Assembly: GCA_949299545.1 (NCBI GenBank) | Contig: CASGAM010000009.1 | Span: 1-51,510, forward strand | Direction: 5' to 3' | DNA from: an uncultured Prevotellaceae bacterium | GTDB lineage: Bacteria > Bacteroidota > Bacteroidia > Bacteroidales > Bacteroidaceae | DNA: 51,510 nucleotides | Shown: one piece after another, positions 1-51,510 of the stretch | Layout: each line of letters starts with the position of its first letter | How positions within the stretch are numbered: the stretch's first letter is position 1 | The notes under the pieces: generated by a model | Told to the model about the DNA's origin: nothing | What the model saw: the letters and a program-made list of their open reading frames with translations, nothing else | The model's database searches: none | Made by a program: the position numbers and the translations under genes

Positions 1-14
1 CACAGCCTCTCACG

Positions 15-97
15 GCGACAGCTCGCTTCTACAACACGACCTGTCGCTTCTGTGAAGCGACAGGTCGCAAATTTTACTGCAACCGCTTGCTTTTTCA
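15..97. repeat. dispersed intergenic repeat, copy A (about 83 nt)
   Basis: This element recurs at 24124 and 43837. It is built from four 12-nt words of the form GCRACC plus TGTCGC, GCTCGC or GCTTGC, with the spacer AAATTTTRCTGC before the last word. In this copy words two and three form a near-perfect hairpin (37-50 pairs with 54-67, loop TGT). It is intergenic, upstream of the DUF3332 gene's 3' end. No ORF, CRISPR spacing or tRNA is visible. The function is unknown; a REP-like or MITE-like element is the likely class. Confidence 0.75.
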
Positions 98-218
98 GAG
101 AAAAAACAAAGCGGGAAAAACAAGAATAAATTCACTAATAACGATCAAATATACATACGTTTAACGTGTAATAAGGAGTTTTTAATTATGAGAACTTTCC
201 CAAAACTCATGTAATCTA

Positions 219-773
219 TTATTTAGATACCATAAAAGGCACCGGCATAGACACCATTGCCTTCAAATCATCAAGACCGTTCTGATCCTTTGTTACGGTA
301 GCTTCACTTCCGTCAGGCAAATAAACAGTTACAGTATTGTCATCATTAAGACGGAACATTTTCTGCGAAGCATCATTCTGCACCATACTCCAAGTTTTAT
401 CCTCTTCGCTGAACACCATGCGCATATCCTCACCAGTTGTTTCATTCTGGATATGATAACCGTCTTTTTCTGTCACAATAACATATTGATTTCCGTCGGA
501 ACCTACAACATGCTTTGTTTCACCGACTGAAGCCAACAACGGACTCCCCGTCCAGAACTCAATAGTATTCAGGGCAATCCAGTCTACGGTTAGGCAAATT
601 CCATAAACCGGTGTCAAAACAAAACCAATAAGGCAATTAAAGAACTTATTACCTGTAAGGCCCAAGTTCCATTCTGCAACCTTATTGAACAAACTGAAAG
701 AACCAATACATGAAGCATTAAGCATACATACGGCCAAGCCTACACAGGCAATCTTCAAGAAATGCTTTTTCAT
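219..773 (-). CDS. DUF3332 family lipoprotein
   Basis: The 184-residue product matches the DUF3332 family of small exported proteins, which has no known activity. The N-terminus is a signal sequence ending in a lipobox-like LNASC (Cys22), so export as a lipoprotein is likely. A second hydrophobic stretch at about residues 44-63 could be one membrane segment. The C-terminal half is polar and rich in short beta-type runs, with no recognisable catalytic motif. It is monocistronic, read away from the neighbouring dipeptidase gene, and has its own promoter at 866-895. The family assignment is from sequence resemblance only; the role is unknown. Confidence 0.8.
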   Translation of the reverse strand: MKKHFLKIACVGLAVCMLNASCIGSFSLFNKVAEWNLGLTGNKFFNCLIGFVLTPVYGICLTVDWIALNTIEFWTGSPLLASVGETKHVVGSDGNQYVIVTEKDGYHIQNETTGEDMRMVFSEEDKTWSMVQNDASQKMFRLNDDNTVTVYLPDGSEATVTKDQNGLDDLKAMVSMPVPFMVSK

Positions 774-865
774 ATTTTCAAAAGGGGAAGCCAGATAATA
801 CTAATCCAACAAACAAGACCTGCCTCCCTTTATCCGGTCTGGTGGGATATTCTTAATACGTTACA

Positions 866-895
866 CAAATATACAGTAAAATATCAATTCACAAA
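866..895 (-). promoter_or_regulatory. promoter of the DUF3332 gene
   Basis: On the minus strand a TTTG box (895-892) is followed after 18 nt by TATATTTG (873-866), which fits the Bacteroidetes primary sigma consensus TTTG-N19-TAnnTTTG. The predicted start near 859 gives an 86-nt leader that contains an AGACC/GGTCT stem. Confidence 0.65.
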
Positions 896-934
896 CATAT
901 CAGCTAGTTTTTTTCACAAAGACTGCACAAAATG

Positions 935-2293
935 CTACATTTCGAGTACACGATAGAATTCCACCACGGCCTCGATTCCTTTTTTGAATATATCAATCGA
1001 AAAGTTTTCATTGGGCGAATGTATGGCATTACTCTCGAGCCCAAATCCCATCAGAATAGTCTTCACCCCCAGCACCTGCTCAAAGTCACTGACAACTGGA
1101 ATACTTCCTCCACGCCTTACAGCCAAGGGCTTACGTCCAAATGCCTTGTAAAAGCCGGCCTCAGCAGCCCGATAAGCCGGCAATGAAATAGGACAGACAT
1201 ATGCCTCACCCCCATGTAAAGATGTTACTTTCACGCTAACGCAGTCTGGCGCCATAGCTTGCATATAATCGACAAAAAGACGCGCCACGGTCTCATGATT
1301 CTGACGAGGCACAAGACGACATGAGACCTTGGCGAACGCTTTTGAGGGCAAAACAGTTTTAGCTCCCTCACCGGTGTATCCACCCCAAATACCACATATA
1401 TCAAATGACGGGCGACAGCTATTACGTTCTATTGTCGAATATCCGACTTCTCCACGAAGTGCCTTTACACCGATAGCAGTCTTGTAGCGTTCTTCATCGA
1501 AAGGTATATCCGACAACATTTTTCTTTCCTCATCAGATAAATCGTCCACTTCATCATAAAAGTGGGGAATGGTTATCCTGCCATCCGGCGCAATTACTTT
1601 CGCCAATAATTCACATAACACATTAATCGGATTTGCCACAGCACCACCAAAATGGCCGGAATGTAAATCTCGATTTGGCCCCGTCACCTCAATTTCCCAG
1701 TAAGCTAACCCACGTAATCCGGTCGTAATCGATGGCAAATCAGGAGCCAGCATGCTCGTATCAGAAACAAGAACAATGTCGCTATACAGCATTCTACAAT
1801 TAGCCTTTAGAAAAGTATTAAGATTAGGTGATCCTATCTCCTCTTCGCCTTCGAGGATGAACTTGACATTATAACGCAAATGTCCGTAACGTACCATATA
1901 CTCGAATGCTTTCAGCTGTATCATTGACTGTCCCTTATCATCGTCCGCGCCACGAGCCCAAACATGTCCACCACGCACTTCCGGTTCAAAGGGATTACTT
2001 TTCCACAATTCCAACGGTTCTGGAGGCATAACATCGTAATGCCCATAAACCAAAATGGTTTTGAAAGAAGGATCTACAATTTTTTCAGCATATACAATAG
2101 GATGGCCGGCTGTTGGCATTACCTCTGCCTTATCAAAACCTGCTTCCATCAACAACGTCTGCCAACGGACAGCACATTTTTCCATATCCGGTTTATTAGC
2201 AGCACAAGAGCTGACTGTAGGTATGCGCAACAAACTGAACCATTCGTCCATAAAACGTGATTCGTTTTCATTAATATAGTCTTTTATGTCCAT
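935..2293 (-). CDS. M20 family dipeptidase
   Basis: A 452-residue zinc metallopeptidase of the M20/M25/M40 family (PepV and carnosinase-like dipeptidases), expected to cleave dipeptides in the cytoplasm. The metal-site signatures are present in order: GHYDV (His85 and Asp87), GADDDKG near 117 and the EGEEEIG catalytic/metal glutamates near 150, followed by a lid domain with a conserved HSGHFGG. There is no signal peptide. It is the last gene of a minus-strand run, 39 nt behind umuC, and may be transcribed with it, although that pairing makes no obvious functional sense. The family is certain; the exact substrate is not predictable. Confidence 0.9.
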   Translation of the reverse strand: MDIKDYINENESRFMDEWFSLLRIPTVSSCAANKPDMEKCAVRWQTLLMEAGFDKAEVMPTAGHPIVYAEKIVDPSFKTILVYGHYDVMPPEPLELWKSNPFEPEVRGGHVWARGADDDKGQSMIQLKAFEYMVRYGHLRYNVKFILEGEEEIGSPNLNTFLKANCRMLYSDIVLVSDTSMLAPDLPSITTGLRGLAYWEIEVTGPNRDLHSGHFGGAVANPINVLCELLAKVIAPDGRITIPHFYDEVDDLSDEERKMLSDIPFDEERYKTAIGVKALRGEVGYSTIERNSCRPSFDICGIWGGYTGEGAKTVLPSKAFAKVSCRLVPRQNHETVARLFVDYMQAMAPDCVSVKVTSLHGGEAYVCPISLPAYRAAEAGFYKAFGRKPLAVRRGGSIPVVSDFEQVLGVKTILMGFGLESNAIHSPNENFSIDIFKKGIEAVVEFYRVLEM

Positions 2294-2332
2294 CAGTTTA
2301 TTTTTTGATTTATGCAGACAAAGATAAAAAAA

Positions 2333-3607
2333 TCAATGACATTTTACAACTATCACCTCATTAAGATTGGTCGTATAAGCTGGAGAAAGATGTTCGCGTT
2401 TTAGAAAAGCAAGACGTGACGTGCCTTGTACCGCCATTTTTACTGCATCAGGCCCGTTTTTCATTTTTATTTGTTCCACTGCACGCGCCAGCGCTGATTG
2501 TCGGACACGATCAACAGTATCAAACAATGATGTCTGCACTGCACTGTCAGGTATAATATTCCATGCCACAACTCCTGCTTTTTTGTAACGATACCCTCCA
2601 TCCTTTTTCCACGCACAACGGAAAGCAGACAACACTTTATTAATAATTTCCTGTTGGTCGTTCGTCGGTACCTGCAACATGACATTTTCATAGATAGCAT
2701 CTTGCGGAACATCTTCCCGAAACCGACTTGTATAAGCAAAAACAGTAATGGCAGCACAGCAACTATGCTGTCGTTTCAGTTTCTCACTACATGCGGTTGC
2801 AAAATTTGCCAATGCCTCTTCCATCTGTTCCAGATGCTCCAAACCGTCGCCAGCAAAACTGCGACTTGTACAGATACTTTTTTTCTGAGGCAGATCATCT
2901 TCAGGAATACACGAAACGCCTTGCAATTCTCTCCAAGTGCGCACACCAGCCAACGCGCATTTGCGTCGTACCCAAGCTTCACCCTGCATCACAAAATCCC
3001 ACGCCGTATGTATCCCGAGTTGTTCTAACCGAGGCCGTAATCTTCGGCCGATACCCCATACCTCACCTATCGGGGTCAACTCCAAGGCGCGCTGCCGTTT
3101 TTCATCGGTATCGATAATACAGACGCCATGGTAAGCGGTATATTTTTTACCAAAATAGCTGGCAACCTTAGCCAAGGTCTTTGTTGGTGCCACACCAAGG
3201 GTTACCGGTATCCCAGTTCCTCGACTAATGGTCTGTACAATGGTCTGCCCGTAGGCTACCAGATCGCGTGTATCCTGCAAACCGCCAAGGTCAAGAAAAG
3301 CCTCATCAATAGAATAAACAGAAAGATTGGGTGTAAAACCGGACAATAATGTCATGACCCGACGACTCATATCGCCGTAAAGTACATAGTTGCTACTATA
3401 AACAGCCACATCATGCCGTTCCAACAAATCCTTGACTTGATAAAAAGGCGTTCCCATTTTAATGCCAAGCGCCTTTGCCTCGTTACTACGAGCTATAATA
3501 CATCCATCATTATTGCTCAGTATCACGACAGGACGATTCCGTAACGTAGGATTAAAGACCCGTTCACATGATGCAAAAAAATTATTGCAATCTACCAGTC
3601 CATACAT
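2333..3607 (-). CDS. umuC: translesion DNA polymerase V subunit UmuC
   Basis: A 424-residue Y-family DNA polymerase that inserts nucleotides opposite lesions, with UmuD' as partner. Metal-binding acidic residues are visible in VDCNNFFAS (Asp6) and YSIDEAFLDL (Asp101, Glu102), followed by helix-hairpin-helix (GEVWGIGRRL), little-finger and C-terminal regions. The length matches the UmuC family. It begins 3 nt after the umuD stop, so translation is probably coupled. It belongs to an operon with thioredoxin and a MarR regulator, unlike the simple umuDC pair of enterobacteria. Control by damage is likely, but no LexA-type box of a kind I know is visible; see the palindromes at 4936 and 4986. Confidence 0.95.
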   Translation of the reverse strand: MYGLVDCNNFFASCERVFNPTLRNRPVVILSNNDGCIIARSNEAKALGIKMGTPFYQVKDLLERHDVAVYSSNYVLYGDMSRRVMTLLSGFTPNLSVYSIDEAFLDLGGLQDTRDLVAYGQTIVQTISRGTGIPVTLGVAPTKTLAKVASYFGKKYTAYHGVCIIDTDEKRQRALELTPIGEVWGIGRRLRPRLEQLGIHTAWDFVMQGEAWVRRKCALAGVRTWRELQGVSCIPEDDLPQKKSICTSRSFAGDGLEHLEQMEEALANFATACSEKLKRQHSCCAAITVFAYTSRFREDVPQDAIYENVMLQVPTNDQQEIINKVLSAFRCAWKKDGGYRYKKAGVVAWNIIPDSAVQTSLFDTVDRVRQSALARAVEQIKMKNGPDAVKMAVQGTSRLAFLKREHLSPAYTTNLNEVIVVKCH

Positions 3608-3610
3608 CGG

Positions 3611-4063
3611 TCATTTTATCTTACCATGAATCTGAGACTTTATATTATAAGTCACAACCCCCCAGATAAGGAAATTATTATCCTCTGCCACCCGAATTGG
3701 AGAATAGTCTTCGTTTGCAGGTACCAGCCAAAACACTTCCTCCCGGACATCGAATCTGATCCGTTTCAATGTAAACTCGCCATCGACACAAGCTACAACC
3801 ACATTACCATCTTGCGGCACCAAACTTTTATCAATAATAAGCAAATCCCCTTCGTCTATACCGGCATCCTTCATGGAATCACCTTCCACACGCGCATAAA
3901 AAGTTGTAGCAGGATGGCGAACTAATTCCTTGTTCAAATCGATCCTTTCCGTCATATAATCTTGAGCCGGGCTTGGGAAGCCTGCCCTGATACCTTCATC
4001 TGCATAAGGCAAAGCCATATTTGCCGAAGACTCGGCCTCACAAAGTGTCAGTTTCAAATCCAT
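3611..4063 (-). CDS. umuD: UmuD, self-cleaving S24 peptidase
   Basis: A 150-residue LexA/UmuD-type S24 serine peptidase. Autocleavage should occur at Ala27-Gly28 in RAGFPSPAQDY, which aligns with the Cys-Gly site of E. coli UmuD. The catalytic Ser63 (GDSM) and Lys100 (FTLKRI) are 37 residues apart, exactly as in E. coli UmuD (60 and 97). RecA-stimulated cleavage would give UmuD', the subunit active with UmuC. There is no DNA-binding domain, so this is not a repressor. It lies between marR (gap 9 nt) and umuC (gap 3 nt). Confidence 0.95.
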   Translation of the reverse strand: MDLKLTLCEAESSANMALPYADEGIRAGFPSPAQDYMTERIDLNKELVRHPATTFYARVEGDSMKDAGIDEGDLLIIDKSLVPQDGNVVVACVDGEFTLKRIRFDVREEVFWLVPANEDYSPIRVAEDNNFLIWGVVTYNIKSQIHGKIK

Positions 4064-4072
4064 AATATCTTT

Positions 4073-4447
4073 TTATGCAAATGATGTCAGTTTATCGAGT
4101 ATTTCAGGCAGTTCAATTTGTTCGCTACGCACACGCTCCAACAAAGCGCATCCGACTTCTGTCAGCGAGAAATACATGTTACGTTTATCTTTCGCGCCGA
4201 CTATGCGTTCCACACATGCTTTGTTTTCTACCGAACAAATAACTTTCGACATATTGGACGTCGACAACCCGAGAACTTCACTTAATTCTCCGGATGTCAT
4301 ACGACCATTTTTCAGCAGTGTACATAAAACCATACCTTCGTTCAATCCAATGCCATATTGCTCCTCAAACTGATGCTCAAACTTGTTGACAGCACGCTGA
4401 ATGTCTCTAATCCGGCATAACCTATCTACATTCTTTTCTTCCATCAC
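4073..4447 (-). CDS. MarR family transcriptional regulator
   Basis: A 124-residue winged-helix protein of the MarR type: N-terminal dimer helix, then a helix-turn-helix at about residues 50-75 (MTSGELSEVLGLSTSNMSKV), then a wing (AKDKRNMYFSLTEVG) and a C-terminal helix. MarR proteins usually bind palindromes as dimers and repress their own operon until a ligand or oxidant is sensed. It is sandwiched between thioredoxin (29 nt) and umuD (9 nt). Two identical palindromes around the operon promoter are the obvious candidate operators. It has only one cysteine in the recognition region (ICSVENKACVE has two nearby), so redox sensing is possible but unproven. Confidence 0.88.
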   Translation of the reverse strand: MMEEKNVDRLCRIRDIQRAVNKFEHQFEEQYGIGLNEGMVLCTLLKNGRMTSGELSEVLGLSTSNMSKVICSVENKACVERIVGAKDKRNMYFSLTEVGCALLERVRSEQIELPEILDKLTSFA

Positions 4448-4476
4448 TTGATCATTTCAGGCAAAGTTAGCATTTT

Positions 4477-4839
4477 TTATGGTTTCAGCAAGACATTTTC
4501 TATAGCATCCTTCAAAACAGATTTTGGCAATGCCCCCTGAGCCATCTGTGGCTGTCCTGTCATCGGAACAAATAACAGAGAAGGTATAGAACGTATACCA
4601 AAGGCTGCAGACAACTCCTCTTCTTCACCTGTATTAACCTTATAAACATAAATACGCCCTTCATACTCACCAGCCAATTCTTCAAGAATCGGTGCCAAAG
4701 CTTTACAAGGGCCGCACCAATCTGCATAAAAATCAATGAGAGCCGGCTTATCACCTAAATATTTCCAATCCTGAGGATTGTTTTCATAATCCACTACTTT
4801 TTTTAGAAAATCCTGCTTAGTCAACATTATTGTTTTCAT
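4477..4839 (-). CDS. thioredoxin
   Basis: A 120-residue thioredoxin-fold protein with the canonical active site WCGPCK, the preceding DFYADW strand and the cis-proline segment RSIPSLLFVP. It has no signal peptide, so it reduces disulfides in the cytoplasm. It is the first gene of the operon with marR, umuD and umuC. Thioredoxin at the head of an error-prone polymerase operon points to a shared oxidative-stress trigger, which is inference. A separate, shorter thioredoxin-like protein is at 20799. Confidence 0.92.
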   Translation of the reverse strand: MKTIMLTKQDFLKKVVDYENNPQDWKYLGDKPALIDFYADWCGPCKALAPILEELAGEYEGRIYVYKVNTGEEEELSAAFGIRSIPSLLFVPMTGQPQMAQGALPKSVLKDAIENVLLKP

Positions 4840-4935
4840 ATCCTTATTTATTTAATAAATGAATTAACACATACTTTCTGAAAAATACTCTTTTAAAAAT
4901 ATTATTTTGCTTTTACTCTCCTTTACAGGAATTAT

Positions 4936-4948
4936 TTTCCAATGGAAA
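4936..4948. promoter_or_regulatory. palindromic operator candidate 1 (TTTCCAATGGAAA)
   Basis: A perfect inverted repeat (TTTCCA/TGGAAA around one A) just downstream of the -7 box of the thioredoxin-marR-umuDC promoter, covering the predicted start site. An identical copy lies at 4986. Confidence 0.7.
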
Positions 4949-4953
4949 TATTG

Positions 4954-4985
4954 CAAATATAATAGATCCTTATCATTCAAACAAA
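4954..4985 (-). promoter_or_regulatory. promoter of the thioredoxin-marR-umuDC operon
   Basis: On the minus strand TTTG (4985-4982), a 20-nt spacer, then TATATTTG (4961-4954) match the Bacteroidetes consensus. The transcription start should fall near 4947, giving a leader of about 108 nt. The two boxes are flanked on both sides by identical palindromes. Confidence 0.72.
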
Positions 4986-4998
4986 TTTCCAATGGAAA
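4986..4998. promoter_or_regulatory. palindromic operator candidate 2 (TTTCCAATGGAAA)
   Basis: Identical 13-bp palindrome directly abutting the -33 TTTG box on its upstream side. The centres of the two copies are 50 bp apart, near five helical turns, so dimers would sit on the same DNA face. Confidence 0.7.
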
Positions 4999-5010
4999 AT
5001 TTATAAAATA

Positions 5011-5057
5011 AAAAAATCCTCTACCTCCCATGCGCATAGCATTTGAAAGATAAAGGA
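5011..5057 (-). terminator. intrinsic terminator of glmS
   Basis: Read on the minus strand, TCCTTTATC pairs with GGTAGAGGA (nine pairs including G-U), followed by ATTTTTTT. It lies 33 nt past the glmS stop. Confidence 0.65.
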
Positions 5058-5089
5058 CTGTTATTCAAACACTCTTATAACAACGTTAG

Positions 5090-6937
5090 TTATTCTACGG
5101 TCACCGATTTTGCTAAATTACGTGGTTGATCGACATCCTTCCCCTTACAAACAGCAATGTGATACGCTAATAACTGTAATGGAACAGACGCCACTAAGGG
5201 TTCAAAACATTCCAAGGTTTCCGGCAGTTCTATTACCTCATCAGCGACCTCCTTTATTTTCGTATCGCCCTTTGTCACCAATGCGATAACCCGCCCCTGA
5301 CGAGCTTTAACTTCTTGTATATTGCTAACAACCTTGTCATAAAGGGCATTTTTTGTTGCAATAACAAAAACAGGCATTTCTGCATCAATCAGAGCGATAG
5401 GCCCATGTTTCATTTCGGCTGCAGGATAACCCTCTGCATGAATATATGAAATTTCTTTCAATTTAAGCGCTCCTTCTAATGCAACGGGATAACTGTAACC
5501 ACGGCCAAGATAAAGACAGTTGTGAGCATAAGTGAACATTTTTGCCAGTTGAGCTATCTGCTCATTTGACTCAAGTGCCTTTTCCATCTTATCAGGAATT
5601 GCCACCAATTCTTTCACCATAGTTTCATACTCACCTTTGGTCATCGTATTAAGTTCCTTTGCTAATGCCAAAGTCAACATTGCCAATACTGTTACCTGTC
5701 CGGTAAAGGCTTTAGTTGATGCCACTCCTATTTCGGGCCCAACATGAATATAAGCTCCGGTATCAGTAACACGCGGAATAGAAGAGCCCACCGAATTACA
5801 AATTCCATATACAAACGCGCCCTGTTCTTGTGCCAATTCAATGGCAGCCAAAGTGTCAGCAGTTTCGCCTGATTGGGAAATGGCAATGACCACATCCGTT
5901 GGATAAATCACAGGATTTCGATAACGAAATTCAGAAGCATATTCTACACATACCGGAATTCGACAAAAATTTTCTATCAAATATTGGCCAATCAAGCCCG
6001 CATGCCATGACGTACCACAGGCTACTATAACAAACCGTTTGGCAGCGAGTAATCGTTCCTTATAATCAATTACAGATGATAATGTCACATTGTCGGCCTC
6101 AACATTGATACGCCCCCTCATACAATCTTTCAAACAAGCCGGCTGTTCGAAAATCTCCTTTAGCATAAAAAACGGATAGCCTCCTTTTTCCAATTGTCCC
6201 AAATTGATGTCGACAGTCTTGATTGTAGGATGGATACGGGTATTATCCATGTCAACGACTTCGAGTTGGTGCCCAAAACGAATAACAGCAATGTCACCAT
6301 CCTCAAGATAAACCACCTGGTCTGTGTATTCCACAATTGGTGTGGCGTCCGAAGCCAAATAATAATCGCCATCGTCGCCTATACCTACAACCAACGGACT
6401 ACTTTTCCGTGCAGCTATGATTTGATCTGGCAACCTTTTATCAAGAACAGCAATAGCATAAGCGCCGATAACTTCATGAAGCGCGACTTGTACTGCACTG
6501 AGCAAATCAAGATTATTATTAATCTGAATATATTCTATCAGCTGTACTAGGACTTCTGAATCCGTACTGCTTCTGAACTGCACGCCACGCTCTTTTAAGC
6601 GTTCTTTCAGTGTAGCATAATTTTCGATAATGCCATTGTGTATAAGCGCTAAATTACCAGACGACGAATAATGGGGATGAGCGTTCTCAGTACACGGTTC
6701 ACCATGTGTCGCCCATCTTGTATGCGCAATTCCGACATGCCCTGTCGTATCCTTTGTTTCGGCAACGCGTTCCAAATCTGCCACCTTTCCTTTGGCTTTA
6801 TATACATTCAGGTTGAGATTTTCATTAATGAGTGCCACACCGGCACTATCATATCCCCTATATTCAAGTCGTTTAAGTCCTTTTATCAAGATAGGATAAG
6901 CCTCCTTTTTTCCTATATAGCCAACAATTCCACACAT
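5090..6937 (-). CDS. glmS: glutamine-fructose-6-phosphate aminotransferase (isomerizing)
   Basis: A 615-residue GlmS that makes glucosamine-6-phosphate from fructose-6-phosphate and glutamine, the first step to UDP-GlcNAc for peptidoglycan and LPS. The start is placed at the ATG giving MCGIVGYIG, because Cys2 must become the N-terminal nucleophile of the glutaminase domain. An in-frame ATG 66 nt upstream falls inside the predicted -7 promoter box and cannot be the start. The class II glutaminase domain is followed by two SIS sugar-isomerase domains (CGTSWHAGLIG and the SQSGETADT motif) and the conserved C-terminal KSVTVE. Monocistronic, with its own terminator. No glmS ribozyme is expected or seen in the short leader. 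Confidence 0.97.
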   Translation of the reverse strand: MCGIVGYIGKKEAYPILIKGLKRLEYRGYDSAGVALINENLNLNVYKAKGKVADLERVAETKDTTGHVGIAHTRWATHGEPCTENAHPHYSSSGNLALIHNGIIENYATLKERLKERGVQFRSSTDSEVLVQLIEYIQINNNLDLLSAVQVALHEVIGAYAIAVLDKRLPDQIIAARKSSPLVVGIGDDGDYYLASDATPIVEYTDQVVYLEDGDIAVIRFGHQLEVVDMDNTRIHPTIKTVDINLGQLEKGGYPFFMLKEIFEQPACLKDCMRGRINVEADNVTLSSVIDYKERLLAAKRFVIVACGTSWHAGLIGQYLIENFCRIPVCVEYASEFRYRNPVIYPTDVVIAISQSGETADTLAAIELAQEQGAFVYGICNSVGSSIPRVTDTGAYIHVGPEIGVASTKAFTGQVTVLAMLTLALAKELNTMTKGEYETMVKELVAIPDKMEKALESNEQIAQLAKMFTYAHNCLYLGRGYSYPVALEGALKLKEISYIHAEGYPAAEMKHGPIALIDAEMPVFVIATKNALYDKVVSNIQEVKARQGRVIALVTKGDTKIKEVADEVIELPETLECFEPLVASVPLQLLAYHIAVCKGKDVDQPRNLAKSVTVE

Positions 6938-7000
6938 AGATTCTATTAATTTTTCACATAAAAGTATAAAGTTATTCATTAAAAGAGATGAATAAAATGG

Positions 7001-7008
7001 CAAATATA
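7001..7008 (-). promoter_or_regulatory. -7 element of the glmS promoter
   Basis: TATATTTG on the minus strand. The -33 region is weak (TTTA at a 21-nt spacing). The predicted leader is about 56 nt. Confidence 0.5.
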
Positions 7009-7344
7009 CAATATTTTAAACTTTATTAGTAAACTTATGCCACCCTAAAGTTATATTTGAATGTTTAAAATATTAAAAACTATAAAATGTGCTTGTTTAC
7101 AAGAATCATTTCGATGGCGACATTTTCTCATGTTCACTTTGTAAGAATGAGCTACTATAGAATGAAAAACCACATCGTAGATTTCTTTAAATCATAAATG
7201 GAACTTAGCTAATAAGCTGAACCTTGTTTTATCTGACTATCATCATTCACACATTGTATTTCCACAAAAACATTCAAGGAGTACAAATTTTATTTGTTTG
7301 TACTAATTTACACTTTTTACTGAGGATAATCCAAAGATTCTCCG

Positions 7345-7352
7345 TAACTTTG
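7345..7352 (+). promoter_or_regulatory. -7 element of the TPR gene promoter
   Basis: TAACTTTG lies 15 nt before the ATG, giving a very short leader. No clear -33 TTTG at the usual spacing. Confidence 0.5.
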
Positions 7353-7367
7353 TAAAAAAGCACTATT

Positions 7368-8342
7368 ATGGGATTATTTAAAACACTTTTCAGCGGACAA
7401 ATGGAAAGTTCTGCCGAAAAAGAAGAAAAAAAACAAAAGCAAGATTTTGACGTTCTAAAATATGACGGCATACGGGCTTTACAAGCCGGTCAGACAGAAT
7501 TTGCAATACGTTGCCTTGAGAAAGCACTGACACTAAAAGATGATGAAGAAACAACGGAGAAACTTGCTCAAGCCTTCCTCCAAAACAGAGAAACAGAAAA
7601 AGCCTATGGTATTTTGCAAACATTGTCAAGTCAAACTGAGAATCCCCTACCAGTGTTTTTAATCATGGCTAAAATTAACGAACAAACTTTTAACTACACT
7701 AGAATGGAAAGCCTATGTGCTTCTGCCTTGGCAATCTATCCTGAAAGCGGCGAGTTATTATATTGGGCTGGTAAGGCTCAATATGCATTGGGTAATAACC
7801 TACAAGCCATCGTCTTTTTAACAAAAGCCATCGTTCATGATGAACAGCTGCAATCTGCCTACCTACTGAGAGCATCCGTTCTCCTCGACATGGGCAGTCT
7901 AAAAGAAGCGGAAATTGATGCCGATTATCTACTAACAGCATTTGATCCCACAGAAGAAGCATTGCTATTAAAAGCAAAAATTTGTTTGCAAACAGGTTCT
8001 ATTGAAACCGCTATCCTTTATTATAATAAGGTAATAAGCCATAACCCGTTTAATGAAGAAGCCTACATCGGCCTAAGCAATGCTTACACAATCAACCACC
8101 AAACTGACCGTGCGCTTGAAACCATAAACGAATTCATCGAGCTCATGCCTGAATCTGCCGAAGCATATAAAGAACGTGGACGTATAAAACTACAGCTAAA
8201 TGACAAAGCCGGTGCCATGGACGACCTGAAAAAGTCCCTCGAGTGTAGCCCTGAAGCTATGAACCAACTCAATGGTAGATTCAACAATTTAGAACAAGAA
8301 ATGAATGTACAATACAAGAACCGCAACCCATATGGTTTCTAA
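7368..8342 (+). CDS. tetratricopeptide repeat protein
   Basis: A 324-residue protein made almost entirely of helix-turn-helix TPR units. Typical TPR positions can be followed from about residue 35 to 300 (ALQAGQTEFAIRCLEKAL, AYIGLSNAYTINHQTDRALE, AYKERGRIKLQLNDKAGAM). The first 25 residues are charged and lysine-rich, and there is no signal peptide, so it probably acts as a cytoplasmic scaffold. It is alone between glmS (divergent) and the aromatic operon. No enzymatic domain is visible and the partner is unknown. Confidence 0.85.
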   Translation: MGLFKTLFSGQMESSAEKEEKKQKQDFDVLKYDGIRALQAGQTEFAIRCLEKALTLKDDEETTEKLAQAFLQNRETEKAYGILQTLSSQTENPLPVFLIMAKINEQTFNYTRMESLCASALAIYPESGELLYWAGKAQYALGNNLQAIVFLTKAIVHDEQLQSAYLLRASVLLDMGSLKEAEIDADYLLTAFDPTEEALLLKAKICLQTGSIETAILYYNKVISHNPFNEEAYIGLSNAYTINHQTDRALETINEFIELMPESAEAYKERGRIKLQLNDKAGAMDDLKKSLECSPEAMNQLNGRFNNLEQEMNVQYKNRNPYGF

Positions 8343-8407
8343 ATGTCAATTATAAACACAAAAAAAGAGTTTTTTATCACTGAAATTAAAAAAAATACGG
8401 TTTTTCA

Positions 8408-8438
8408 TTTGCAAAAAAGAAAATTATACCTAATTTTG
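8408..8438 (+). promoter_or_regulatory. promoter of the Phe/Tyr biosynthesis operon
   Basis: TTTG (8408-8411), a 19-nt spacer and TAATTTTG (8431-8438): a full match to the Bacteroidetes promoter consensus. The start near 8445 gives a leader of about 200 nt before pheA, which contains the leader peptide and the attenuator. Confidence 0.8.
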
Positions 8439-8476
8439 CACACAACAAAAAAACAAGAAACAAGCAAAAATATATA

Positions 8477-8566
8477 ATGAGAACATCATTCAGCACATAC
8501 TTTTATTTCTTCTTTTACTTTTACTTTAGCAACAAAGTGAAGCGGGAACTCGTATGTGTACAATAA
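8477..8566 (+). CDS. Phe/Tyr leader peptide of the aromatic operon
   Basis: A 29-residue ORF, ATG at 8477 and TAA at 8564-8566, too short for usual gene calling. Between codons 5 and 17 it has seven Phe and four Tyr codons; codons 8-17 are an unbroken run of these two residues (YFYFFFYFYF). The rest is unremarkable and ends VCVQ. It lies between a strong promoter and a hairpin terminator, upstream of pheA, the DAHP synthase fusion and tyrA. Its composition fits a ribosome-stalling sensor for charged tRNA-Phe and tRNA-Tyr. It is not expected to function as a protein. Confidence 0.88.
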   Translation: MRTSFSTYFYFFFYFYFSNKVKRELVCVQ

Positions 8567-8631
8567 ATGAATATAAAACAAATAAAACATAAATAAAAAA
8601 GGTCCCGCTTCATTTTGAATCGGGACCTTTT
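8519..8631 (+). promoter_or_regulatory. transcription attenuator with three alternative stems
   Basis: Stem 1:2 pairs 8519-8527 (inside the Phe/Tyr codons) with 8534-8542, nine pairs and a 6-nt loop. Stem 2:3, the antiterminator, pairs 8534-8547 with 8603-8616, fourteen pairs with one G-U. Stem 3:4, the terminator, pairs 8597-8607 with 8621-8631, plus TTCA/TGAA inside. A ribosome stalled on the Phe/Tyr run covers segment 1 and frees segment 2 to pair with 3. Rapid translation leaves segment 3 to form the terminator. Confidence 0.85.
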
Positions 8632-8634
8632 GCA
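8597..8634 (+). terminator. attenuator terminator hairpin
   Basis: AAAAGGTCCCG pairs perfectly with CGGGACCTTTT. An inner TTCA/TGAA stem continues after one mismatch. The U tract is short (TTTTGCAT), so termination may be partial. It ends 13 nt before the pheA ATG. Confidence 0.8.
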
Positions 8635-8647
8635 TAAATAAACAAAC

Positions 8648-9490
8648 ATGAAACGAATCGCAATCCAAGGAATCAAAGGCTCCTACCATGACATAGCCGC
8701 ACACTATTATTTCGACAAAGAAGACATAGAATTAATTTGCTGCTCCACCTTTGAAGAAGTGTTCGAAGTCGTTAAACAGGATAGCACTGTCATGGGAATG
8801 GTAGCTATTGAAAACACTATAGCAGGCAGTCTGTTACACAATTACGAATTACTCTGCCAAAGCAATCTCACCATTATCGGTGAACATAAACTACGTATAT
8901 CACATAGTTTAGTATGCCTACCCGAAGATAATTTAGAAGATATAACAGAAGTCAATTCCCATCCCGTAGCTCTCATGCAATGCCGTGACTTCCTAAACAA
9001 TCACCCACAATTCAAAGTCGTAGAAGGTGAAGACACAGCTGGATCTGCTGAAATTATCAGTCGTAAACATTTACGCGGCCATGCAGCCATCTGTTCTAAA
9101 TTTACGGCACCACTTTATGGCATGAAGGTATTAGAAGAAGGTATCGAAACAAACAAACATAATTTTACACGTTTTTTAGTCATCTGTCAACCACAACGTG
9201 CCAACCTTATGCGCGACATCCGCCAAGTAAATAAAGCAAGTTTAGTATTTTCGCTTCCCCATGAAGAAGGTTCACTTTCACAAGTACTGTCTATACTTTC
9301 TTTTTACAAGCAGAATCTGACAAAAATACAGTCACTTCCGTTAATTGGGAAAGAATGGCAATACATGTTTTACGTAGATCTGGCATTTGACGACTACACA
9401 CGCTATTCACAGAGTCTAGACGCAATCACCCCACTGACAAAAGAACTTAAAATATTAGGAGAGTATCAAGATGGAAGACAAACAGTATAA
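8648..9490 (+). CDS. pheA: prephenate dehydratase
   Basis: A 280-residue monofunctional prephenate dehydratase that converts prephenate to phenylpyruvate for phenylalanine synthesis. The catalytic domain occupies roughly residues 1-180 (GIKGSYHDIAA, VAIENTIAGS). A C-terminal ACT domain follows (SLVFSLPHEEGSLSQVLSIL), with IQSLP in the place of the usual ESRP feedback motif. There is no chorismate mutase domain here; that activity is fused to the DAHP synthase two genes later. It is the first structural gene after the attenuator, and its 3' end overlaps the aminotransferase by 20 nt. Confidence 0.95.
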   Translation: MKRIAIQGIKGSYHDIAAHYYFDKEDIELICCSTFEEVFEVVKQDSTVMGMVAIENTIAGSLLHNYELLCQSNLTIIGEHKLRISHSLVCLPEDNLEDITEVNSHPVALMQCRDFLNNHPQFKVVEGEDTAGSAEIISRKHLRGHAAICSKFTAPLYGMKVLEEGIETNKHNFTRFLVICQPQRANLMRDIRQVNKASLVFSLPHEEGSLSQVLSILSFYKQNLTKIQSLPLIGKEWQYMFYVDLAFDDYTRYSQSLDAITPLTKELKILGEYQDGRQTV

Positions 9491-10661
9491 CATAAATATT
9501 AAACCAGCAGATAGGCTTGCCAACGTAAAAGAATACTATTTCTCAACCAAAGGCAAGGAAATTGCAAAGCTTAACGCCGAAGGAATGGACATCATCAGTT
9601 TAGCCATCGGCAGTCCAGACATGCCACCTTCCGAGCAAACCATCGAAACTCTTTGTACACAAGCCAGACACAGCGATGTGCATGGCTATCAACCTACAAC
9701 GGGCATACCAGAGTTGCGTAAAGCTATGGCTGGATTCTACAAACGTTGGTACGATGTCGACCTAGACCCGGCCACTGAGATACAGCCACTTATAGGTTCA
9801 AAAGAAGGTATTTTGCATGTTACTTTAGCATTCGTCAATCCTGGCGAACAAGTATTAGTCCCCAATCCGGGTTACCCTACCTATACTTCACTTAACCGTA
9901 TCCTCGGTAGCGAAATCGTCACATACGATCTCACACCGGAAAATCACTGGCAACCGGATTTCGAAGCGTTGGAGAAAATGGATCTAAGCCGTGTAAAAAT
10001 AATGTGGACAAACTATCCCAATATGCCTACTGGCGCTAACGCTCGTATGGAAACCTATGAGAAATTGGTGGACTTTGCCTTACGACACAATATAATCATT
10101 GTAAATGACAACCCTTACAGTTTCATTCTCAATGAGAAGCCACTCAGCATTCTGCAAGTACCGGGAGCAAAACGATGCTGTATAGAATTCAACTCCATGA
10201 GCAAGAGTCACAACATGCCGGGGTGGCGTGTAGGCCTCCTCGCCACTAATGCTAAGTTTGTCAGCTGGATTCTGAAAGTAAAAAGTAATATTGATTCAGG
10301 AACGTTCCGTCCGATGCAGCTTGCAGCAGCAGCAGCATATGAAAATGACAAAGAATGGCATCATCAGGCGAATATCACCACTTATGCCGAACGCCGAGCA
10401 TTAGCAGAAGAAATCATGCACACATTAGGATGCAGTTTCGACTCCGAACAAGTAGGTATGTTCTTATGGGGGCGAATTCCAGATAGTTATAATGACGTGG
10501 AACAACTTACTGAAAAAGTCCTACACGAGGCTCGTGTCTTCATAACGCCGGGATTTATCTTTGGCAGCAACGGACGTCGTTACATCCGTATCTCGCTCTG
10601 TGCCAAAAAAGAAAGAATCGCTGAAGCATTAGAACGTATCCGCACCGTATTTAACAAATAG
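9471..10661 (+). CDS. PLP-dependent aminotransferase (class I/II), aromatic pathway
   Basis: A 396-residue fold-type I aminotransferase. The PLP lysine is Lys245 in SMSKSHNMPGWR, and the N-terminal GSPDMPP and the NPGYPTY and NYPNMPTG segments are standard for the family. It starts inside the last 20 nt of pheA, so the two are translationally coupled. In this operon it most likely carries out the final transamination of phenylpyruvate and 4-hydroxyphenylpyruvate, or of prephenate. Family members of this type are often labelled LL-diaminopimelate aminotransferase-like, so substrate assignment rests on context. Confidence 0.88.
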   Translation: MEDKQYNINIKPADRLANVKEYYFSTKGKEIAKLNAEGMDIISLAIGSPDMPPSEQTIETLCTQARHSDVHGYQPTTGIPELRKAMAGFYKRWYDVDLDPATEIQPLIGSKEGILHVTLAFVNPGEQVLVPNPGYPTYTSLNRILGSEIVTYDLTPENHWQPDFEALEKMDLSRVKIMWTNYPNMPTGANARMETYEKLVDFALRHNIIIVNDNPYSFILNEKPLSILQVPGAKRCCIEFNSMSKSHNMPGWRVGLLATNAKFVSWILKVKSNIDSGTFRPMQLAAAAAYENDKEWHHQANITTYAERRALAEEIMHTLGCSFDSEQVGMFLWGRIPDSYNDVEQLTEKVLHEARVFITPGFIFGSNGRRYIRISLCAKKERIAEALERIRTVFNK

Positions 10662-10705
10662 ACAAACATAAATAGCTAAATATAAACCTCAAACTATACA
10701 CGAAC

Positions 10706-11776
10706 ATGGAACTGAATCTTTCACCATTAAATCTATCCGGCATCGATGAAACCAAACGTCCACTTGTCATTGCCGGCCCCTGCAGTGCAGAGACAGAAGA
10801 ACAAGTAATGAATACCGCACGACAATTAGCACAGAAAGGTATTAAAATATTCCGTGCAGGCGTATGGAAGCCACGTACCAAACCAGGTGGTTTTGAAGGC
10901 AAGGGTGAAGAAGCCCTCCCTTGGCTCAAACGAGTTAAAGAAGAAACAGGCATGTTGACCTCAACCGAGGTTGCAACCCCTAAGCATGTGGAATGTGCGC
11001 TCAATGCTGGTATTGATCTTTTATGGATTGGAGCACGTACCAGCGCCAATCCATTCGCAATGCAAGAACTGGCCGACTCACTCAAAGGTATAGACATCCC
11101 CGTTCTGGTTAAAAATCCAGTCAATCCAGATCTTGAACTTTGGATTGGTGCATTGGAACGTATCAACGGTGCTGGCGTCAATCGTCTTGGTGCTATCCAC
11201 CGCGGATTCTCAAGCATTGACCAAAAAATCTACCGTAACGCCCCTATGTGGCATATTCCGATCGAGCTGCATCGCAGATGTCCACAATTACCTATCTTTT
11301 GCGACCCGAGCCATATCGGCGGCCGCCGCGATCTCATCGCTCCTCTCTGCCAACAAGCTATGGACATGGGCTTCGCAGGATTGATTGTTGAAAGTCATTG
11401 CAACCCGGATGAAGCATGGAGCGATGCAAAACAACAAGTACTGCCGGATGTTCTCGATTTCATACTTGACCGCCTTGTGGTCCGCGAAAGCAGTGAGTTA
11501 ACCGAAAGCCTTGCAGCCCTACGTAAACAAATCGATGAGTTAGATAACGAACTGATGAACCTGTTAACGAAACGTATGCGTGTGAGCCGCGAAATCGCTG
11601 TTTACAAAAAAGAACACAATATGGCTGTCGTGCAAACCGGACGCTATTCGGAAATCCTTGAAAAACGAGGCGCACAAGGTGTACTTTGTGGTATGGATGC
11701 AGACTTCATCAAAAAAATCTACGAAGCCATTCACGAAGAAAGTGTCAGACAACAAACGGAACTTATCAATAAATAA
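10706..11776 (+). CDS. aroF: bifunctional DAHP synthase / chorismate mutase
   Basis: A 356-residue fusion. Residues 1 to about 255 are a type I (KDO8P-synthase-like) DAHP synthase: VIAGPCSAETEEQ, KPRTKPGGFEGKG, then the metal-site CDPSHIGG and ESHCNPDEAWSD. Residues 265-350 are an AroQ-type chorismate mutase (LRKQIDELDNELMNLLTKRM). The enzyme thus feeds the shikimate pathway and also makes prephenate, the substrate of PheA and TyrA on either side. In related fusions the mutase domain is the allosteric sensor for the end product. The gene symbol is used loosely: aroF, aroG and aroA are all applied to this fusion. Confidence 0.95.
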   Translation: MELNLSPLNLSGIDETKRPLVIAGPCSAETEEQVMNTARQLAQKGIKIFRAGVWKPRTKPGGFEGKGEEALPWLKRVKEETGMLTSTEVATPKHVECALNAGIDLLWIGARTSANPFAMQELADSLKGIDIPVLVKNPVNPDLELWIGALERINGAGVNRLGAIHRGFSSIDQKIYRNAPMWHIPIELHRRCPQLPIFCDPSHIGGRRDLIAPLCQQAMDMGFAGLIVESHCNPDEAWSDAKQQVLPDVLDFILDRLVVRESSELTESLAALRKQIDELDNELMNLLTKRMRVSREIAVYKKEHNMAVVQTGRYSEILEKRGAQGVLCGMDADFIKKIYEAIHEESVRQQTELINK

Positions 11777-11788
11777 GCATTTGCAGAA

Positions 11789-12562
11789 ATGAGAATATTA
11801 GTTTTAGGAGCAGGAAAAATGGGATCGTTCTTTGTTGACCTCCTCAGTTTTGAACATGAAATGGCTGTTTATGAAATTGATTCCAAAAGAATGCGTTTCC
11901 TCTACAATACCCAACGCTTTACTTCGATTGACGAAATCGACGCTTTCAAGCCGGAATTAGTCATCAATGCAGTAACATTGAAATACACGCTTGAAATATT
12001 CAATCAAGTTATTCCACACCTGCCAAAAGACTGTATCCTGAGTGATATATCATCCGTAAAGACAGGTTTCAAGGAATTTTACGAGAATACAGGCATGCGC
12101 TACGTAAGTACGCATCCCATGTTTGGACCGACATTTGCTAACCTTGGAAGCCTCAGCAACGAAAATGCCATCATCATCAATGAAGGTGATTACATGGGAC
12201 GTATTTTCTTCCGCGACCTCTATAATCGTTTGGGATTGCATATTTGCGAATATTCATTCGACGAACACGACGAGACAATGGCGTACTCACTCAGTATTCC
12301 TTTTGTGTCGACGTTTGTATTCGCTGCGGTAATGAAACATCAAGACGCACCAGGTACGACATTCAAACGTCATCTGAAAATAGCACATGGTGTACTCGGA
12401 GAAGACGACTGCCTGTTAAGAGAGATTCTCTTTAATCCGCGAACGAAAAAGCAAGTAGCCCGTGTACGTGAAGAATTGAAAAGTCTTATATCTATCATAG
12501 ACAATCATGATGAAGAGGCCTTGAATAATTATTTAACTCGTATCCGCGAAAATGTTAAATAA
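11789..12562 (+). CDS. tyrA: prephenate dehydrogenase
   Basis: A 257-residue NAD(P)-dependent prephenate dehydrogenase that makes 4-hydroxyphenylpyruvate for tyrosine. The Rossmann motif VLGAGKMGSFF is at the N-terminus. STHPMFGPTF, with the conserved histidine, follows near residues 110-120, and a helical dimerisation domain completes it. It has no ACT or chorismate mutase domain. It is the last gene of the operon, 12 nt after the fusion gene. Its presence explains why the leader peptide contains Tyr as well as Phe codons. Confidence 0.93.
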   Translation: MRILVLGAGKMGSFFVDLLSFEHEMAVYEIDSKRMRFLYNTQRFTSIDEIDAFKPELVINAVTLKYTLEIFNQVIPHLPKDCILSDISSVKTGFKEFYENTGMRYVSTHPMFGPTFANLGSLSNENAIIINEGDYMGRIFFRDLYNRLGLHICEYSFDEHDETMAYSLSIPFVSTFVFAAVMKHQDAPGTTFKRHLKIAHGVLGEDDCLLREILFNPRTKKQVARVREELKSLISIIDNHDEEALNNYLTRIRENVK

Positions 12563-12608
12563 GTAATAAATCACATTTGTGTAGCTCCTAATAATTTAAA
12601 CGAAAAAG

Positions 12609-12672
12609 AACCACACTTTCTTTGAGACTGCTTAATAATGATAAAGCGGTGAAAAGATAGTGTGGTTTCTTT
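12609..12672 (+). terminator. terminator of the aromatic operon
   Basis: AACCACACT (12609-12617) pairs with AGTGTGGTT (12659-12667). An inner stem ACTGCTT/AAGCGGT (12627-12650) gives a compound hairpin. A T-rich run follows, 46 nt past the tyrA stop. Confidence 0.7.
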
Positions 12673-12763
12673 GTTTGACTCTTTAAATTAACGTGAGTTC
12701 GATATGTACAATCAAACGGCATAATATTAAGCCAAAATCTTGGTTCTCAGATTATCGCCATCT

Positions 12764-12804
12764 GATAAAAATAGCGAGATATTGCCTTTTGACAATATCT
12801 CGCT
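12764..12804 (-). terminator. terminator of the minus-strand gene at 12878
   Basis: A perfect 12-bp stem, AGCGAGATATTG (12773-12784) with its complement at 12793-12804, 8-nt loop. On the minus strand it is followed by ATTTTTATC, so it acts in that direction. Confidence 0.75.
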
Positions 12805-12877
12805 AAAACATAATCTTTAAAGGATAGGACAATTATTAACCAAATAACAGAGGATTATATTTTACTTTCACCGCATT

Positions 12878-13435
12878 TTACAACTTTGCAGGCTCCTGCA
12901 TTTCTTTTCCTGCCCCAGGCACTGTAGTTGAAGGACTGCGCATTTCTCTACGCGGCCTCATTTGACGTGCATCGGGACCAGTAACACCTTTACGTCCGAC
13001 ACGCATATCCGGCCTAAAATTAGCCGGAACAACAAATCTGTTGCTATGTCCAAACACCATCTGCAACTGACGGGCATTCAGAATGCCTTTAAACTTTTTA
13101 TAATATTTCTTTTCCAAATCAAGGCGTTTCTGACGAATATCAAAACCTTGCTCAATACGTGCTTCTATCTCCTTATCTGTTAACTCTGACACCGGTTTCT
13201 TATCTGTTTCCGGTGCCGGAACAACATTCTTCAGTTCATTCATATACTCTTGATACAAAGGAAGGAATTTTGCCTTGGCAGCATCGTCAAGCAACATACG
13301 ACGTGAAAGGTCTTCCGCGCGACGTTCTACACGTTGTTCAGGTGTAGGTTTCTGGCGTCCAGCGATATTTTTCTGAGCCATAGAGGGTAAAACAGTCATA
13401 CTGGCAACGGCCACTATCATCAAAATCTTTTTCAT
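12878..13435 (-). CDS. small exported protein, Spy/DUF4890-like
   Basis: A 185-residue protein starting at MKKILMIVAVASM. A longer reading 10 codons upstream lacks signal-peptide character, so this start is chosen. A signal peptide is followed by PSMAQ at about residues 17-21 and then a charged helical region (PTPEQRVERRAEDLSRRM) with a length and pattern like the small Bacteroidetes periplasmic proteins of the DUF4890 or Spy/LTXXQ kind. The last 50 residues are basic and proline-rich. Monocistronic with a strong terminator. The function is unknown; a periplasmic chaperone-like role is only a guess from the resemblance. Confidence 0.65.
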   Translation of the reverse strand: MKKILMIVAVASMTVLPSMAQKNIAGRQKPTPEQRVERRAEDLSRRMLLDDAAKAKFLPLYQEYMNELKNVVPAPETDKKPVSELTDKEIEARIEQGFDIRQKRLDLEKKYYKKFKGILNARQLQMVFGHSNRFVVPANFRPDMRVGRKGVTGPDARQMRPRREMRSPSTTVPGAGKEMQEPAKL

Positions 13436-13587
13436 TAGTTTGTTTTTTTTATTTGAGTTCAACAATTATCAGCGGTTACGGTAAACATTCGACGTCGGTA
13501 CCAATTATCGTCGCTTGGTTTTCCAACCGCGTATTGTTTTGACGCCCAAAACAAATAATGGTTTAAGCCCAATGATGTTAATTCATT

Positions 13588-14448
13588 TTAATCTGACGTT
13601 TTTTGGTAGACCCTGACATAATCCACCTCATAACGCATTGGATAGGCATTTTCAGCTATCTGACCACCATTATCGCCTCCTACCGCCAAGTTAAGCAATA
13701 TATAATGCGGCTGGCGAAACGGATTACATTTTTTACCGATACTGCCATTGAAAGTCTCGGATAACTTTATCTCATTGAGCAGTTCATTGTCTAAATAAAG
13801 CCGAATGTAGTCTTCATCCCAATCCATCCGCCATACATGAAACTCGCTAGCCCAATCTGGGTTCTGTGCAAGAAAATAAGAAAAAGGCGTTGCTTTGCTA
13901 TTCCATTTCGCATGCCACCGTTGTTCTGTTCCCCATGCGGCATTAGCCATGATAACCGGATCACCGTTAATTCTGTAAAACTCCATAACATCGATTTCCC
14001 CACAAGAAGGCCATTCCATCTCTGTACCAAGTGTCCAAATAGCAGGCCAAGCTCCTTTAGCCACCGGAATGCGCGCTCGCACTTCTAAACGTCCATACAG
14101 AAAATGGAATTTACCATTTGTCGTCAACGAAGATGAAGTACATTCTACATAACGTCTTGACTGCCGCCAGTCCGCACTACCCTCACGATACAACGGATTA
14201 AGACGTTTCTCCTGTTTTGCTTCTATCACCAAAAGTCCGTCCCTACAAACTGCATTATCAGATTGATACCACTGCCATTCGCGATTTCTCACAAATCCTT
14301 CCTCGAAATTCCATTTCTCAATATCTGGTGCCCCATTCTGAATAAATTCATCCTGCCAAACCAAACGGTAATCCTGCGCTTCAACACACAATGACACCCC
14401 CATCGCTGCACCCCACACAACCATCATTTTCCTTAATATGTTTCTCAT
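13588..14448 (-). CDS. glycoside hydrolase family 16 enzyme (laminarinase-like)
   Basis: A 286-residue secreted beta-glucanase-type GH16 enzyme. A signal peptide of about 24 residues (ending VEA-Q) precedes a single jelly-roll domain. The catalytic signature GEIDVMEF places Glu151 as nucleophile, Asp153 as helper and Glu156 as acid/base; the extra Met gives the beta-bulge typical of the laminarinase/agarase-like subgroups. WPAIWTLG and LNLAVGG are further family marks. It is divergent from the GH43 gene, 136 nt away, and no susC/susD pair is nearby. Beta-1,3-glucan is the likeliest substrate, but other GH16 substrates are not excluded. Confidence 0.9.
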   Translation of the reverse strand: MRNILRKMMVVWGAAMGVSLCVEAQDYRLVWQDEFIQNGAPDIEKWNFEEGFVRNREWQWYQSDNAVCRDGLLVIEAKQEKRLNPLYREGSADWRQSRRYVECTSSSLTTNGKFHFLYGRLEVRARIPVAKGAWPAIWTLGTEMEWPSCGEIDVMEFYRINGDPVIMANAAWGTEQRWHAKWNSKATPFSYFLAQNPDWASEFHVWRMDWDEDYIRLYLDNELLNEIKLSETFNGSIGKKCNPFRQPHYILLNLAVGGDNGGQIAENAYPMRYEVDYVRVYQKTSD

Positions 14449-14534
14449 GTTACTTCTTATTTTATATTACCAATAAAACTTTCTTTTATCACATGTAAAG
14501 ATAATCATAACATACATATAATAAAACAAATGCT

Positions 14535-14565
14535 TTTCATATTTATAAAAGATAGAGTATCTTTG
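14535..14565 (+). promoter_or_regulatory. promoter of the GH43 gene
   Basis: TTTC (14535-14538), a 19-nt spacer and TATCTTTG (14558-14565). The ATG is 20 nt downstream. Confidence 0.6.
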
Positions 14566-14584
14566 CAGAAATCCTAATTCCAAT

Positions 14585-17068
14585 ATGAGAACATTTATAC
14601 ACACACATCCACGTACAAAAATACTATTATTTTACGCACTGATTTTTCCTATAACGGTCAATGCTGATGACATCATCTCTTTACCTGAACCTTTCGCAAA
14701 ATATTCTTTTGAGCAAGCGCTGCCTAAAGATGACAAAAGTCAATGGGAAGGTAGTTTGGAAAATAAAGCAGAAATCATAAAGATAGGGAAAGGACATGTT
14801 TTGTTTACTGGCGCAGAAAACGGCTACATGGATCTCGGCGAAAACACCGGTAAAGCGTTTTTCACTGGGGTGAATGACTTTACACTCAGCATTGATGTCT
14901 ACTCGGATAAAGATAACAACCTCAACAATTTAGGAAACTTCATCTGCAGTTTCTCGGATACTTATCCGGTTATTTACGGTAATAACCAAGATAATGTGCA
15001 ATACATTTTTTTAGGCGCAAAATCCGTATCATACACAATCAATAACCGTAATTATGCCGGCCAGCAAAGTGCCGGATACAGCAATAATATTGCAAGCGGT
15101 ACGTGGCAAAACATCACGTATGTACAAGAAGGTGACAACGGAAAACTTTACCTTAACGGCGAAATCATCGGCGAGAACAACAACATAACCATCAAACCAG
15201 CCATCATGGCAGAACAATTCCGCCACAACTGGCTCGGTCGCTCATGCTGGGGTGCAGACGCCTACTTGAAAAATGCCTACTTAGACAACTTCCAGATTTT
15301 CCATACCGCACTTAGCAAGAATCAAGTGGCCATCTTGTGCGAAGGACTTAACGAAAAAAACACAGAAATGCGTTTATACAAGTTATTGTCCTCTATAGAC
15401 TTAGGAAACTTAGAAAGACTTAAAGAAGACATCATCCTGCCGACATCGATAGACGGGTTTCCCGTCACATGGACATCATCAGACCCCTCAACCATTACGA
15501 CAGGAGGCATCGTCACCCGCCCCTCGTACGATGAACCTGACAGGGAAGTAACTCTAACAGCCACCATCACATCAGAAGGTCTCAGCGAAAGCCGTACATT
15601 CAAAGCCACAGTGTTGCATCTATACACAGATTTTGCAAGTGTAGAACTTGATGCAGAACGTTTAAACATCCCGACAGGTTATCTCAACAATGCAAAATGG
15701 TATATTCCTTTAGACAGCATTGGAGAATATGACAGCAAAATTACATGGGCATCGTCAGACCCTTCATATATCACAAACAAAGGCGAACTACTCACACTGT
15801 CCGATAAGGAGAGTAAACAAGTAAAAGTCACTCTCACCGCCACCATCAGCAAAGGCAGTGAAGAACGAAAGAAAAATTTTGAAGCTACAATAGCCTATCC
15901 GGAAGATGTTTACGACGGTTATCTGTTTGCCTATTTTGAAGGTTCTGGTGACGGCGCCCTCCAGGAACACCTGCGCTTTGGTGTAAGCGCCAATGCCACA
16001 GACTGGAAAGCCCTCAACAACAATAATCCCATCATCATGTCAGACACTATATCCCAATCGGGAGGCATACGCGATCCACATATCCTTCGCGGAGAAGACG
16101 GCCATACTTTTTATATTGTGGCAACCGACATGTACGTTCACCGCTATGGCTGGGGCGCCAATCCTGGCATCGTACTCATGAAGTCTGACAACCTCATCGA
16201 CTGGAGTCATGCCAGCATCAATCTTGCAGAAAACTATCCCGAAAACTTTGGCGATGCCTATTGGGTATGGGCACCGCAAACCATCTATGATCCATCGGCA
16301 GGGAAATACATGGTTTACTTCACATTGAAACGTTCCACTTCATCCGATCTCATCACATATTATGCCTATGCCAACAAAGACTTTACTGCATTTGAATCAG
16401 AACCGCAAATCCTGTTCAGTGCAAAATACGGTTCCATCGATAACGACATCATTTATAAGGACGGACTGTGGCACTTGTTTTACAAAGGCAATACCAAAAA
16501 CGAGAATGGTGAGGAATATATCAACGGCATACAGCAAGCTGTCTGCCCCACCCTGCACGGCGAGTGGGAAGAAGATTTCATTTATTTGGATGTCTATGCA
16601 GGGAAAACGCCCGTGGAAGGTTCCGGCATCTTCAAACTGAACGATGGTAACGGCTACGTACTGATGTACGACCTTTATACATCGCTACGCTATGAATATC
16701 AGACCAGTCAAGACTTGTTTGATTTCGGTATGGTTTCTCATTCTTTTACCAAGGACTTCAATCCGCGCCACGGGACCGTTACAGGCATAACCCGCGAAGA
16801 AGCCATAAAGCTGAATGCAAAATGGGGCGGCGTTCCTGAAGATCTGTTGACGCATGTCGAAGACACAAAAACTACCGGTTCCCCGTTTATATGGCAACAA
16901 GGCAACAAAATCTGTTTTAAATCTTCAAAAACGGAAACACTCAGAATATGTACGCCCGACGGCAGACTACTGACAACCGACCAGTTAGTACCAGGCGAGA
17001 TATTCAGCATCGCACTAAAACCCGGCATATACCTTGCAAACGGCCTTAAAATAGCTGTACAACAATAA
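14585..17068 (+). CDS. multidomain exported GH43-like glycosidase (LamG, two aBig, GH43)
   Basis: An 827-residue secreted protein. A signal peptide (about 1-28) is followed by a LamG/concanavalin A-like domain at 30-255, then two copies of an atrophied bacterial Ig-like unit at about 262-345 and 350-440 (both carry the WxSSDPS signature: TWTSSDPSTIT and TWASSDPSYIT). A five-bladed GH43-type domain runs from about 445 to 760, with the catalytic-base region GGIRDPHIL (Asp497) and the later WVWAPQ motif. A short C-terminal beta domain follows, perhaps for sorting. The likely substrate is an arabinoxylan- or arabinan-type polymer, but GH43 subfamily assignment cannot be made by eye. It stands alone, divergent from the GH16 gene. 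Confidence 0.85.
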   Translation: MRTFIHTHPRTKILLFYALIFPITVNADDIISLPEPFAKYSFEQALPKDDKSQWEGSLENKAEIIKIGKGHVLFTGAENGYMDLGENTGKAFFTGVNDFTLSIDVYSDKDNNLNNLGNFICSFSDTYPVIYGNNQDNVQYIFLGAKSVSYTINNRNYAGQQSAGYSNNIASGTWQNITYVQEGDNGKLYLNGEIIGENNNITIKPAIMAEQFRHNWLGRSCWGADAYLKNAYLDNFQIFHTALSKNQVAILCEGLNEKNTEMRLYKLLSSIDLGNLERLKEDIILPTSIDGFPVTWTSSDPSTITTGGIVTRPSYDEPDREVTLTATITSEGLSESRTFKATVLHLYTDFASVELDAERLNIPTGYLNNAKWYIPLDSIGEYDSKITWASSDPSYITNKGELLTLSDKESKQVKVTLTATISKGSEERKKNFEATIAYPEDVYDGYLFAYFEGSGDGALQEHLRFGVSANATDWKALNNNNPIIMSDTISQSGGIRDPHILRGEDGHTFYIVATDMYVHRYGWGANPGIVLMKSDNLIDWSHASINLAENYPENFGDAYWVWAPQTIYDPSAGKYMVYFTLKRSTSSDLITYYAYANKDFTAFESEPQILFSAKYGSIDNDIIYKDGLWHLFYKGNTKNENGEEYINGIQQAVCPTLHGEWEEDFIYLDVYAGKTPVEGSGIFKLNDGNGYVLMYDLYTSLRYEYQTSQDLFDFGMVSHSFTKDFNPRHGTVTGITREEAIKLNAKWGGVPEDLLTHVEDTKTTGSPFIWQQGNKICFKSSKTETLRICTPDGRLLTTDQLVPGEIFSIALKPGIYLANGLKIAVQQ

Positions 17069-17110
17069 TATCATAACAAATTAAAAACACGTTGAGACAA
17101 TAAAACAAAA

Positions 17111-17153
17111 GACATGACCGGATAATTAAACAAAAAAATTATCCGGCCATGTC
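17111..17153. repeat. strong inverted repeat before the ECF sigma gene
   Basis: GACATG and CCGGATAATT, separated by one base, pair with AATTATCCGG and CATGTC across a 9-nt loop; one A/C mismatch in seventeen positions. On the plus strand it has no T tract, so it is a poor terminator for the GH43 gene unless Rho-aided. It ends 35 nt before the sigma gene start. Confidence 0.65.
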
Positions 17154-17188
17154 ACATTTGCCTGCATCCATACGTCTTAACAGTAGAA

Positions 17189-17704
17189 ATGGAAGCCAAC
17201 GAATTCAAAACGACCGTCCTGCCTGTCAGGCTCCGGCTACTAAAATATGCCTGCCATCTAACAGATAACCAAGAAGATGCCGAAGATGCTGTGCAGGAAG
17301 TCATGCTCAAACTGTGGAACAGCAGGCATGAACTGGATTGTTGTCGCAATATCGAAGCATTTGCCAGAACACTGACTCACCACGCGTGCATAGACTTGAT
17401 TCGGAGACGGAAATACGAACGACTCGGAAAAGACTGCGAACCAATGGAATTTCTGTCACATATTCCGGAATACCTGTACGAAATAAAAGACGAAATACGG
17501 CTGATACGGGAAATCATCGCAACGCTTCCACCTTTGCAGCATGACATCATGCACATGAAAGACATAGAGGAGTATGAAACGGAAGAGATTGCCCAAATCA
17601 CCGGATGCTCTACCGAAGCCATAAGACAAAACCTGTCAAGGGCCAGAAAACGGGTACGCGAAACATATCTGGCAATTATCCGCAAAAGAAACATCAACAA
17701 ATGA
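17189..17704 (+). CDS. ECF-type RNA polymerase sigma factor
   Basis: A 171-residue sigma-70 factor with only regions 2 and 4. Region 2 lies at about 15-80 (NQEDAEDAVQEVMLKLW, the -10 recognition and core-binding part). Region 4 is at about 115-160 (LPPLQHDIMHMKDIEEYETE followed by the helix-turn-helix QITGCSTEAIRQNLSRARK). It heads a run of four genes with a membrane protein, a small exported protein and an outer-membrane protein, probably its regulator and targets. Bacteroidetes ECF factors of this size often lack a classical zinc anti-sigma factor. Confidence 0.93.
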   Translation: MEANEFKTTVLPVRLRLLKYACHLTDNQEDAEDAVQEVMLKLWNSRHELDCCRNIEAFARTLTHHACIDLIRRRKYERLGKDCEPMEFLSHIPEYLYEIKDEIRLIREIIATLPPLQHDIMHMKDIEEYETEEIAQITGCSTEAIRQNLSRARKRVRETYLAIIRKRNINK

Positions 17705-17726
17705 CACTCATAACAGGAGGAAAGAA

Positions 17727-18191
17727 ATGAACATCGAAGGATTACTGGAAAAATATTTCGAGGGAACTACAACTTGCGCCGAAGAACAGGCACTACGGAA
17801 GTTCTTCACCGGAAAAGATGTTCCCGAACATCTGGAAAGTTACCGACCGCTGTTTGCCTGTATCGACGAGGAAATCCGAAGAAATCTCCCCTCTGATCAA
17901 ACCCCCGACGACCTTTCATCCACAGTCAAACATCACAAAACAAGCCACCGGACATACACGCACAGCCTGTATTATCTCGGTGCCGCCGCAGCCGCCTGTC
18001 TTTTACTATTTTTCGTTCTCAAAAACGACAAAAAACAGATACACATTGATAACCTGCCTGAAAGCTACGTCGTCATTAACGGGAAAAGGTATGACGACCC
18101 AAAACTCATACAGGAAAAAGCGTTAGAAGCGCTTGAAACCGTCAGTTTCAGCGATGAAGAGTTAAAAGAACAAATCATACCCGATTTGTAA
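17727..18191 (+). CDS. single-pass membrane protein, probable anti-sigma partner
   Basis: A 154-residue protein with an acidic N-terminal helix pattern (LLEKYFEGTTTCAEEQALRKFF) often seen in the gene after Bacteroidetes ECF sigma factors. One transmembrane segment lies at about residues 83-102 (LGAAAAACLLLFFVL) and a short C-terminal extracytoplasmic part follows. It starts 22 nt after the sigma gene. Position and topology suggest that it holds or tunes the sigma factor at the membrane. There is no HxxxCxxC zinc motif, so it is not a standard ZAS anti-sigma. The function is inferred from context. Confidence 0.6.
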   Translation: MNIEGLLEKYFEGTTTCAEEQALRKFFTGKDVPEHLESYRPLFACIDEEIRRNLPSDQTPDDLSSTVKHHKTSHRTYTHSLYYLGAAAAACLLLFFVLKNDKKQIHIDNLPESYVVINGKRYDDPKLIQEKALEALETVSFSDEELKEQIIPDL

Positions 18192-18204
18192 AACACATAG
18201 AATC

Positions 18205-18678
18205 ATGGAAAAAAGAAATATCAGACATATCTTACGGACAATTCTCCTGCTGATTTGCATATGTTACGGGATTTCCTGTAAAGCCCAACAAGGTCTCGAC
18301 ATCGCCACACTGTTTGAAAAGTTCGGCGACCGTAAAAGTGTAACCATGGTGGAACTCAGCAGCAGCTTACTCCGCTCTTACAGGATGACACTTTACAAAA
18401 GTCTCGTATTTGAAGATGTCAGACCTTTTTTAGACGAAATACTCAAAAGTCTGAAAACAGACGCCAACTCGGGAAACGTAACAAAGACGCAGGAGATAAA
18501 AGAAAGCGGACGTCTAGGAAGTGCCTACTATTGTCTGGAACCCACCCTGCGTAACGGCCAAAAGGTGAAGCGCTACATCCTCTTCAAACAAAACAGGCAA
18601 CACAAAGCTGCCTTAGTCTACATAGAGGGAACCCTCAACGAAGATGATTTAATGAAAATACTATATAAAGAAGAATAA
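18205..18678 (+). CDS. small exported protein of the sigma cluster
   Basis: A 157-residue protein with a signal sequence (basic N-terminus, then LLLICICYGISCKA; a lipobox-like GISC is present). The mature part begins DIATLFEKFGDRKSVTMVELS, a pattern shared with small Bacteroidetes proteins such as DUF4252 or DUF6108 that often follow sigma factors. I cannot decide between those families. It starts 13 nt after the membrane protein and precedes an outer-membrane protein by 36 nt. No catalytic motif is visible. Confidence 0.6.
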   Translation: MEKRNIRHILRTILLLICICYGISCKAQQGLDIATLFEKFGDRKSVTMVELSSSLLRSYRMTLYKSLVFEDVRPFLDEILKSLKTDANSGNVTKTQEIKESGRLGSAYYCLEPTLRNGQKVKRYILFKQNRQHKAALVYIEGTLNEDDLMKILYKEE

Positions 18679-18714
18679 GGACATAAATTAACCACTCATA
18701 AAACAGGAAACGTT

Positions 18715-19647
18715 ATGAAAACGAGAACCATTTTAGCCGCAGCGCTCCTATTATCAGCTACCGGCATCCATGCCCAAACTGAAACCGGCAACAAAAGAGA
18801 ACGGACAACCGTTGAAGCTCAAGGCGATTCCATCATCATCATCAAAGGCAAAAGCGACCTGCACATAAAACTCTATGAGCAGCAGACCAAAGACGGCCAA
18901 AGCACCATGACGGAAATTTACGACGGCGTTTATTTAGAACAAATCGACACCAAAGAACGAAGTTTTCTCGACGCCTTGCCATTTGTCCCGAACCGGAAAA
19001 GAAACACACATAATTATGAACCACACCTGTCGGGCATCTACTTAGGTTTTGCCCGCCTACCGGAACGTATCCCGCAATTCACCGCCAGCAACTCGATACC
19101 GCTCAATCTGTCCTATTCATGGGAATTCGGTTGCAATCTGATAAGCCACGAAATAGCTTTCAAGAATCCGAACTGGGGATTTAACTTCGGCGTGGGATGG
19201 GGTTATCGCTCGTACAGTTTCGACGGCAACAGAGCATTGGTCAAACATGACGGTTACAGTGCGCTCGAAAAAGGAGGCATCCCGATATCCGATGAAGAGG
19301 GTATGGAAGCGCCGTCTTACAGCAGCAGCCGTCTGCGTCATTTCTTCTTCCGCATCCCATTGCTGATAGAAGGACAACAGCGATTGAGAAAACATTCGGC
19401 TTTTTTCAATCTGGGGCCTGAAATAGAAATACGCCACGGCATAAAATCATTTACCCACATCAACGGCGGGAAAAAGGAAAGAATCGGAAAAGGCATGTAT
19501 GTACATCCCGTCAGCGTCAACATGCTGGTTCAGGCCGGCTATGGAGATTGGGGCTTATACCTTCGCTATTCCGCCATCCCTCTGTTCCAAAAAGACAAAG
19601 GCCCCGACACTTACCCCTACTCTTTTGGCCTTGTATGGTTCTGGTAA
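18715..19647 (+). CDS. outer-membrane beta-barrel protein of the sigma cluster
   Basis: A 310-residue exported protein with a clear signal peptide (LLLSATGIHAQ). The first 70 mature residues are polar. From about residue 105 on, alternating amphipathic strands rich in aromatic residues (FNFGVGWGYRSYSF, VQAGYGDWGLYLRYS) end in SFGLVWFW, a terminal aromatic typical of outer-membrane barrels. It is the last gene of the sigma run and is probably the envelope target of that system. No closer family was recognised. Confidence 0.65.
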   Translation: MKTRTILAAALLLSATGIHAQTETGNKRERTTVEAQGDSIIIIKGKSDLHIKLYEQQTKDGQSTMTEIYDGVYLEQIDTKERSFLDALPFVPNRKRNTHNYEPHLSGIYLGFARLPERIPQFTASNSIPLNLSYSWEFGCNLISHEIAFKNPNWGFNFGVGWGYRSYSFDGNRALVKHDGYSALEKGGIPISDEEGMEAPSYSSSRLRHFFFRIPLLIEGQQRLRKHSAFFNLGPEIEIRHGIKSFTHINGGKKERIGKGMYVHPVSVNMLVQAGYGDWGLYLRYSAIPLFQKDKGPDTYPYSFGLVWFW

Positions 19648-19721
19648 TTACCTCAACTTTCACTTTTTCCCAAAATAATGCTCAGACGTAAAATAAATCT
19701 TGCATATCCTCATAATACAAT

Positions 19722-20690
19722 TTACAGAATATAATTAAACAGATAACCTGACAGGATGATAAAAAAGGCTACTGTCCCGAAGAATATGCCGATAAGCCTC
19801 CATGTCATTACTTTCTTCAGCAAGGTTGCTTCCGGCAATGAAAGGCCGACTACAGCCATCATGAAGGCTATCGCGGTTCCCATAGGAATACCTTTTGCCA
19901 CAAATACCTCAATTACCGGCACGATACCTGCTGCATTGGCATACATCGGTACGGCAAGTATAACAGATAGAGGTACTGCATACCAGTTGTCTTTAGACAT
20001 ATATTGTTCAAAAAATCCTTCAGGTACAAATCCGTGCATGAAGGCACCGATACCGATACCAATCAGAATGTATATAAGCACACCGCTGACAATCTTCCAT
20101 GCATCACGTACAATGGTCGGAAGTCGTTTGATAAAAGTGGTATGATCTTTTTCCCATTCACCGGCCTGGGCAGACGAATTGGCCTGTATCTGCTTTATCC
20201 AGTCACTCAGATAAGGAGCCAGACGCATACGTCCGAGTACAAAACCTCCTATCACTCCCAACAGAATACCGCTGATTACGTAGATCAGTGTCACTTTCAG
20301 ACCGAAAGAACCGAGGAACATGGCCACAGCCACCTCATTCACCAAAGGTGAGGTAATAAGGAAAGCGAAGGTGACACCCAAAGGAATGCCGCCTTTGACA
20401 AATCCGATGAACAAAGGTATGGATGAACATGAGCAGAACGGAGTGATAGCTCCGAAAAGTGATGCCAATAAGTACTGCAAGCCGTACATCTTGTGTGTAA
20501 CCAGATAGTTTCTCAGACGCTCTATCGGGAAATAGGCGTTGATAATTCCCATCAATACACTGATGAAGAACAAAAGGATTAAAATCTTTATAGTATCATA
20601 AAAGAAAAAGTTTACGGCAACTCCTATCGGAGAGTCGGCACTCAGTCCGAACAGCCCGTAAACGAGCCAGTCTGCAAATTCCTGTATCAT
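19722..20690 (-). CDS. DUF318/UPF0718 permease (ArsP-like)
   Basis: A 322-residue integral membrane protein with about eight hydrophobic segments. The family mark is GAITPFCSCSSIPLFIG, with its paired cysteines; a second half-repeat (ILAVPMYANAAGIVPVIE) follows. Members include ArsP, which exports trivalent organoarsenicals, and many untested permeases. It follows the small thioredoxin gene of the arsenic cluster, separated by a terminator hairpin and by a third copy of the cluster's 16-bp operator. Separate, co-ordinated expression is therefore likely. The arsenic role is inferred from context and family. Confidence 0.82.
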   Translation of the reverse strand: MIQEFADWLVYGLFGLSADSPIGVAVNFFFYDTIKILILLFFISVLMGIINAYFPIERLRNYLVTHKMYGLQYLLASLFGAITPFCSCSSIPLFIGFVKGGIPLGVTFAFLITSPLVNEVAVAMFLGSFGLKVTLIYVISGILLGVIGGFVLGRMRLAPYLSDWIKQIQANSSAQAGEWEKDHTTFIKRLPTIVRDAWKIVSGVLIYILIGIGIGAFMHGFVPEGFFEQYMSKDNWYAVPLSVILAVPMYANAAGIVPVIEVFVAKGIPMGTAIAFMMAVVGLSLPEATLLKKVMTWRLIGIFFGTVAFFIILSGYLFNYIL

Positions 20691-20708
20691 AGATGTATAT
20701 TTTATCTA

Positions 20709-20724
20709 TTCGTTTAAATACGAA
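20709..20724. promoter_or_regulatory. ArsR-type operator, copy 3 (before the permease)
   Basis: TTCGTTTAAATACGAA, the same TTCG-N8-CGAA design as the sites at 22253 and 22633. It lies 19 nt upstream of the permease start. On the minus strand it contains TATTTAAA at the place where the other copies carry the -7 box. Confidence 0.65.
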
Positions 20725-20737
20725 CAATATTCCTGTT

Positions 20738-20776
20738 AAAAAAGCGGCAGATACCATAACGGTTGTCTCTGCCGCT
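20738..20776 (-). terminator. terminator between the small thioredoxin and the permease
   Basis: On the minus strand AGCGGCAGA pairs with TCTGCCGCT (9 bp, extra inner ACC/GGT pairs) and is followed by six Ts. It separates the arsR-arsF-arsG-thioredoxin transcript from the permease gene. Confidence 0.78.
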
Positions 20777-20798
20777 CATGGTTAAATAATTCTGTTTA

Positions 20799-21032
20799 TC
20801 AGATACCCAGAAGTTTCTTCACATCGCTTTCGGTTGGAACCTGTCCTTTCATTTTCACCACTTCGTCAATGACAACGGCAGGTGTAGTCATGATGTTGTA
20901 GTTCATCATTTCCATGATGTCGTCCACCTTGGTAAGTTTTGCATCGATGTTGTTTTCTTTCAGAACCTTCTCAATTACATTATAGGTTGATTTACATTTG
21001 GCACAACCCGGACCTAATACTTTAATTTCCAT
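20799..21032 (-). CDS. small thioredoxin-fold redox protein
   Basis: A 77-residue cytoplasmic protein of the small redox-active disulfide family (MTH895-like). The active site is CAKC (Cys10, Cys13) after strand one, and the cis-proline segment is MTTPAVVID. It is shorter than the true thioredoxin at 4477 and lacks WCGPC. It lies 34 nt after arsG. Together with CcdA-like ArsG and the CATC lipoprotein ArsF it could pass electrons across the membrane, or it could reduce arsenicals directly; both are inference. Confidence 0.85.
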   Translation of the reverse strand: MEIKVLGPGCAKCKSTYNVIEKVLKENNIDAKLTKVDDIMEMMNYNIMTTPAVVIDEVVKMKGQVPTESDVKKLLGI

Positions 21033-21066
21033 ATTCGTAAAAATTTTGTTTGTTATCAGATTTGTT

Positions 21067-21774
21067 TTACAGATACATTATCCAGCAATAATAGATACCG
21101 ATGATGATAAATACAACGCCCACAATAAAATTCATCCATTTCTGCACCTTCTGCATCTTGCCGTAGAAACTTCCCATCTGCTGTACACTGAAAGCAAGAA
21201 TCCATGCAACGGCAAGTACAGGCAGGGCTGTGGCAATGGCAAATACCACAGGAAGGAAATAGCCGGCTGTCGTTGTGGCAGACATCGGTATCAGCATACC
21301 GAAATAAAACACGCCGCTTGTCGGACAGAAAGCCAGGGCAAACAGTACGCCAATCAGCAGGGCACCCCATCCGCCTTTTCTGGCGAGACCTTCCGCATTT
21401 CCGTTAAACCCGAATTTCGGAAGATTAAGTTTGTCACCAAAGAGCATGAACAGGCCTATTACAAGCAGAAGCGGACCAAGAACGAGTTCACCCCATGTCC
21501 CGATAGTCTTCTGAATGCCGAACATGCTGGAACCTTCTTTCAGAATCATAATCAGTACCACTCCGAGCAGGGTGTATGAAAGGACACGTCCCAACGTATA
21601 AAGCAGACCGTTCCGGAAAATGCGTTTTCTGTTTTCAATGTCTTTTCCGATAAATCCGATGGCCGCTATATTTGTTGCAAGCGGACAAGGTGATAGTGCA
21701 GTCAGCAGTCCGAGCAAGAATGCCGTAAGAACGGGAGTAGAGCTGTTATCCAGCAATGTCTGTAACCAGTCCAT
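21067..21774 (-). CDS. arsG: ArsG-family CcdA-like membrane transporter
   Basis: A 235-residue membrane protein with about six segments, related to CcdA/DsbD and to the family annotated as ArsG arsenical transporters. Two membrane cysteines, Cys30 in ALSPCPLATN and Cys150 in LAFCPTSGVF, sit in the same places as the reactive pair of CcdA/DsbD. It is 11 nt after arsF and 34 nt before a CAKC thioredoxin. The published name of the family implies aromatic arsenical efflux; the conserved cysteine pair and neighbours equally suit a thiol-disulfide carrier. Confidence 0.8.
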   Translation of the reverse strand: MDWLQTLLDNSSTPVLTAFLLGLLTALSPCPLATNIAAIGFIGKDIENRKRIFRNGLLYTLGRVLSYTLLGVVLIMILKEGSSMFGIQKTIGTWGELVLGPLLLVIGLFMLFGDKLNLPKFGFNGNAEGLARKGGWGALLIGVLFALAFCPTSGVFYFGMLIPMSATTTAGYFLPVVFAIATALPVLAVAWILAFSVQQMGSFYGKMQKVQKWMNFIVGVVFIIIGIYYCWIMYL

Positions 21775-21785
21775 AGCCCTCTATA

Positions 21786-22226
21786 TTATTTCAACATTTC
21801 ATTTACAGATTTCACTACACCTGCCTTGAATACGTCCGGTGACTTACGGGCGTTTCCGAAAGCAAATTCTGTCATATTCTCGTATGTCTCCTGTCCGTTC
21901 TTATACTTAACGATAAACAGTGATGACCAGGTTACCTCATACTTTTCAGCTATCTTCTCATTTTCTTTCTTGCTGATGTCTATTACCTTAAAAACAACCT
22001 CACCTTTTTTGATCTGCTCGGCAAAACTTTCTTCCATCGCAGCTTTTGTGTTGCTTTCGATGGCCATACAGGTTGCGCAACGCTGCTTTCCATGAAAATA
22101 CAATACTTCTACATGGTCTTTTACTGTCACTTCTTTTTGAGCCTGTGCTTCTGTTTCGCTCTTTGCATTCATGTTGCAAGAGACAAAGGCGAAACATACA
22201 CCAATTAATAATAAAATCTTTTTCAT
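21786..22226 (-). CDS. arsF: ArsF-family thioredoxin-like lipoprotein
   Basis: A 146-residue protein starting at MKKILLLIGVCFAF. The reading frame is open 25 codons further upstream, but that part runs through the predicted promoter and operator, so the ATG at 22226 is chosen. A lipobox FVSC (Cys17) marks it as a lipoprotein. The mature part is thioredoxin-like with GKQRCATCMAIE (Cys50, Cys53). This family has been annotated as ArsF, a proposed subunit of nitrophenyl-compound reduction. It is co-directional with arsG (11 nt) and 65 nt after arsR, with its own operator copy in the gap. Confidence 0.78.
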   Translation of the reverse strand: MKKILLLIGVCFAFVSCNMNAKSETEAQAQKEVTVKDHVEVLYFHGKQRCATCMAIESNTKAAMEESFAEQIKKGEVVFKVIDISKKENEKIAEKYEVTWSSLFIVKYKNGQETYENMTEFAFGNARKSPDVFKAGVVKSVNEMLK

Positions 22227-22252
22227 ATCTTTCTGTCTTACATTGTTTGTTA

Positions 22253-22268
22253 TTCGCAAAACTACGAA
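22253..22268. promoter_or_regulatory. ArsR-type operator, copy 2 (before arsF)
   Basis: TTCGCAAAACTACGAA. On the minus strand the centre reads TAGTTTTG, a full TAnnTTTG -7 element, so a bound repressor would cover it. No good -33 box is at the usual spacing; an internal weak promoter is likely. Confidence 0.7.
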
Positions 22269-22291
22269 CATTGCACACAAAAAAATTTCGG

Positions 22292-22615
22292 TCAGCAGCA
22301 TGTCTTTTTGGAGCCTATATGTTGATCAAAGAAATCTGCAAACATCCTCTTTGCTGTCTTCCAATTTTCTTTATTAATACAATATTTCACTTTCGGTGCT
22401 TCAATCTCCCCTTGTATAAGCCCGGCTTCCTTCAATTCTTTCAGATGCTGTGATACCGTAGCCTTGGCTATGGGTAATTCCTCGTTGATGTCACCAAAAA
22501 AGCAACTTTCCTGTGATGCTAAAAACTGAAGTATTGCCATGCGCGCAGGATGTCCCATTGCTTTGGCAATGAGAGCCAGCTTCTCCTGTTCTTCCGAATA
22601 CTTCTTTTTTATCAT
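22292..22615 (-). CDS. arsR: ArsR-family metalloregulator
   Basis: A 107-residue winged-helix repressor starting at [12 protein letters not shown]; an ATG eight codons upstream is less likely because it crowds the promoter. The helix-turn-helix is in [20 protein letters not shown] at about residues 47-66. Candidate metalloid ligands are Cys37 in ESCFFGD and the C-terminal CysCys pair (SKKTCC). It heads the cluster, and three matching operators over -7 boxes indicate autoregulation and control of arsF and the permease. Release by arsenite or an organoarsenical is expected from the family. Confidence 0.88.
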
Positions 22616-22632
22616 TGCAATCTTTTTTATTG

Positions 22633-22667
22633 TTCGCAAAATTACGAATTATTTTCTTGTGTGCAAA
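22633..22667 (-). promoter_or_regulatory. arsR promoter with ArsR-type operator, copy 1
   Basis: On the minus strand TTTG (22667-22664), a 19-nt spacer and TAATTTTG (22644-22637) match the Bacteroidetes consensus exactly. The palindrome TTCGCAAAATTACGAA (22633-22648) covers the -7 box. Confidence 0.8.
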
Positions 22668-22754
22668 TAAAAAGCACGATATATTTATTGTCTATTCCCA
22701 GAAATAGCGTTACTTTTTAGGTATAACGTATGCTGGAACGTACAATAAAAATTC

Positions 22755-22783
22755 AAAAAAAGGCTGCCCGGCAACGGACAGCC
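22755..22783 (-). terminator. terminator of pfkA
   Basis: Minus-strand GGCTGTCCG pairs with CGGGCAGCC (one G-U) across a TTGC loop, then seven Ts. It lies 28 nt past the pfkA stop. Confidence 0.88.
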
Positions 22784-22810
22784 CAATTATCTTTTTACTC
22801 ATCGGTTGTT

Positions 22811-23788
22811 TTAAATGGACAATATGCCTAAAACGTCAATGAGTTCTTTCTTTATTGGTTTATCACTCTTGATGGCATTTGAAAAAGGAACATAAACGAC
22901 CTCATCGTTACGGATACCTATCATGACATTCCGCTGCCCTTCCTTCAATGCCTCTATGGCACCGACGCCAAGACGGGAAGCCAGGATACGGTCGTAAGCA
23001 CTCGGCGAACCGCCTCGCTGCAAATGGCCGAGGATGGAAACCCGCACATCAAACTCCGGATATTCCTTCTTGACCCTGTCGGCATAGTACATGGCACCGC
23101 ATTTCGGACTCTCGGACACAATCACCATACTTGAACTCTTGCTCTTCCTGATTCCGCGACTGATAAACTGTTCCAGCTGGTCGGCGTTGGAAGAATCTTC
23201 AGGAATAATGGCAGCCTCGGCACCACTGGCAATCGCGCTGTTCTGAGCCAGGAAACCGGCGTCGCGCCCCATCACTTCTATAAAGAAGATACGCTCGTGT
23301 GAAGTGGCCGTATCACGAATCTTATCCACACATTCCACGATGGTATTCAACGTGGTGTCATAACCAATCGTGGAATCTGTTCCGTTCAGGTCGTTGTCTA
23401 TCGTACCCGGCAAACCGATGCAAGGCACGTCAAACTCTTCGGCAAAAATCCTTGCACCGGCCAATGAACCGTTTCCACCGATAATCACCAAAGCATCTAT
23501 TCCCTGCGCTTTCATGTTCTCGTATGCCTTTGCTCGTCCTTCAGGCGTCATGAACTCCTTGCTGCGCGCCGTTTTCAAAATGGTTCCGCCACGCTGGATG
23601 ATGTTGCTGACATCCTCTGTCGTAAAACTCTTTATTTCATTGTTAATCAGTCCCTCGTATCCGCGATAAATTCCCTTCACGAGCAATCCTGAAGCAATAC
23701 CGGCACGGGTGATGGCACGTATGGCCGCATTCATACCCGGCGCATCACCTCCGGACGACAAAATACCTATACATTTAATCTTTCCCAT
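22811..23788 (-). CDS. pfkA: 6-phosphofructokinase
   Basis: A 325-residue ATP-dependent phosphofructokinase that phosphorylates fructose-6-phosphate in glycolysis. The start at [20 protein letters not shown] puts the ATP-binding [12 protein letters not shown] at the standard N-terminal position; an upstream in-frame ATG adds 17 atypical residues and is rejected. The catalytic segment [12 protein letters not shown] and the substrate-binding MGRDAGFLA are intact. The GGNGS motif, with the following Gly-Ser, suits ATP rather than pyrophosphate. Monocistronic, with a -7 box at 23864 and a strong terminator. Confidence 0.96.
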
Positions 23789-23863
23789 TTTTCTAAAACA
23801 TATCTTCGTTAATAATTGGCACGGTATGCGGAGCATCAAAAAACGCCGTCATACTTTCGTGTG

Positions 23864-23871
23864 CAAAGATA
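23864..23871 (-). promoter_or_regulatory. -7 element of the pfkA promoter
   Basis: TATCTTTG on the minus strand, 76 nt upstream of the chosen ATG. The -33 region is weak. Confidence 0.5.
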
Positions 23872-24123
23872 CACATAAAAGCCGAAAAATAAGAAATATA
23901 AAAAAGTTAGTACACTTAAATTATTCTAAAGCCCAAGGTGAAAGCCCCGGCATGTTTGTATGCACACATCCGTAACATCGCTCGCTAAAAAACAACTCCG
24001 ACTGTCACAGCAGAAATAGCACCCTGTATATCAGAATATTACGTAAAACACAACGAACTTCATGCTACGCTGCACCCCTTTGCCGAAACAGCGGTTGTTA
24101 CCGTTGCCGGACATGCAAAAATT

Positions 24124-24206
24124 GCGACCGCTCGCTTCTGCAACACGACCGCTCGCTTTCAAAAAAGCAAGCGGTTGCAAATTTTGCTGCGACCTGTCGC
24201 ATTTTT
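24124..24206. repeat. dispersed intergenic repeat, copy B (about 83 nt)
   Basis: Same modular layout as copies A and C: words at 24124-24135, 24145-24156, 24167-24178 (inverted) and 24189-24200, with the shared spacers TTCTGCAACAC and AAATTTTGCT. Words two and three pair as a hairpin with one mismatch and one G-U. Word four reads GCGACCTGTCGC here but GCAACCGCTTGC in A and C. Confidence 0.75.
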
Positions 24207-24322
24207 CCTTGCTCAACGTACCGGCTTTTCACTTAAAAGACTTTTTACATTTTCATTACCTGAAAAGCCCTCTGTCTGTAAATAAACCATTGTGACTATT
24301 TTTATTAGTCCCGACAAAACCT

Positions 24323-24330
24323 TATCTTTG
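24323..24330 (+). promoter_or_regulatory. -7 element of the DMP19-smpB-metH operon promoter
   Basis: TATCTTTG, with TTTT at 24300-24303 as a weak -33 box at the right 19-nt spacing. The leader is about 16 nt. Confidence 0.55.
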
Positions 24331-24353
24331 CGAACCATAACAAAAAAACGAGC

Positions 24354-24875
24354 ATGGGAACAACGGCAATTACCATTGACGACGCGCGCCTGCGCGAAGC
24401 TGCGGCGCAAGGAATGGACGAATTTATCAAAGTATTCACCGATCGCTATTTAGAAATTCTCGGCGGTGAACTCAACGGCGAAAACATGAGTTTGCTCAAC
24501 GGCGAACAGATTTCGCTCTTGGCTTATGTGATGGTGCGCGACGAGGTGATGGACGGCGGGTTCATCCAGCTCATCCACAACGGCTACGGCCCTTTCATCT
24601 TCCACAACCCCTTTGAGAAAGCCATGCGCCTCATGGGAGCAAAGGATTTCGCAAAAATACTGAAAAAAGCCAAGAAGTATTACCTTCGCGACAAAGAGGA
24701 GCTGACGGCCGACTGTTCCGACGAAGAGTTCATGGCTCTGTTTGAACGTCATCCGGAATTTGACGATCTGGACGACAGTTTCGTGGAAATGGAAGAAGAA
24801 GTGACGGCAACGCTGGCACGGTATATAGACGAACACATCAGCGAATTTGCCGTCATCACAAACACAAAAGCATAA
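24354..24875 (+). CDS. DMP19-like protein (DUF4375)
   Basis: A 173-residue acidic, mostly helical protein. The segment MDGGFIQLIHNGYGPF matches the conserved GGFxQ(Y/L)xxNxxG core of the DMP19/DUF4375 family; Neisseria DMP19 is a DNA mimic that blocks a repressor. The C-terminus carries a strongly acidic patch (FDDLDDSFVEMEEE) that fits DNA mimicry. It is the first gene of an apparent operon with smpB (12 nt) and metH. Its target here is unknown, and many family members have no demonstrated mimicry. Confidence 0.75.
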   Translation: MGTTAITIDDARLREAAAQGMDEFIKVFTDRYLEILGGELNGENMSLLNGEQISLLAYVMVRDEVMDGGFIQLIHNGYGPFIFHNPFEKAMRLMGAKDFAKILKKAKKYYLRDKEELTADCSDEEFMALFERHPEFDDLDDSFVEMEEEVTATLARYIDEHISEFAVITNTKA

Positions 24876-24887
24876 AAAGACAATAAC

Positions 24888-25358
24888 ATGGCAGAAAAAA
24901 AGACCCAACGGAAAAATGTCAATATCAAGAACAAGCGGGCGTCGTTCGATTTCCTGCTGATAGACAAATACACGGCGGGCATCGTACTCACCGGAACGGA
25001 AATAAAATCCATCCGCGCAGGCAAAGCCAGCCTCGTGGACACGTTCTGTTTCATCCACAACGGCGAAGTATGGGTAAAAAACATGTACGTGGCCGAGTAC
25101 GATTACGGCTCATACAACAACCACAGCACACGCCGTGACCGCAAACTGCTGCTCAACCGCAAAGAAATACGCAAACTGCAACAGGACATGAAGAGTCCCG
25201 GATTCACACTCGTCCCCACCCTGCTCTTTATCGACGAAAACGGACGGGCAAAAATAGACATCTACCTTTGCCGGGGAAAAAAGGAATATGACAAGCGACA
25301 GACCCTGAAAGAAAAAGAAGACCGCCGCGAAATGGAACGCCACATCAAGAAATACTAA
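24888..25358 (+). CDS. smpB: SsrA-binding protein SmpB
   Basis: A 156-residue tmRNA partner that delivers SsrA to stalled ribosomes. The OB-fold core is clear: [18 protein letters not shown], then [19 protein letters not shown], then the conserved HxxxY-like region [20 protein letters not shown] basic C-terminal tail ([16 protein letters not shown]) is expected to enter the mRNA channel. It is 12 nt after the DMP19-like gene and 16 nt before metH. The tmRNA gene itself is not in this window. Confidence 0.95.
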
Positions 25359-25374
25359 AAAGCGTTTTTTGCTC

Positions 25375-28122
25375 ATGAAATTAAATGATGCCATAAAAGA
25401 GAAGATACTCATCCTTGACGGTGCCATGGGCACCATGATACAAAAATACGGGCTGTCGGAAGAAGACTTCCGCGGTGATGCCTTCAAGGACGCGCCGGGA
25501 CTGTTGCGGGGCAACAACGACCTGCTCTGCCTTACGCAGCCCGACCTCATCGGCAACCTTCACCGGCGCTATCTCGAAGCCGGCGCCGACATCATAGAGA
25601 CCAACACCTTCAACGCGCAACGTATCTCCATGGCGGATTACCAAATGGAAAGCCACTGCCGCGCCATCAACCTGGCAGCCTGCCGCATCGCCCGCGCAGC
25701 GGCCGACGAATACACCCGCAAGACACCTGACAAGCCACGCTTCGTGGCCGGTTCGGTAGGACCAACGAACAAAACCTGTTCGATGAGTCCCGACGTGAAC
25801 GACCCCGCATTACGGGCCCTGACATTCGACGAACTGGCAGACGCATACAGGGAACAAATGGAAGCCTTGCTCGAAGGTGGCGTAGATGCCCTCTTGATAG
25901 AAACCATCTTTGACACGCTCAATGCAAAAGCCGCCCTTTATGCAGCCGAAGATGCCATGACACGAACCGGACGGCGCGTACCGCTCATGCTGTCGGCCAC
26001 GGTTGCGGACAAAACGGGACGTACGCTCTCGGGACAGACTTTAGAGGCGTTCATGGCCTCTGTCAGTCATGCCGACATCTTCTCAATAGGCCTGAACTGC
26101 TCTTTTGGCGCCCGCGACATAGAACCGTTCCTGCGGACCATTGCCCGCAAGGCCCCCTGCTATGTATCAGTCTATCCCAACGCCGGACTGCCCAACAGCG
26201 TTGGAGAATATGACCAAAAGCCCGAAGAAATGGCCGGCGAGATGAAAACATTCCTCGATGAAGGTCTGGTAAACATCATCGGCGGATGTTGCGGCACGAC
26301 CGACGCCTTCATCGCCGCTTTCAACAAATTAGCGGTCCAATACAAGCCCCGCACCCCTCTGACGGCCGAAGGCCATCTGCAACTGAGCGGTCTGGAGCTG
26401 CTCGACGTCACACCGCAAATCAATTTTGTCAACGTTGGCGAACGATGCAACGTGGCCGGTTCTCGCAAATTCCTGCGCCTGATAAAAGAAAAGAATTACG
26501 ATGAAGCATTAGACATCGCCCGCAAACAGGTTGAAGACGGCGCCTTGGTGATAGACATCAACATGGACGATGGCTTGCTCGATACAAAAGCAGAAATGAC
26601 ACATTTCCTCAACTTGCTGTCATCGGAACCGGAAATAGCCCGCGTGCCCGTCATGATCGACTCATCAAAATGGGACGTCATCGAAGCCGGACTGAAATGC
26701 GTGCAGGGCAAAAGCATCGTAAATTCGCTCTCGCTGAAAGAAGGTGAAGCCATATTCATAGAACGCGCCAAAAAGGTGAAACGCCTCGGCGCCGCCCTTG
26801 TCGTTATGGCCTTCGACGAAAAAGGCCAGGCGGACACGTTTGAACGCAAGACCGAAGTTTGCGCACGTGCTTACCACCTCCTGACCGAGCAGGTCGGTTT
26901 CAATCCCAATGACATCATTTTCGACCCGAACGTGCTGGCCATCGCCACCGGCATGGAAGAACATAACCGCTATGCGGTAGACTTCATACGCGCCGCTGCC
27001 TGGATAAGACAAAACTTGCCGGGGGCTCATGTCAGCGGCGGTGTCAGCAACCTTTCATTTGCCTTCCGTGGGCACAACTACCTGCGCGAAGCGATGCATG
27101 CCGTTTTCCTTTACCACGCCTGCCAGGCAGGCATGGACATGGGCATTGTCAACCCGGCAACGTCCGTCATGTATCAGGATATCCCGGCAGACATCTTACT
27201 GGCAGTGGAAGATACCGTACTCAACCGACGCCCCGATGCCGCCGAACGGCTCGTCGAACTGGCCAATCGCTTGAAAGAAGAATCTGAAAACGGAGGCAAC
27301 AACAAACAAATCACACAAGCACGCGACCAATGGCGGAATGACTCGGTGGAGGAACGGCTCAGACATGCTTTAATAAAAGGAATAGACACTTACCTTGAAG
27401 ATGACCTCAACGAGGCTTGCCAAAAGTATGACCATGCCGTTGAAATCATTGAAGGGCCGCTCATGGACGGCATGAACACTGTGGGTGAACTTTTCGGTGC
27501 CGGAAAAATGTTCCTGCCGCAAGTGGTGAAAACCGCACGCACCATGAAAAAAGCGGTCGGAATCCTTCAACCACGCATCGAAGCGGAGAAAAAAGCAGGT
27601 GCGGCCAAAGCAGGACGCGTGCTGGTAGCTACCGTGAAGGGCGATGTCCACGATATCGGGAAAAACATCGTTTCCGTAGTGATGGCATGCAACAACTATG
27701 AAATCATCGACCTTGGCGTCATGACACCGGCCGAGGAAATCGTCAGCAAGGCCAAAGAACTGCACCCCGACATCATCGGCCTGAGCGGACTCATCACACC
27801 GAGTCTGGAAGAAATGATACACGTCGTCAGCGAGTTGCGCAAGGCCGGACTTCACATTCCGGTCATGATAGGCGGAGCTACCACCAGCGCATTGCATACG
27901 GCTCTGAAAATAGCACCGGTATATGACGCACCGGTCATTTGGATGAAAGACGCCTCACAAAACGCCATAGTTGCCGGCCGATTCCTCAATCCGGCAACAC
28001 GGGATGCCGCCTTCAACACGCTCCTCAGCGAGCAAAAGGCATTGCGGGAACAGGCCGGACATGAACAGGTGAATACCATCTCACTTGAAGAAGCCCGACG
28101 GAAAAAGCCGACGTTTTTTTAA
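25375..28122 (+). CDS. metH: cobalamin-dependent methionine synthase lacking the reactivation domain
   Basis: A 915-residue MetH that transfers the methyl group of 5-methyltetrahydrofolate to homocysteine. The ATG giving MKLNDAIK is preferred over a TTG two codons upstream. The homocysteine domain (1 to about 325) has its zinc ligands Cys242 (NCSFG) and Cys305-Cys306 (GGCCGTT). The pterin domain starts at FVNVGERCNVAGS (about 345). The cobalamin domain has the cap at 640-735 and GDVHDIG with His759 as the lower cobalt ligand. The protein ends at RRKKPTFF, where E. coli MetH continues with a SAM-binding reactivation domain of about 330 residues. No such gene follows. The first part of the gene is clearly GC-rich. 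Confidence 0.95.
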   Translation: MKLNDAIKEKILILDGAMGTMIQKYGLSEEDFRGDAFKDAPGLLRGNNDLLCLTQPDLIGNLHRRYLEAGADIIETNTFNAQRISMADYQMESHCRAINLAACRIARAAADEYTRKTPDKPRFVAGSVGPTNKTCSMSPDVNDPALRALTFDELADAYREQMEALLEGGVDALLIETIFDTLNAKAALYAAEDAMTRTGRRVPLMLSATVADKTGRTLSGQTLEAFMASVSHADIFSIGLNCSFGARDIEPFLRTIARKAPCYVSVYPNAGLPNSVGEYDQKPEEMAGEMKTFLDEGLVNIIGGCCGTTDAFIAAFNKLAVQYKPRTPLTAEGHLQLSGLELLDVTPQINFVNVGERCNVAGSRKFLRLIKEKNYDEALDIARKQVEDGALVIDINMDDGLLDTKAEMTHFLNLLSSEPEIARVPVMIDSSKWDVIEAGLKCVQGKSIVNSLSLKEGEAIFIERAKKVKRLGAALVVMAFDEKGQADTFERKTEVCARAYHLLTEQVGFNPNDIIFDPNVLAIATGMEEHNRYAVDFIRAAAWIRQNLPGAHVSGGVSNLSFAFRGHNYLREAMHAVFLYHACQAGMDMGIVNPATSVMYQDIPADILLAVEDTVLNRRPDAAERLVELANRLKEESENGGNNKQITQARDQWRNDSVEERLRHALIKGIDTYLEDDLNEACQKYDHAVEIIEGPLMDGMNTVGELFGAGKMFLPQVVKTARTMKKAVGILQPRIEAEKKAGAAKAGRVLVATVKGDVHDIGKNIVSVVMACNNYEIIDLGVMTPAEEIVSKAKELHPDIIGLSGLITPSLEEMIHVVSELRKAGLHIPVMIGGATTSALHTALKIAPVYDAPVIWMKDASQNAIVAGRFLNPATRDAAFNTLLSEQKALREQAGHEQVNTISLEEARRKKPTFF

Positions 28123-28218
28123 CCTCACATACCATAAAAATCCTAAAAAATAAGGATTGACAGCCATTAATATTTGACGTTACTTTGCAGTCGGATTACC
28201 AACAAGACACAATAAGAC

Positions 28219-30708
28219 ATGAAAAAGCGGCAAATATTAATGGCAACACTCGTGGTAGCCCTGTTTTCAACAACACAGGCCACCGCATTCCCCAAAAGTA
28301 ACGCAGCTGAAAATACTGAAAGTATAACAGCAGACTCGGCCAAAGTAATAGACATTGAAGAATTAGTGGTCATCGCGACTCCGAAGGAGAACAACAAGTT
28401 GCGCCAGCAACCTGTCTCATCTACATCGTTCTCACAAAACGATATGCGGAACAACGCCATCCATTCCGTAAAATCGCTGACAGGCTTGGTTCCCAACCTG
28501 TTCATACCCGATTATGGCTCTAAACTGACCACCTCTGTCTATGTCCGTGGCATCGGCTCACGCATCAATACACCGGCTGTCGGATTATACGTCGACAATA
28601 TCCCTTTTATCGACAAATCGGCTTTCGACTTTAATTATTCCGACGTCGAACGCATCGACATCCTACGCGGGCCACAAGGCACTCTCTACGGGCGCAACAC
28701 CATGGGCGGTCTGATACGCATATTCACGAAATCGCCCTTTACCTACCAAGGTACGGATGTGAATATCGGCGCAGCCACATACAACAGTTACAAGGCTTCG
28801 GTCACCCACTACCATCGCATTTCGAGCCAGTTTGCCTTCTCGGTAGGAGCCTTCTATGAACACGACGGCGGTTTCTTTAAAAACACGGCACGAAGCGATG
28901 AAAAGGTCGACAAGGGAGATGAAACCGGCGGCAGAATCAGAGCTATATACAAACCTTCAGACAATCTGAAATTTGACCTGACCTTGAACTACGAATACAC
29001 GAAACAGGGCGGTTATCCGTATGCCTATACAGGCATCGTAGAAGGCGAAGAAGACCGCGGAGAATATATCGGCAAAATCGCTTATAACCACAGGAGCGGT
29101 TACAAAAGGCATTTGTTGAACAGCGGGCTGAACATAGAACATCAGTCGGAACATTTTATCCTCAACAGCGTGACCGGCTTTCAGTATCTGAAGGACAGAA
29201 TGGACCTGGACCAGGATTTCACGGAACAAGACATCTACACGATGCTGCAAAAACAGAATTCAAAAACATTGAGCCAGGAACTGGTTTTCAAATCAAAGCC
29301 CGGACGCCGATGGGAATGGACGAGCGGCATCAGCGGATTTTACCAATGGCTGAACACCGAAGCACCCGTAACGTTTCGCGCAGATGGCTTGGCCTGGCTG
29401 AACGGACTGATAAACAATTACGCCAATAAATACCTTCCGCAAATACAACAAGGCCCTATGTCAATGAGTTTCATCTTCAGCGACATCATCAACGGAAACA
29501 CATTGCCCATAGAGGGCAGTTTTAAAACGCCACAATGGAACGGCGCAATATTCCACCAGTCAACATTCAATGATTTGTTCGGCGCCAAAGGTCTATCTGC
29601 GACAATCGGACTGCGAATGGACTATGAGACGATGTGGTTGGACTATAACACGGGATGTAACTACACACACAACTACTCGCTCAAAGGAAACCTGTCAACT
29701 CCCGGTGGCGAAATGGTCATTCCTATGGTTGGAGAACAGACATTCACCCAATCACCCAATTATAACGGTCACCTGAAACATGATTATTTCCAACTGTTAC
29801 CCAAAGTGGCACTGAAATACGACTTTAACGAACGGAACAACCTCTATGCAACAGTCTCAAAAGGTTACCGTTCCGGAGGATTTAACATTCAGATGTTCTC
29901 AGGCATTCTCCAAAATGACATGCAGAGCGGCAACATGAAAGATGTGGCCGAGGTTACGGTTCCCGTCATCGAAAACCAGCCCATGATCGACGAGGATATA
30001 AAAAGCGATATCATAGGCATCTTAAACGGTATGTCTCAGGGGACTAAAACAGATGTCAAGAATGCCACACTCTACAAACCGGAATACTCGTGGAACTACG
30101 AGATAGGTACGCATCTGAGTTTTTGGAATAACAGGTTAAAGACAGATGTGGCCGTCTTTTACATGGACACTTATGATCAGCAGATTTCCCGTTTTGCCGC
30201 CAACGGTTTAGGGCGTATCACAGTTAATGCAGGCAAAAGCAGAAGCGTGGGAACGGAAGCCGCCTTGCAAGCACAGCTTACGGACGAATTAAGTCTAAAC
30301 GGCAGTTACGGATTCACGCATGCTACATTCACGGACTATGCAGTAAGCGACGAAGTGAACTACAACGGGAATTTCGTACCATTCGTTCCGATGCACACAT
30401 TCAATGCCGGCATGCGCTATGTCATCACGCTGGCACATTGCACATGGCTGGAGTATATCACAGTAAATGCCATCTACCGAGGTGCAGGCAAAATATACTG
30501 GACAGAAGCCAACACTGCCTGCCAATCCCTCTACGGCACCTTGAACGGACGCATCAGCTTTGACAAAGGCAGAGGACAGATCGGTTTATGGATAAACAAC
30601 GCATTAAACACAAAGTACCAAACCATCTATTTTGAAACCATGAGCAGAGGCTTTGCGCAAACAGGCACCCCCATGCAGTTCGGTATTGACCTTCGTTGCA
30701 GGTTCTGA
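28219..30708 (+). CDS. TonB-dependent outer-membrane receptor
   Basis: An 829-residue receptor. The signal peptide (about 1-24) is followed by a short stretch with a TonB-box-like IEELVVIAT. The plug domain spans about 60-175 (VYVRGIGSRINTP, VERIDILRGPQGTLYGRNTMGG) and a 22-strand barrel ends in DLRCRF with a terminal Phe. It has no N-terminal carboxypeptidase-regulatory domain and no SusD partner, so it looks like a siderophore/vitamin-type receptor rather than a SusC. It begins 96 nt after metH, but no cobalamin riboswitch fits in that gap, so cobalamin uptake is not supported. The substrate is unknown. Confidence 0.9.
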   Translation: MKKRQILMATLVVALFSTTQATAFPKSNAAENTESITADSAKVIDIEELVVIATPKENNKLRQQPVSSTSFSQNDMRNNAIHSVKSLTGLVPNLFIPDYGSKLTTSVYVRGIGSRINTPAVGLYVDNIPFIDKSAFDFNYSDVERIDILRGPQGTLYGRNTMGGLIRIFTKSPFTYQGTDVNIGAATYNSYKASVTHYHRISSQFAFSVGAFYEHDGGFFKNTARSDEKVDKGDETGGRIRAIYKPSDNLKFDLTLNYEYTKQGGYPYAYTGIVEGEEDRGEYIGKIAYNHRSGYKRHLLNSGLNIEHQSEHFILNSVTGFQYLKDRMDLDQDFTEQDIYTMLQKQNSKTLSQELVFKSKPGRRWEWTSGISGFYQWLNTEAPVTFRADGLAWLNGLINNYANKYLPQIQQGPMSMSFIFSDIINGNTLPIEGSFKTPQWNGAIFHQSTFNDLFGAKGLSATIGLRMDYETMWLDYNTGCNYTHNYSLKGNLSTPGGEMVIPMVGEQTFTQSPNYNGHLKHDYFQLLPKVALKYDFNERNNLYATVSKGYRSGGFNIQMFSGILQNDMQSGNMKDVAEVTVPVIENQPMIDEDIKSDIIGILNGMSQGTKTDVKNATLYKPEYSWNYEIGTHLSFWNNRLKTDVAVFYMDTYDQQISRFAANGLGRITVNAGKSRSVGTEAALQAQLTDELSLNGSYGFTHATFTDYAVSDEVNYNGNFVPFVPMHTFNAGMRYVITLAHCTWLEYITVNAIYRGAGKIYWTEANTACQSLYGTLNGRISFDKGRGQIGLWINNALNTKYQTIYFETMSRGFAQTGTPMQFGIDLRCRF

Positions 30709-30780
30709 ATGAGGCATATGAGATAAATACATAAGTAACTCTTTCGCTTTCCCTCAGAAACTTTTTAGGATGTTATTCTA

Positions 30781-30811
30781 CCCTGTCCGCAGCGTTGCGG
30801 TCAGGGTTTTT
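30781..30811 (+). terminator. terminator of the TonB receptor gene
   Basis: CCCTGTCCGCA pairs with TGCGGTCAGGG (one T/T mismatch), GCGT loop, then TTTTTC. The hairpin overlaps the last codons of the convergent mazG gene (stop at 30801). Confidence 0.78.
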
Positions 30812-31589
30812 CTTGCCGTTTGGCTTCATCCCACAAAGCATCCATCTCGGATAAAGTGAGGTCTTTAAGTTCCCTACCGCCATTGACGACTGCTTGTTCG
30901 ACATAATTGAAGCGGCGAATAAACTTACGGTTTGTACGTTCCAGTGCATTGTCGGGATTAATATGATATAAACGACCGGCATTGATGACGCTAAAAAGGA
31001 AATCACCGAACTCGTCCGTAGCCGCTTCGCGGTCGTCTTTCTCCAATTCAACTTTTAATTCACCGAGTTCCTCTGACACTTTTACCCAAACGTCTTCCCG
31101 CTTTTCCCAATCGAAACCAACATTTCGAGCCTTATCCTGAATACGATACGCCTTAATAAGTGAAGGTAAGGCCTCGGGCACACCACTCAAGACGGTCTTG
31201 TTACCATCTTTCTCTTTCCGCTTTATTTGTTCCCAGTTCTGTGCCACCTCTCCGGCTGAATCCGCTTTTGCCTCTCCATAAACATGAGGATGCCTGAAAA
31301 TCAGTTTCTCCGTCAGACGGTCACAAACGTCGGCGATGTCAAAGTCGCCGGTCTCGCTTGCTATTTTGGCATAGAATGCCACATGCAACAACACGTCACC
31401 CAGTTCTTTGCAAATGTTTGCCTTATCATTCTTCATCAAGGCGTCGCACAGTTCAAAAGTCTCTTCTATCGTATTCGGCCGCAGACTTTCATTCGTTTGC
31501 TTACGATCCCACGGACATTTCTCTCTTAATGTATCCAATACATCAAGAAAACGCCCGAAAGCGGCCATTTGTTCTTCTCTTGTATGCAT
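30801..31589 (-). CDS. mazG: nucleoside triphosphate pyrophosphohydrolase MazG
   Basis: A 262-residue MazG that hydrolyses (d)NTPs to the monophosphate and pyrophosphate. The start at MHTREEQMAAF is chosen because the open frame upstream (39 codons) crosses the predicted promoter. Two all-alpha MazG domains are present: residues 15-110 (CPWDRKQTNESLRPNTIEET with the metal-binding EETFELCDA and EELGDVL-type motifs) and about 150-240 (EREAATDEFGDFLFSVINA). The length matches the E. coli protein. Monocistronic between convergent and co-directional neighbours. Confidence 0.94.
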   Translation of the reverse strand: MHTREEQMAAFGRFLDVLDTLREKCPWDRKQTNESLRPNTIEETFELCDALMKNDKANICKELGDVLLHVAFYAKIASETGDFDIADVCDRLTEKLIFRHPHVYGEAKADSAGEVAQNWEQIKRKEKDGNKTVLSGVPEALPSLIKAYRIQDKARNVGFDWEKREDVWVKVSEELGELKVELEKDDREAATDEFGDFLFSVINAGRLYHINPDNALERTNRKFIRRFNYVEQAVVNGGRELKDLTLSEMDALWDEAKRQEKP

Positions 31590-31609
31590 AGTGTTTGGTT
31601 TTAGACATA

Positions 31610-31617
31610 CAAAATTA
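31610..31617 (-). promoter_or_regulatory. -7 element of the mazG promoter
   Basis: TAATTTTG on the minus strand, giving a leader of about 14 nt. No TTTG at the normal -33 spacing. Confidence 0.5.
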
Positions 31618-31704
31618 GTACTTTTTGACCGGACTGCATAGCCCGCAAAGGATGAATTAACGGATAAAAAACGGACAACAGCAAATTCATATCCGGAGAG
31701 GAAC

Positions 31705-31736
31705 AAAAAAGAAGCGTGCCAGATACACCGACACGC
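31705..31736 (-). terminator. terminator of the beta-galactosidase gene
   Basis: Minus-strand GCGTGTC pairs with GGCACGC (one T-G pair), 9-nt loop, then TTCTTTTTT. It lies 45 nt past the stop. Confidence 0.75.
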
Positions 31737-31780
31737 CTCAAGAACACATATTAATGTGGCTAAAATTCAGCCTCAAAGAC

Positions 31781-34939
<3,159 letters not shown>

Positions 34940-34963
34940 TTAATATTGGTAATTTAACTTTTG

Positions 34964-34971
34964 CAAAGATA
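34964..34971 (-). promoter_or_regulatory. -7 element of the beta-galactosidase promoter
   Basis: TATCTTTG on the minus strand, 55 nt before the ATG. A GCGCAAAGCGC palindrome (34926-34936) sits in the leader. Confidence 0.5.
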
Positions 34972-35043
34972 ATATTTTTGTTTTAAAATACGCCTTTTGA
35001 CCAACTTTTCAATGAAATATTATAATGTCATCTTAATAATCAT

Positions 35044-35051
35044 TAACTTTG
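35044..35051 (+). promoter_or_regulatory. -7 element of the promoter of the membrane protein at 35092
   Basis: TAACTTTG, 41 nt before the ATG; no clear -33 box. Confidence 0.5.
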
Positions 35052-35091
35052 GGTCACAATTTTCCAAAAACTGGTCACTTATCTAAAAAAT

Positions 35092-37017
35092 ATGAGAACA
35101 AAAAAAGCAAAGCATTTGGAACAAAAAGAAACAAATGCCTCTGTATCACCAACGACACGAACTATAACTGCACGTCTAAAACAGACAATAAACCAAGCTG
35201 GAAATATTTCCGATTGGTTACCATGGATATATGTCGTTATCCTTCCTATCATTATGGGAACAGCACTCGCATGCTTGGAGAATGAAACACTGTTCCGAAT
35301 CCAGGAACTCAATTTGTTCCTTCCAACAAGACTCTTTTATGAAGGATTTGCTGCCTACCCAGGTGGGACACTGTTATGGATGGCCTGTTTCTTTACCCAA
35401 TTCTTTTTTTATCCAGCATTGGGAGTTACCATCTTAACAATAATGTGGATAAGCATTTTCGCGCTATCGAAAAAACTTTTCAAAATACCCGTAATGCTAT
35501 TCCCATTAATAGGATTACTACCAGCCTGTTTACTAGCAAGCATCGTGCAAATGGGATATTTTATTTTCTACATCAAGTTGCAAGGTTATTTCTTCGCGGC
35601 CACAATCGGCATACTTTTAGCACTTTGCGCTTTGCTTGTATACAAACAGACATTCCAAAACAGATTTTGCAAGTGGACTTGGCCACTGTTATGGATGGCT
35701 GCAGGGTACCCGCTATTTGGAGCTTATGCGCTTTTAGGATCTCTATACATCATATTATATGAATGGAAAAACGGTTCGGATGGCATTTTTGGAAAAAGTG
35801 TTTTCAGTGCAGTCAACCTCATTGTAATGACAGGCGTTCCGTTGTTAGCTTACCAGTTTTACTCACAGACCTCTATCAATGAAATTTATATGGCAGCCTT
35901 ACCGGGATTTGACATAGCCGGTAAAACATACACAAACTTCCGTATCCCTTTCTATATAGCGTTTGCGCTGCCAATCATATTTATTATACTACATAAGACC
36001 CATTTCAACTGCAAAAGATGGCAAATTATAACCGTACATCTTATTATATTAGCCGGAACAGCTTTATTCGTGAAACACTTTTGGTATCATGACGAAAATT
36101 TCAGTAAAGAGTTACGTATGAACCGTGCCATAGAGGAAGAAGATTGGGAAAAAGTGCTTCGCATTTCATTAGAAGGTTCTGCTGAGCCAACACGGCAAAT
36201 TGTCATGTTCCGGGACCTTGCCCTTTTTCATTTGGGACGATCTGGCAATGAAATGTTCCACTACCGCCAGGGCAGTGCATTGCCCAATGCGCCTTTCCCT
36301 ATCCGCTTGGTACAAACCGGTGGAAAAACACTATATTACAATTATGGACAAGCAAATTACTGTTACCGTTGGTGTATGGAAGACGGTGTTACATTTGGCT
36401 GGAAGGCGGAATATCTGAAATTCATGGCACGTACAGCACTTATCAATGGAGAACCACAATTAGCGACAAAGTACCTGAATATGCTGAAACAAACACTTTT
36501 CCACAAAAAGTGGGCAGAAAAATATGCTGTTTACGCGGCGCATCCGGAAAAAATTGATGAAGACCCATCTTTGAAATTCATCAGGAGTTTACGCCCAAAA
36601 ACCAACGAACTGGCCAGCGACCAAAGCGTCATCGAGCTTTTCCTTTTACGTCAGTTTGCCTATAACGACAGCGATGATCCCGTATTTCAGGAACAAGCCC
36701 TCATAGCAGCGTTGCAGATGAAAGAAATAGACCTCTTTTGGGACAGATTTGCCCATTATGCAGCACTGAATCCCCATATAGAAATGCCTATTCACTATCA
36801 GGAAGCAGCTTACCTTTACGGACACCTCGAAAATAAAGTAGACATCAGTCGCATGCCATTCGACAAAGGGGTAAAGGACACTTACGAACGTTTCATGGCT
36901 TTCAGCCAACAATGCGCCGGCATGACGGAGGAGGAAATGGCAGTAGCCTTTTATCCGCAATTCGGCCATACTTTTTACTATTTCTATTTCTTAGTTCGCG
37001 GACTTCACACCTATTAA
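35092..37017 (+). CDS. polytopic membrane protein, DUF6057-like
   Basis: A 641-residue protein. After about 45 charged residues, the N-terminal half (about 45-345) contains roughly ten hydrophobic segments. The C-terminal half (345-641) is soluble and helical, with a TPR-like feel (EEDWEKVLRISLEGS, EPQLATKYLNMLKQ). This layout matches the Bacteroidetes family DUF6057 as I recall it; no activity is known. The downstream lipoprotein gene starts 5 nt after its stop, so the two are certainly co-transcribed, with the S9 peptidase 21 nt further on. The set may form an envelope module. Confidence 0.7.
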   Translation: MRTKKAKHLEQKETNASVSPTTRTITARLKQTINQAGNISDWLPWIYVVILPIIMGTALACLENETLFRIQELNLFLPTRLFYEGFAAYPGGTLLWMACFFTQFFFYPALGVTILTIMWISIFALSKKLFKIPVMLFPLIGLLPACLLASIVQMGYFIFYIKLQGYFFAATIGILLALCALLVYKQTFQNRFCKWTWPLLWMAAGYPLFGAYALLGSLYIILYEWKNGSDGIFGKSVFSAVNLIVMTGVPLLAYQFYSQTSINEIYMAALPGFDIAGKTYTNFRIPFYIAFALPIIFIILHKTHFNCKRWQIITVHLIILAGTALFVKHFWYHDENFSKELRMNRAIEEEDWEKVLRISLEGSAEPTRQIVMFRDLALFHLGRSGNEMFHYRQGSALPNAPFPIRLVQTGGKTLYYNYGQANYCYRWCMEDGVTFGWKAEYLKFMARTALINGEPQLATKYLNMLKQTLFHKKWAEKYAVYAAHPEKIDEDPSLKFIRSLRPKTNELASDQSVIELFLLRQFAYNDSDDPVFQEQALIAALQMKEIDLFWDRFAHYAALNPHIEMPIHYQEAAYLYGHLENKVDISRMPFDKGVKDTYERFMAFSQQCAGMTEEEMAVAFYPQFGHTFYYFYFLVRGLHTY

Positions 37018-37021
37018 ACTC

Positions 37022-38521
37022 ATGAAAAAAAATCCTTTATTAATACTCCCATACTTCATCATAGGCATAAGCCTTTACGGGTGCAAAAATAAAATACCGA
37101 CAGAATATGCTGTCACCAATGAAATAGCCAATATTTATCCCGACTATTCAAATGTCACAATTCCACCCAACATTGCTCCCCTGCACTTTATGGTTGACGA
37201 CAGTGCGGAAGCCTATGTAACACGTTTAGCATCGGATTCCTATGAATGGATAGGCAACGGACAAAAGGCGAAACCTGGCATCAAAGAATGGCGTTCGTTG
37301 ATTGAAAGCTCCAAAGGTAAGGCCGTCACTGTAGAAATCTATACCCGTAACAACGGTAAATGGAAACGTTACAAACCATTCGAGATTTACGTCGCAAACG
37401 AGGATATAGACCCATATCTTTCATACCGGCTCATATCACCATCGTATGTCACGTATAAAGATCTGACCATTAACCAACGTAACCTTACAAACTTTGACGA
37501 GTCGGTAATTTATGGCAATATGGCCAATACAACTGTCAAACATGGGCAATGTATTAATTGCCACTCTTATCAGAACTACAACCCTAAACGCATGCAATTC
37601 CATGTCAGGGAGGGTTACGCCTGTACGGTCATTGATTATGACGGAGAACTCAAAAAAGTAAGTGCAAAAACGGATTCTGTAATTTCTGCCGGTGTTTATC
37701 CGGCATGGCATCCGCAATTAAAACTCATTGCCTATTCCGTAAATAACACCGGTCAAACATTCCACACCATCGACCCACAAAAGATAGAAGTGCAGGACAT
37801 GGCCAGTGACCTGATCCTTTTCGATATTGAGAAGAACGAAGTTACACGCATCAAAGGCGATGCTAATGAAATGGAATGTTACCCGTGGTGGAGCCCCGAT
37901 GGTCAATACCTATATTATAGCTCTGCACATTATACCCGACGCGACACCGGACGCATAGAACGTGAACTCATTTTAAATTACAAAGATATCAAATACGACA
38001 TTTACCGACGTCGTTTCAACCAAGAGACCATGCAACTCGACACAGCAGAAATGGTTTTCAATGCCTCTGCATTGGGTAAAAGCGCTACCCTACCACGCAT
38101 TTCGCCCGACGGCAAATACCTACTCTTTTCTATGGCGGAATATGGTGTGTTCCACATTTGGCATACCGATGCAGACCTTTACGTCACTGAGCTGTCAACC
38201 ATGCAAACACGACCGCTCAAAGAAGCCAACTCCGACAATGTAGAAAGTTATCATTCATGGAGCAGCAATGGGCGCTGGATTGTTTTCAGCAGTCGACGTA
38301 CTGACGGCAACTTCACCCGTCCATTCATCGCTTATTTTGACAGTAAAGGTGAAACACGCAAAGCCTTTGAACTACCACAAGACGATCCTGACTTGCACCG
38401 CCAGCTGATGAAAAGCTACAACATTCCCGAATTCATGAAAGGCCCGGTTGAAACATCACCGCAAACCTTTGCGGCCTTCATCAGGAAAGGAACAATACGA
38501 CCCGCCAAACAGAAGAACTAA
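37022..38521 (+). CDS. lipoprotein with CxxCH motif and WD40-like (PD40) propeller
   Basis: A 499-residue lipoprotein; the lipobox is SLYGC (Cys21). At residues 177-181 it has CINCH, a c-type haem-binding signature, followed by a YAC with another cysteine. The rest is a TolB/PD40-like beta-propeller with repeated SPDG-type turns (WWSPDGQYLYYSS, RISPDGKYLLFSM, SSNGRWIVFSSRR). It starts 5 nt after the membrane protein and is 21 nt before the S9 peptidase. A single haem c site in a propeller lipoprotein is uncommon; whether haem is attached cannot be read from sequence. Confidence 0.75.
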   Translation: MKKNPLLILPYFIIGISLYGCKNKIPTEYAVTNEIANIYPDYSNVTIPPNIAPLHFMVDDSAEAYVTRLASDSYEWIGNGQKAKPGIKEWRSLIESSKGKAVTVEIYTRNNGKWKRYKPFEIYVANEDIDPYLSYRLISPSYVTYKDLTINQRNLTNFDESVIYGNMANTTVKHGQCINCHSYQNYNPKRMQFHVREGYACTVIDYDGELKKVSAKTDSVISAGVYPAWHPQLKLIAYSVNNTGQTFHTIDPQKIEVQDMASDLILFDIEKNEVTRIKGDANEMECYPWWSPDGQYLYYSSAHYTRRDTGRIERELILNYKDIKYDIYRRRFNQETMQLDTAEMVFNASALGKSATLPRISPDGKYLLFSMAEYGVFHIWHTDADLYVTELSTMQTRPLKEANSDNVESYHSWSSNGRWIVFSSRRTDGNFTRPFIAYFDSKGETRKAFELPQDDPDLHRQLMKSYNIPEFMKGPVETSPQTFAAFIRKGTIRPAKQKN

Positions 38522-38541
38522 TACAAAACATACGATTTACA

Positions 38542-40824
38542 ATGAAAAAAAACATCTTGCAAATCGCAGCCACTGTTTTCGCAGTCATACATGCGACCGG
38601 AAGCGCTGCCCAAGGCTCGGTTGAAGACTACCGCCGTGCTTATAGTCTCAGTAACAAATTCAATGCCGGACAAGTGATTGATAACCCCGAACAAATACAA
38701 TGGAGTGACGCTTCCACCTTCCATTACACAGCTTATACCGCTGAAGGAAGAACGTACTACATAGGTAATGTGAACGGACGCAATGTGGAAAACACGACCA
38801 TTAATACCGTCAACGGAAAGGCCATAGCAGATATTCTGACAAAGGAAACCGGTAAAACAGTCAATCCCTCAAACATCAATTTAGAGCATTTTACCATCAG
38901 AAAAGACCAACCCTACACAATCAGTTTTAACCACAGCGGTTACACATGGGAAATTGGCGAAGCATGCTCGCAGGCTCCCAAACTCATTAAGAAAGAAAAG
39001 ATACCAATGCGCCCCCAAGGCCGGAGAAGACATTGGATGGAAGTGGATGACGAAAAAGGAGGGCAACCGGTAAACTCACCGGACGGTAAAATGAAAGCCT
39101 ACATAAAGAATGACAACGTTTATGTCAGCAACGCTGACGGCAGTAACGAAAGAGCATTGAGCATAGACGGCACCGCGGGAAACTATTACTCTTCATACAT
39201 CTCATGGAGTCCGGATGGACAATATGTGAGTTCGACACGTATCCGCCCGGCAGAAAAACGTTATGTCTATTATGTGGAGAGTTCACCTAAAAGCCAGCTT
39301 CAACCAATTCTCCACAAACAAGAATACGCAAAACCGGGCGATGAATTGCGCCATAAGGTACCCTGCGCATTCAATGTCAAAACAGGAAAAGCCATCATCC
39401 CCGATACCCGTCTGTTTGCCAACCAGTATGATATTTACGGCCCCCAATGGACTGAAAACAGCAAGGCACTGCGCTTTGAATATAACGAACGCGGCCATAA
39501 AACCTATCGCGTACTGGAAATGAATGTTGAAAATGGCGACGTCCGTGCCATCGTCGAGGAAACAAGTCCTACATTCGTTAATTACAACCGTACATTCAGA
39601 CACTATCTCAAGAACGGCCGGCAAATGATATGGATGAGCGAACGCGACAATTGGAATCATTTGTACCTGTACGACATAAAATCAGGGAAACCGGAACGGC
39701 AAATCACTAAGGGCAAATGGGTCGTACGACACGTGCTCAGAGTTGATGAAGACAATAACGTCATATACTTCACCGCAAGTGGTGTCAATCCCAATGAAGA
39801 CCCATACAATGTCCATTATTACCGTATAGGTATAAATGGCAAAGACATGCAGTGTCTCACCCCAGAGGAAGGAAACCATAATGCAGTCTTCAACGAAGAT
39901 TTTTCACTACTGATAGACAAATATTCCACGGTTGACCAAGCTCCTGTCACAAAACTGCGCAGCACCGCCTACAAAGCAGGCGCCCCATACACAATCGCCA
40001 CGGCCGACATCAGCCGTCTGCAAGCTGCCGGATGGCAGGCTCCCGAGATATTCACCGCTCCGGGACGTGACGGCAAGACCATGATGTGGGGTATCATACA
40101 ACGCCCGACAAATTTCGACCCGAATAAAAAATATCCTGTCATCGAATATATCTATGCAGGCCCTGGAGATGCCTATACCCCCAAAAACTTCATGACTTAT
40201 AACTGGAACACGACGTCCTTGGCCGAATTGGGCTTCATCGTAGTACAGCTCGATGCCATGGGAACGTCATACAGAGGCAAGGCTTTTGAAGACATTTGCT
40301 ACAAAAATCTCAAAGATGCCGGTTTCCCCGACCGTATGGCATGGATAAAAGCGGCTGCTGAAAAATATGCTTTTATGGATACGACACGCGTCGGCATCTT
40401 CGGAGCGTCGGCAGGTGGTCAGGAAGCCATGTCAGCTGTTCTCAACCACCCTGAGTTCTACAAGGCTGCATATTCCAGCTGCGGTTGCCATGACAACCGC
40501 ATGGATAAAATATGGTGGAACGAACAGTGGATGGGTTATCCCGTAGACAGTAGCTATGTAGCCAGTTCCAACGTTGCCAATGCCTATAAACTCAGCCGGC
40601 CGTTGATGCTCGTTGTCGGCGAAATGGATGACAACGTAGACCCCGCCTCCACAATGCAAGTGGTCAACGCTTTAATAAAAGCCAACAAGGATTTTGAGTT
40701 GGTATTCCTGCCGGGTGAGGGACATACTATGGGGGGCCAATACGGTGAACACAAACGCTACGATTTCTTTGTAAAACATCTGTACGGCATTGATCCACCA
40801 AAATGGAATGAGATTGGCAAATAA
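38542..40824 (+). CDS. S9 prolyl oligopeptidase family peptidase (DPP-IV-like)
   Basis: A 760-residue exported serine peptidase. The signal peptide ends near SAAQGS. An N-terminal eight-bladed propeller of the DPP-IV type (with SPDGKMKAYIKNDNVYV and ISWSPDGQYVSS) fills about 60-510. The alpha/beta-hydrolase domain follows, with the catalytic triad Ser623 (GASAGG), Asp697 (MDDNVDP) and His728 (GEGHTMGG). The EE motif of true DPP-IV is not obvious, so dipeptide removal after proline is probable but unproven. It is the third gene of the run beginning at 35092. Confidence 0.9.
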   Translation: MKKNILQIAATVFAVIHATGSAAQGSVEDYRRAYSLSNKFNAGQVIDNPEQIQWSDASTFHYTAYTAEGRTYYIGNVNGRNVENTTINTVNGKAIADILTKETGKTVNPSNINLEHFTIRKDQPYTISFNHSGYTWEIGEACSQAPKLIKKEKIPMRPQGRRRHWMEVDDEKGGQPVNSPDGKMKAYIKNDNVYVSNADGSNERALSIDGTAGNYYSSYISWSPDGQYVSSTRIRPAEKRYVYYVESSPKSQLQPILHKQEYAKPGDELRHKVPCAFNVKTGKAIIPDTRLFANQYDIYGPQWTENSKALRFEYNERGHKTYRVLEMNVENGDVRAIVEETSPTFVNYNRTFRHYLKNGRQMIWMSERDNWNHLYLYDIKSGKPERQITKGKWVVRHVLRVDEDNNVIYFTASGVNPNEDPYNVHYYRIGINGKDMQCLTPEEGNHNAVFNEDFSLLIDKYSTVDQAPVTKLRSTAYKAGAPYTIATADISRLQAAGWQAPEIFTAPGRDGKTMMWGIIQRPTNFDPNKKYPVIEYIYAGPGDAYTPKNFMTYNWNTTSLAELGFIVVQLDAMGTSYRGKAFEDICYKNLKDAGFPDRMAWIKAAAEKYAFMDTTRVGIFGASAGGQEAMSAVLNHPEFYKAAYSSCGCHDNRMDKIWWNEQWMGYPVDSSYVASSNVANAYKLSRPLMLVVGEMDDNVDPASTMQVVNALIKANKDFELVFLPGEGHTMGGQYGEHKRYDFFVKHLYGIDPPKWNEIGK

Positions 40825-40854
40825 ATAACCATCCGGTAACCTCAAGAAACCAAT

Positions 40855-40892
40855 AACACCCTATCGGCGGAAAAACCACCGATAGGGTGTTT
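40855..40892 (+). terminator. terminator of the 35092-40824 operon
   Basis: A perfect 13-bp stem (40855-40867 with 40879-40891) built on CACCCTATCGG, 11-nt loop, ending in TTT. It lies 30 nt past the peptidase stop. Confidence 0.78.
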
Positions 40893-40938
40893 CATAAAAA
40901 TTATGAGTTACCGACAATGTTCTTTGCCATTAAATTAG

Positions 40939-40946
40939 TACCTTTG
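40939..40946 (+). promoter_or_regulatory. -7 element of the promoter of the gene at 40975
   Basis: TACCTTTG, 28 nt before the ATG. The nearest TTTG upstream is only 12 nt away, so the -33 part is uncertain. Confidence 0.5.
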
Positions 40947-40974
40947 AAAGCATGAACACTAAAATCAGCCAATC

Positions 40975-42222
40975 ATGATCAAACATATTTTTCCAATCCT
41001 AATCGCCCTGTTGACGGCTATGCCGGCAACAGCCCAGCGCAATTTGTCCGCAAATGAAGAAAAAATAGCATCATACATTGAGAATTACCAATTTGATGAA
41101 GCGGAAGAGTTAATTGATAAAGAAATAACTCAATTGAAAAGACGCAGGAAATCAACAACAGAACTGGAAAAACAAACAGAACGCATTGAGCGGCTGCGCT
41201 CCATGATGAACGCCTGCGAACGGGTGACATTTATCGACAGCATAGTAACCGGCAAGAAAGATTTTCTCACACGCATAAAGCTCAGCCCGGAAAGCGGCAG
41301 TTTGTCACCATACAATACATTCTTTAACCGGCAAGACTCCGCATGCATGGTTTACAAAACGGAACGAGGCAATAAAATCTGTTTCTCTCAAACCGCGAAA
41401 GACGGCAAAACCCATTTATTCAGCAGCGACCTGATTGGCGGCGAGTGGAACGAGCCCAGATTGTTAGATGAACTTGCGGATGGCGGGCAACAAAACTATC
41501 CTTTCATGCTGTCTGACGGTGTGACGCTTTATTATGGTTCTGAGAACGAGGAAAGCATAGGAGGATTTGATATTTACGTAACGCGTTATGACATGGATGA
41601 ACGTAAATATCTAACACCGGAGAATATCGGCATGCCATTCAACTCATCGGCCAACGATTATCTATACGCCATCGACGAAATGAACAATCTGGGATGGTTC
41701 GTCACTGACCGTCATCAACCGAAAGACTCGGTATGTATTTACATATTCATTCCAAACCGCATGCGACAAATCTATAACTCGTTTGCATACGAGCCGAGCC
41801 AGATGGCAGGACTGGCACGCATAAGCAGCATAAGCGAAACCTGGACGGACAGGGACATGGTAAACAATGCTAAAAGAAGATTGGCAGCCATTCTCTCAGG
41901 AGAAAGCAAGACGCAAACTGAATATGACTTTACTTTAGTCATCAATGACCGGTTAACTTACCATTTCCTAAAAGATTTCAAATCGGCTGATGCTCGGAAA
42001 AAGGCTGAAACATGGCAGAAAAACAAAGATAACCTGAGCAAACAACAAAAGAACTTGGCATCATTGCGTGACCGATATGCTGCAGGCAACAATTCCCAGA
42101 AATCACAAATGAAACAACAAATCCTCGACATGGAGACACAGTGTGAAAAAATGGCGGCAACACTTAAACAAATGGAAAAAGACATACGAAAAGCCGAATT
42201 GAAACTGATAAATAAGGATTGA
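40975..42222 (+). CDS. exported WD40-like protein with C-terminal coiled coil
   Basis: A 415-residue exported protein; the signal peptide ends MPATAQ. An N-terminal helical stretch (about 25-80, charged, with EEKIASYIENYQFDEAEELIDKEIT-like heptads) is followed by a PD40-type propeller portion (ICFSQTAKDGKTHLFSSDL, YYGSENEESIGGFDIYV), which resembles the propeller found in Bacteroidetes OmpA-type proteins. The last 80 residues form a coiled coil (KQMEKDIRKAELKL). There is no OmpA domain and no enzyme motif. It has its own promoter after a terminator, so it is a separate unit from the peptidase operon. Confidence 0.65.
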   Translation: MIKHIFPILIALLTAMPATAQRNLSANEEKIASYIENYQFDEAEELIDKEITQLKRRRKSTTELEKQTERIERLRSMMNACERVTFIDSIVTGKKDFLTRIKLSPESGSLSPYNTFFNRQDSACMVYKTERGNKICFSQTAKDGKTHLFSSDLIGGEWNEPRLLDELADGGQQNYPFMLSDGVTLYYGSENEESIGGFDIYVTRYDMDERKYLTPENIGMPFNSSANDYLYAIDEMNNLGWFVTDRHQPKDSVCIYIFIPNRMRQIYNSFAYEPSQMAGLARISSISETWTDRDMVNNAKRRLAAILSGESKTQTEYDFTLVINDRLTYHFLKDFKSADARKKAETWQKNKDNLSKQQKNLASLRDRYAAGNNSQKSQMKQQILDMETQCEKMAATLKQMEKDIRKAELKLINKD

Positions 42223-42296
42223 ATCACACATCATACAGCCCCTCCACAGCAAAAACTAACCAGTGACTGCTTTCGGCCATAAAAGAATACTACCCC

Positions 42297-43175
42297 ATGA
42301 AAACATATTTTACAGATTCCGAACTGATTATAAACAACGACGGTTCCATATTCCACCTTCACGTTAAACCCGACCAACTGGCCGATAAAGTGATTCTCGT
42401 GGGCGACCCCGGACGTGTGCCGCTCGTCGCCTCGCACTTTGATACGACAGAATGCGACATTTCAAGCCGGGAATTCCGAACCATTACTGGTACTTACCGG
42501 AACAAGCGCATTACGGTCGTATCCACCGGCATCGGCTGTGACAACATCGACATCGTCATGAACGAACTGGACGCATTGGCCAACATCGACTTCCAGACTC
42601 GTTACGAAAAAGAAAACGTGCGTTCACTGGAACTGGTACGCATCGGCACATGCGGCGGCCTGCAACCTTACACCCCCATCGGCACATTCATCTGTTCTGT
42701 CAAGTCGGTAGGCTTCGACGGGCTGCTCAACTTTTACGAAGGACGTAACACCGTGTGCGACCTGGCAATTGAACGGGCACTTCTGAATCATTTGGGATGG
42801 ACAGGCAACCTTTGTGCCCCGGCTCCTTACGTCATAGATGCCGACGCAGAATTGGTCGAGCGTATTGCTTGTATGGATATGGTACGCGGCATCACTGTGG
42901 CCTGTGGCGGATTCTTCGGCCCACAAGGGCGCCGGCTTCGCATCCCACTCGCCGACCCTCATCAAAACGAGAAAATAGAAACATTCTCCCACAACGGACT
43001 ACAAATCACCAACTTTGAGATGGAAAGTTCGGCCCTGGCCGGTCTCTCCCGATTGATGGGACACAAGGCCACAACGTGCTGCATGGTGATAGCCAACCGC
43101 GTGGCCGGAGAAGCTGAGCCAAACTATAAAAACAAAATAGACGACCTCATACAGTTGGTACTTGACCGGATTTGA
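42297..43175 (+). CDS. nucleoside phosphorylase (uridine phosphorylase-like)
   Basis: A 292-residue member of the PNP/UDP phosphorylase family, which splits nucleosides with phosphate to base and ribose-1-phosphate. The phosphate-binding GDPGRVP and the second motif GTCGGLQPYTPIG are visible, as is the ribose-binding NFEMESSALAGLSRLMGHK. Uridine is the most likely substrate from similarity to Bacteroidetes uridine phosphorylases, but purine activity is not excluded. It is 15 nt before the msrC-like gene, so the two are probably co-transcribed. Confidence 0.88.
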   Translation: MKTYFTDSELIINNDGSIFHLHVKPDQLADKVILVGDPGRVPLVASHFDTTECDISSREFRTITGTYRNKRITVVSTGIGCDNIDIVMNELDALANIDFQTRYEKENVRSLELVRIGTCGGLQPYTPIGTFICSVKSVGFDGLLNFYEGRNTVCDLAIERALLNHLGWTGNLCAPAPYVIDADAELVERIACMDMVRGITVACGGFFGPQGRRLRIPLADPHQNEKIETFSHNGLQITNFEMESSALAGLSRLMGHKATTCCMVIANRVAGEAEPNYKNKIDDLIQLVLDRI

Positions 43176-43190
43176 AACAACAAGAATACC

Positions 43191-43682
43191 ATGGAACCAA
43201 ACTTTCAGAACAAATTCGAGAAGGACAAGAAAAAACGTTACGAAGAGTTCCTCAAACAATACGCCGCCCTCATCGAAGGTGAAACAGACGAAACCGCCGT
43301 AATGGCCAATACGGCAGCCGCACTGAAAGAGGCTTTCGATTTCTATTGGGTGGGTTTCTATCGCGTGACATCGGCCGATTTGTTGACCGTGGGGCCGTTT
43401 CAGGGCGGTGTGGCTTGTTTCCGCATCCGCAAAGGGAAAGGCGTTTGTGGTACAGCCTGGCAGGAGCAGCATACCGTCATTGTACCGGACGTAAACGCAT
43501 TTCCCGGCCATATTGCCTGCAGCATGGAAACCAAGTCCGAAATCGTGGTGCCGCTCATATATAATAATGAAGTAAGAGCCGTGATAGATATCGACAGTGA
43601 CATGCCGGACAACTTTGACGACACCGACCGCGAATATTTGGAGAAAGTGGCAGATCTTATGACCGCTATTCTTTATGCCTGA
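43191..43682 (+). CDS. msrC: free methionine-(R)-sulfoxide reductase, GAF type
   Basis: A 163-residue GAF-domain reductase of the fRMsr/YebR family. All three functional cysteines are present with family spacing: Cys76 (VACFRI), Cys86 (GVCGTAW) and Cys110 (HIACSMETKSEIVVPL). It reduces free Met-R-sulfoxide in the cytoplasm with thioredoxin. It lies 15 nt after the nucleoside phosphorylase gene. Calling it only a GAF protein would miss the activity, because the cysteine set is complete. Confidence 0.9.
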   Translation: MEPNFQNKFEKDKKKRYEEFLKQYAALIEGETDETAVMANTAAALKEAFDFYWVGFYRVTSADLLTVGPFQGGVACFRIRKGKGVCGTAWQEQHTVIVPDVNAFPGHIACSMETKSEIVVPLIYNNEVRAVIDIDSDMPDNFDDTDREYLEKVADLMTAILYA

Positions 43683-43836
43683 ACATGAAATCATGAATGC
43701 ACTTTGATGCCGGACGAAAACCACAGCTAATCCTTCAGCTTCAGGTTACATTTGCTGAAAGCGCTTATCACATACAAGTCAGACGTACTTAGCGTTTAAC
43801 CTTCACTCAATCAAGATCTTGTTATATCCTGAAAAT

Positions 43837-43919
43837 GCGACCGCTCGCAGCAAAATTTACGACCTGTCGCCTTGTAGAAGCGACCGCTTGCAAATTTTGC
43901 TGCAACCGCTTGCATTTTC
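43837..43919. repeat. dispersed intergenic repeat, copy C (about 83 nt)
   Basis: Words at 43837-43848, 43859-43870, 43880-43891 and 43902-43913. Here word three is in direct orientation, while copies A and B have it inverted. In addition GCAGCAAAATTT (43847-43858) and AAATTTTGCTGC (43892-43903) form a perfect 12-bp inverted repeat. Confidence 0.75.
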
Positions 43920-44043
43920 AGCAAGAAACAGTAATGGCTGAAACTGCAAAAAGTCTCATTAATAAGATACAGAAAATAAACGTATTCATCTTATTATTTT
44001 CATTTCGCGGTGAAAACTCTTCCGTAAAGAGAAAAAATTAGCG

Positions 44044-44051
44044 TACCTTTG
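44044..44051 (+). promoter_or_regulatory. -7 element of the mnmE promoter
   Basis: TACCTTTG, 21 nt before the ATG; the -33 part is poor. Confidence 0.5.
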
Positions 44052-44072
44052 CTTCCGAAAAAATAGAAAGAA

Positions 44073-45473
44073 ATGAACCAAGATACCATCTGTGCCATCG
44101 CCACCGCCCCCGGCGGAGCCATCGGCATCATCCGCGTGTCCGGCCCCGACGCCATCGCCATCACCAATCGTCTCTTTACACCCGCCTCAGGAAAGTCTCT
44201 GGCGGAACGCCCCGCCTACACCCTGACTTTCGGCCAAATCCTCTCGCCTGCGGGCGAAATAGTGGACGAAGTACTGGTCAGCCTCTTCCGTGCCCCCCAT
44301 TCGTACACGGGCGAAGATTCGGTTGAGATTTCCTGCCACGGATCATCCTACATTCTCCAACAGGTGATGCAGCTCCTCATCGACCAGGGATGCCGCGCAG
44401 CAGGACCGGGCGAATACACCCAGCGGGCCTTTCTCAACGGCAAGATGGACCTGAGCCAGGCCGAAGCAGTGGCCGACCTCATAGCCTCAACCTCGGCCGC
44501 CACCCACCGCATGGCCATGAACCAGATGCGTGGAGGCTTCAGCCACGAACTGGCTCTGTTACGCGACCATCTGCTGAAGCTGACCTCACTTCTCGAGCTG
44601 GAACTTGATTTCAGCGACCACGAGGAACTGGAATTTGCCGACCGGACAGAACTGAAAACTCTTGCACTACAGATACAATCGACAATAGCCAAACTGGCAA
44701 ATTCATTCAGCACGGGAAATGCCCTGAAAAACGGTGTCCCCGTAGCGATTATCGGAGAAACTAATGCAGGGAAATCCACACTGCTCAATGCCTTGCTCAA
44801 CGAGGACAAAGCAATCGTAAGTGATGTGCATGGAACAACACGGGATACCATAGAAGATACAGCTGTAATCCAAGGAATAACATTCCGGTTTATTGACACT
44901 GCCGGTATACGGCATACGGACGATACCATCGAAGCCATGGGCATCAAACGCAGTTTCCGCGCCATAGATCAAGCATGTATCGTCATACTATTACAGGACA
45001 TACAACGTCCAAACAGTACCTTTGAACAATTTTATAAGGAAATTGCTCATCACCTGACGTCCAAACAGGTCATCTTAGCCATGAACAAATGTGACGACAA
45101 TGGCATAAACCCACCTGCCCTATTACCCGATTTTATCCATCAGGACACGACAGACAGCTGGCATGTCATTACCATATCTGCCAAATATAACCACAATATA
45201 GACGCACTGCGTTCGCTACTCGCCACCCTTGTTGACACAGCCAACATCGCTGCAAATGATGTCATCATTACAAACGTCCGCCATTATGAGGCACTCACAC
45301 ACGCCCTTGACGCCATCAACCGAGTCATTGACGGACTTAACACGTCTCTCCCTGTAGACCTCACTACCCAAGATCTGCGTGAATGTCTCTACCATCTTAA
45401 TGATATCATAGGAGAAGTTACCTCAGACGAGGTTCTTAATAACATTTTTAAGCATTTCTGCATCGGAAAGTGA
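44073..45473 (+). CDS. mnmE: tRNA modification GTPase MnmE
   Basis: A 466-residue MnmE that, with MnmG, makes the cmnm5 or nm5 group on U34 of tRNA. The N-terminal THF-binding domain (APGGAIGIIRVSGPDA) and the helical domain come first. The G domain follows, with Walker A GETNAGKS (228-235), DTAGIRHT switch II and MNKCD. The conserved C-terminal FCIGK is intact at 45456-45470. Base composition changes sharply inside the gene: lines near 44101 and 44461 are 77% and 67% GC by direct count, while lines near 45001 and 45361 are 37-38%. The gene abuts an integrated element. Confidence 0.95.
   Translation: MNQDTICAIATAPGGAIGIIRVSGPDAIAITNRLFTPASGKSLAERPAYTLTFGQILSPAGEIVDEVLVSLFRAPHSYTGEDSVEISCHGSSYILQQVMQLLIDQGCRAAGPGEYTQRAFLNGKMDLSQAEAVADLIASTSAATHRMAMNQMRGGFSHELALLRDHLLKLTSLLELELDFSDHEELEFADRTELKTLALQIQSTIAKLANSFSTGNALKNGVPVAIIGETNAGKSTLLNALLNEDKAIVSDVHGTTRDTIEDTAVIQGITFRFIDTAGIRHTDDTIEAMGIKRSFRAIDQACIVILLQDIQRPNSTFEQFYKEIAHHLTSKQVILAMNKCDDNGINPPALLPDFIHQDTTDSWHVITISAKYNHNIDALRSLLATLVDTANIAANDVIITNVRHYEALTHALDAINRVIDGLNTSLPVDLTTQDLRECLYHLNDIIGEVTSDEVLNNIFKHFCIGK
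45456..45473 (+). other. probable attachment site at the mnmE 3' end
   Basis: The last 18 bp of mnmE (codons FCIGK plus stop) are the region used as attB by SGI1-type islands in trmE/thdF of other bacteria. An integrase gene starts 229 nt downstream. The second attachment copy is not in the window, so this is inferred from position. Confidence 0.5.
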
Positions 45474-45601
45474 TATAAAGAAAAGAAAATCATAAAAAGA
45501 GAAAATATAGGTCTGTAAAATGCACATTATCAATCATTTTATTAAGTAGTCGTATTTTCTCTTTTTCTTCATGTTTTCTGCGTAATTACATATTTTTATT
45601 G

Positions 45602-45609
45602 TATTTTTG
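45602..45609 (+). promoter_or_regulatory. -7 element of the integrase promoter
   Basis: TATTTTTG, about 93 nt before the integrase ATG. Its last two bases are also the start of the first TGTCCCC repeat. Confidence 0.55.
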
Positions 45610-45659
45610 TCCCCAGATTGTCCCCCGCAAGTAGTATGGGGGACAAAAAACTGTCCCCC
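45608..45659. repeat. TGTCCCC repeat cluster at the integrase promoter
   Basis: Three direct copies of TGTCCCC(C) at 45608, 45619 and 45652, and one inverted copy GGGGGACA at 45638-45645. Copy two and the inverted copy form an 8-bp perfect palindrome with an 11-nt loop. Direct copies are spaced 11 and 33 bp, whole helical turns. Likely arm or operator sites for the integrase or its regulators. Confidence 0.65.
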
Positions 45660-45701
45660 GAGAAAGGACATATACAATAACCAATAAAGCAGGAAACAGT
45701 C

Positions 45702-46859
45702 ATGGCAAAGAAAGCAGTTGCACAAAAGGAACCGGTTAAAGTCCGTGAGAAAAAGCTGGCCAATGGAAACGTCAGCCTGTACCTTGATATCTATAGAAAC
45801 GGGAAACGGCACAAAGAGTACCTTAAACTGTACCTAATCGATGCAAAAACCCCTATCGAGCGGGAACAGAATCGACAGACCTTGGCAACGGCTCAAGCAA
45901 TAAAATCGAAACGCTTAATCGAAATCCAAAACGGAGAATATTCATTCACCCATCAATTCAAGGAGAACACTCCATTCTTGGAATATTACCGTAAAATGGT
46001 ACGGGAGCGGAATACTCCAGATTCAAGGGGGAATTATGGCAACTGGCAAAGTTGTCTGCGCTATCTGGAAATGTACTGTGATGAGAATACTACTTTCAGG
46101 GATGTTACTCCGGAGTTTATTTTGGGATTCAAGGATTTTCTGGAGAATGTGGAAAAAGACACCCATAAGCGCAAAGGCCCACGCAGGGAGCGAGATGAGT
46201 TTCAAGGACTCTCTCAAAATTCAAAGGCATCTTATTTCAGAAAACTGTGTGCCTGCATAAACCATGCTTTCGATGAAAGAATAATCGCCATCAACCCATT
46301 ACGCGGAATAGAAGGCTTCAAAGATGCTGAAGTCAAGCGAGATTATCTTACATTAGAGGAAATAAAAACACTGGCGGAAACGCCCTGCCGTTACCCAGTC
46401 CTTAAACGGGCATTCCTTTTTTCATGCCTGACAGGACTTCGTAAATCGGACATTCAAAAACTCGTGTGGGGTGATGTGCAGAAGTTCAACGAGTTTACAA
46501 GAATAGTATTCAAACAAAAAAAGACCGGCGGTCAGGAATATCTGGACATCTCACCTCAGGCAGAAAAATATCTTGGAGAAAGAGGAAATCCAGAGGATCC
46601 TGTTTTCTCGGGCTTCACCTATGGCTCATGGACATCGGTGGAACTGCAACGATGGAGCATGAAAGCGGGAATAGAGAAAAATTTAACATTCCACTGCGGC
46701 CGTCATACCTTTGCCGTTCTGATGCTTGATTTAGGTGCCGACATCTATACAGTATCAAAACTGCTTGGCCACAAGGAACTTTCCACGACACAAATATATG
46801 CGAAGGTTCTGGACAAAAACAAGCAGAATGCAGTATCACTTATTCCTGAAATAGGATAA
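45702..46859 (+). CDS. int: tyrosine-type site-specific integrase
   Basis: A 385-residue phage-type integrase. An arm-binding N-terminal domain (residues 10-60, EKKLANGNVSLYLDIYRNG) is followed by a SAM-like core-binding domain (about 100-200). The catalytic domain has the complete set Arg247 (TGLRKSD), His331 and Arg334 (HCGRH), His357 (LLGHKEL) and nucleophile Tyr366 (TQIYAK). It is oriented away from mnmE and lies directly beside the presumed att site, as expected for an integrase acting at the mnmE 3' end. The enzyme looks intact and active. Confidence 0.95.
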   Translation: MAKKAVAQKEPVKVREKKLANGNVSLYLDIYRNGKRHKEYLKLYLIDAKTPIEREQNRQTLATAQAIKSKRLIEIQNGEYSFTHQFKENTPFLEYYRKMVRERNTPDSRGNYGNWQSCLRYLEMYCDENTTFRDVTPEFILGFKDFLENVEKDTHKRKGPRRERDEFQGLSQNSKASYFRKLCACINHAFDERIIAINPLRGIEGFKDAEVKRDYLTLEEIKTLAETPCRYPVLKRAFLFSCLTGLRKSDIQKLVWGDVQKFNEFTRIVFKQKKTGGQEYLDISPQAEKYLGERGNPEDPVFSGFTYGSWTSVELQRWSMKAGIEKNLTFHCGRHTFAVLMLDLGADIYTVSKLLGHKELSTTQIYAKVLDKNKQNAVSLIPEIG

Positions 46860-46872
46860 TAACATCCGGCAT

Positions 46873-48393
46873 ATGACAAGACAAGAATGCGTAATAAGAA
46901 TAGCCAAGATAAACAAAGTCTTTGGCGAATTGAAATACAGGATAGATATAGGTGCTATTCCGGATCTTGCCACCTATGCCTCCCAGCTTCTTATGGTAAA
47001 TGACTGGACGGCAGACATACAACAGTATATAGGCCAAGAGTTTTCCCCTACCCTTGCGCGACAAATAGTGAACATAGGCTATACAGAAGAAATTGAGAAG
47101 TTTCTGAGGGAACATAATACAGGTATGGCTCCTGCCTATGCAACGGCGCTTGAGGAATCTGTCAAGAAGGTACGGTCTCTGATGGGATTGTGCAGACATA
47201 GCCTGAATAAGGAGAAAGGTCAATATAGCGAACTAATAGAACCGTTGGCAAATGAGCAAACGGTCGCTCTTATGCAAAGAGCTGTTGATGCCGGACTATT
47301 GGACATTCATTTTCAGCCATCTTCAAAGGCAACCACGTTGCAACTGCGGGTGATCGCCTTCGCTGTATCCTCCATGTGCAAACTTCCACATATGTATGCA
47401 CCATTCGAGAAGCAATGGGAAAACAATATTAAATCCAGGATAAGCACTTGCAATATACCCAAACGCAATGTGGACCAGCTCAACTATGCTATGGAACTTT
47501 ATCCAGAAGTAGATTTCAAGCCATTATTTGAGCCGACACAGGGTATCAGCGCATTCTATACCCCGCAAGACAGGGATGATATTATAAGGTTATATAAGTC
47601 TCTGCTGAAGTACGGATACATTTCCCCTGAAACCACATTAAAAACATTTGAAGGTATTTTTGACAAGAAAAAATTTGTCAAACCTGTAGTCTGGATAAAA
47701 GGGCAAAGACAACTGGCATATTTCATTTATTTGGCGTTTGGAAAATTCAACAAAAAGAAGCTATGGAAGAAAGGCGAAAAATTTTTCCGCGTCAATGGAC
47801 AGGTTCCACATGTGGACAGCCTTACATCCGGATATAGCTGGCTCAAACGCGCCGGATGGCTGGACAGGTTTGACATAAAATTAAAAGCTATTTGCGAAAG
47901 CTTTTATCATGTAGAGCGTGAGAATCATCCTCAGAAAAGAAATGATGAAAGACTTATCCATATCAGCAAAAACGTATTCTATTCGAACAAGAGCAGAAAA
48001 ACGAAGCAGGCAGTATATTCTGCGCTTATCAAGGGCGGTTACATTTCTCCTGACACCACTTCTGCCATCTTTATGGGAATATTTGACGAAACAAAATTTA
48101 CCCGGCCTGTTTTATGGAAAAAGAGCCAGACATCGCTCATGTACTTCGTGTATTTGACTTTCAGAACGGACAACCCTTTTGATTTCTGGACTAAATGCGC
48201 GAACTGCTTTCAAATCCAGGAAGGCAAACCGATAAACCGGGAAAGCTTAAGAAGTAATTTCCGTCCTTTAATCAATAAAGGAAAATTGGCCACCTATGAC
48301 ATTGAGTTGAAAAGAATAGCTGATGAATATAACGGCTGTACAAAGAAAAAAGCAACAGCCTCCGACGAGATGGCGACAGCTTATATTACTTAA
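46873..48393 (+). CDS. unknown element protein with two internal repeats
   Basis: A 506-residue soluble protein, 13 nt after the integrase. It has no signal peptide or membrane segment and no family I can name with confidence. Residues about 235-345 and 378-486 are a diverged tandem duplication with the shared frame GYISPxTTxxxFxGIFD, then KFxxPVxWxK, then YFxYLxF and a C-terminal leucine-rich helix. The N-terminal 230 residues are helical, with a segment around 115-150 rich in Leu/Met. The two copies could form two lobes of a DNA- or protein-binding unit. Confidence 0.7.
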   Translation: MTRQECVIRIAKINKVFGELKYRIDIGAIPDLATYASQLLMVNDWTADIQQYIGQEFSPTLARQIVNIGYTEEIEKFLREHNTGMAPAYATALEESVKKVRSLMGLCRHSLNKEKGQYSELIEPLANEQTVALMQRAVDAGLLDIHFQPSSKATTLQLRVIAFAVSSMCKLPHMYAPFEKQWENNIKSRISTCNIPKRNVDQLNYAMELYPEVDFKPLFEPTQGISAFYTPQDRDDIIRLYKSLLKYGYISPETTLKTFEGIFDKKKFVKPVVWIKGQRQLAYFIYLAFGKFNKKKLWKKGEKFFRVNGQVPHVDSLTSGYSWLKRAGWLDRFDIKLKAICESFYHVERENHPQKRNDERLIHISKNVFYSNKSRKTKQAVYSALIKGGYISPDTTSAIFMGIFDETKFTRPVLWKKSQTSLMYFVYLTFRTDNPFDFWTKCANCFQIQEGKPINRESLRSNFRPLINKGKLATYDIELKRIADEYNGCTKKKATASDEMATAYIT

Positions 48394-48412
48394 CATCAAA
48401 TTCAATCAAACA

Positions 48413-48496
48413 ATGACAAAGAATTTTACTTTGCTTCTCTCTCTTTTTGAGAAGAGCGATGCGCGGAGCCGAACCGACTCCTGCGCAAACCGGTGA
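48413..48496 (+). CDS. possible short upstream ORF before the gene at 48459
   Basis: ATG at 48413 opens 27 codons (MTKNFTLLLSLFEK...), stopping at 48494-48496. It overlaps the start of the next gene in another frame. It spans two hairpins (48434-48454 and 48461-48484). It could be a leader peptide, the lost 5' end of the next gene after a frameshift, or chance. Confidence 0.3.
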   Translation: MTKNFTLLLSLFEKSDARSRTDSCANR

Positions 48497-49253
48497 AAAA
48501 GGGTTATTCCGGCTGGTCAAACAAGCCCATGAAACTTATTCGTCCGAAGTCCTGACTCGCAAAAAGAGTTATAGGCGATTCGTCCTTGACTTCATCCATT
48601 CAAAGCAGTATCATGACGCTACCGATGCCTGGAGCAAGAATGAGCATCAGAAAAACTATTGTATCGTTTCCGAGCTATTGGAAAACCACGAAAAGCTGGT
48701 ATGCCAATATTTCAACGAGGCGACATTGAATGAATCGCAAATCAAGAAACTGCTTGATGCGTTCAACACATTTGAGTATCACCAAACAGTTCTTCCTGAA
48801 CCAACTCCTGAAGACGGTCGTCAGTCAAAATCGTACACATCGTCTGTCCCTTATGAGCCATTGATTGACAGCGACACTATTGGCCTCATTGTACAACTTG
48901 TCAATGAGGTCAACTTGTTTACAGAAAAGTTGGATATTGAAGATGTCATCGCCCGCTACAAAAAAGGCATCTTAAGTCCGGTCACATCGAAAAACAACGC
49001 GCGGCTGGTGCTGCTCCTTGACCAACTCTCCATGCACGGTGTCATACCGTATGACTGGCAATCGATAATCGCCAAAAAGAGGCTCATCAGAAGTTCTTCC
49101 GGTAGAAAATTTCTCAACCAGCATGACCTATCCTCTACCCTTAACAGGATAAAGGACACACAACCGGGCGTTTATGAAAAGAGATTCATCAAGACGATAG
49201 ACAGATACATAAGCCAAATCAAAGGAAAAAAAATCGAACAAAAGAAACCATAA
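48459..49253 (+). CDS. unknown element protein
   Basis: A 264-residue protein with the start placed at ATG 48459; a TTG four codons upstream is an alternative, and an out-of-frame ATG at 48413 precedes both. The N-terminal 15 residues are of low complexity and may not be authentic. The rest is helical and charged, with no motif I recognise (LVKQAHETYSSEVLTRKKSY, then LLDAFNTFEYHQT, then a C-terminal basic end KGKKIEQKKP). It lies between the 506-residue protein and the HTH genes. It may be a regulator or accessory replication protein, which is a guess. Confidence 0.6.
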   Translation: MRGAEPTPAQTGEKGLFRLVKQAHETYSSEVLTRKKSYRRFVLDFIHSKQYHDATDAWSKNEHQKNYCIVSELLENHEKLVCQYFNEATLNESQIKKLLDAFNTFEYHQTVLPEPTPEDGRQSKSYTSSVPYEPLIDSDTIGLIVQLVNEVNLFTEKLDIEDVIARYKKGILSPVTSKNNARLVLLLDQLSMHGVIPYDWQSIIAKKRLIRSSSGRKFLNQHDLSSTLNRIKDTQPGVYEKRFIKTIDRYISQIKGKKIEQKKP

Positions 49254-49278
49254 CTGTTGAGAATTGCATTGATAGCGG

Positions 49279-49293
49279 TGTTGACTATCAACA
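49279..49293. promoter_or_regulatory. palindrome TGTTGA-CTA-TCAACA
   Basis: A perfect 15-bp inverted repeat 31 bp upstream of the TAACTTTG box of the first HTH gene. A further TCAACA half-site follows at 49297. Candidate operator. Confidence 0.5.
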
Positions 49294-49323
49294 ATATCAA
49301 CATGTTCGTCAGATGGCTGCCAA

Positions 49324-49331
49324 TAACTTTG
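49324..49331 (+). promoter_or_regulatory. -7 element of the HTH gene promoter
   Basis: TAACTTTG; its TTTG is also the beginning of the inverted repeat at 49328. Start expected near 49338. Confidence 0.5.
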
Positions 49332-49362
49332 CCCTCCGTAATCGATTACTGCGGAGGGCAAA
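49328..49362. repeat. inverted repeat with palindromic core
   Basis: TTTGCCCTCCG (49328-49338) pairs perfectly with CGGAGGGCAAA (49352-49362). The loop contains GTAATCGATTAC, itself a perfect 12-bp palindrome when its first G (49338) is included. No T tract follows, so operator or recombination site is more likely than terminator. Confidence 0.65.
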
Positions 49363-49394
49363 CCTCCTATTGTCAAATTTAGAAGTACAATCAA

Positions 49395-49799
49395 ATGAAA
49401 CAACGAAAGATAAACTGCGAAAGCGGATCGGTTATCCGGCATCTCAAACAGATGGAAAATCTGGTTTCCAAAATGACATCAGAGAAACCGATCGAACGCA
49501 TACAATCCTTGGAACAGAGAATCGGTGAGATCGATAAAATTCCAAGTATAGAAAACTATGTACAACAGATTAAGGAACGCATTTGGGTTACTAAAGAAGT
49601 GCTCACAACATCTGAGGCATCCGCTTATCTGGGGCTGTCGGAGAGCTACATTTACAAGCTGACCGCATCGAGACAAATTCCCCATTACAAGCCAAACGGG
49701 AAACTCGTCTTTTTCAACCGGAAAGAACTGTGCGAATGGGCATTGAGGAATCAGGTAGAACCCAACAAGGAAACAACAATTAAAAGCGGTACGATATGA
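49395..49799 (+). CDS. excisionase-like helix-turn-helix protein 1
   Basis: A 134-residue protein. The N-terminal half is helical, probably a dimerisation coil (EKPIERIQSLEQRIGEID). The C-terminal half is an HTH_17/MerR-like winged helix: LTTSEASAYLGLSESYIYKL, then a wing IPHYKPNGKLVFFNRKELCEWA. Such proteins act as excisionases/recombination directionality factors or as operon regulators in Bacteroides elements. It overlaps the next gene by 4 nt (ATGA). Confidence 0.85.
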   Translation: MKQRKINCESGSVIRHLKQMENLVSKMTSEKPIERIQSLEQRIGEIDKIPSIENYVQQIKERIWVTKEVLTTSEASAYLGLSESYIYKLTASRQIPHYKPNGKLVFFNRKELCEWALRNQVEPNKETTIKSGTI

Positions 49800-50254
49800 A
49801 CAAGAAAGAAATGGACATCATACTCTCCCGCATTGAAAGGCTCAGTGTATTTCTTGAAGACAATACACTGGAAGGCTTCCAGAAAGAGATTCTGAGGGTT
49901 GAGAAATACCTACAACGCTTCGGCAAGCTGGATGAGCTGCTTTCTCATCTGGAAGCTGTAGAAAAGATAGCATACGCGGCAAAGGATTTCCTGAATATAG
50001 ATGAAGTAGCGGCATACCTGCAAGTGTCCAAGAGTTTTGTCTATAAGCTGACATCAACAAAGGAGCTTACTGTTTACAAGCCCAACGGCAAGAATATCTT
50101 CATACTTCGGGACGATTTGAACGACTGGATAAAACGCAATCCTTGCCTATCATACGATGAAATCGAGAAACAGGCGAACGTCCTGTCGTATCGTCTTGAA
50201 AACAACAATAAACGTAAACGCAGAACAAGAAAAGATGGAAACGGCGAGAACTGA
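49796..50254 (+). CDS. excisionase-like helix-turn-helix protein 2
   Basis: A 152-residue paralogue of the preceding protein with the same plan: N-terminal coiled region (RIERLSVFLEDNTLEGFQKEI), then HTH (LNIDEVAAYLQVSKSFVYKL) and wing (LTVYKPNGKNIFILRDDLNDW). A basic tail follows (NNNKRKRRTRK). It is translationally coupled to gene 1 through a 4-nt overlap and overlaps the ATPase by 20 nt. Tandem coupled HTH proteins suggest a heteromeric regulator or Xis. Confidence 0.85.
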   Translation: MNKKEMDIILSRIERLSVFLEDNTLEGFQKEILRVEKYLQRFGKLDELLSHLEAVEKIAYAAKDFLNIDEVAAYLQVSKSFVYKLTSTKELTVYKPNGKNIFILRDDLNDWIKRNPCLSYDEIEKQANVLSYRLENNNKRKRRTRKDGNGEN

Positions 50255-51311
50255 TCTAATGCTTCCGGATTATCATAGAATAGATGAAGAAAAATACAGA
50301 TCACTATTGAAATATATCCGGCTAAACGTCACCGAACAATATGAGTTTCCCCAGGAAATTGTACAGATTGACGGTGTGACCATTGCCACATTGGGCAATT
50401 TCAGCGCATCCACCGGAAAGCCTAAAAGCAAGAAAACATTCAATGTAAGTGCAATAGTCGCATCGGCGCTTTCCGGCAAGGAAGTCCTGAAATACAAAGC
50501 GGATTTGCCAGCATGCAAGAACCGGATTCTTTATATTGATACGGAACAAAGCAAATGTCACTGCCATAAGGTGCTTCAGAGAATACTGATGTTGGCAGGC
50601 ATGCCCATTGACCAAGAGAATGACCGGATTGAATTTTTTGTTCTCCGTGAATACACTCCTGACCAACGGAGGGATATTATCAAATGGGCCCTTCACGAAG
50701 AAAAGAACATCGGACTGGTTATCATAGACGGCATACGCGACCTTATTCACGACATCAACAGTCCAAGCGAATCCCTTGACATCATCAATGAACTGATGAG
50801 ATGGTCAAGCTACTACGAACTTCACATCCATACGGTACTGCACTTGAACAAGGGAGATGACAATACGCGGGGACACATTGGAACCGAGCTGAACAACAAG
50901 GCTGAAACCATATTGCAAATATCCAAAAACACGGAAGACGGAAGAATCAGCGAAGTGAGAGCCATGCATATCAGGGACAGGGAGTTCACTCCCTTTGCTT
51001 TTGAAATCGGAGATGATTCACTCCCCCATCTGGTAAAAGACTACCAGTTCAAAATGAGCAAAAAGGACAGGCTGACCTCTTACGCTGACATGACCGAGCA
51101 GCAGCACCGCGCCGCCCTGGAAGCTGCTTTTTCCGACAAGGAGGTCTTAGGTTATCAGGCATTGCTTGAAGCCCTGAAAAAGGGATATGACAGTATAGGA
51201 TATTGCCGAGGAAGAAACACTCTGGTCAATCTTTGCAAATACCTTATACAGCATAATGCCATACAGAAAAATGGCCGAGGCTATGTATATAATGACAAAT
51301 TCCGAATTTGA
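50235..51311 (+). CDS. RecA-fold ATPase, RepA-like, of the element
   Basis: A 358-residue protein. The start at METARTDLML (50235) overlaps the upstream gene by 20 nt; the longer open frame upstream is an overlap of that gene. The Walker A segment is NFSASTGKPKSKKT (Gly61, Lys62, then Lys64-Ser65), a variant of the usual GKS/T. Walker B is IGLVIIDG (Asp165), and a conserved HLNKGDDNTRGHIGTE follows. This is the RepA/hexameric helicase-like ATPase type found in Bacteroides integrative elements, thought to load the replication machinery. The C-terminal 80 residues look winged-helix-like. Confidence 0.85.
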   Translation: METARTDLMLPDYHRIDEEKYRSLLKYIRLNVTEQYEFPQEIVQIDGVTIATLGNFSASTGKPKSKKTFNVSAIVASALSGKEVLKYKADLPACKNRILYIDTEQSKCHCHKVLQRILMLAGMPIDQENDRIEFFVLREYTPDQRRDIIKWALHEEKNIGLVIIDGIRDLIHDINSPSESLDIINELMRWSSYYELHIHTVLHLNKGDDNTRGHIGTELNNKAETILQISKNTEDGRISEVRAMHIRDREFTPFAFEIGDDSLPHLVKDYQFKMSKKDRLTSYADMTEQQHRAALEAAFSDKEVLGYQALLEALKKGYDSIGYCRGRNTLVNLCKYLIQHNAIQKNGRGYVYNDKFRI

Positions 51312-51320
51312 GATATACCA

Positions 51321-51359
51321 GTTTAGTTTGCGGGTATATATAGTAGAACTACACTAAAC
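51321..51359. repeat. inverted repeat between the ATPase and primase genes
   Basis: GTTTAGT (51321-51327) and ACTAAAC (51353-51359) are perfect complements. Inside lies GTAG-AA-CTAC (51343-51352), on an AT-rich TATATATA background. It is a candidate operator or replication-origin element. Confidence 0.45.
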
Positions 51360-51370
51360 ACTGTACAGTC

Positions 51371-51510
51371 ATGAACATAGCAGAGGCAAAGGAAATCCGG
51401 ATGGTGGATTTTCTTCAATTACTGGGACACAGCCCGGTCAGGATATGCAACAGTCAATACTGGTATCTCTCTCCGCTGCGGCAGGAGGACACGCCGTCGT
51501 TCAAGGTCAA
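51371..51510 (+). CDS. DNA primase-like protein, CHC2/Toprim type (5' part, cut by window edge)
   Basis: Only the first 46 codons are in the window; the frame is open to the last base. It begins with an N-terminal helix (MNIAEAKEIRMVDFLQLL) and then RICNSQYWYLSPLRQEDTPSFKV, the conserved YWYxSPLRxExTPSFKV stretch of Bacteroides CHC2 zinc-finger primases. The zinc-binding cysteines and Toprim domain lie beyond the edge. It follows the RecA-fold ATPase by 59 nt, completing a helicase-loader/primase pair for the element. Confidence 0.8.
   Translation, partial: MNIAEAKEIRMVDFLQLLGHSPVRICNSQYWYLSPLRQEDTPSFKV

Follow-up and report, generated by a model that had tools for sequence, protein, structure and literature searches.

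The window, by which we mean the whole stretch of 51,510 nucleotides that was analysed, contains a leader region of 305 bases between a TPR gene, which ends at 8342, and pheA (8648-9490). Judged by their Pfam domains, the four genes behind this leader are those of the Phe/Tyr branch, which agrees with an earlier sequence-only reading in which the operon was taken to make both Phe and Tyr. The genes are as follows:

8648..9490, + strand: pheA, prephenate dehydratase (PF00800, E 1.1e-56)
9471..10661, + strand: class I/II aminotransferase (PF00155, E 2.1e-60); the ORF as listed starts inside pheA
10706..11776, + strand: DAHP synthase-chorismate mutase (PF00793 and PF01817)
11789..12562, + strand: prephenate dehydrogenase, tyrA (PF02153, E 1e-9)

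The consensus promoter that had been noted ahead of the leader is present, in the TTTG/TAnnTTTG form that we take to be that of Bacteroides promoters:

8408..8438, + strand: Bacteroides-type promoter, with TTTG at 8408-8411, a 19 nt spacer and TAATTTTG at 8431-8438

A scan of 8000-9000 for E. coli sigma-70 promoters returned a single site on the minus strand and none at the leader, an absence that the Bacteroides-type box accounts for.

A leader ORF with ten consecutive Phe and Tyr codons

Downstream of the promoter, a short ORF of 29 codons, of which codons 8-17 are all Phe or Tyr, can be read directly in the sequence, just as it had been described:

8477..8566, + strand: leader peptide ORF, 29 codons and a TAA stop (ATG 8477-8479, stop 8564-8566), predicted peptide MRTSFSTYFYFFFYFYFSNKVKRELVCVQ
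8498..8527, + strand: control codons 8-17, ten consecutive Phe/Tyr codons

Such a run is not expected by chance. When the 450 nt before pheA were subjected to 5000 dinucleotide shuffles, the best short ORF reached at most seven aromatic residues in ten codons, compared with the ten observed, and 0/5000 shuffles contained ten.

Conservation of the leader among relatives

The sequence-only reading had looked to related genomes for retention of the Phe/Tyr run together with compensatory change in the stems. The run is retained in three samples of increasing breadth. The close set consists of the best 80 of 514 PheA loci, which by their titles are nearly all from Bacteroidales (Paraprevotella, Phocaeicola, Bacteroides, Prevotellaceae and relatives), with one locus (L010) titled Clostridium sp.; a locus with only 5 nt upstream (L012) was left out of the counts. 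A leader with at least seven Phe/Tyr codons in ten was found in 78 of the 79 usable loci, and the one without it (L066) was left out of later work on this set. The order sample comprises 60 genomes that were chosen independently of similarity, 30 of which have PheA (29 besides our own). Leaders with at least six aromatic residues in ten codons precede 27/29 of these Bacteroidales loci; in both misses the PheA match starts only at residue 21 or 26, which may have left the true start out of view. The phylum sample comprises 148 genomes, 128 of them with PheA. Within the same class, which is presumably Bacteroidia, the leader was present in 27 of the 32 genomes with PheA besides our own, all of which were examined. 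Among the five without it, two of one genus have an apparent aroA end upstream, as read by eye, two of another genus have a divergent PheA, and there is one more. Outside the class, the leader was found in 3 of the 37 genomes examined (of 95), and these three loci (L082, L096 and L111) are included in the distant set of 29 leaders used below.

A TAnnTTTG box lies at most 140 nt upstream of the leader ATG in 79/79 leaders, compared with 5.5% of shuffles, and the full TTTG-N18-22-TAnnTTTG arrangement occurs in 27/79, compared with 0.15% of shuffles.

Across these 79 leaders, 307/316 cells of the final four codons of the run match TAC TTT TAC TTT. From the sixth codon counted backwards, T and C are both common as the third base, and Phe and Tyr interchange. 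A fixed end with variable codons upstream of it fits two constraints, namely that any Phe or Tyr codon is acceptable upstream and that the RNA sequence itself is held at the inner stem described below. Both Phe and Tyr occur in the run in all 75 close and all 29 distant leaders that were modelled, and a Trp codon is also present in 9/29 distant leaders and in none of the close ones. Across leaders the peptide is 18-34 residues long, and its tail and the order of Phe and Tyr vary. The ORF stops just before the core of segment 2 (see below) in 28/79 close leaders and reads through that core in the other 51/79; the stop codon of the window's ORF starts 17 nt past segment 2.

The predicted terminator and antiterminator

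The folding energy of the leader RNA is -40.3 kcal/mol (z -5.85), a value that 0/200 shuffles reached. Its terminator and antiterminator parts are the following:

8597..8607, + strand: terminator 5' arm (3:4), pairing with 8621-8631 in eleven Watson-Crick pairs, with covariation
8621..8635, + strand: terminator 3' arm (8621-8631) and a short T-tract, from the pair check and covariation
8538..8547, + strand: segment 2, antiterminator 5' strand, ten-pair core with 8603-8612, from pairing and swap tests
8603..8612, + strand: segment 3 core, 3' strand of the antiterminator, with its beginning inside the terminator 5' arm, from pairing and swap tests

The eleven perfect pairs claimed for 3:4 (8597-8607 with 8621-8631) were confirmed one by one. 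A simple terminator scan, which allows loops of 3-8 nt, did not return this hairpin because its loop is 13 nt long. In 37 aligned leaders, 87.7% of cells of the terminator are paired and five pairs are changed on both sides, and its covariation score was reached by 0/500 shuffles. The T-tract of the window is weak, as T accounts for 5 of the 8 nt that follow the last G-C pair; 65/75 close and 25/29 distant leaders have 6-8 T over the 8 nt downstream of the stem. In the order set, a hairpin with a T-tract was called in 27/27 leaders, one of which (L219) consists of five A-T pairs only. An intrinsic terminator is thus predicted before the first structural gene.

For the alternative pairing 2:3, fourteen pairs had been proposed (8534-8547 with 8603-8616). 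All of them can form in the window, one as G-U, but the outermost four (8534-8537 with 8613-8616) are not conserved, as only 30.2% of their cells are paired in the 37 aligned leaders. In the ten-pair core 90.2% of cells are paired, and one A-U pair has become G-C in seven leaders. The covariation score of the whole 14-pair helix was reached by 17/500 shuffles and is therefore moderate. We also compared each leader's own partner strand with the strands of other leaders in a swap test with 5000 permutations. Identity filters applied beforehand left 34, 10 and 28 leaders of the close set (for the outer helix, inner stem and antiterminator, respectively), 26, 23 and 25 of the distant set and 27 and 27 of the order set, from which two loci (L225 and L232) had been left out for the stem tests and the geometry. 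The antiterminator passed in all three sets, with z values of 4.6 (28 close), 8.8 (25 distant) and 11.0 (27 order) and 0/5000 permutations as good in each. Because bases 8603-8607 are common to 2:3 and 3:4, formation of the antiterminator is predicted to exclude the terminator.

In a chimera test, from which the near-duplicates L105, L092 and L093 were left out, pairing with a leader's own terminator exceeded 0.8 in 24/27 leaders (median 0.99), and the median of the chimeras was 0.37. Nevertheless, 29% of the 702 chimeras also lay above 0.8, and the own terminator ranked first in only 14/27 leaders. We read this as many chimeras pairing well because a CCCG core is common to many lineages.

A long putative protector hairpin

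The third pairing, 1:2, involves the control codons themselves, and in the fold it is continued outwards by a second helix:

8519..8527, + strand: segment 1, inner helix 5' strand, in the last codons of the run, nine pairs with 8534-8542
8534..8542, + strand: inner helix 3' strand, overlapping segment 2, from the pair check and the fold
8493..8500, + strand: outer (closing) helix 5' strand, pairing with 8552-8559, from the minimum-energy fold, swap tests and alignment
8552..8559, + strand: outer helix 3' strand, from the same three sources

The nine 1:2 pairs that had been described (8519-8527 with 8534-8542) are present in the sequence, two of them as G-U, and segment 1 lies within the Phe/Tyr codons, but the register is not fixed because the run contains two copies of TTTTACTTT. 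When the full leader is folded, its minimum-energy structure pairs the other copy (8513-8521 with 8534-8542), and the alignment consensus for the inner stem lies near the register first described (8519-8527). In the alignment 97.3% of the cells of 1:2 are paired, and the stem is almost invariant; its covariation score was reached by 207/500 shuffles. The swap test of the inner stem was negative in close relatives (1047/5000), where its power was low (10 leaders after the filter), and weak in the distant set (23 leaders, 147/5000). Of the three stems for which a covariation test had been suggested, the terminator and the antiterminator show covariation, but the nine-pair 1:2 stem, which hardly varies, gives no such signal in close relatives. 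As relatives keep both the Phe/Tyr run and compensatory change, the comparative outcome that would have spoken against the sequence-only reading did not occur.

The outer helix behaves differently. Its own partners were better than swapped ones with z values of 4.5 (34 close), 4.0 (26 distant) and 5.3 (27 order), again with 0/5000 permutations as good in each set. A first choice of windows for this test (47 leaders) had given a z of 3.6 and 1/5000, and the windows were then changed; the order set is an independent repeat in which the windows of the distant set were kept unchanged. In a gap-free alignment of 24 leaders, 87.5% of cells of the outer helix are paired and every pair varies, and the column-wise covariation is moderate (score reached by 15/500 shuffles). 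These results suggest that the protecting hairpin is long, that it is closed by a helix which starts five bases before the run, and that it encloses most of the control codons. By sequence comparison, 1:2 is the inner part of this predicted longer hairpin (8493-8559). A hairpin in the position of a protector or pause hairpin is thus present, and it is the outer helix that passes the swap test, while the inner stem carries no covariation signal in close relatives.

A pause-like motif (GG, 8 nt, pyrimidine-G) follows segment 2, with the pyrimidine-G at a fixed distance in 65/79 close leaders; the motif occurs in 16/29 distant leaders, compared with 5.9 in shuffles. Two leaders (L010 and L057) lose the pyrimidine-G yet keep the pairing between the pre-run sequence and the tail. 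Because of these losses, and because the bases of the motif overlap the outer helix 3' strand, we do not claim a conserved pause motif.

Ribosome positions in folding models

A ribosome footprint, spanning 15 nt upstream and 12 nt downstream of the first A-site base, was placed at every codon of the leader ORF. The main model folds the transcript before segment 4 has been made, and it was adopted after the results of full-length equilibrium folding were known. Five leaders were left out of the folding (L016, L036, L052 and L077, in which the ORF finder took another frame, and L113). With segment 4 unmade, the 2:3 value rises above 0.7 with the ribosome at some aromatic codon in 73/75 close and 28/29 distant leaders and at the last aromatic codon in 23/27 order leaders; two leaders (L085 and L219) gave no antiterminator in the model. 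The first position at which the ribosome blocks 2:3 lies 1-3 codons past the last aromatic codon in 63/75 close, 24/29 distant and 16/27 order leaders, whereas runs placed randomly in the ORF gave means of 12.4, 5.4 and 5.8 codons, respectively; because the close leaders are related to one another, the distant and order sets are the fairer comparison. In most leaders, the end of the run thus coincides, in the model, with the point from which a ribosome would start to contact the antiterminator strand, even though the sequence of that strand differs between lineages. In this model, therefore, a stalled ribosome would leave segment 2 free and an advanced one would cover it.

In the window, a ribosome at any of codons 19-28 blocks segment 2, which is released once the ribosome reaches codon 29 or the stop codon, 2:3 then returning to 1.0. 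For a ribosome placed on the stop codon, the median 2:3 value is 0.88 among close leaders and 0.32 and 0.33 among distant and order leaders, respectively. Without a ribosome, 2:3 in the window is 1.0 before segment 4 is made, whereas in the full-length RNA it is near 0 and the terminator is at 0.85. These values suggest that the states that would correspond to a rich supply and to an untranslated leader rest on timing. In particular, because segment 2 is exposed once more when the ribosome stands at the window's stop codon, termination would require that the polymerase passes segment 4 while segment 2 is blocked or that the protector hairpin closes once the ribosome has moved past it.

Full-length equilibrium folding gave a different picture. 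In the window, the terminator falls to 0.11 with the ribosome at codon 13, and values under 0.3 at any aromatic stall are seen in just 14/75 close and 7/29 distant leaders. As equilibrium folding shows no switch in most relatives, the switch would have to act during RNA synthesis.

Discussion

The E. coli pheA and trp attenuators combine a leader ORF with tandem control codons, a terminator and a mutually exclusive antiterminator. The leader of window pheA shares with them a control-codon ORF, a predicted terminator, an exclusive antiterminator and an operon for the amino acids that it would sense; its predicted peptide carries a run of codons for the products of the operon, and the run is kept in relatives. 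The E. coli pheA leader senses Phe and is not known to sense Tyr, whereas the run in the window mixes the two, stands behind a Bacteroides-type promoter and matches no Rfam family. In contrast to E. coli pheA and trp, moreover, the ORF of the window runs through segment 2 before it stops, and the helix closing the protector hairpin starts ahead of the run. In enterobacteria, the ilvGMEDA and thr leaders each contain control codons of at least two product amino acids; they resemble the window in that one leader serves several products, but the amino acids are others, and in the window Phe and Tyr are interleaved in a single run. Candidate attenuators in Bacteroidetes/Chlorobi were reportedly listed by Vitreschak and others (2004).

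Attenuation had been called little described in Bacteroidetes, which is fair, although it is not undescribed there. The accessible part of PMC9723704 presents strong clues that leader-peptide attenuators precede amino-acid operons of Flavobacterium psychrophilum, and it describes a structured, conserved 5' element, without an Rfam match, ahead of pheA in Flavobacteriaceae. That element resembles ours in phylum, gene and lack of an Rfam match; the likeness is one of description, as the portion of PMC9723704 at hand gives no leader sequence, codons or stems. Leader-like sORFs in long 5' UTRs of Bacteroides thetaiotaomicron are said in the accessible part of PMC7366714 to be reminiscent of attenuation leaders. 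These are putative short leader-like ORFs in a relative, and that part names BT_4401 and not pheA and leaves the mechanism untried. PMC2965389 contains no word beginning 'bacteroid'. The open literature searched, from which most subscription papers are absent, yielded no account of a Phe/Tyr leader ahead of pheA in Bacteroidota. The mechanism itself is textbook trp/phe attenuation and is already known. What we rate as new here is the Phe and Tyr specificity, the protector hairpin around most of the run, the class-wide conservation without Shine-Dalgarno starts and, in one large group, an ORF that reads through segment 2.

With high confidence, we propose that the element is a ribosome-mediated transcription attenuator of the trp/phe type that reads the supply of Phe and Tyr. 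Sequence comparison shows its leader ORF, control codons, terminator, antiterminator and outer helix, and the ribosome geometry is that of the folding models. RNA polymerase would start near 8444, and a ribosome would translate the leader close behind it. The signal would presumably be tRNA charging: when charged Phe- or Tyr-tRNA is scarce, so that either amino acid could be sensed, the ribosome would dwell on codons 8-17. It would thereby open the protector hairpin while segment 2 (8538-8547) stays free, and segment 2 could pair with segment 3 before segment 4 is made. No terminator would then form, and transcription would continue from pheA to tyrA. Under good supply, the ribosome would advance until it covers segment 2, which it does at codons 19-28 of the model; segment 3 would then remain available to segment 4, and transcription would stop near 8632. 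In a leader that no ribosome translates, the long hairpin (8493-8559) may sequester segment 2, which would be its protecting role; this order of folding is the one that we infer.

A simpler switch with two states is possible but doubtful. In it, the ribosome would be the only gate and a protector hairpin would not be required, so that translation over segment 2 leads to termination and a stalled or absent ribosome to readthrough. The inner 1:2 stem without a covariation signal would fit such a switch, as would the modelled 2:3 value, which is 1.0 in the window with no ribosome as long as segment 4 is unmade, and the frequent blocking of 2:3 by a ribosome at the stop in distant and order leaders (medians of 0.32 and 0.33). 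However, the outer helix is better than swapped partners in three sets (0/5000 each), the inner stem is paired in 97.3% of cells, and the full-length RNA modelled without a ribosome has 2:3 near 0 and the terminator at 0.85, all of which speak against this reading.

It is very unlikely that the 3:4 hairpin instead controls translation, hiding the start region of pheA without ending transcription. The window's hairpin does end only 16 nt ahead of pheA, and start sites in Bacteroidota are without Shine-Dalgarno sequences (PMC7366714, accessible part), so that structure close to a start may matter; but the distance from hairpin to gene ranges from 9 to 107 nt in the 75 close leaders and from 12 to 235 nt in the 29 distant ones (measured to the start of the protein match), and the 6-8 T after the stem are kept in 65/75 and 25/29 of them. 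That the small ORF makes an aromatic hydrophobic peptide acting in trans or in the membrane, with the terminator as the small gene's own end, seems to us highly improbable. The ORF is conserved, its Phe/Tyr run is hydrophobic, and a leader peptide with a trans function appears in the accessible part of PMC7298713. Against this, the length (18-34), the tail and the order of Phe and Tyr vary while the pairing of segments 2 and 3 is kept, and segment 2 stays whether the ORF stops before its core, as in 28/79 close leaders, or reads through it, as in 51. A metabolite- or tRNA-binding riboswitch (a T-box or amino-acid riboswitch) would also be a structured 5' leader ahead of an amino-acid operon, but it is scarcely credible here, as the Phe/Tyr codons are conserved in frame and neither the window nor 11 related loci (six hisG-, TrpE- or ilvD-type leader loci together with L152, L001, L035, L088 and L103) gave an Rfam hit that reached the gathering score of the family.

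Returning to ribosome-mediated attenuation, we incline, with modest confidence, to a wider view in which the window is one member of an ancient, class-wide Phe and Tyr attenuator of Bacteroidia. This attenuator would belong to a larger set of leaders, comprising His and branched-chain leaders with the same antiterminator layout and Trp leaders with a terminator, that read amino-acid supply without Shine-Dalgarno starts. The closing helix, which starts before the run, would then allow the leader to measure ribosome dwell anywhere on the run. If this is true, the leading ribosome and RNA polymerase would be held close over the first 150-200 nt in Bacteroidota. Because attenuation needs a ribosome close behind RNA polymerase, transcription-translation coupling in Bacteroidota, which has been questioned, would become directly testable at a defined site. 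The Phe/Tyr (sometimes Trp) specificity would follow from the leader, which in addition points to small ORFs that gene finders are likely to overlook and could be used as an off-the-shelf sensor of amino acids for gut commensals.

An analogous search before other operons covered the genus and the order. No leader was seen before homoserine dehydrogenase (thr) in 13 loci, and Val-rich leaders were found at 3/15 ilvD loci. His-rich leaders with a terminator and a complementary strand precede 11/13 hisG loci, and their antiterminator swap test (2/2000) is supportive, with relatives left unfiltered. Leaders with three consecutive Trp codons and a terminator lie upstream of the TrpE match at 11/12 loci; the 34 nt that follow the Trp codons yielded no antiterminator (1824/2000 permutations as good). 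Our own genome (L175) is among these 11, with its Trp leader about 1.45 kb upstream of the TrpE match and an intervening stretch between the two.

Leaders before other biosynthetic genes

Upstream of hisG, leaders with a run of His codons, accompanied by a terminator and a complementary antiterminator strand, were found at 11 of 13 loci (L151 and L153-L162), as exemplified by MKNIATRHHHHPNG. At 11 of 12 loci, namely L175 in the genome under study (G000:C37), L164, L165 and L167-L174, the TrpE match is preceded by short ORFs that carry three Trp codons in a row and have a terminator after them; an antiterminator for these Trp leaders was not found in the 34 nt 3' of the Trp codons. Locus L167 carries a tandem pair of Trp leaders, each with a separate terminator, at positions -370 and -207 counted from the TrpE domain match. 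Before ilvD, Val-rich leader ORFs with a terminator and a complementary strand are present in three order-level genomes (L177, L179 and L188), and this leader was not seen before ilvD within the genus.

Variation and absence of the pheA leader

In distant relatives, single Trp codons lie inside or next to the Phe/Tyr run of the leader ahead of pheA (loci L083, L086-L088, L090-L092, L097, L098, L104, L107, L108 and L112). The DAHP synthase encoded in the pheA operon also feeds Trp. At L113 (genome G072), the sequence apparently contains two tandem aromatic leader ORFs ahead of pheA. Among the close loci with upstream DNA, only L066 has no leader, and there an open frame spans most of the 450 nt ahead of pheA. 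In the order sample, a PheA match was obtained in only 30 of the 60 genomes; the remainder may be auxotrophs or may use a different enzyme.

Listed overlap of pheA with the aminotransferase ORF

At its 3' end, pheA overlaps the next ORF of the operon as that ORF is listed:

9471-9490, overlap of the end of pheA with the start of the aminotransferase ORF, as listed

This start inside the end of pheA would allow translational coupling.
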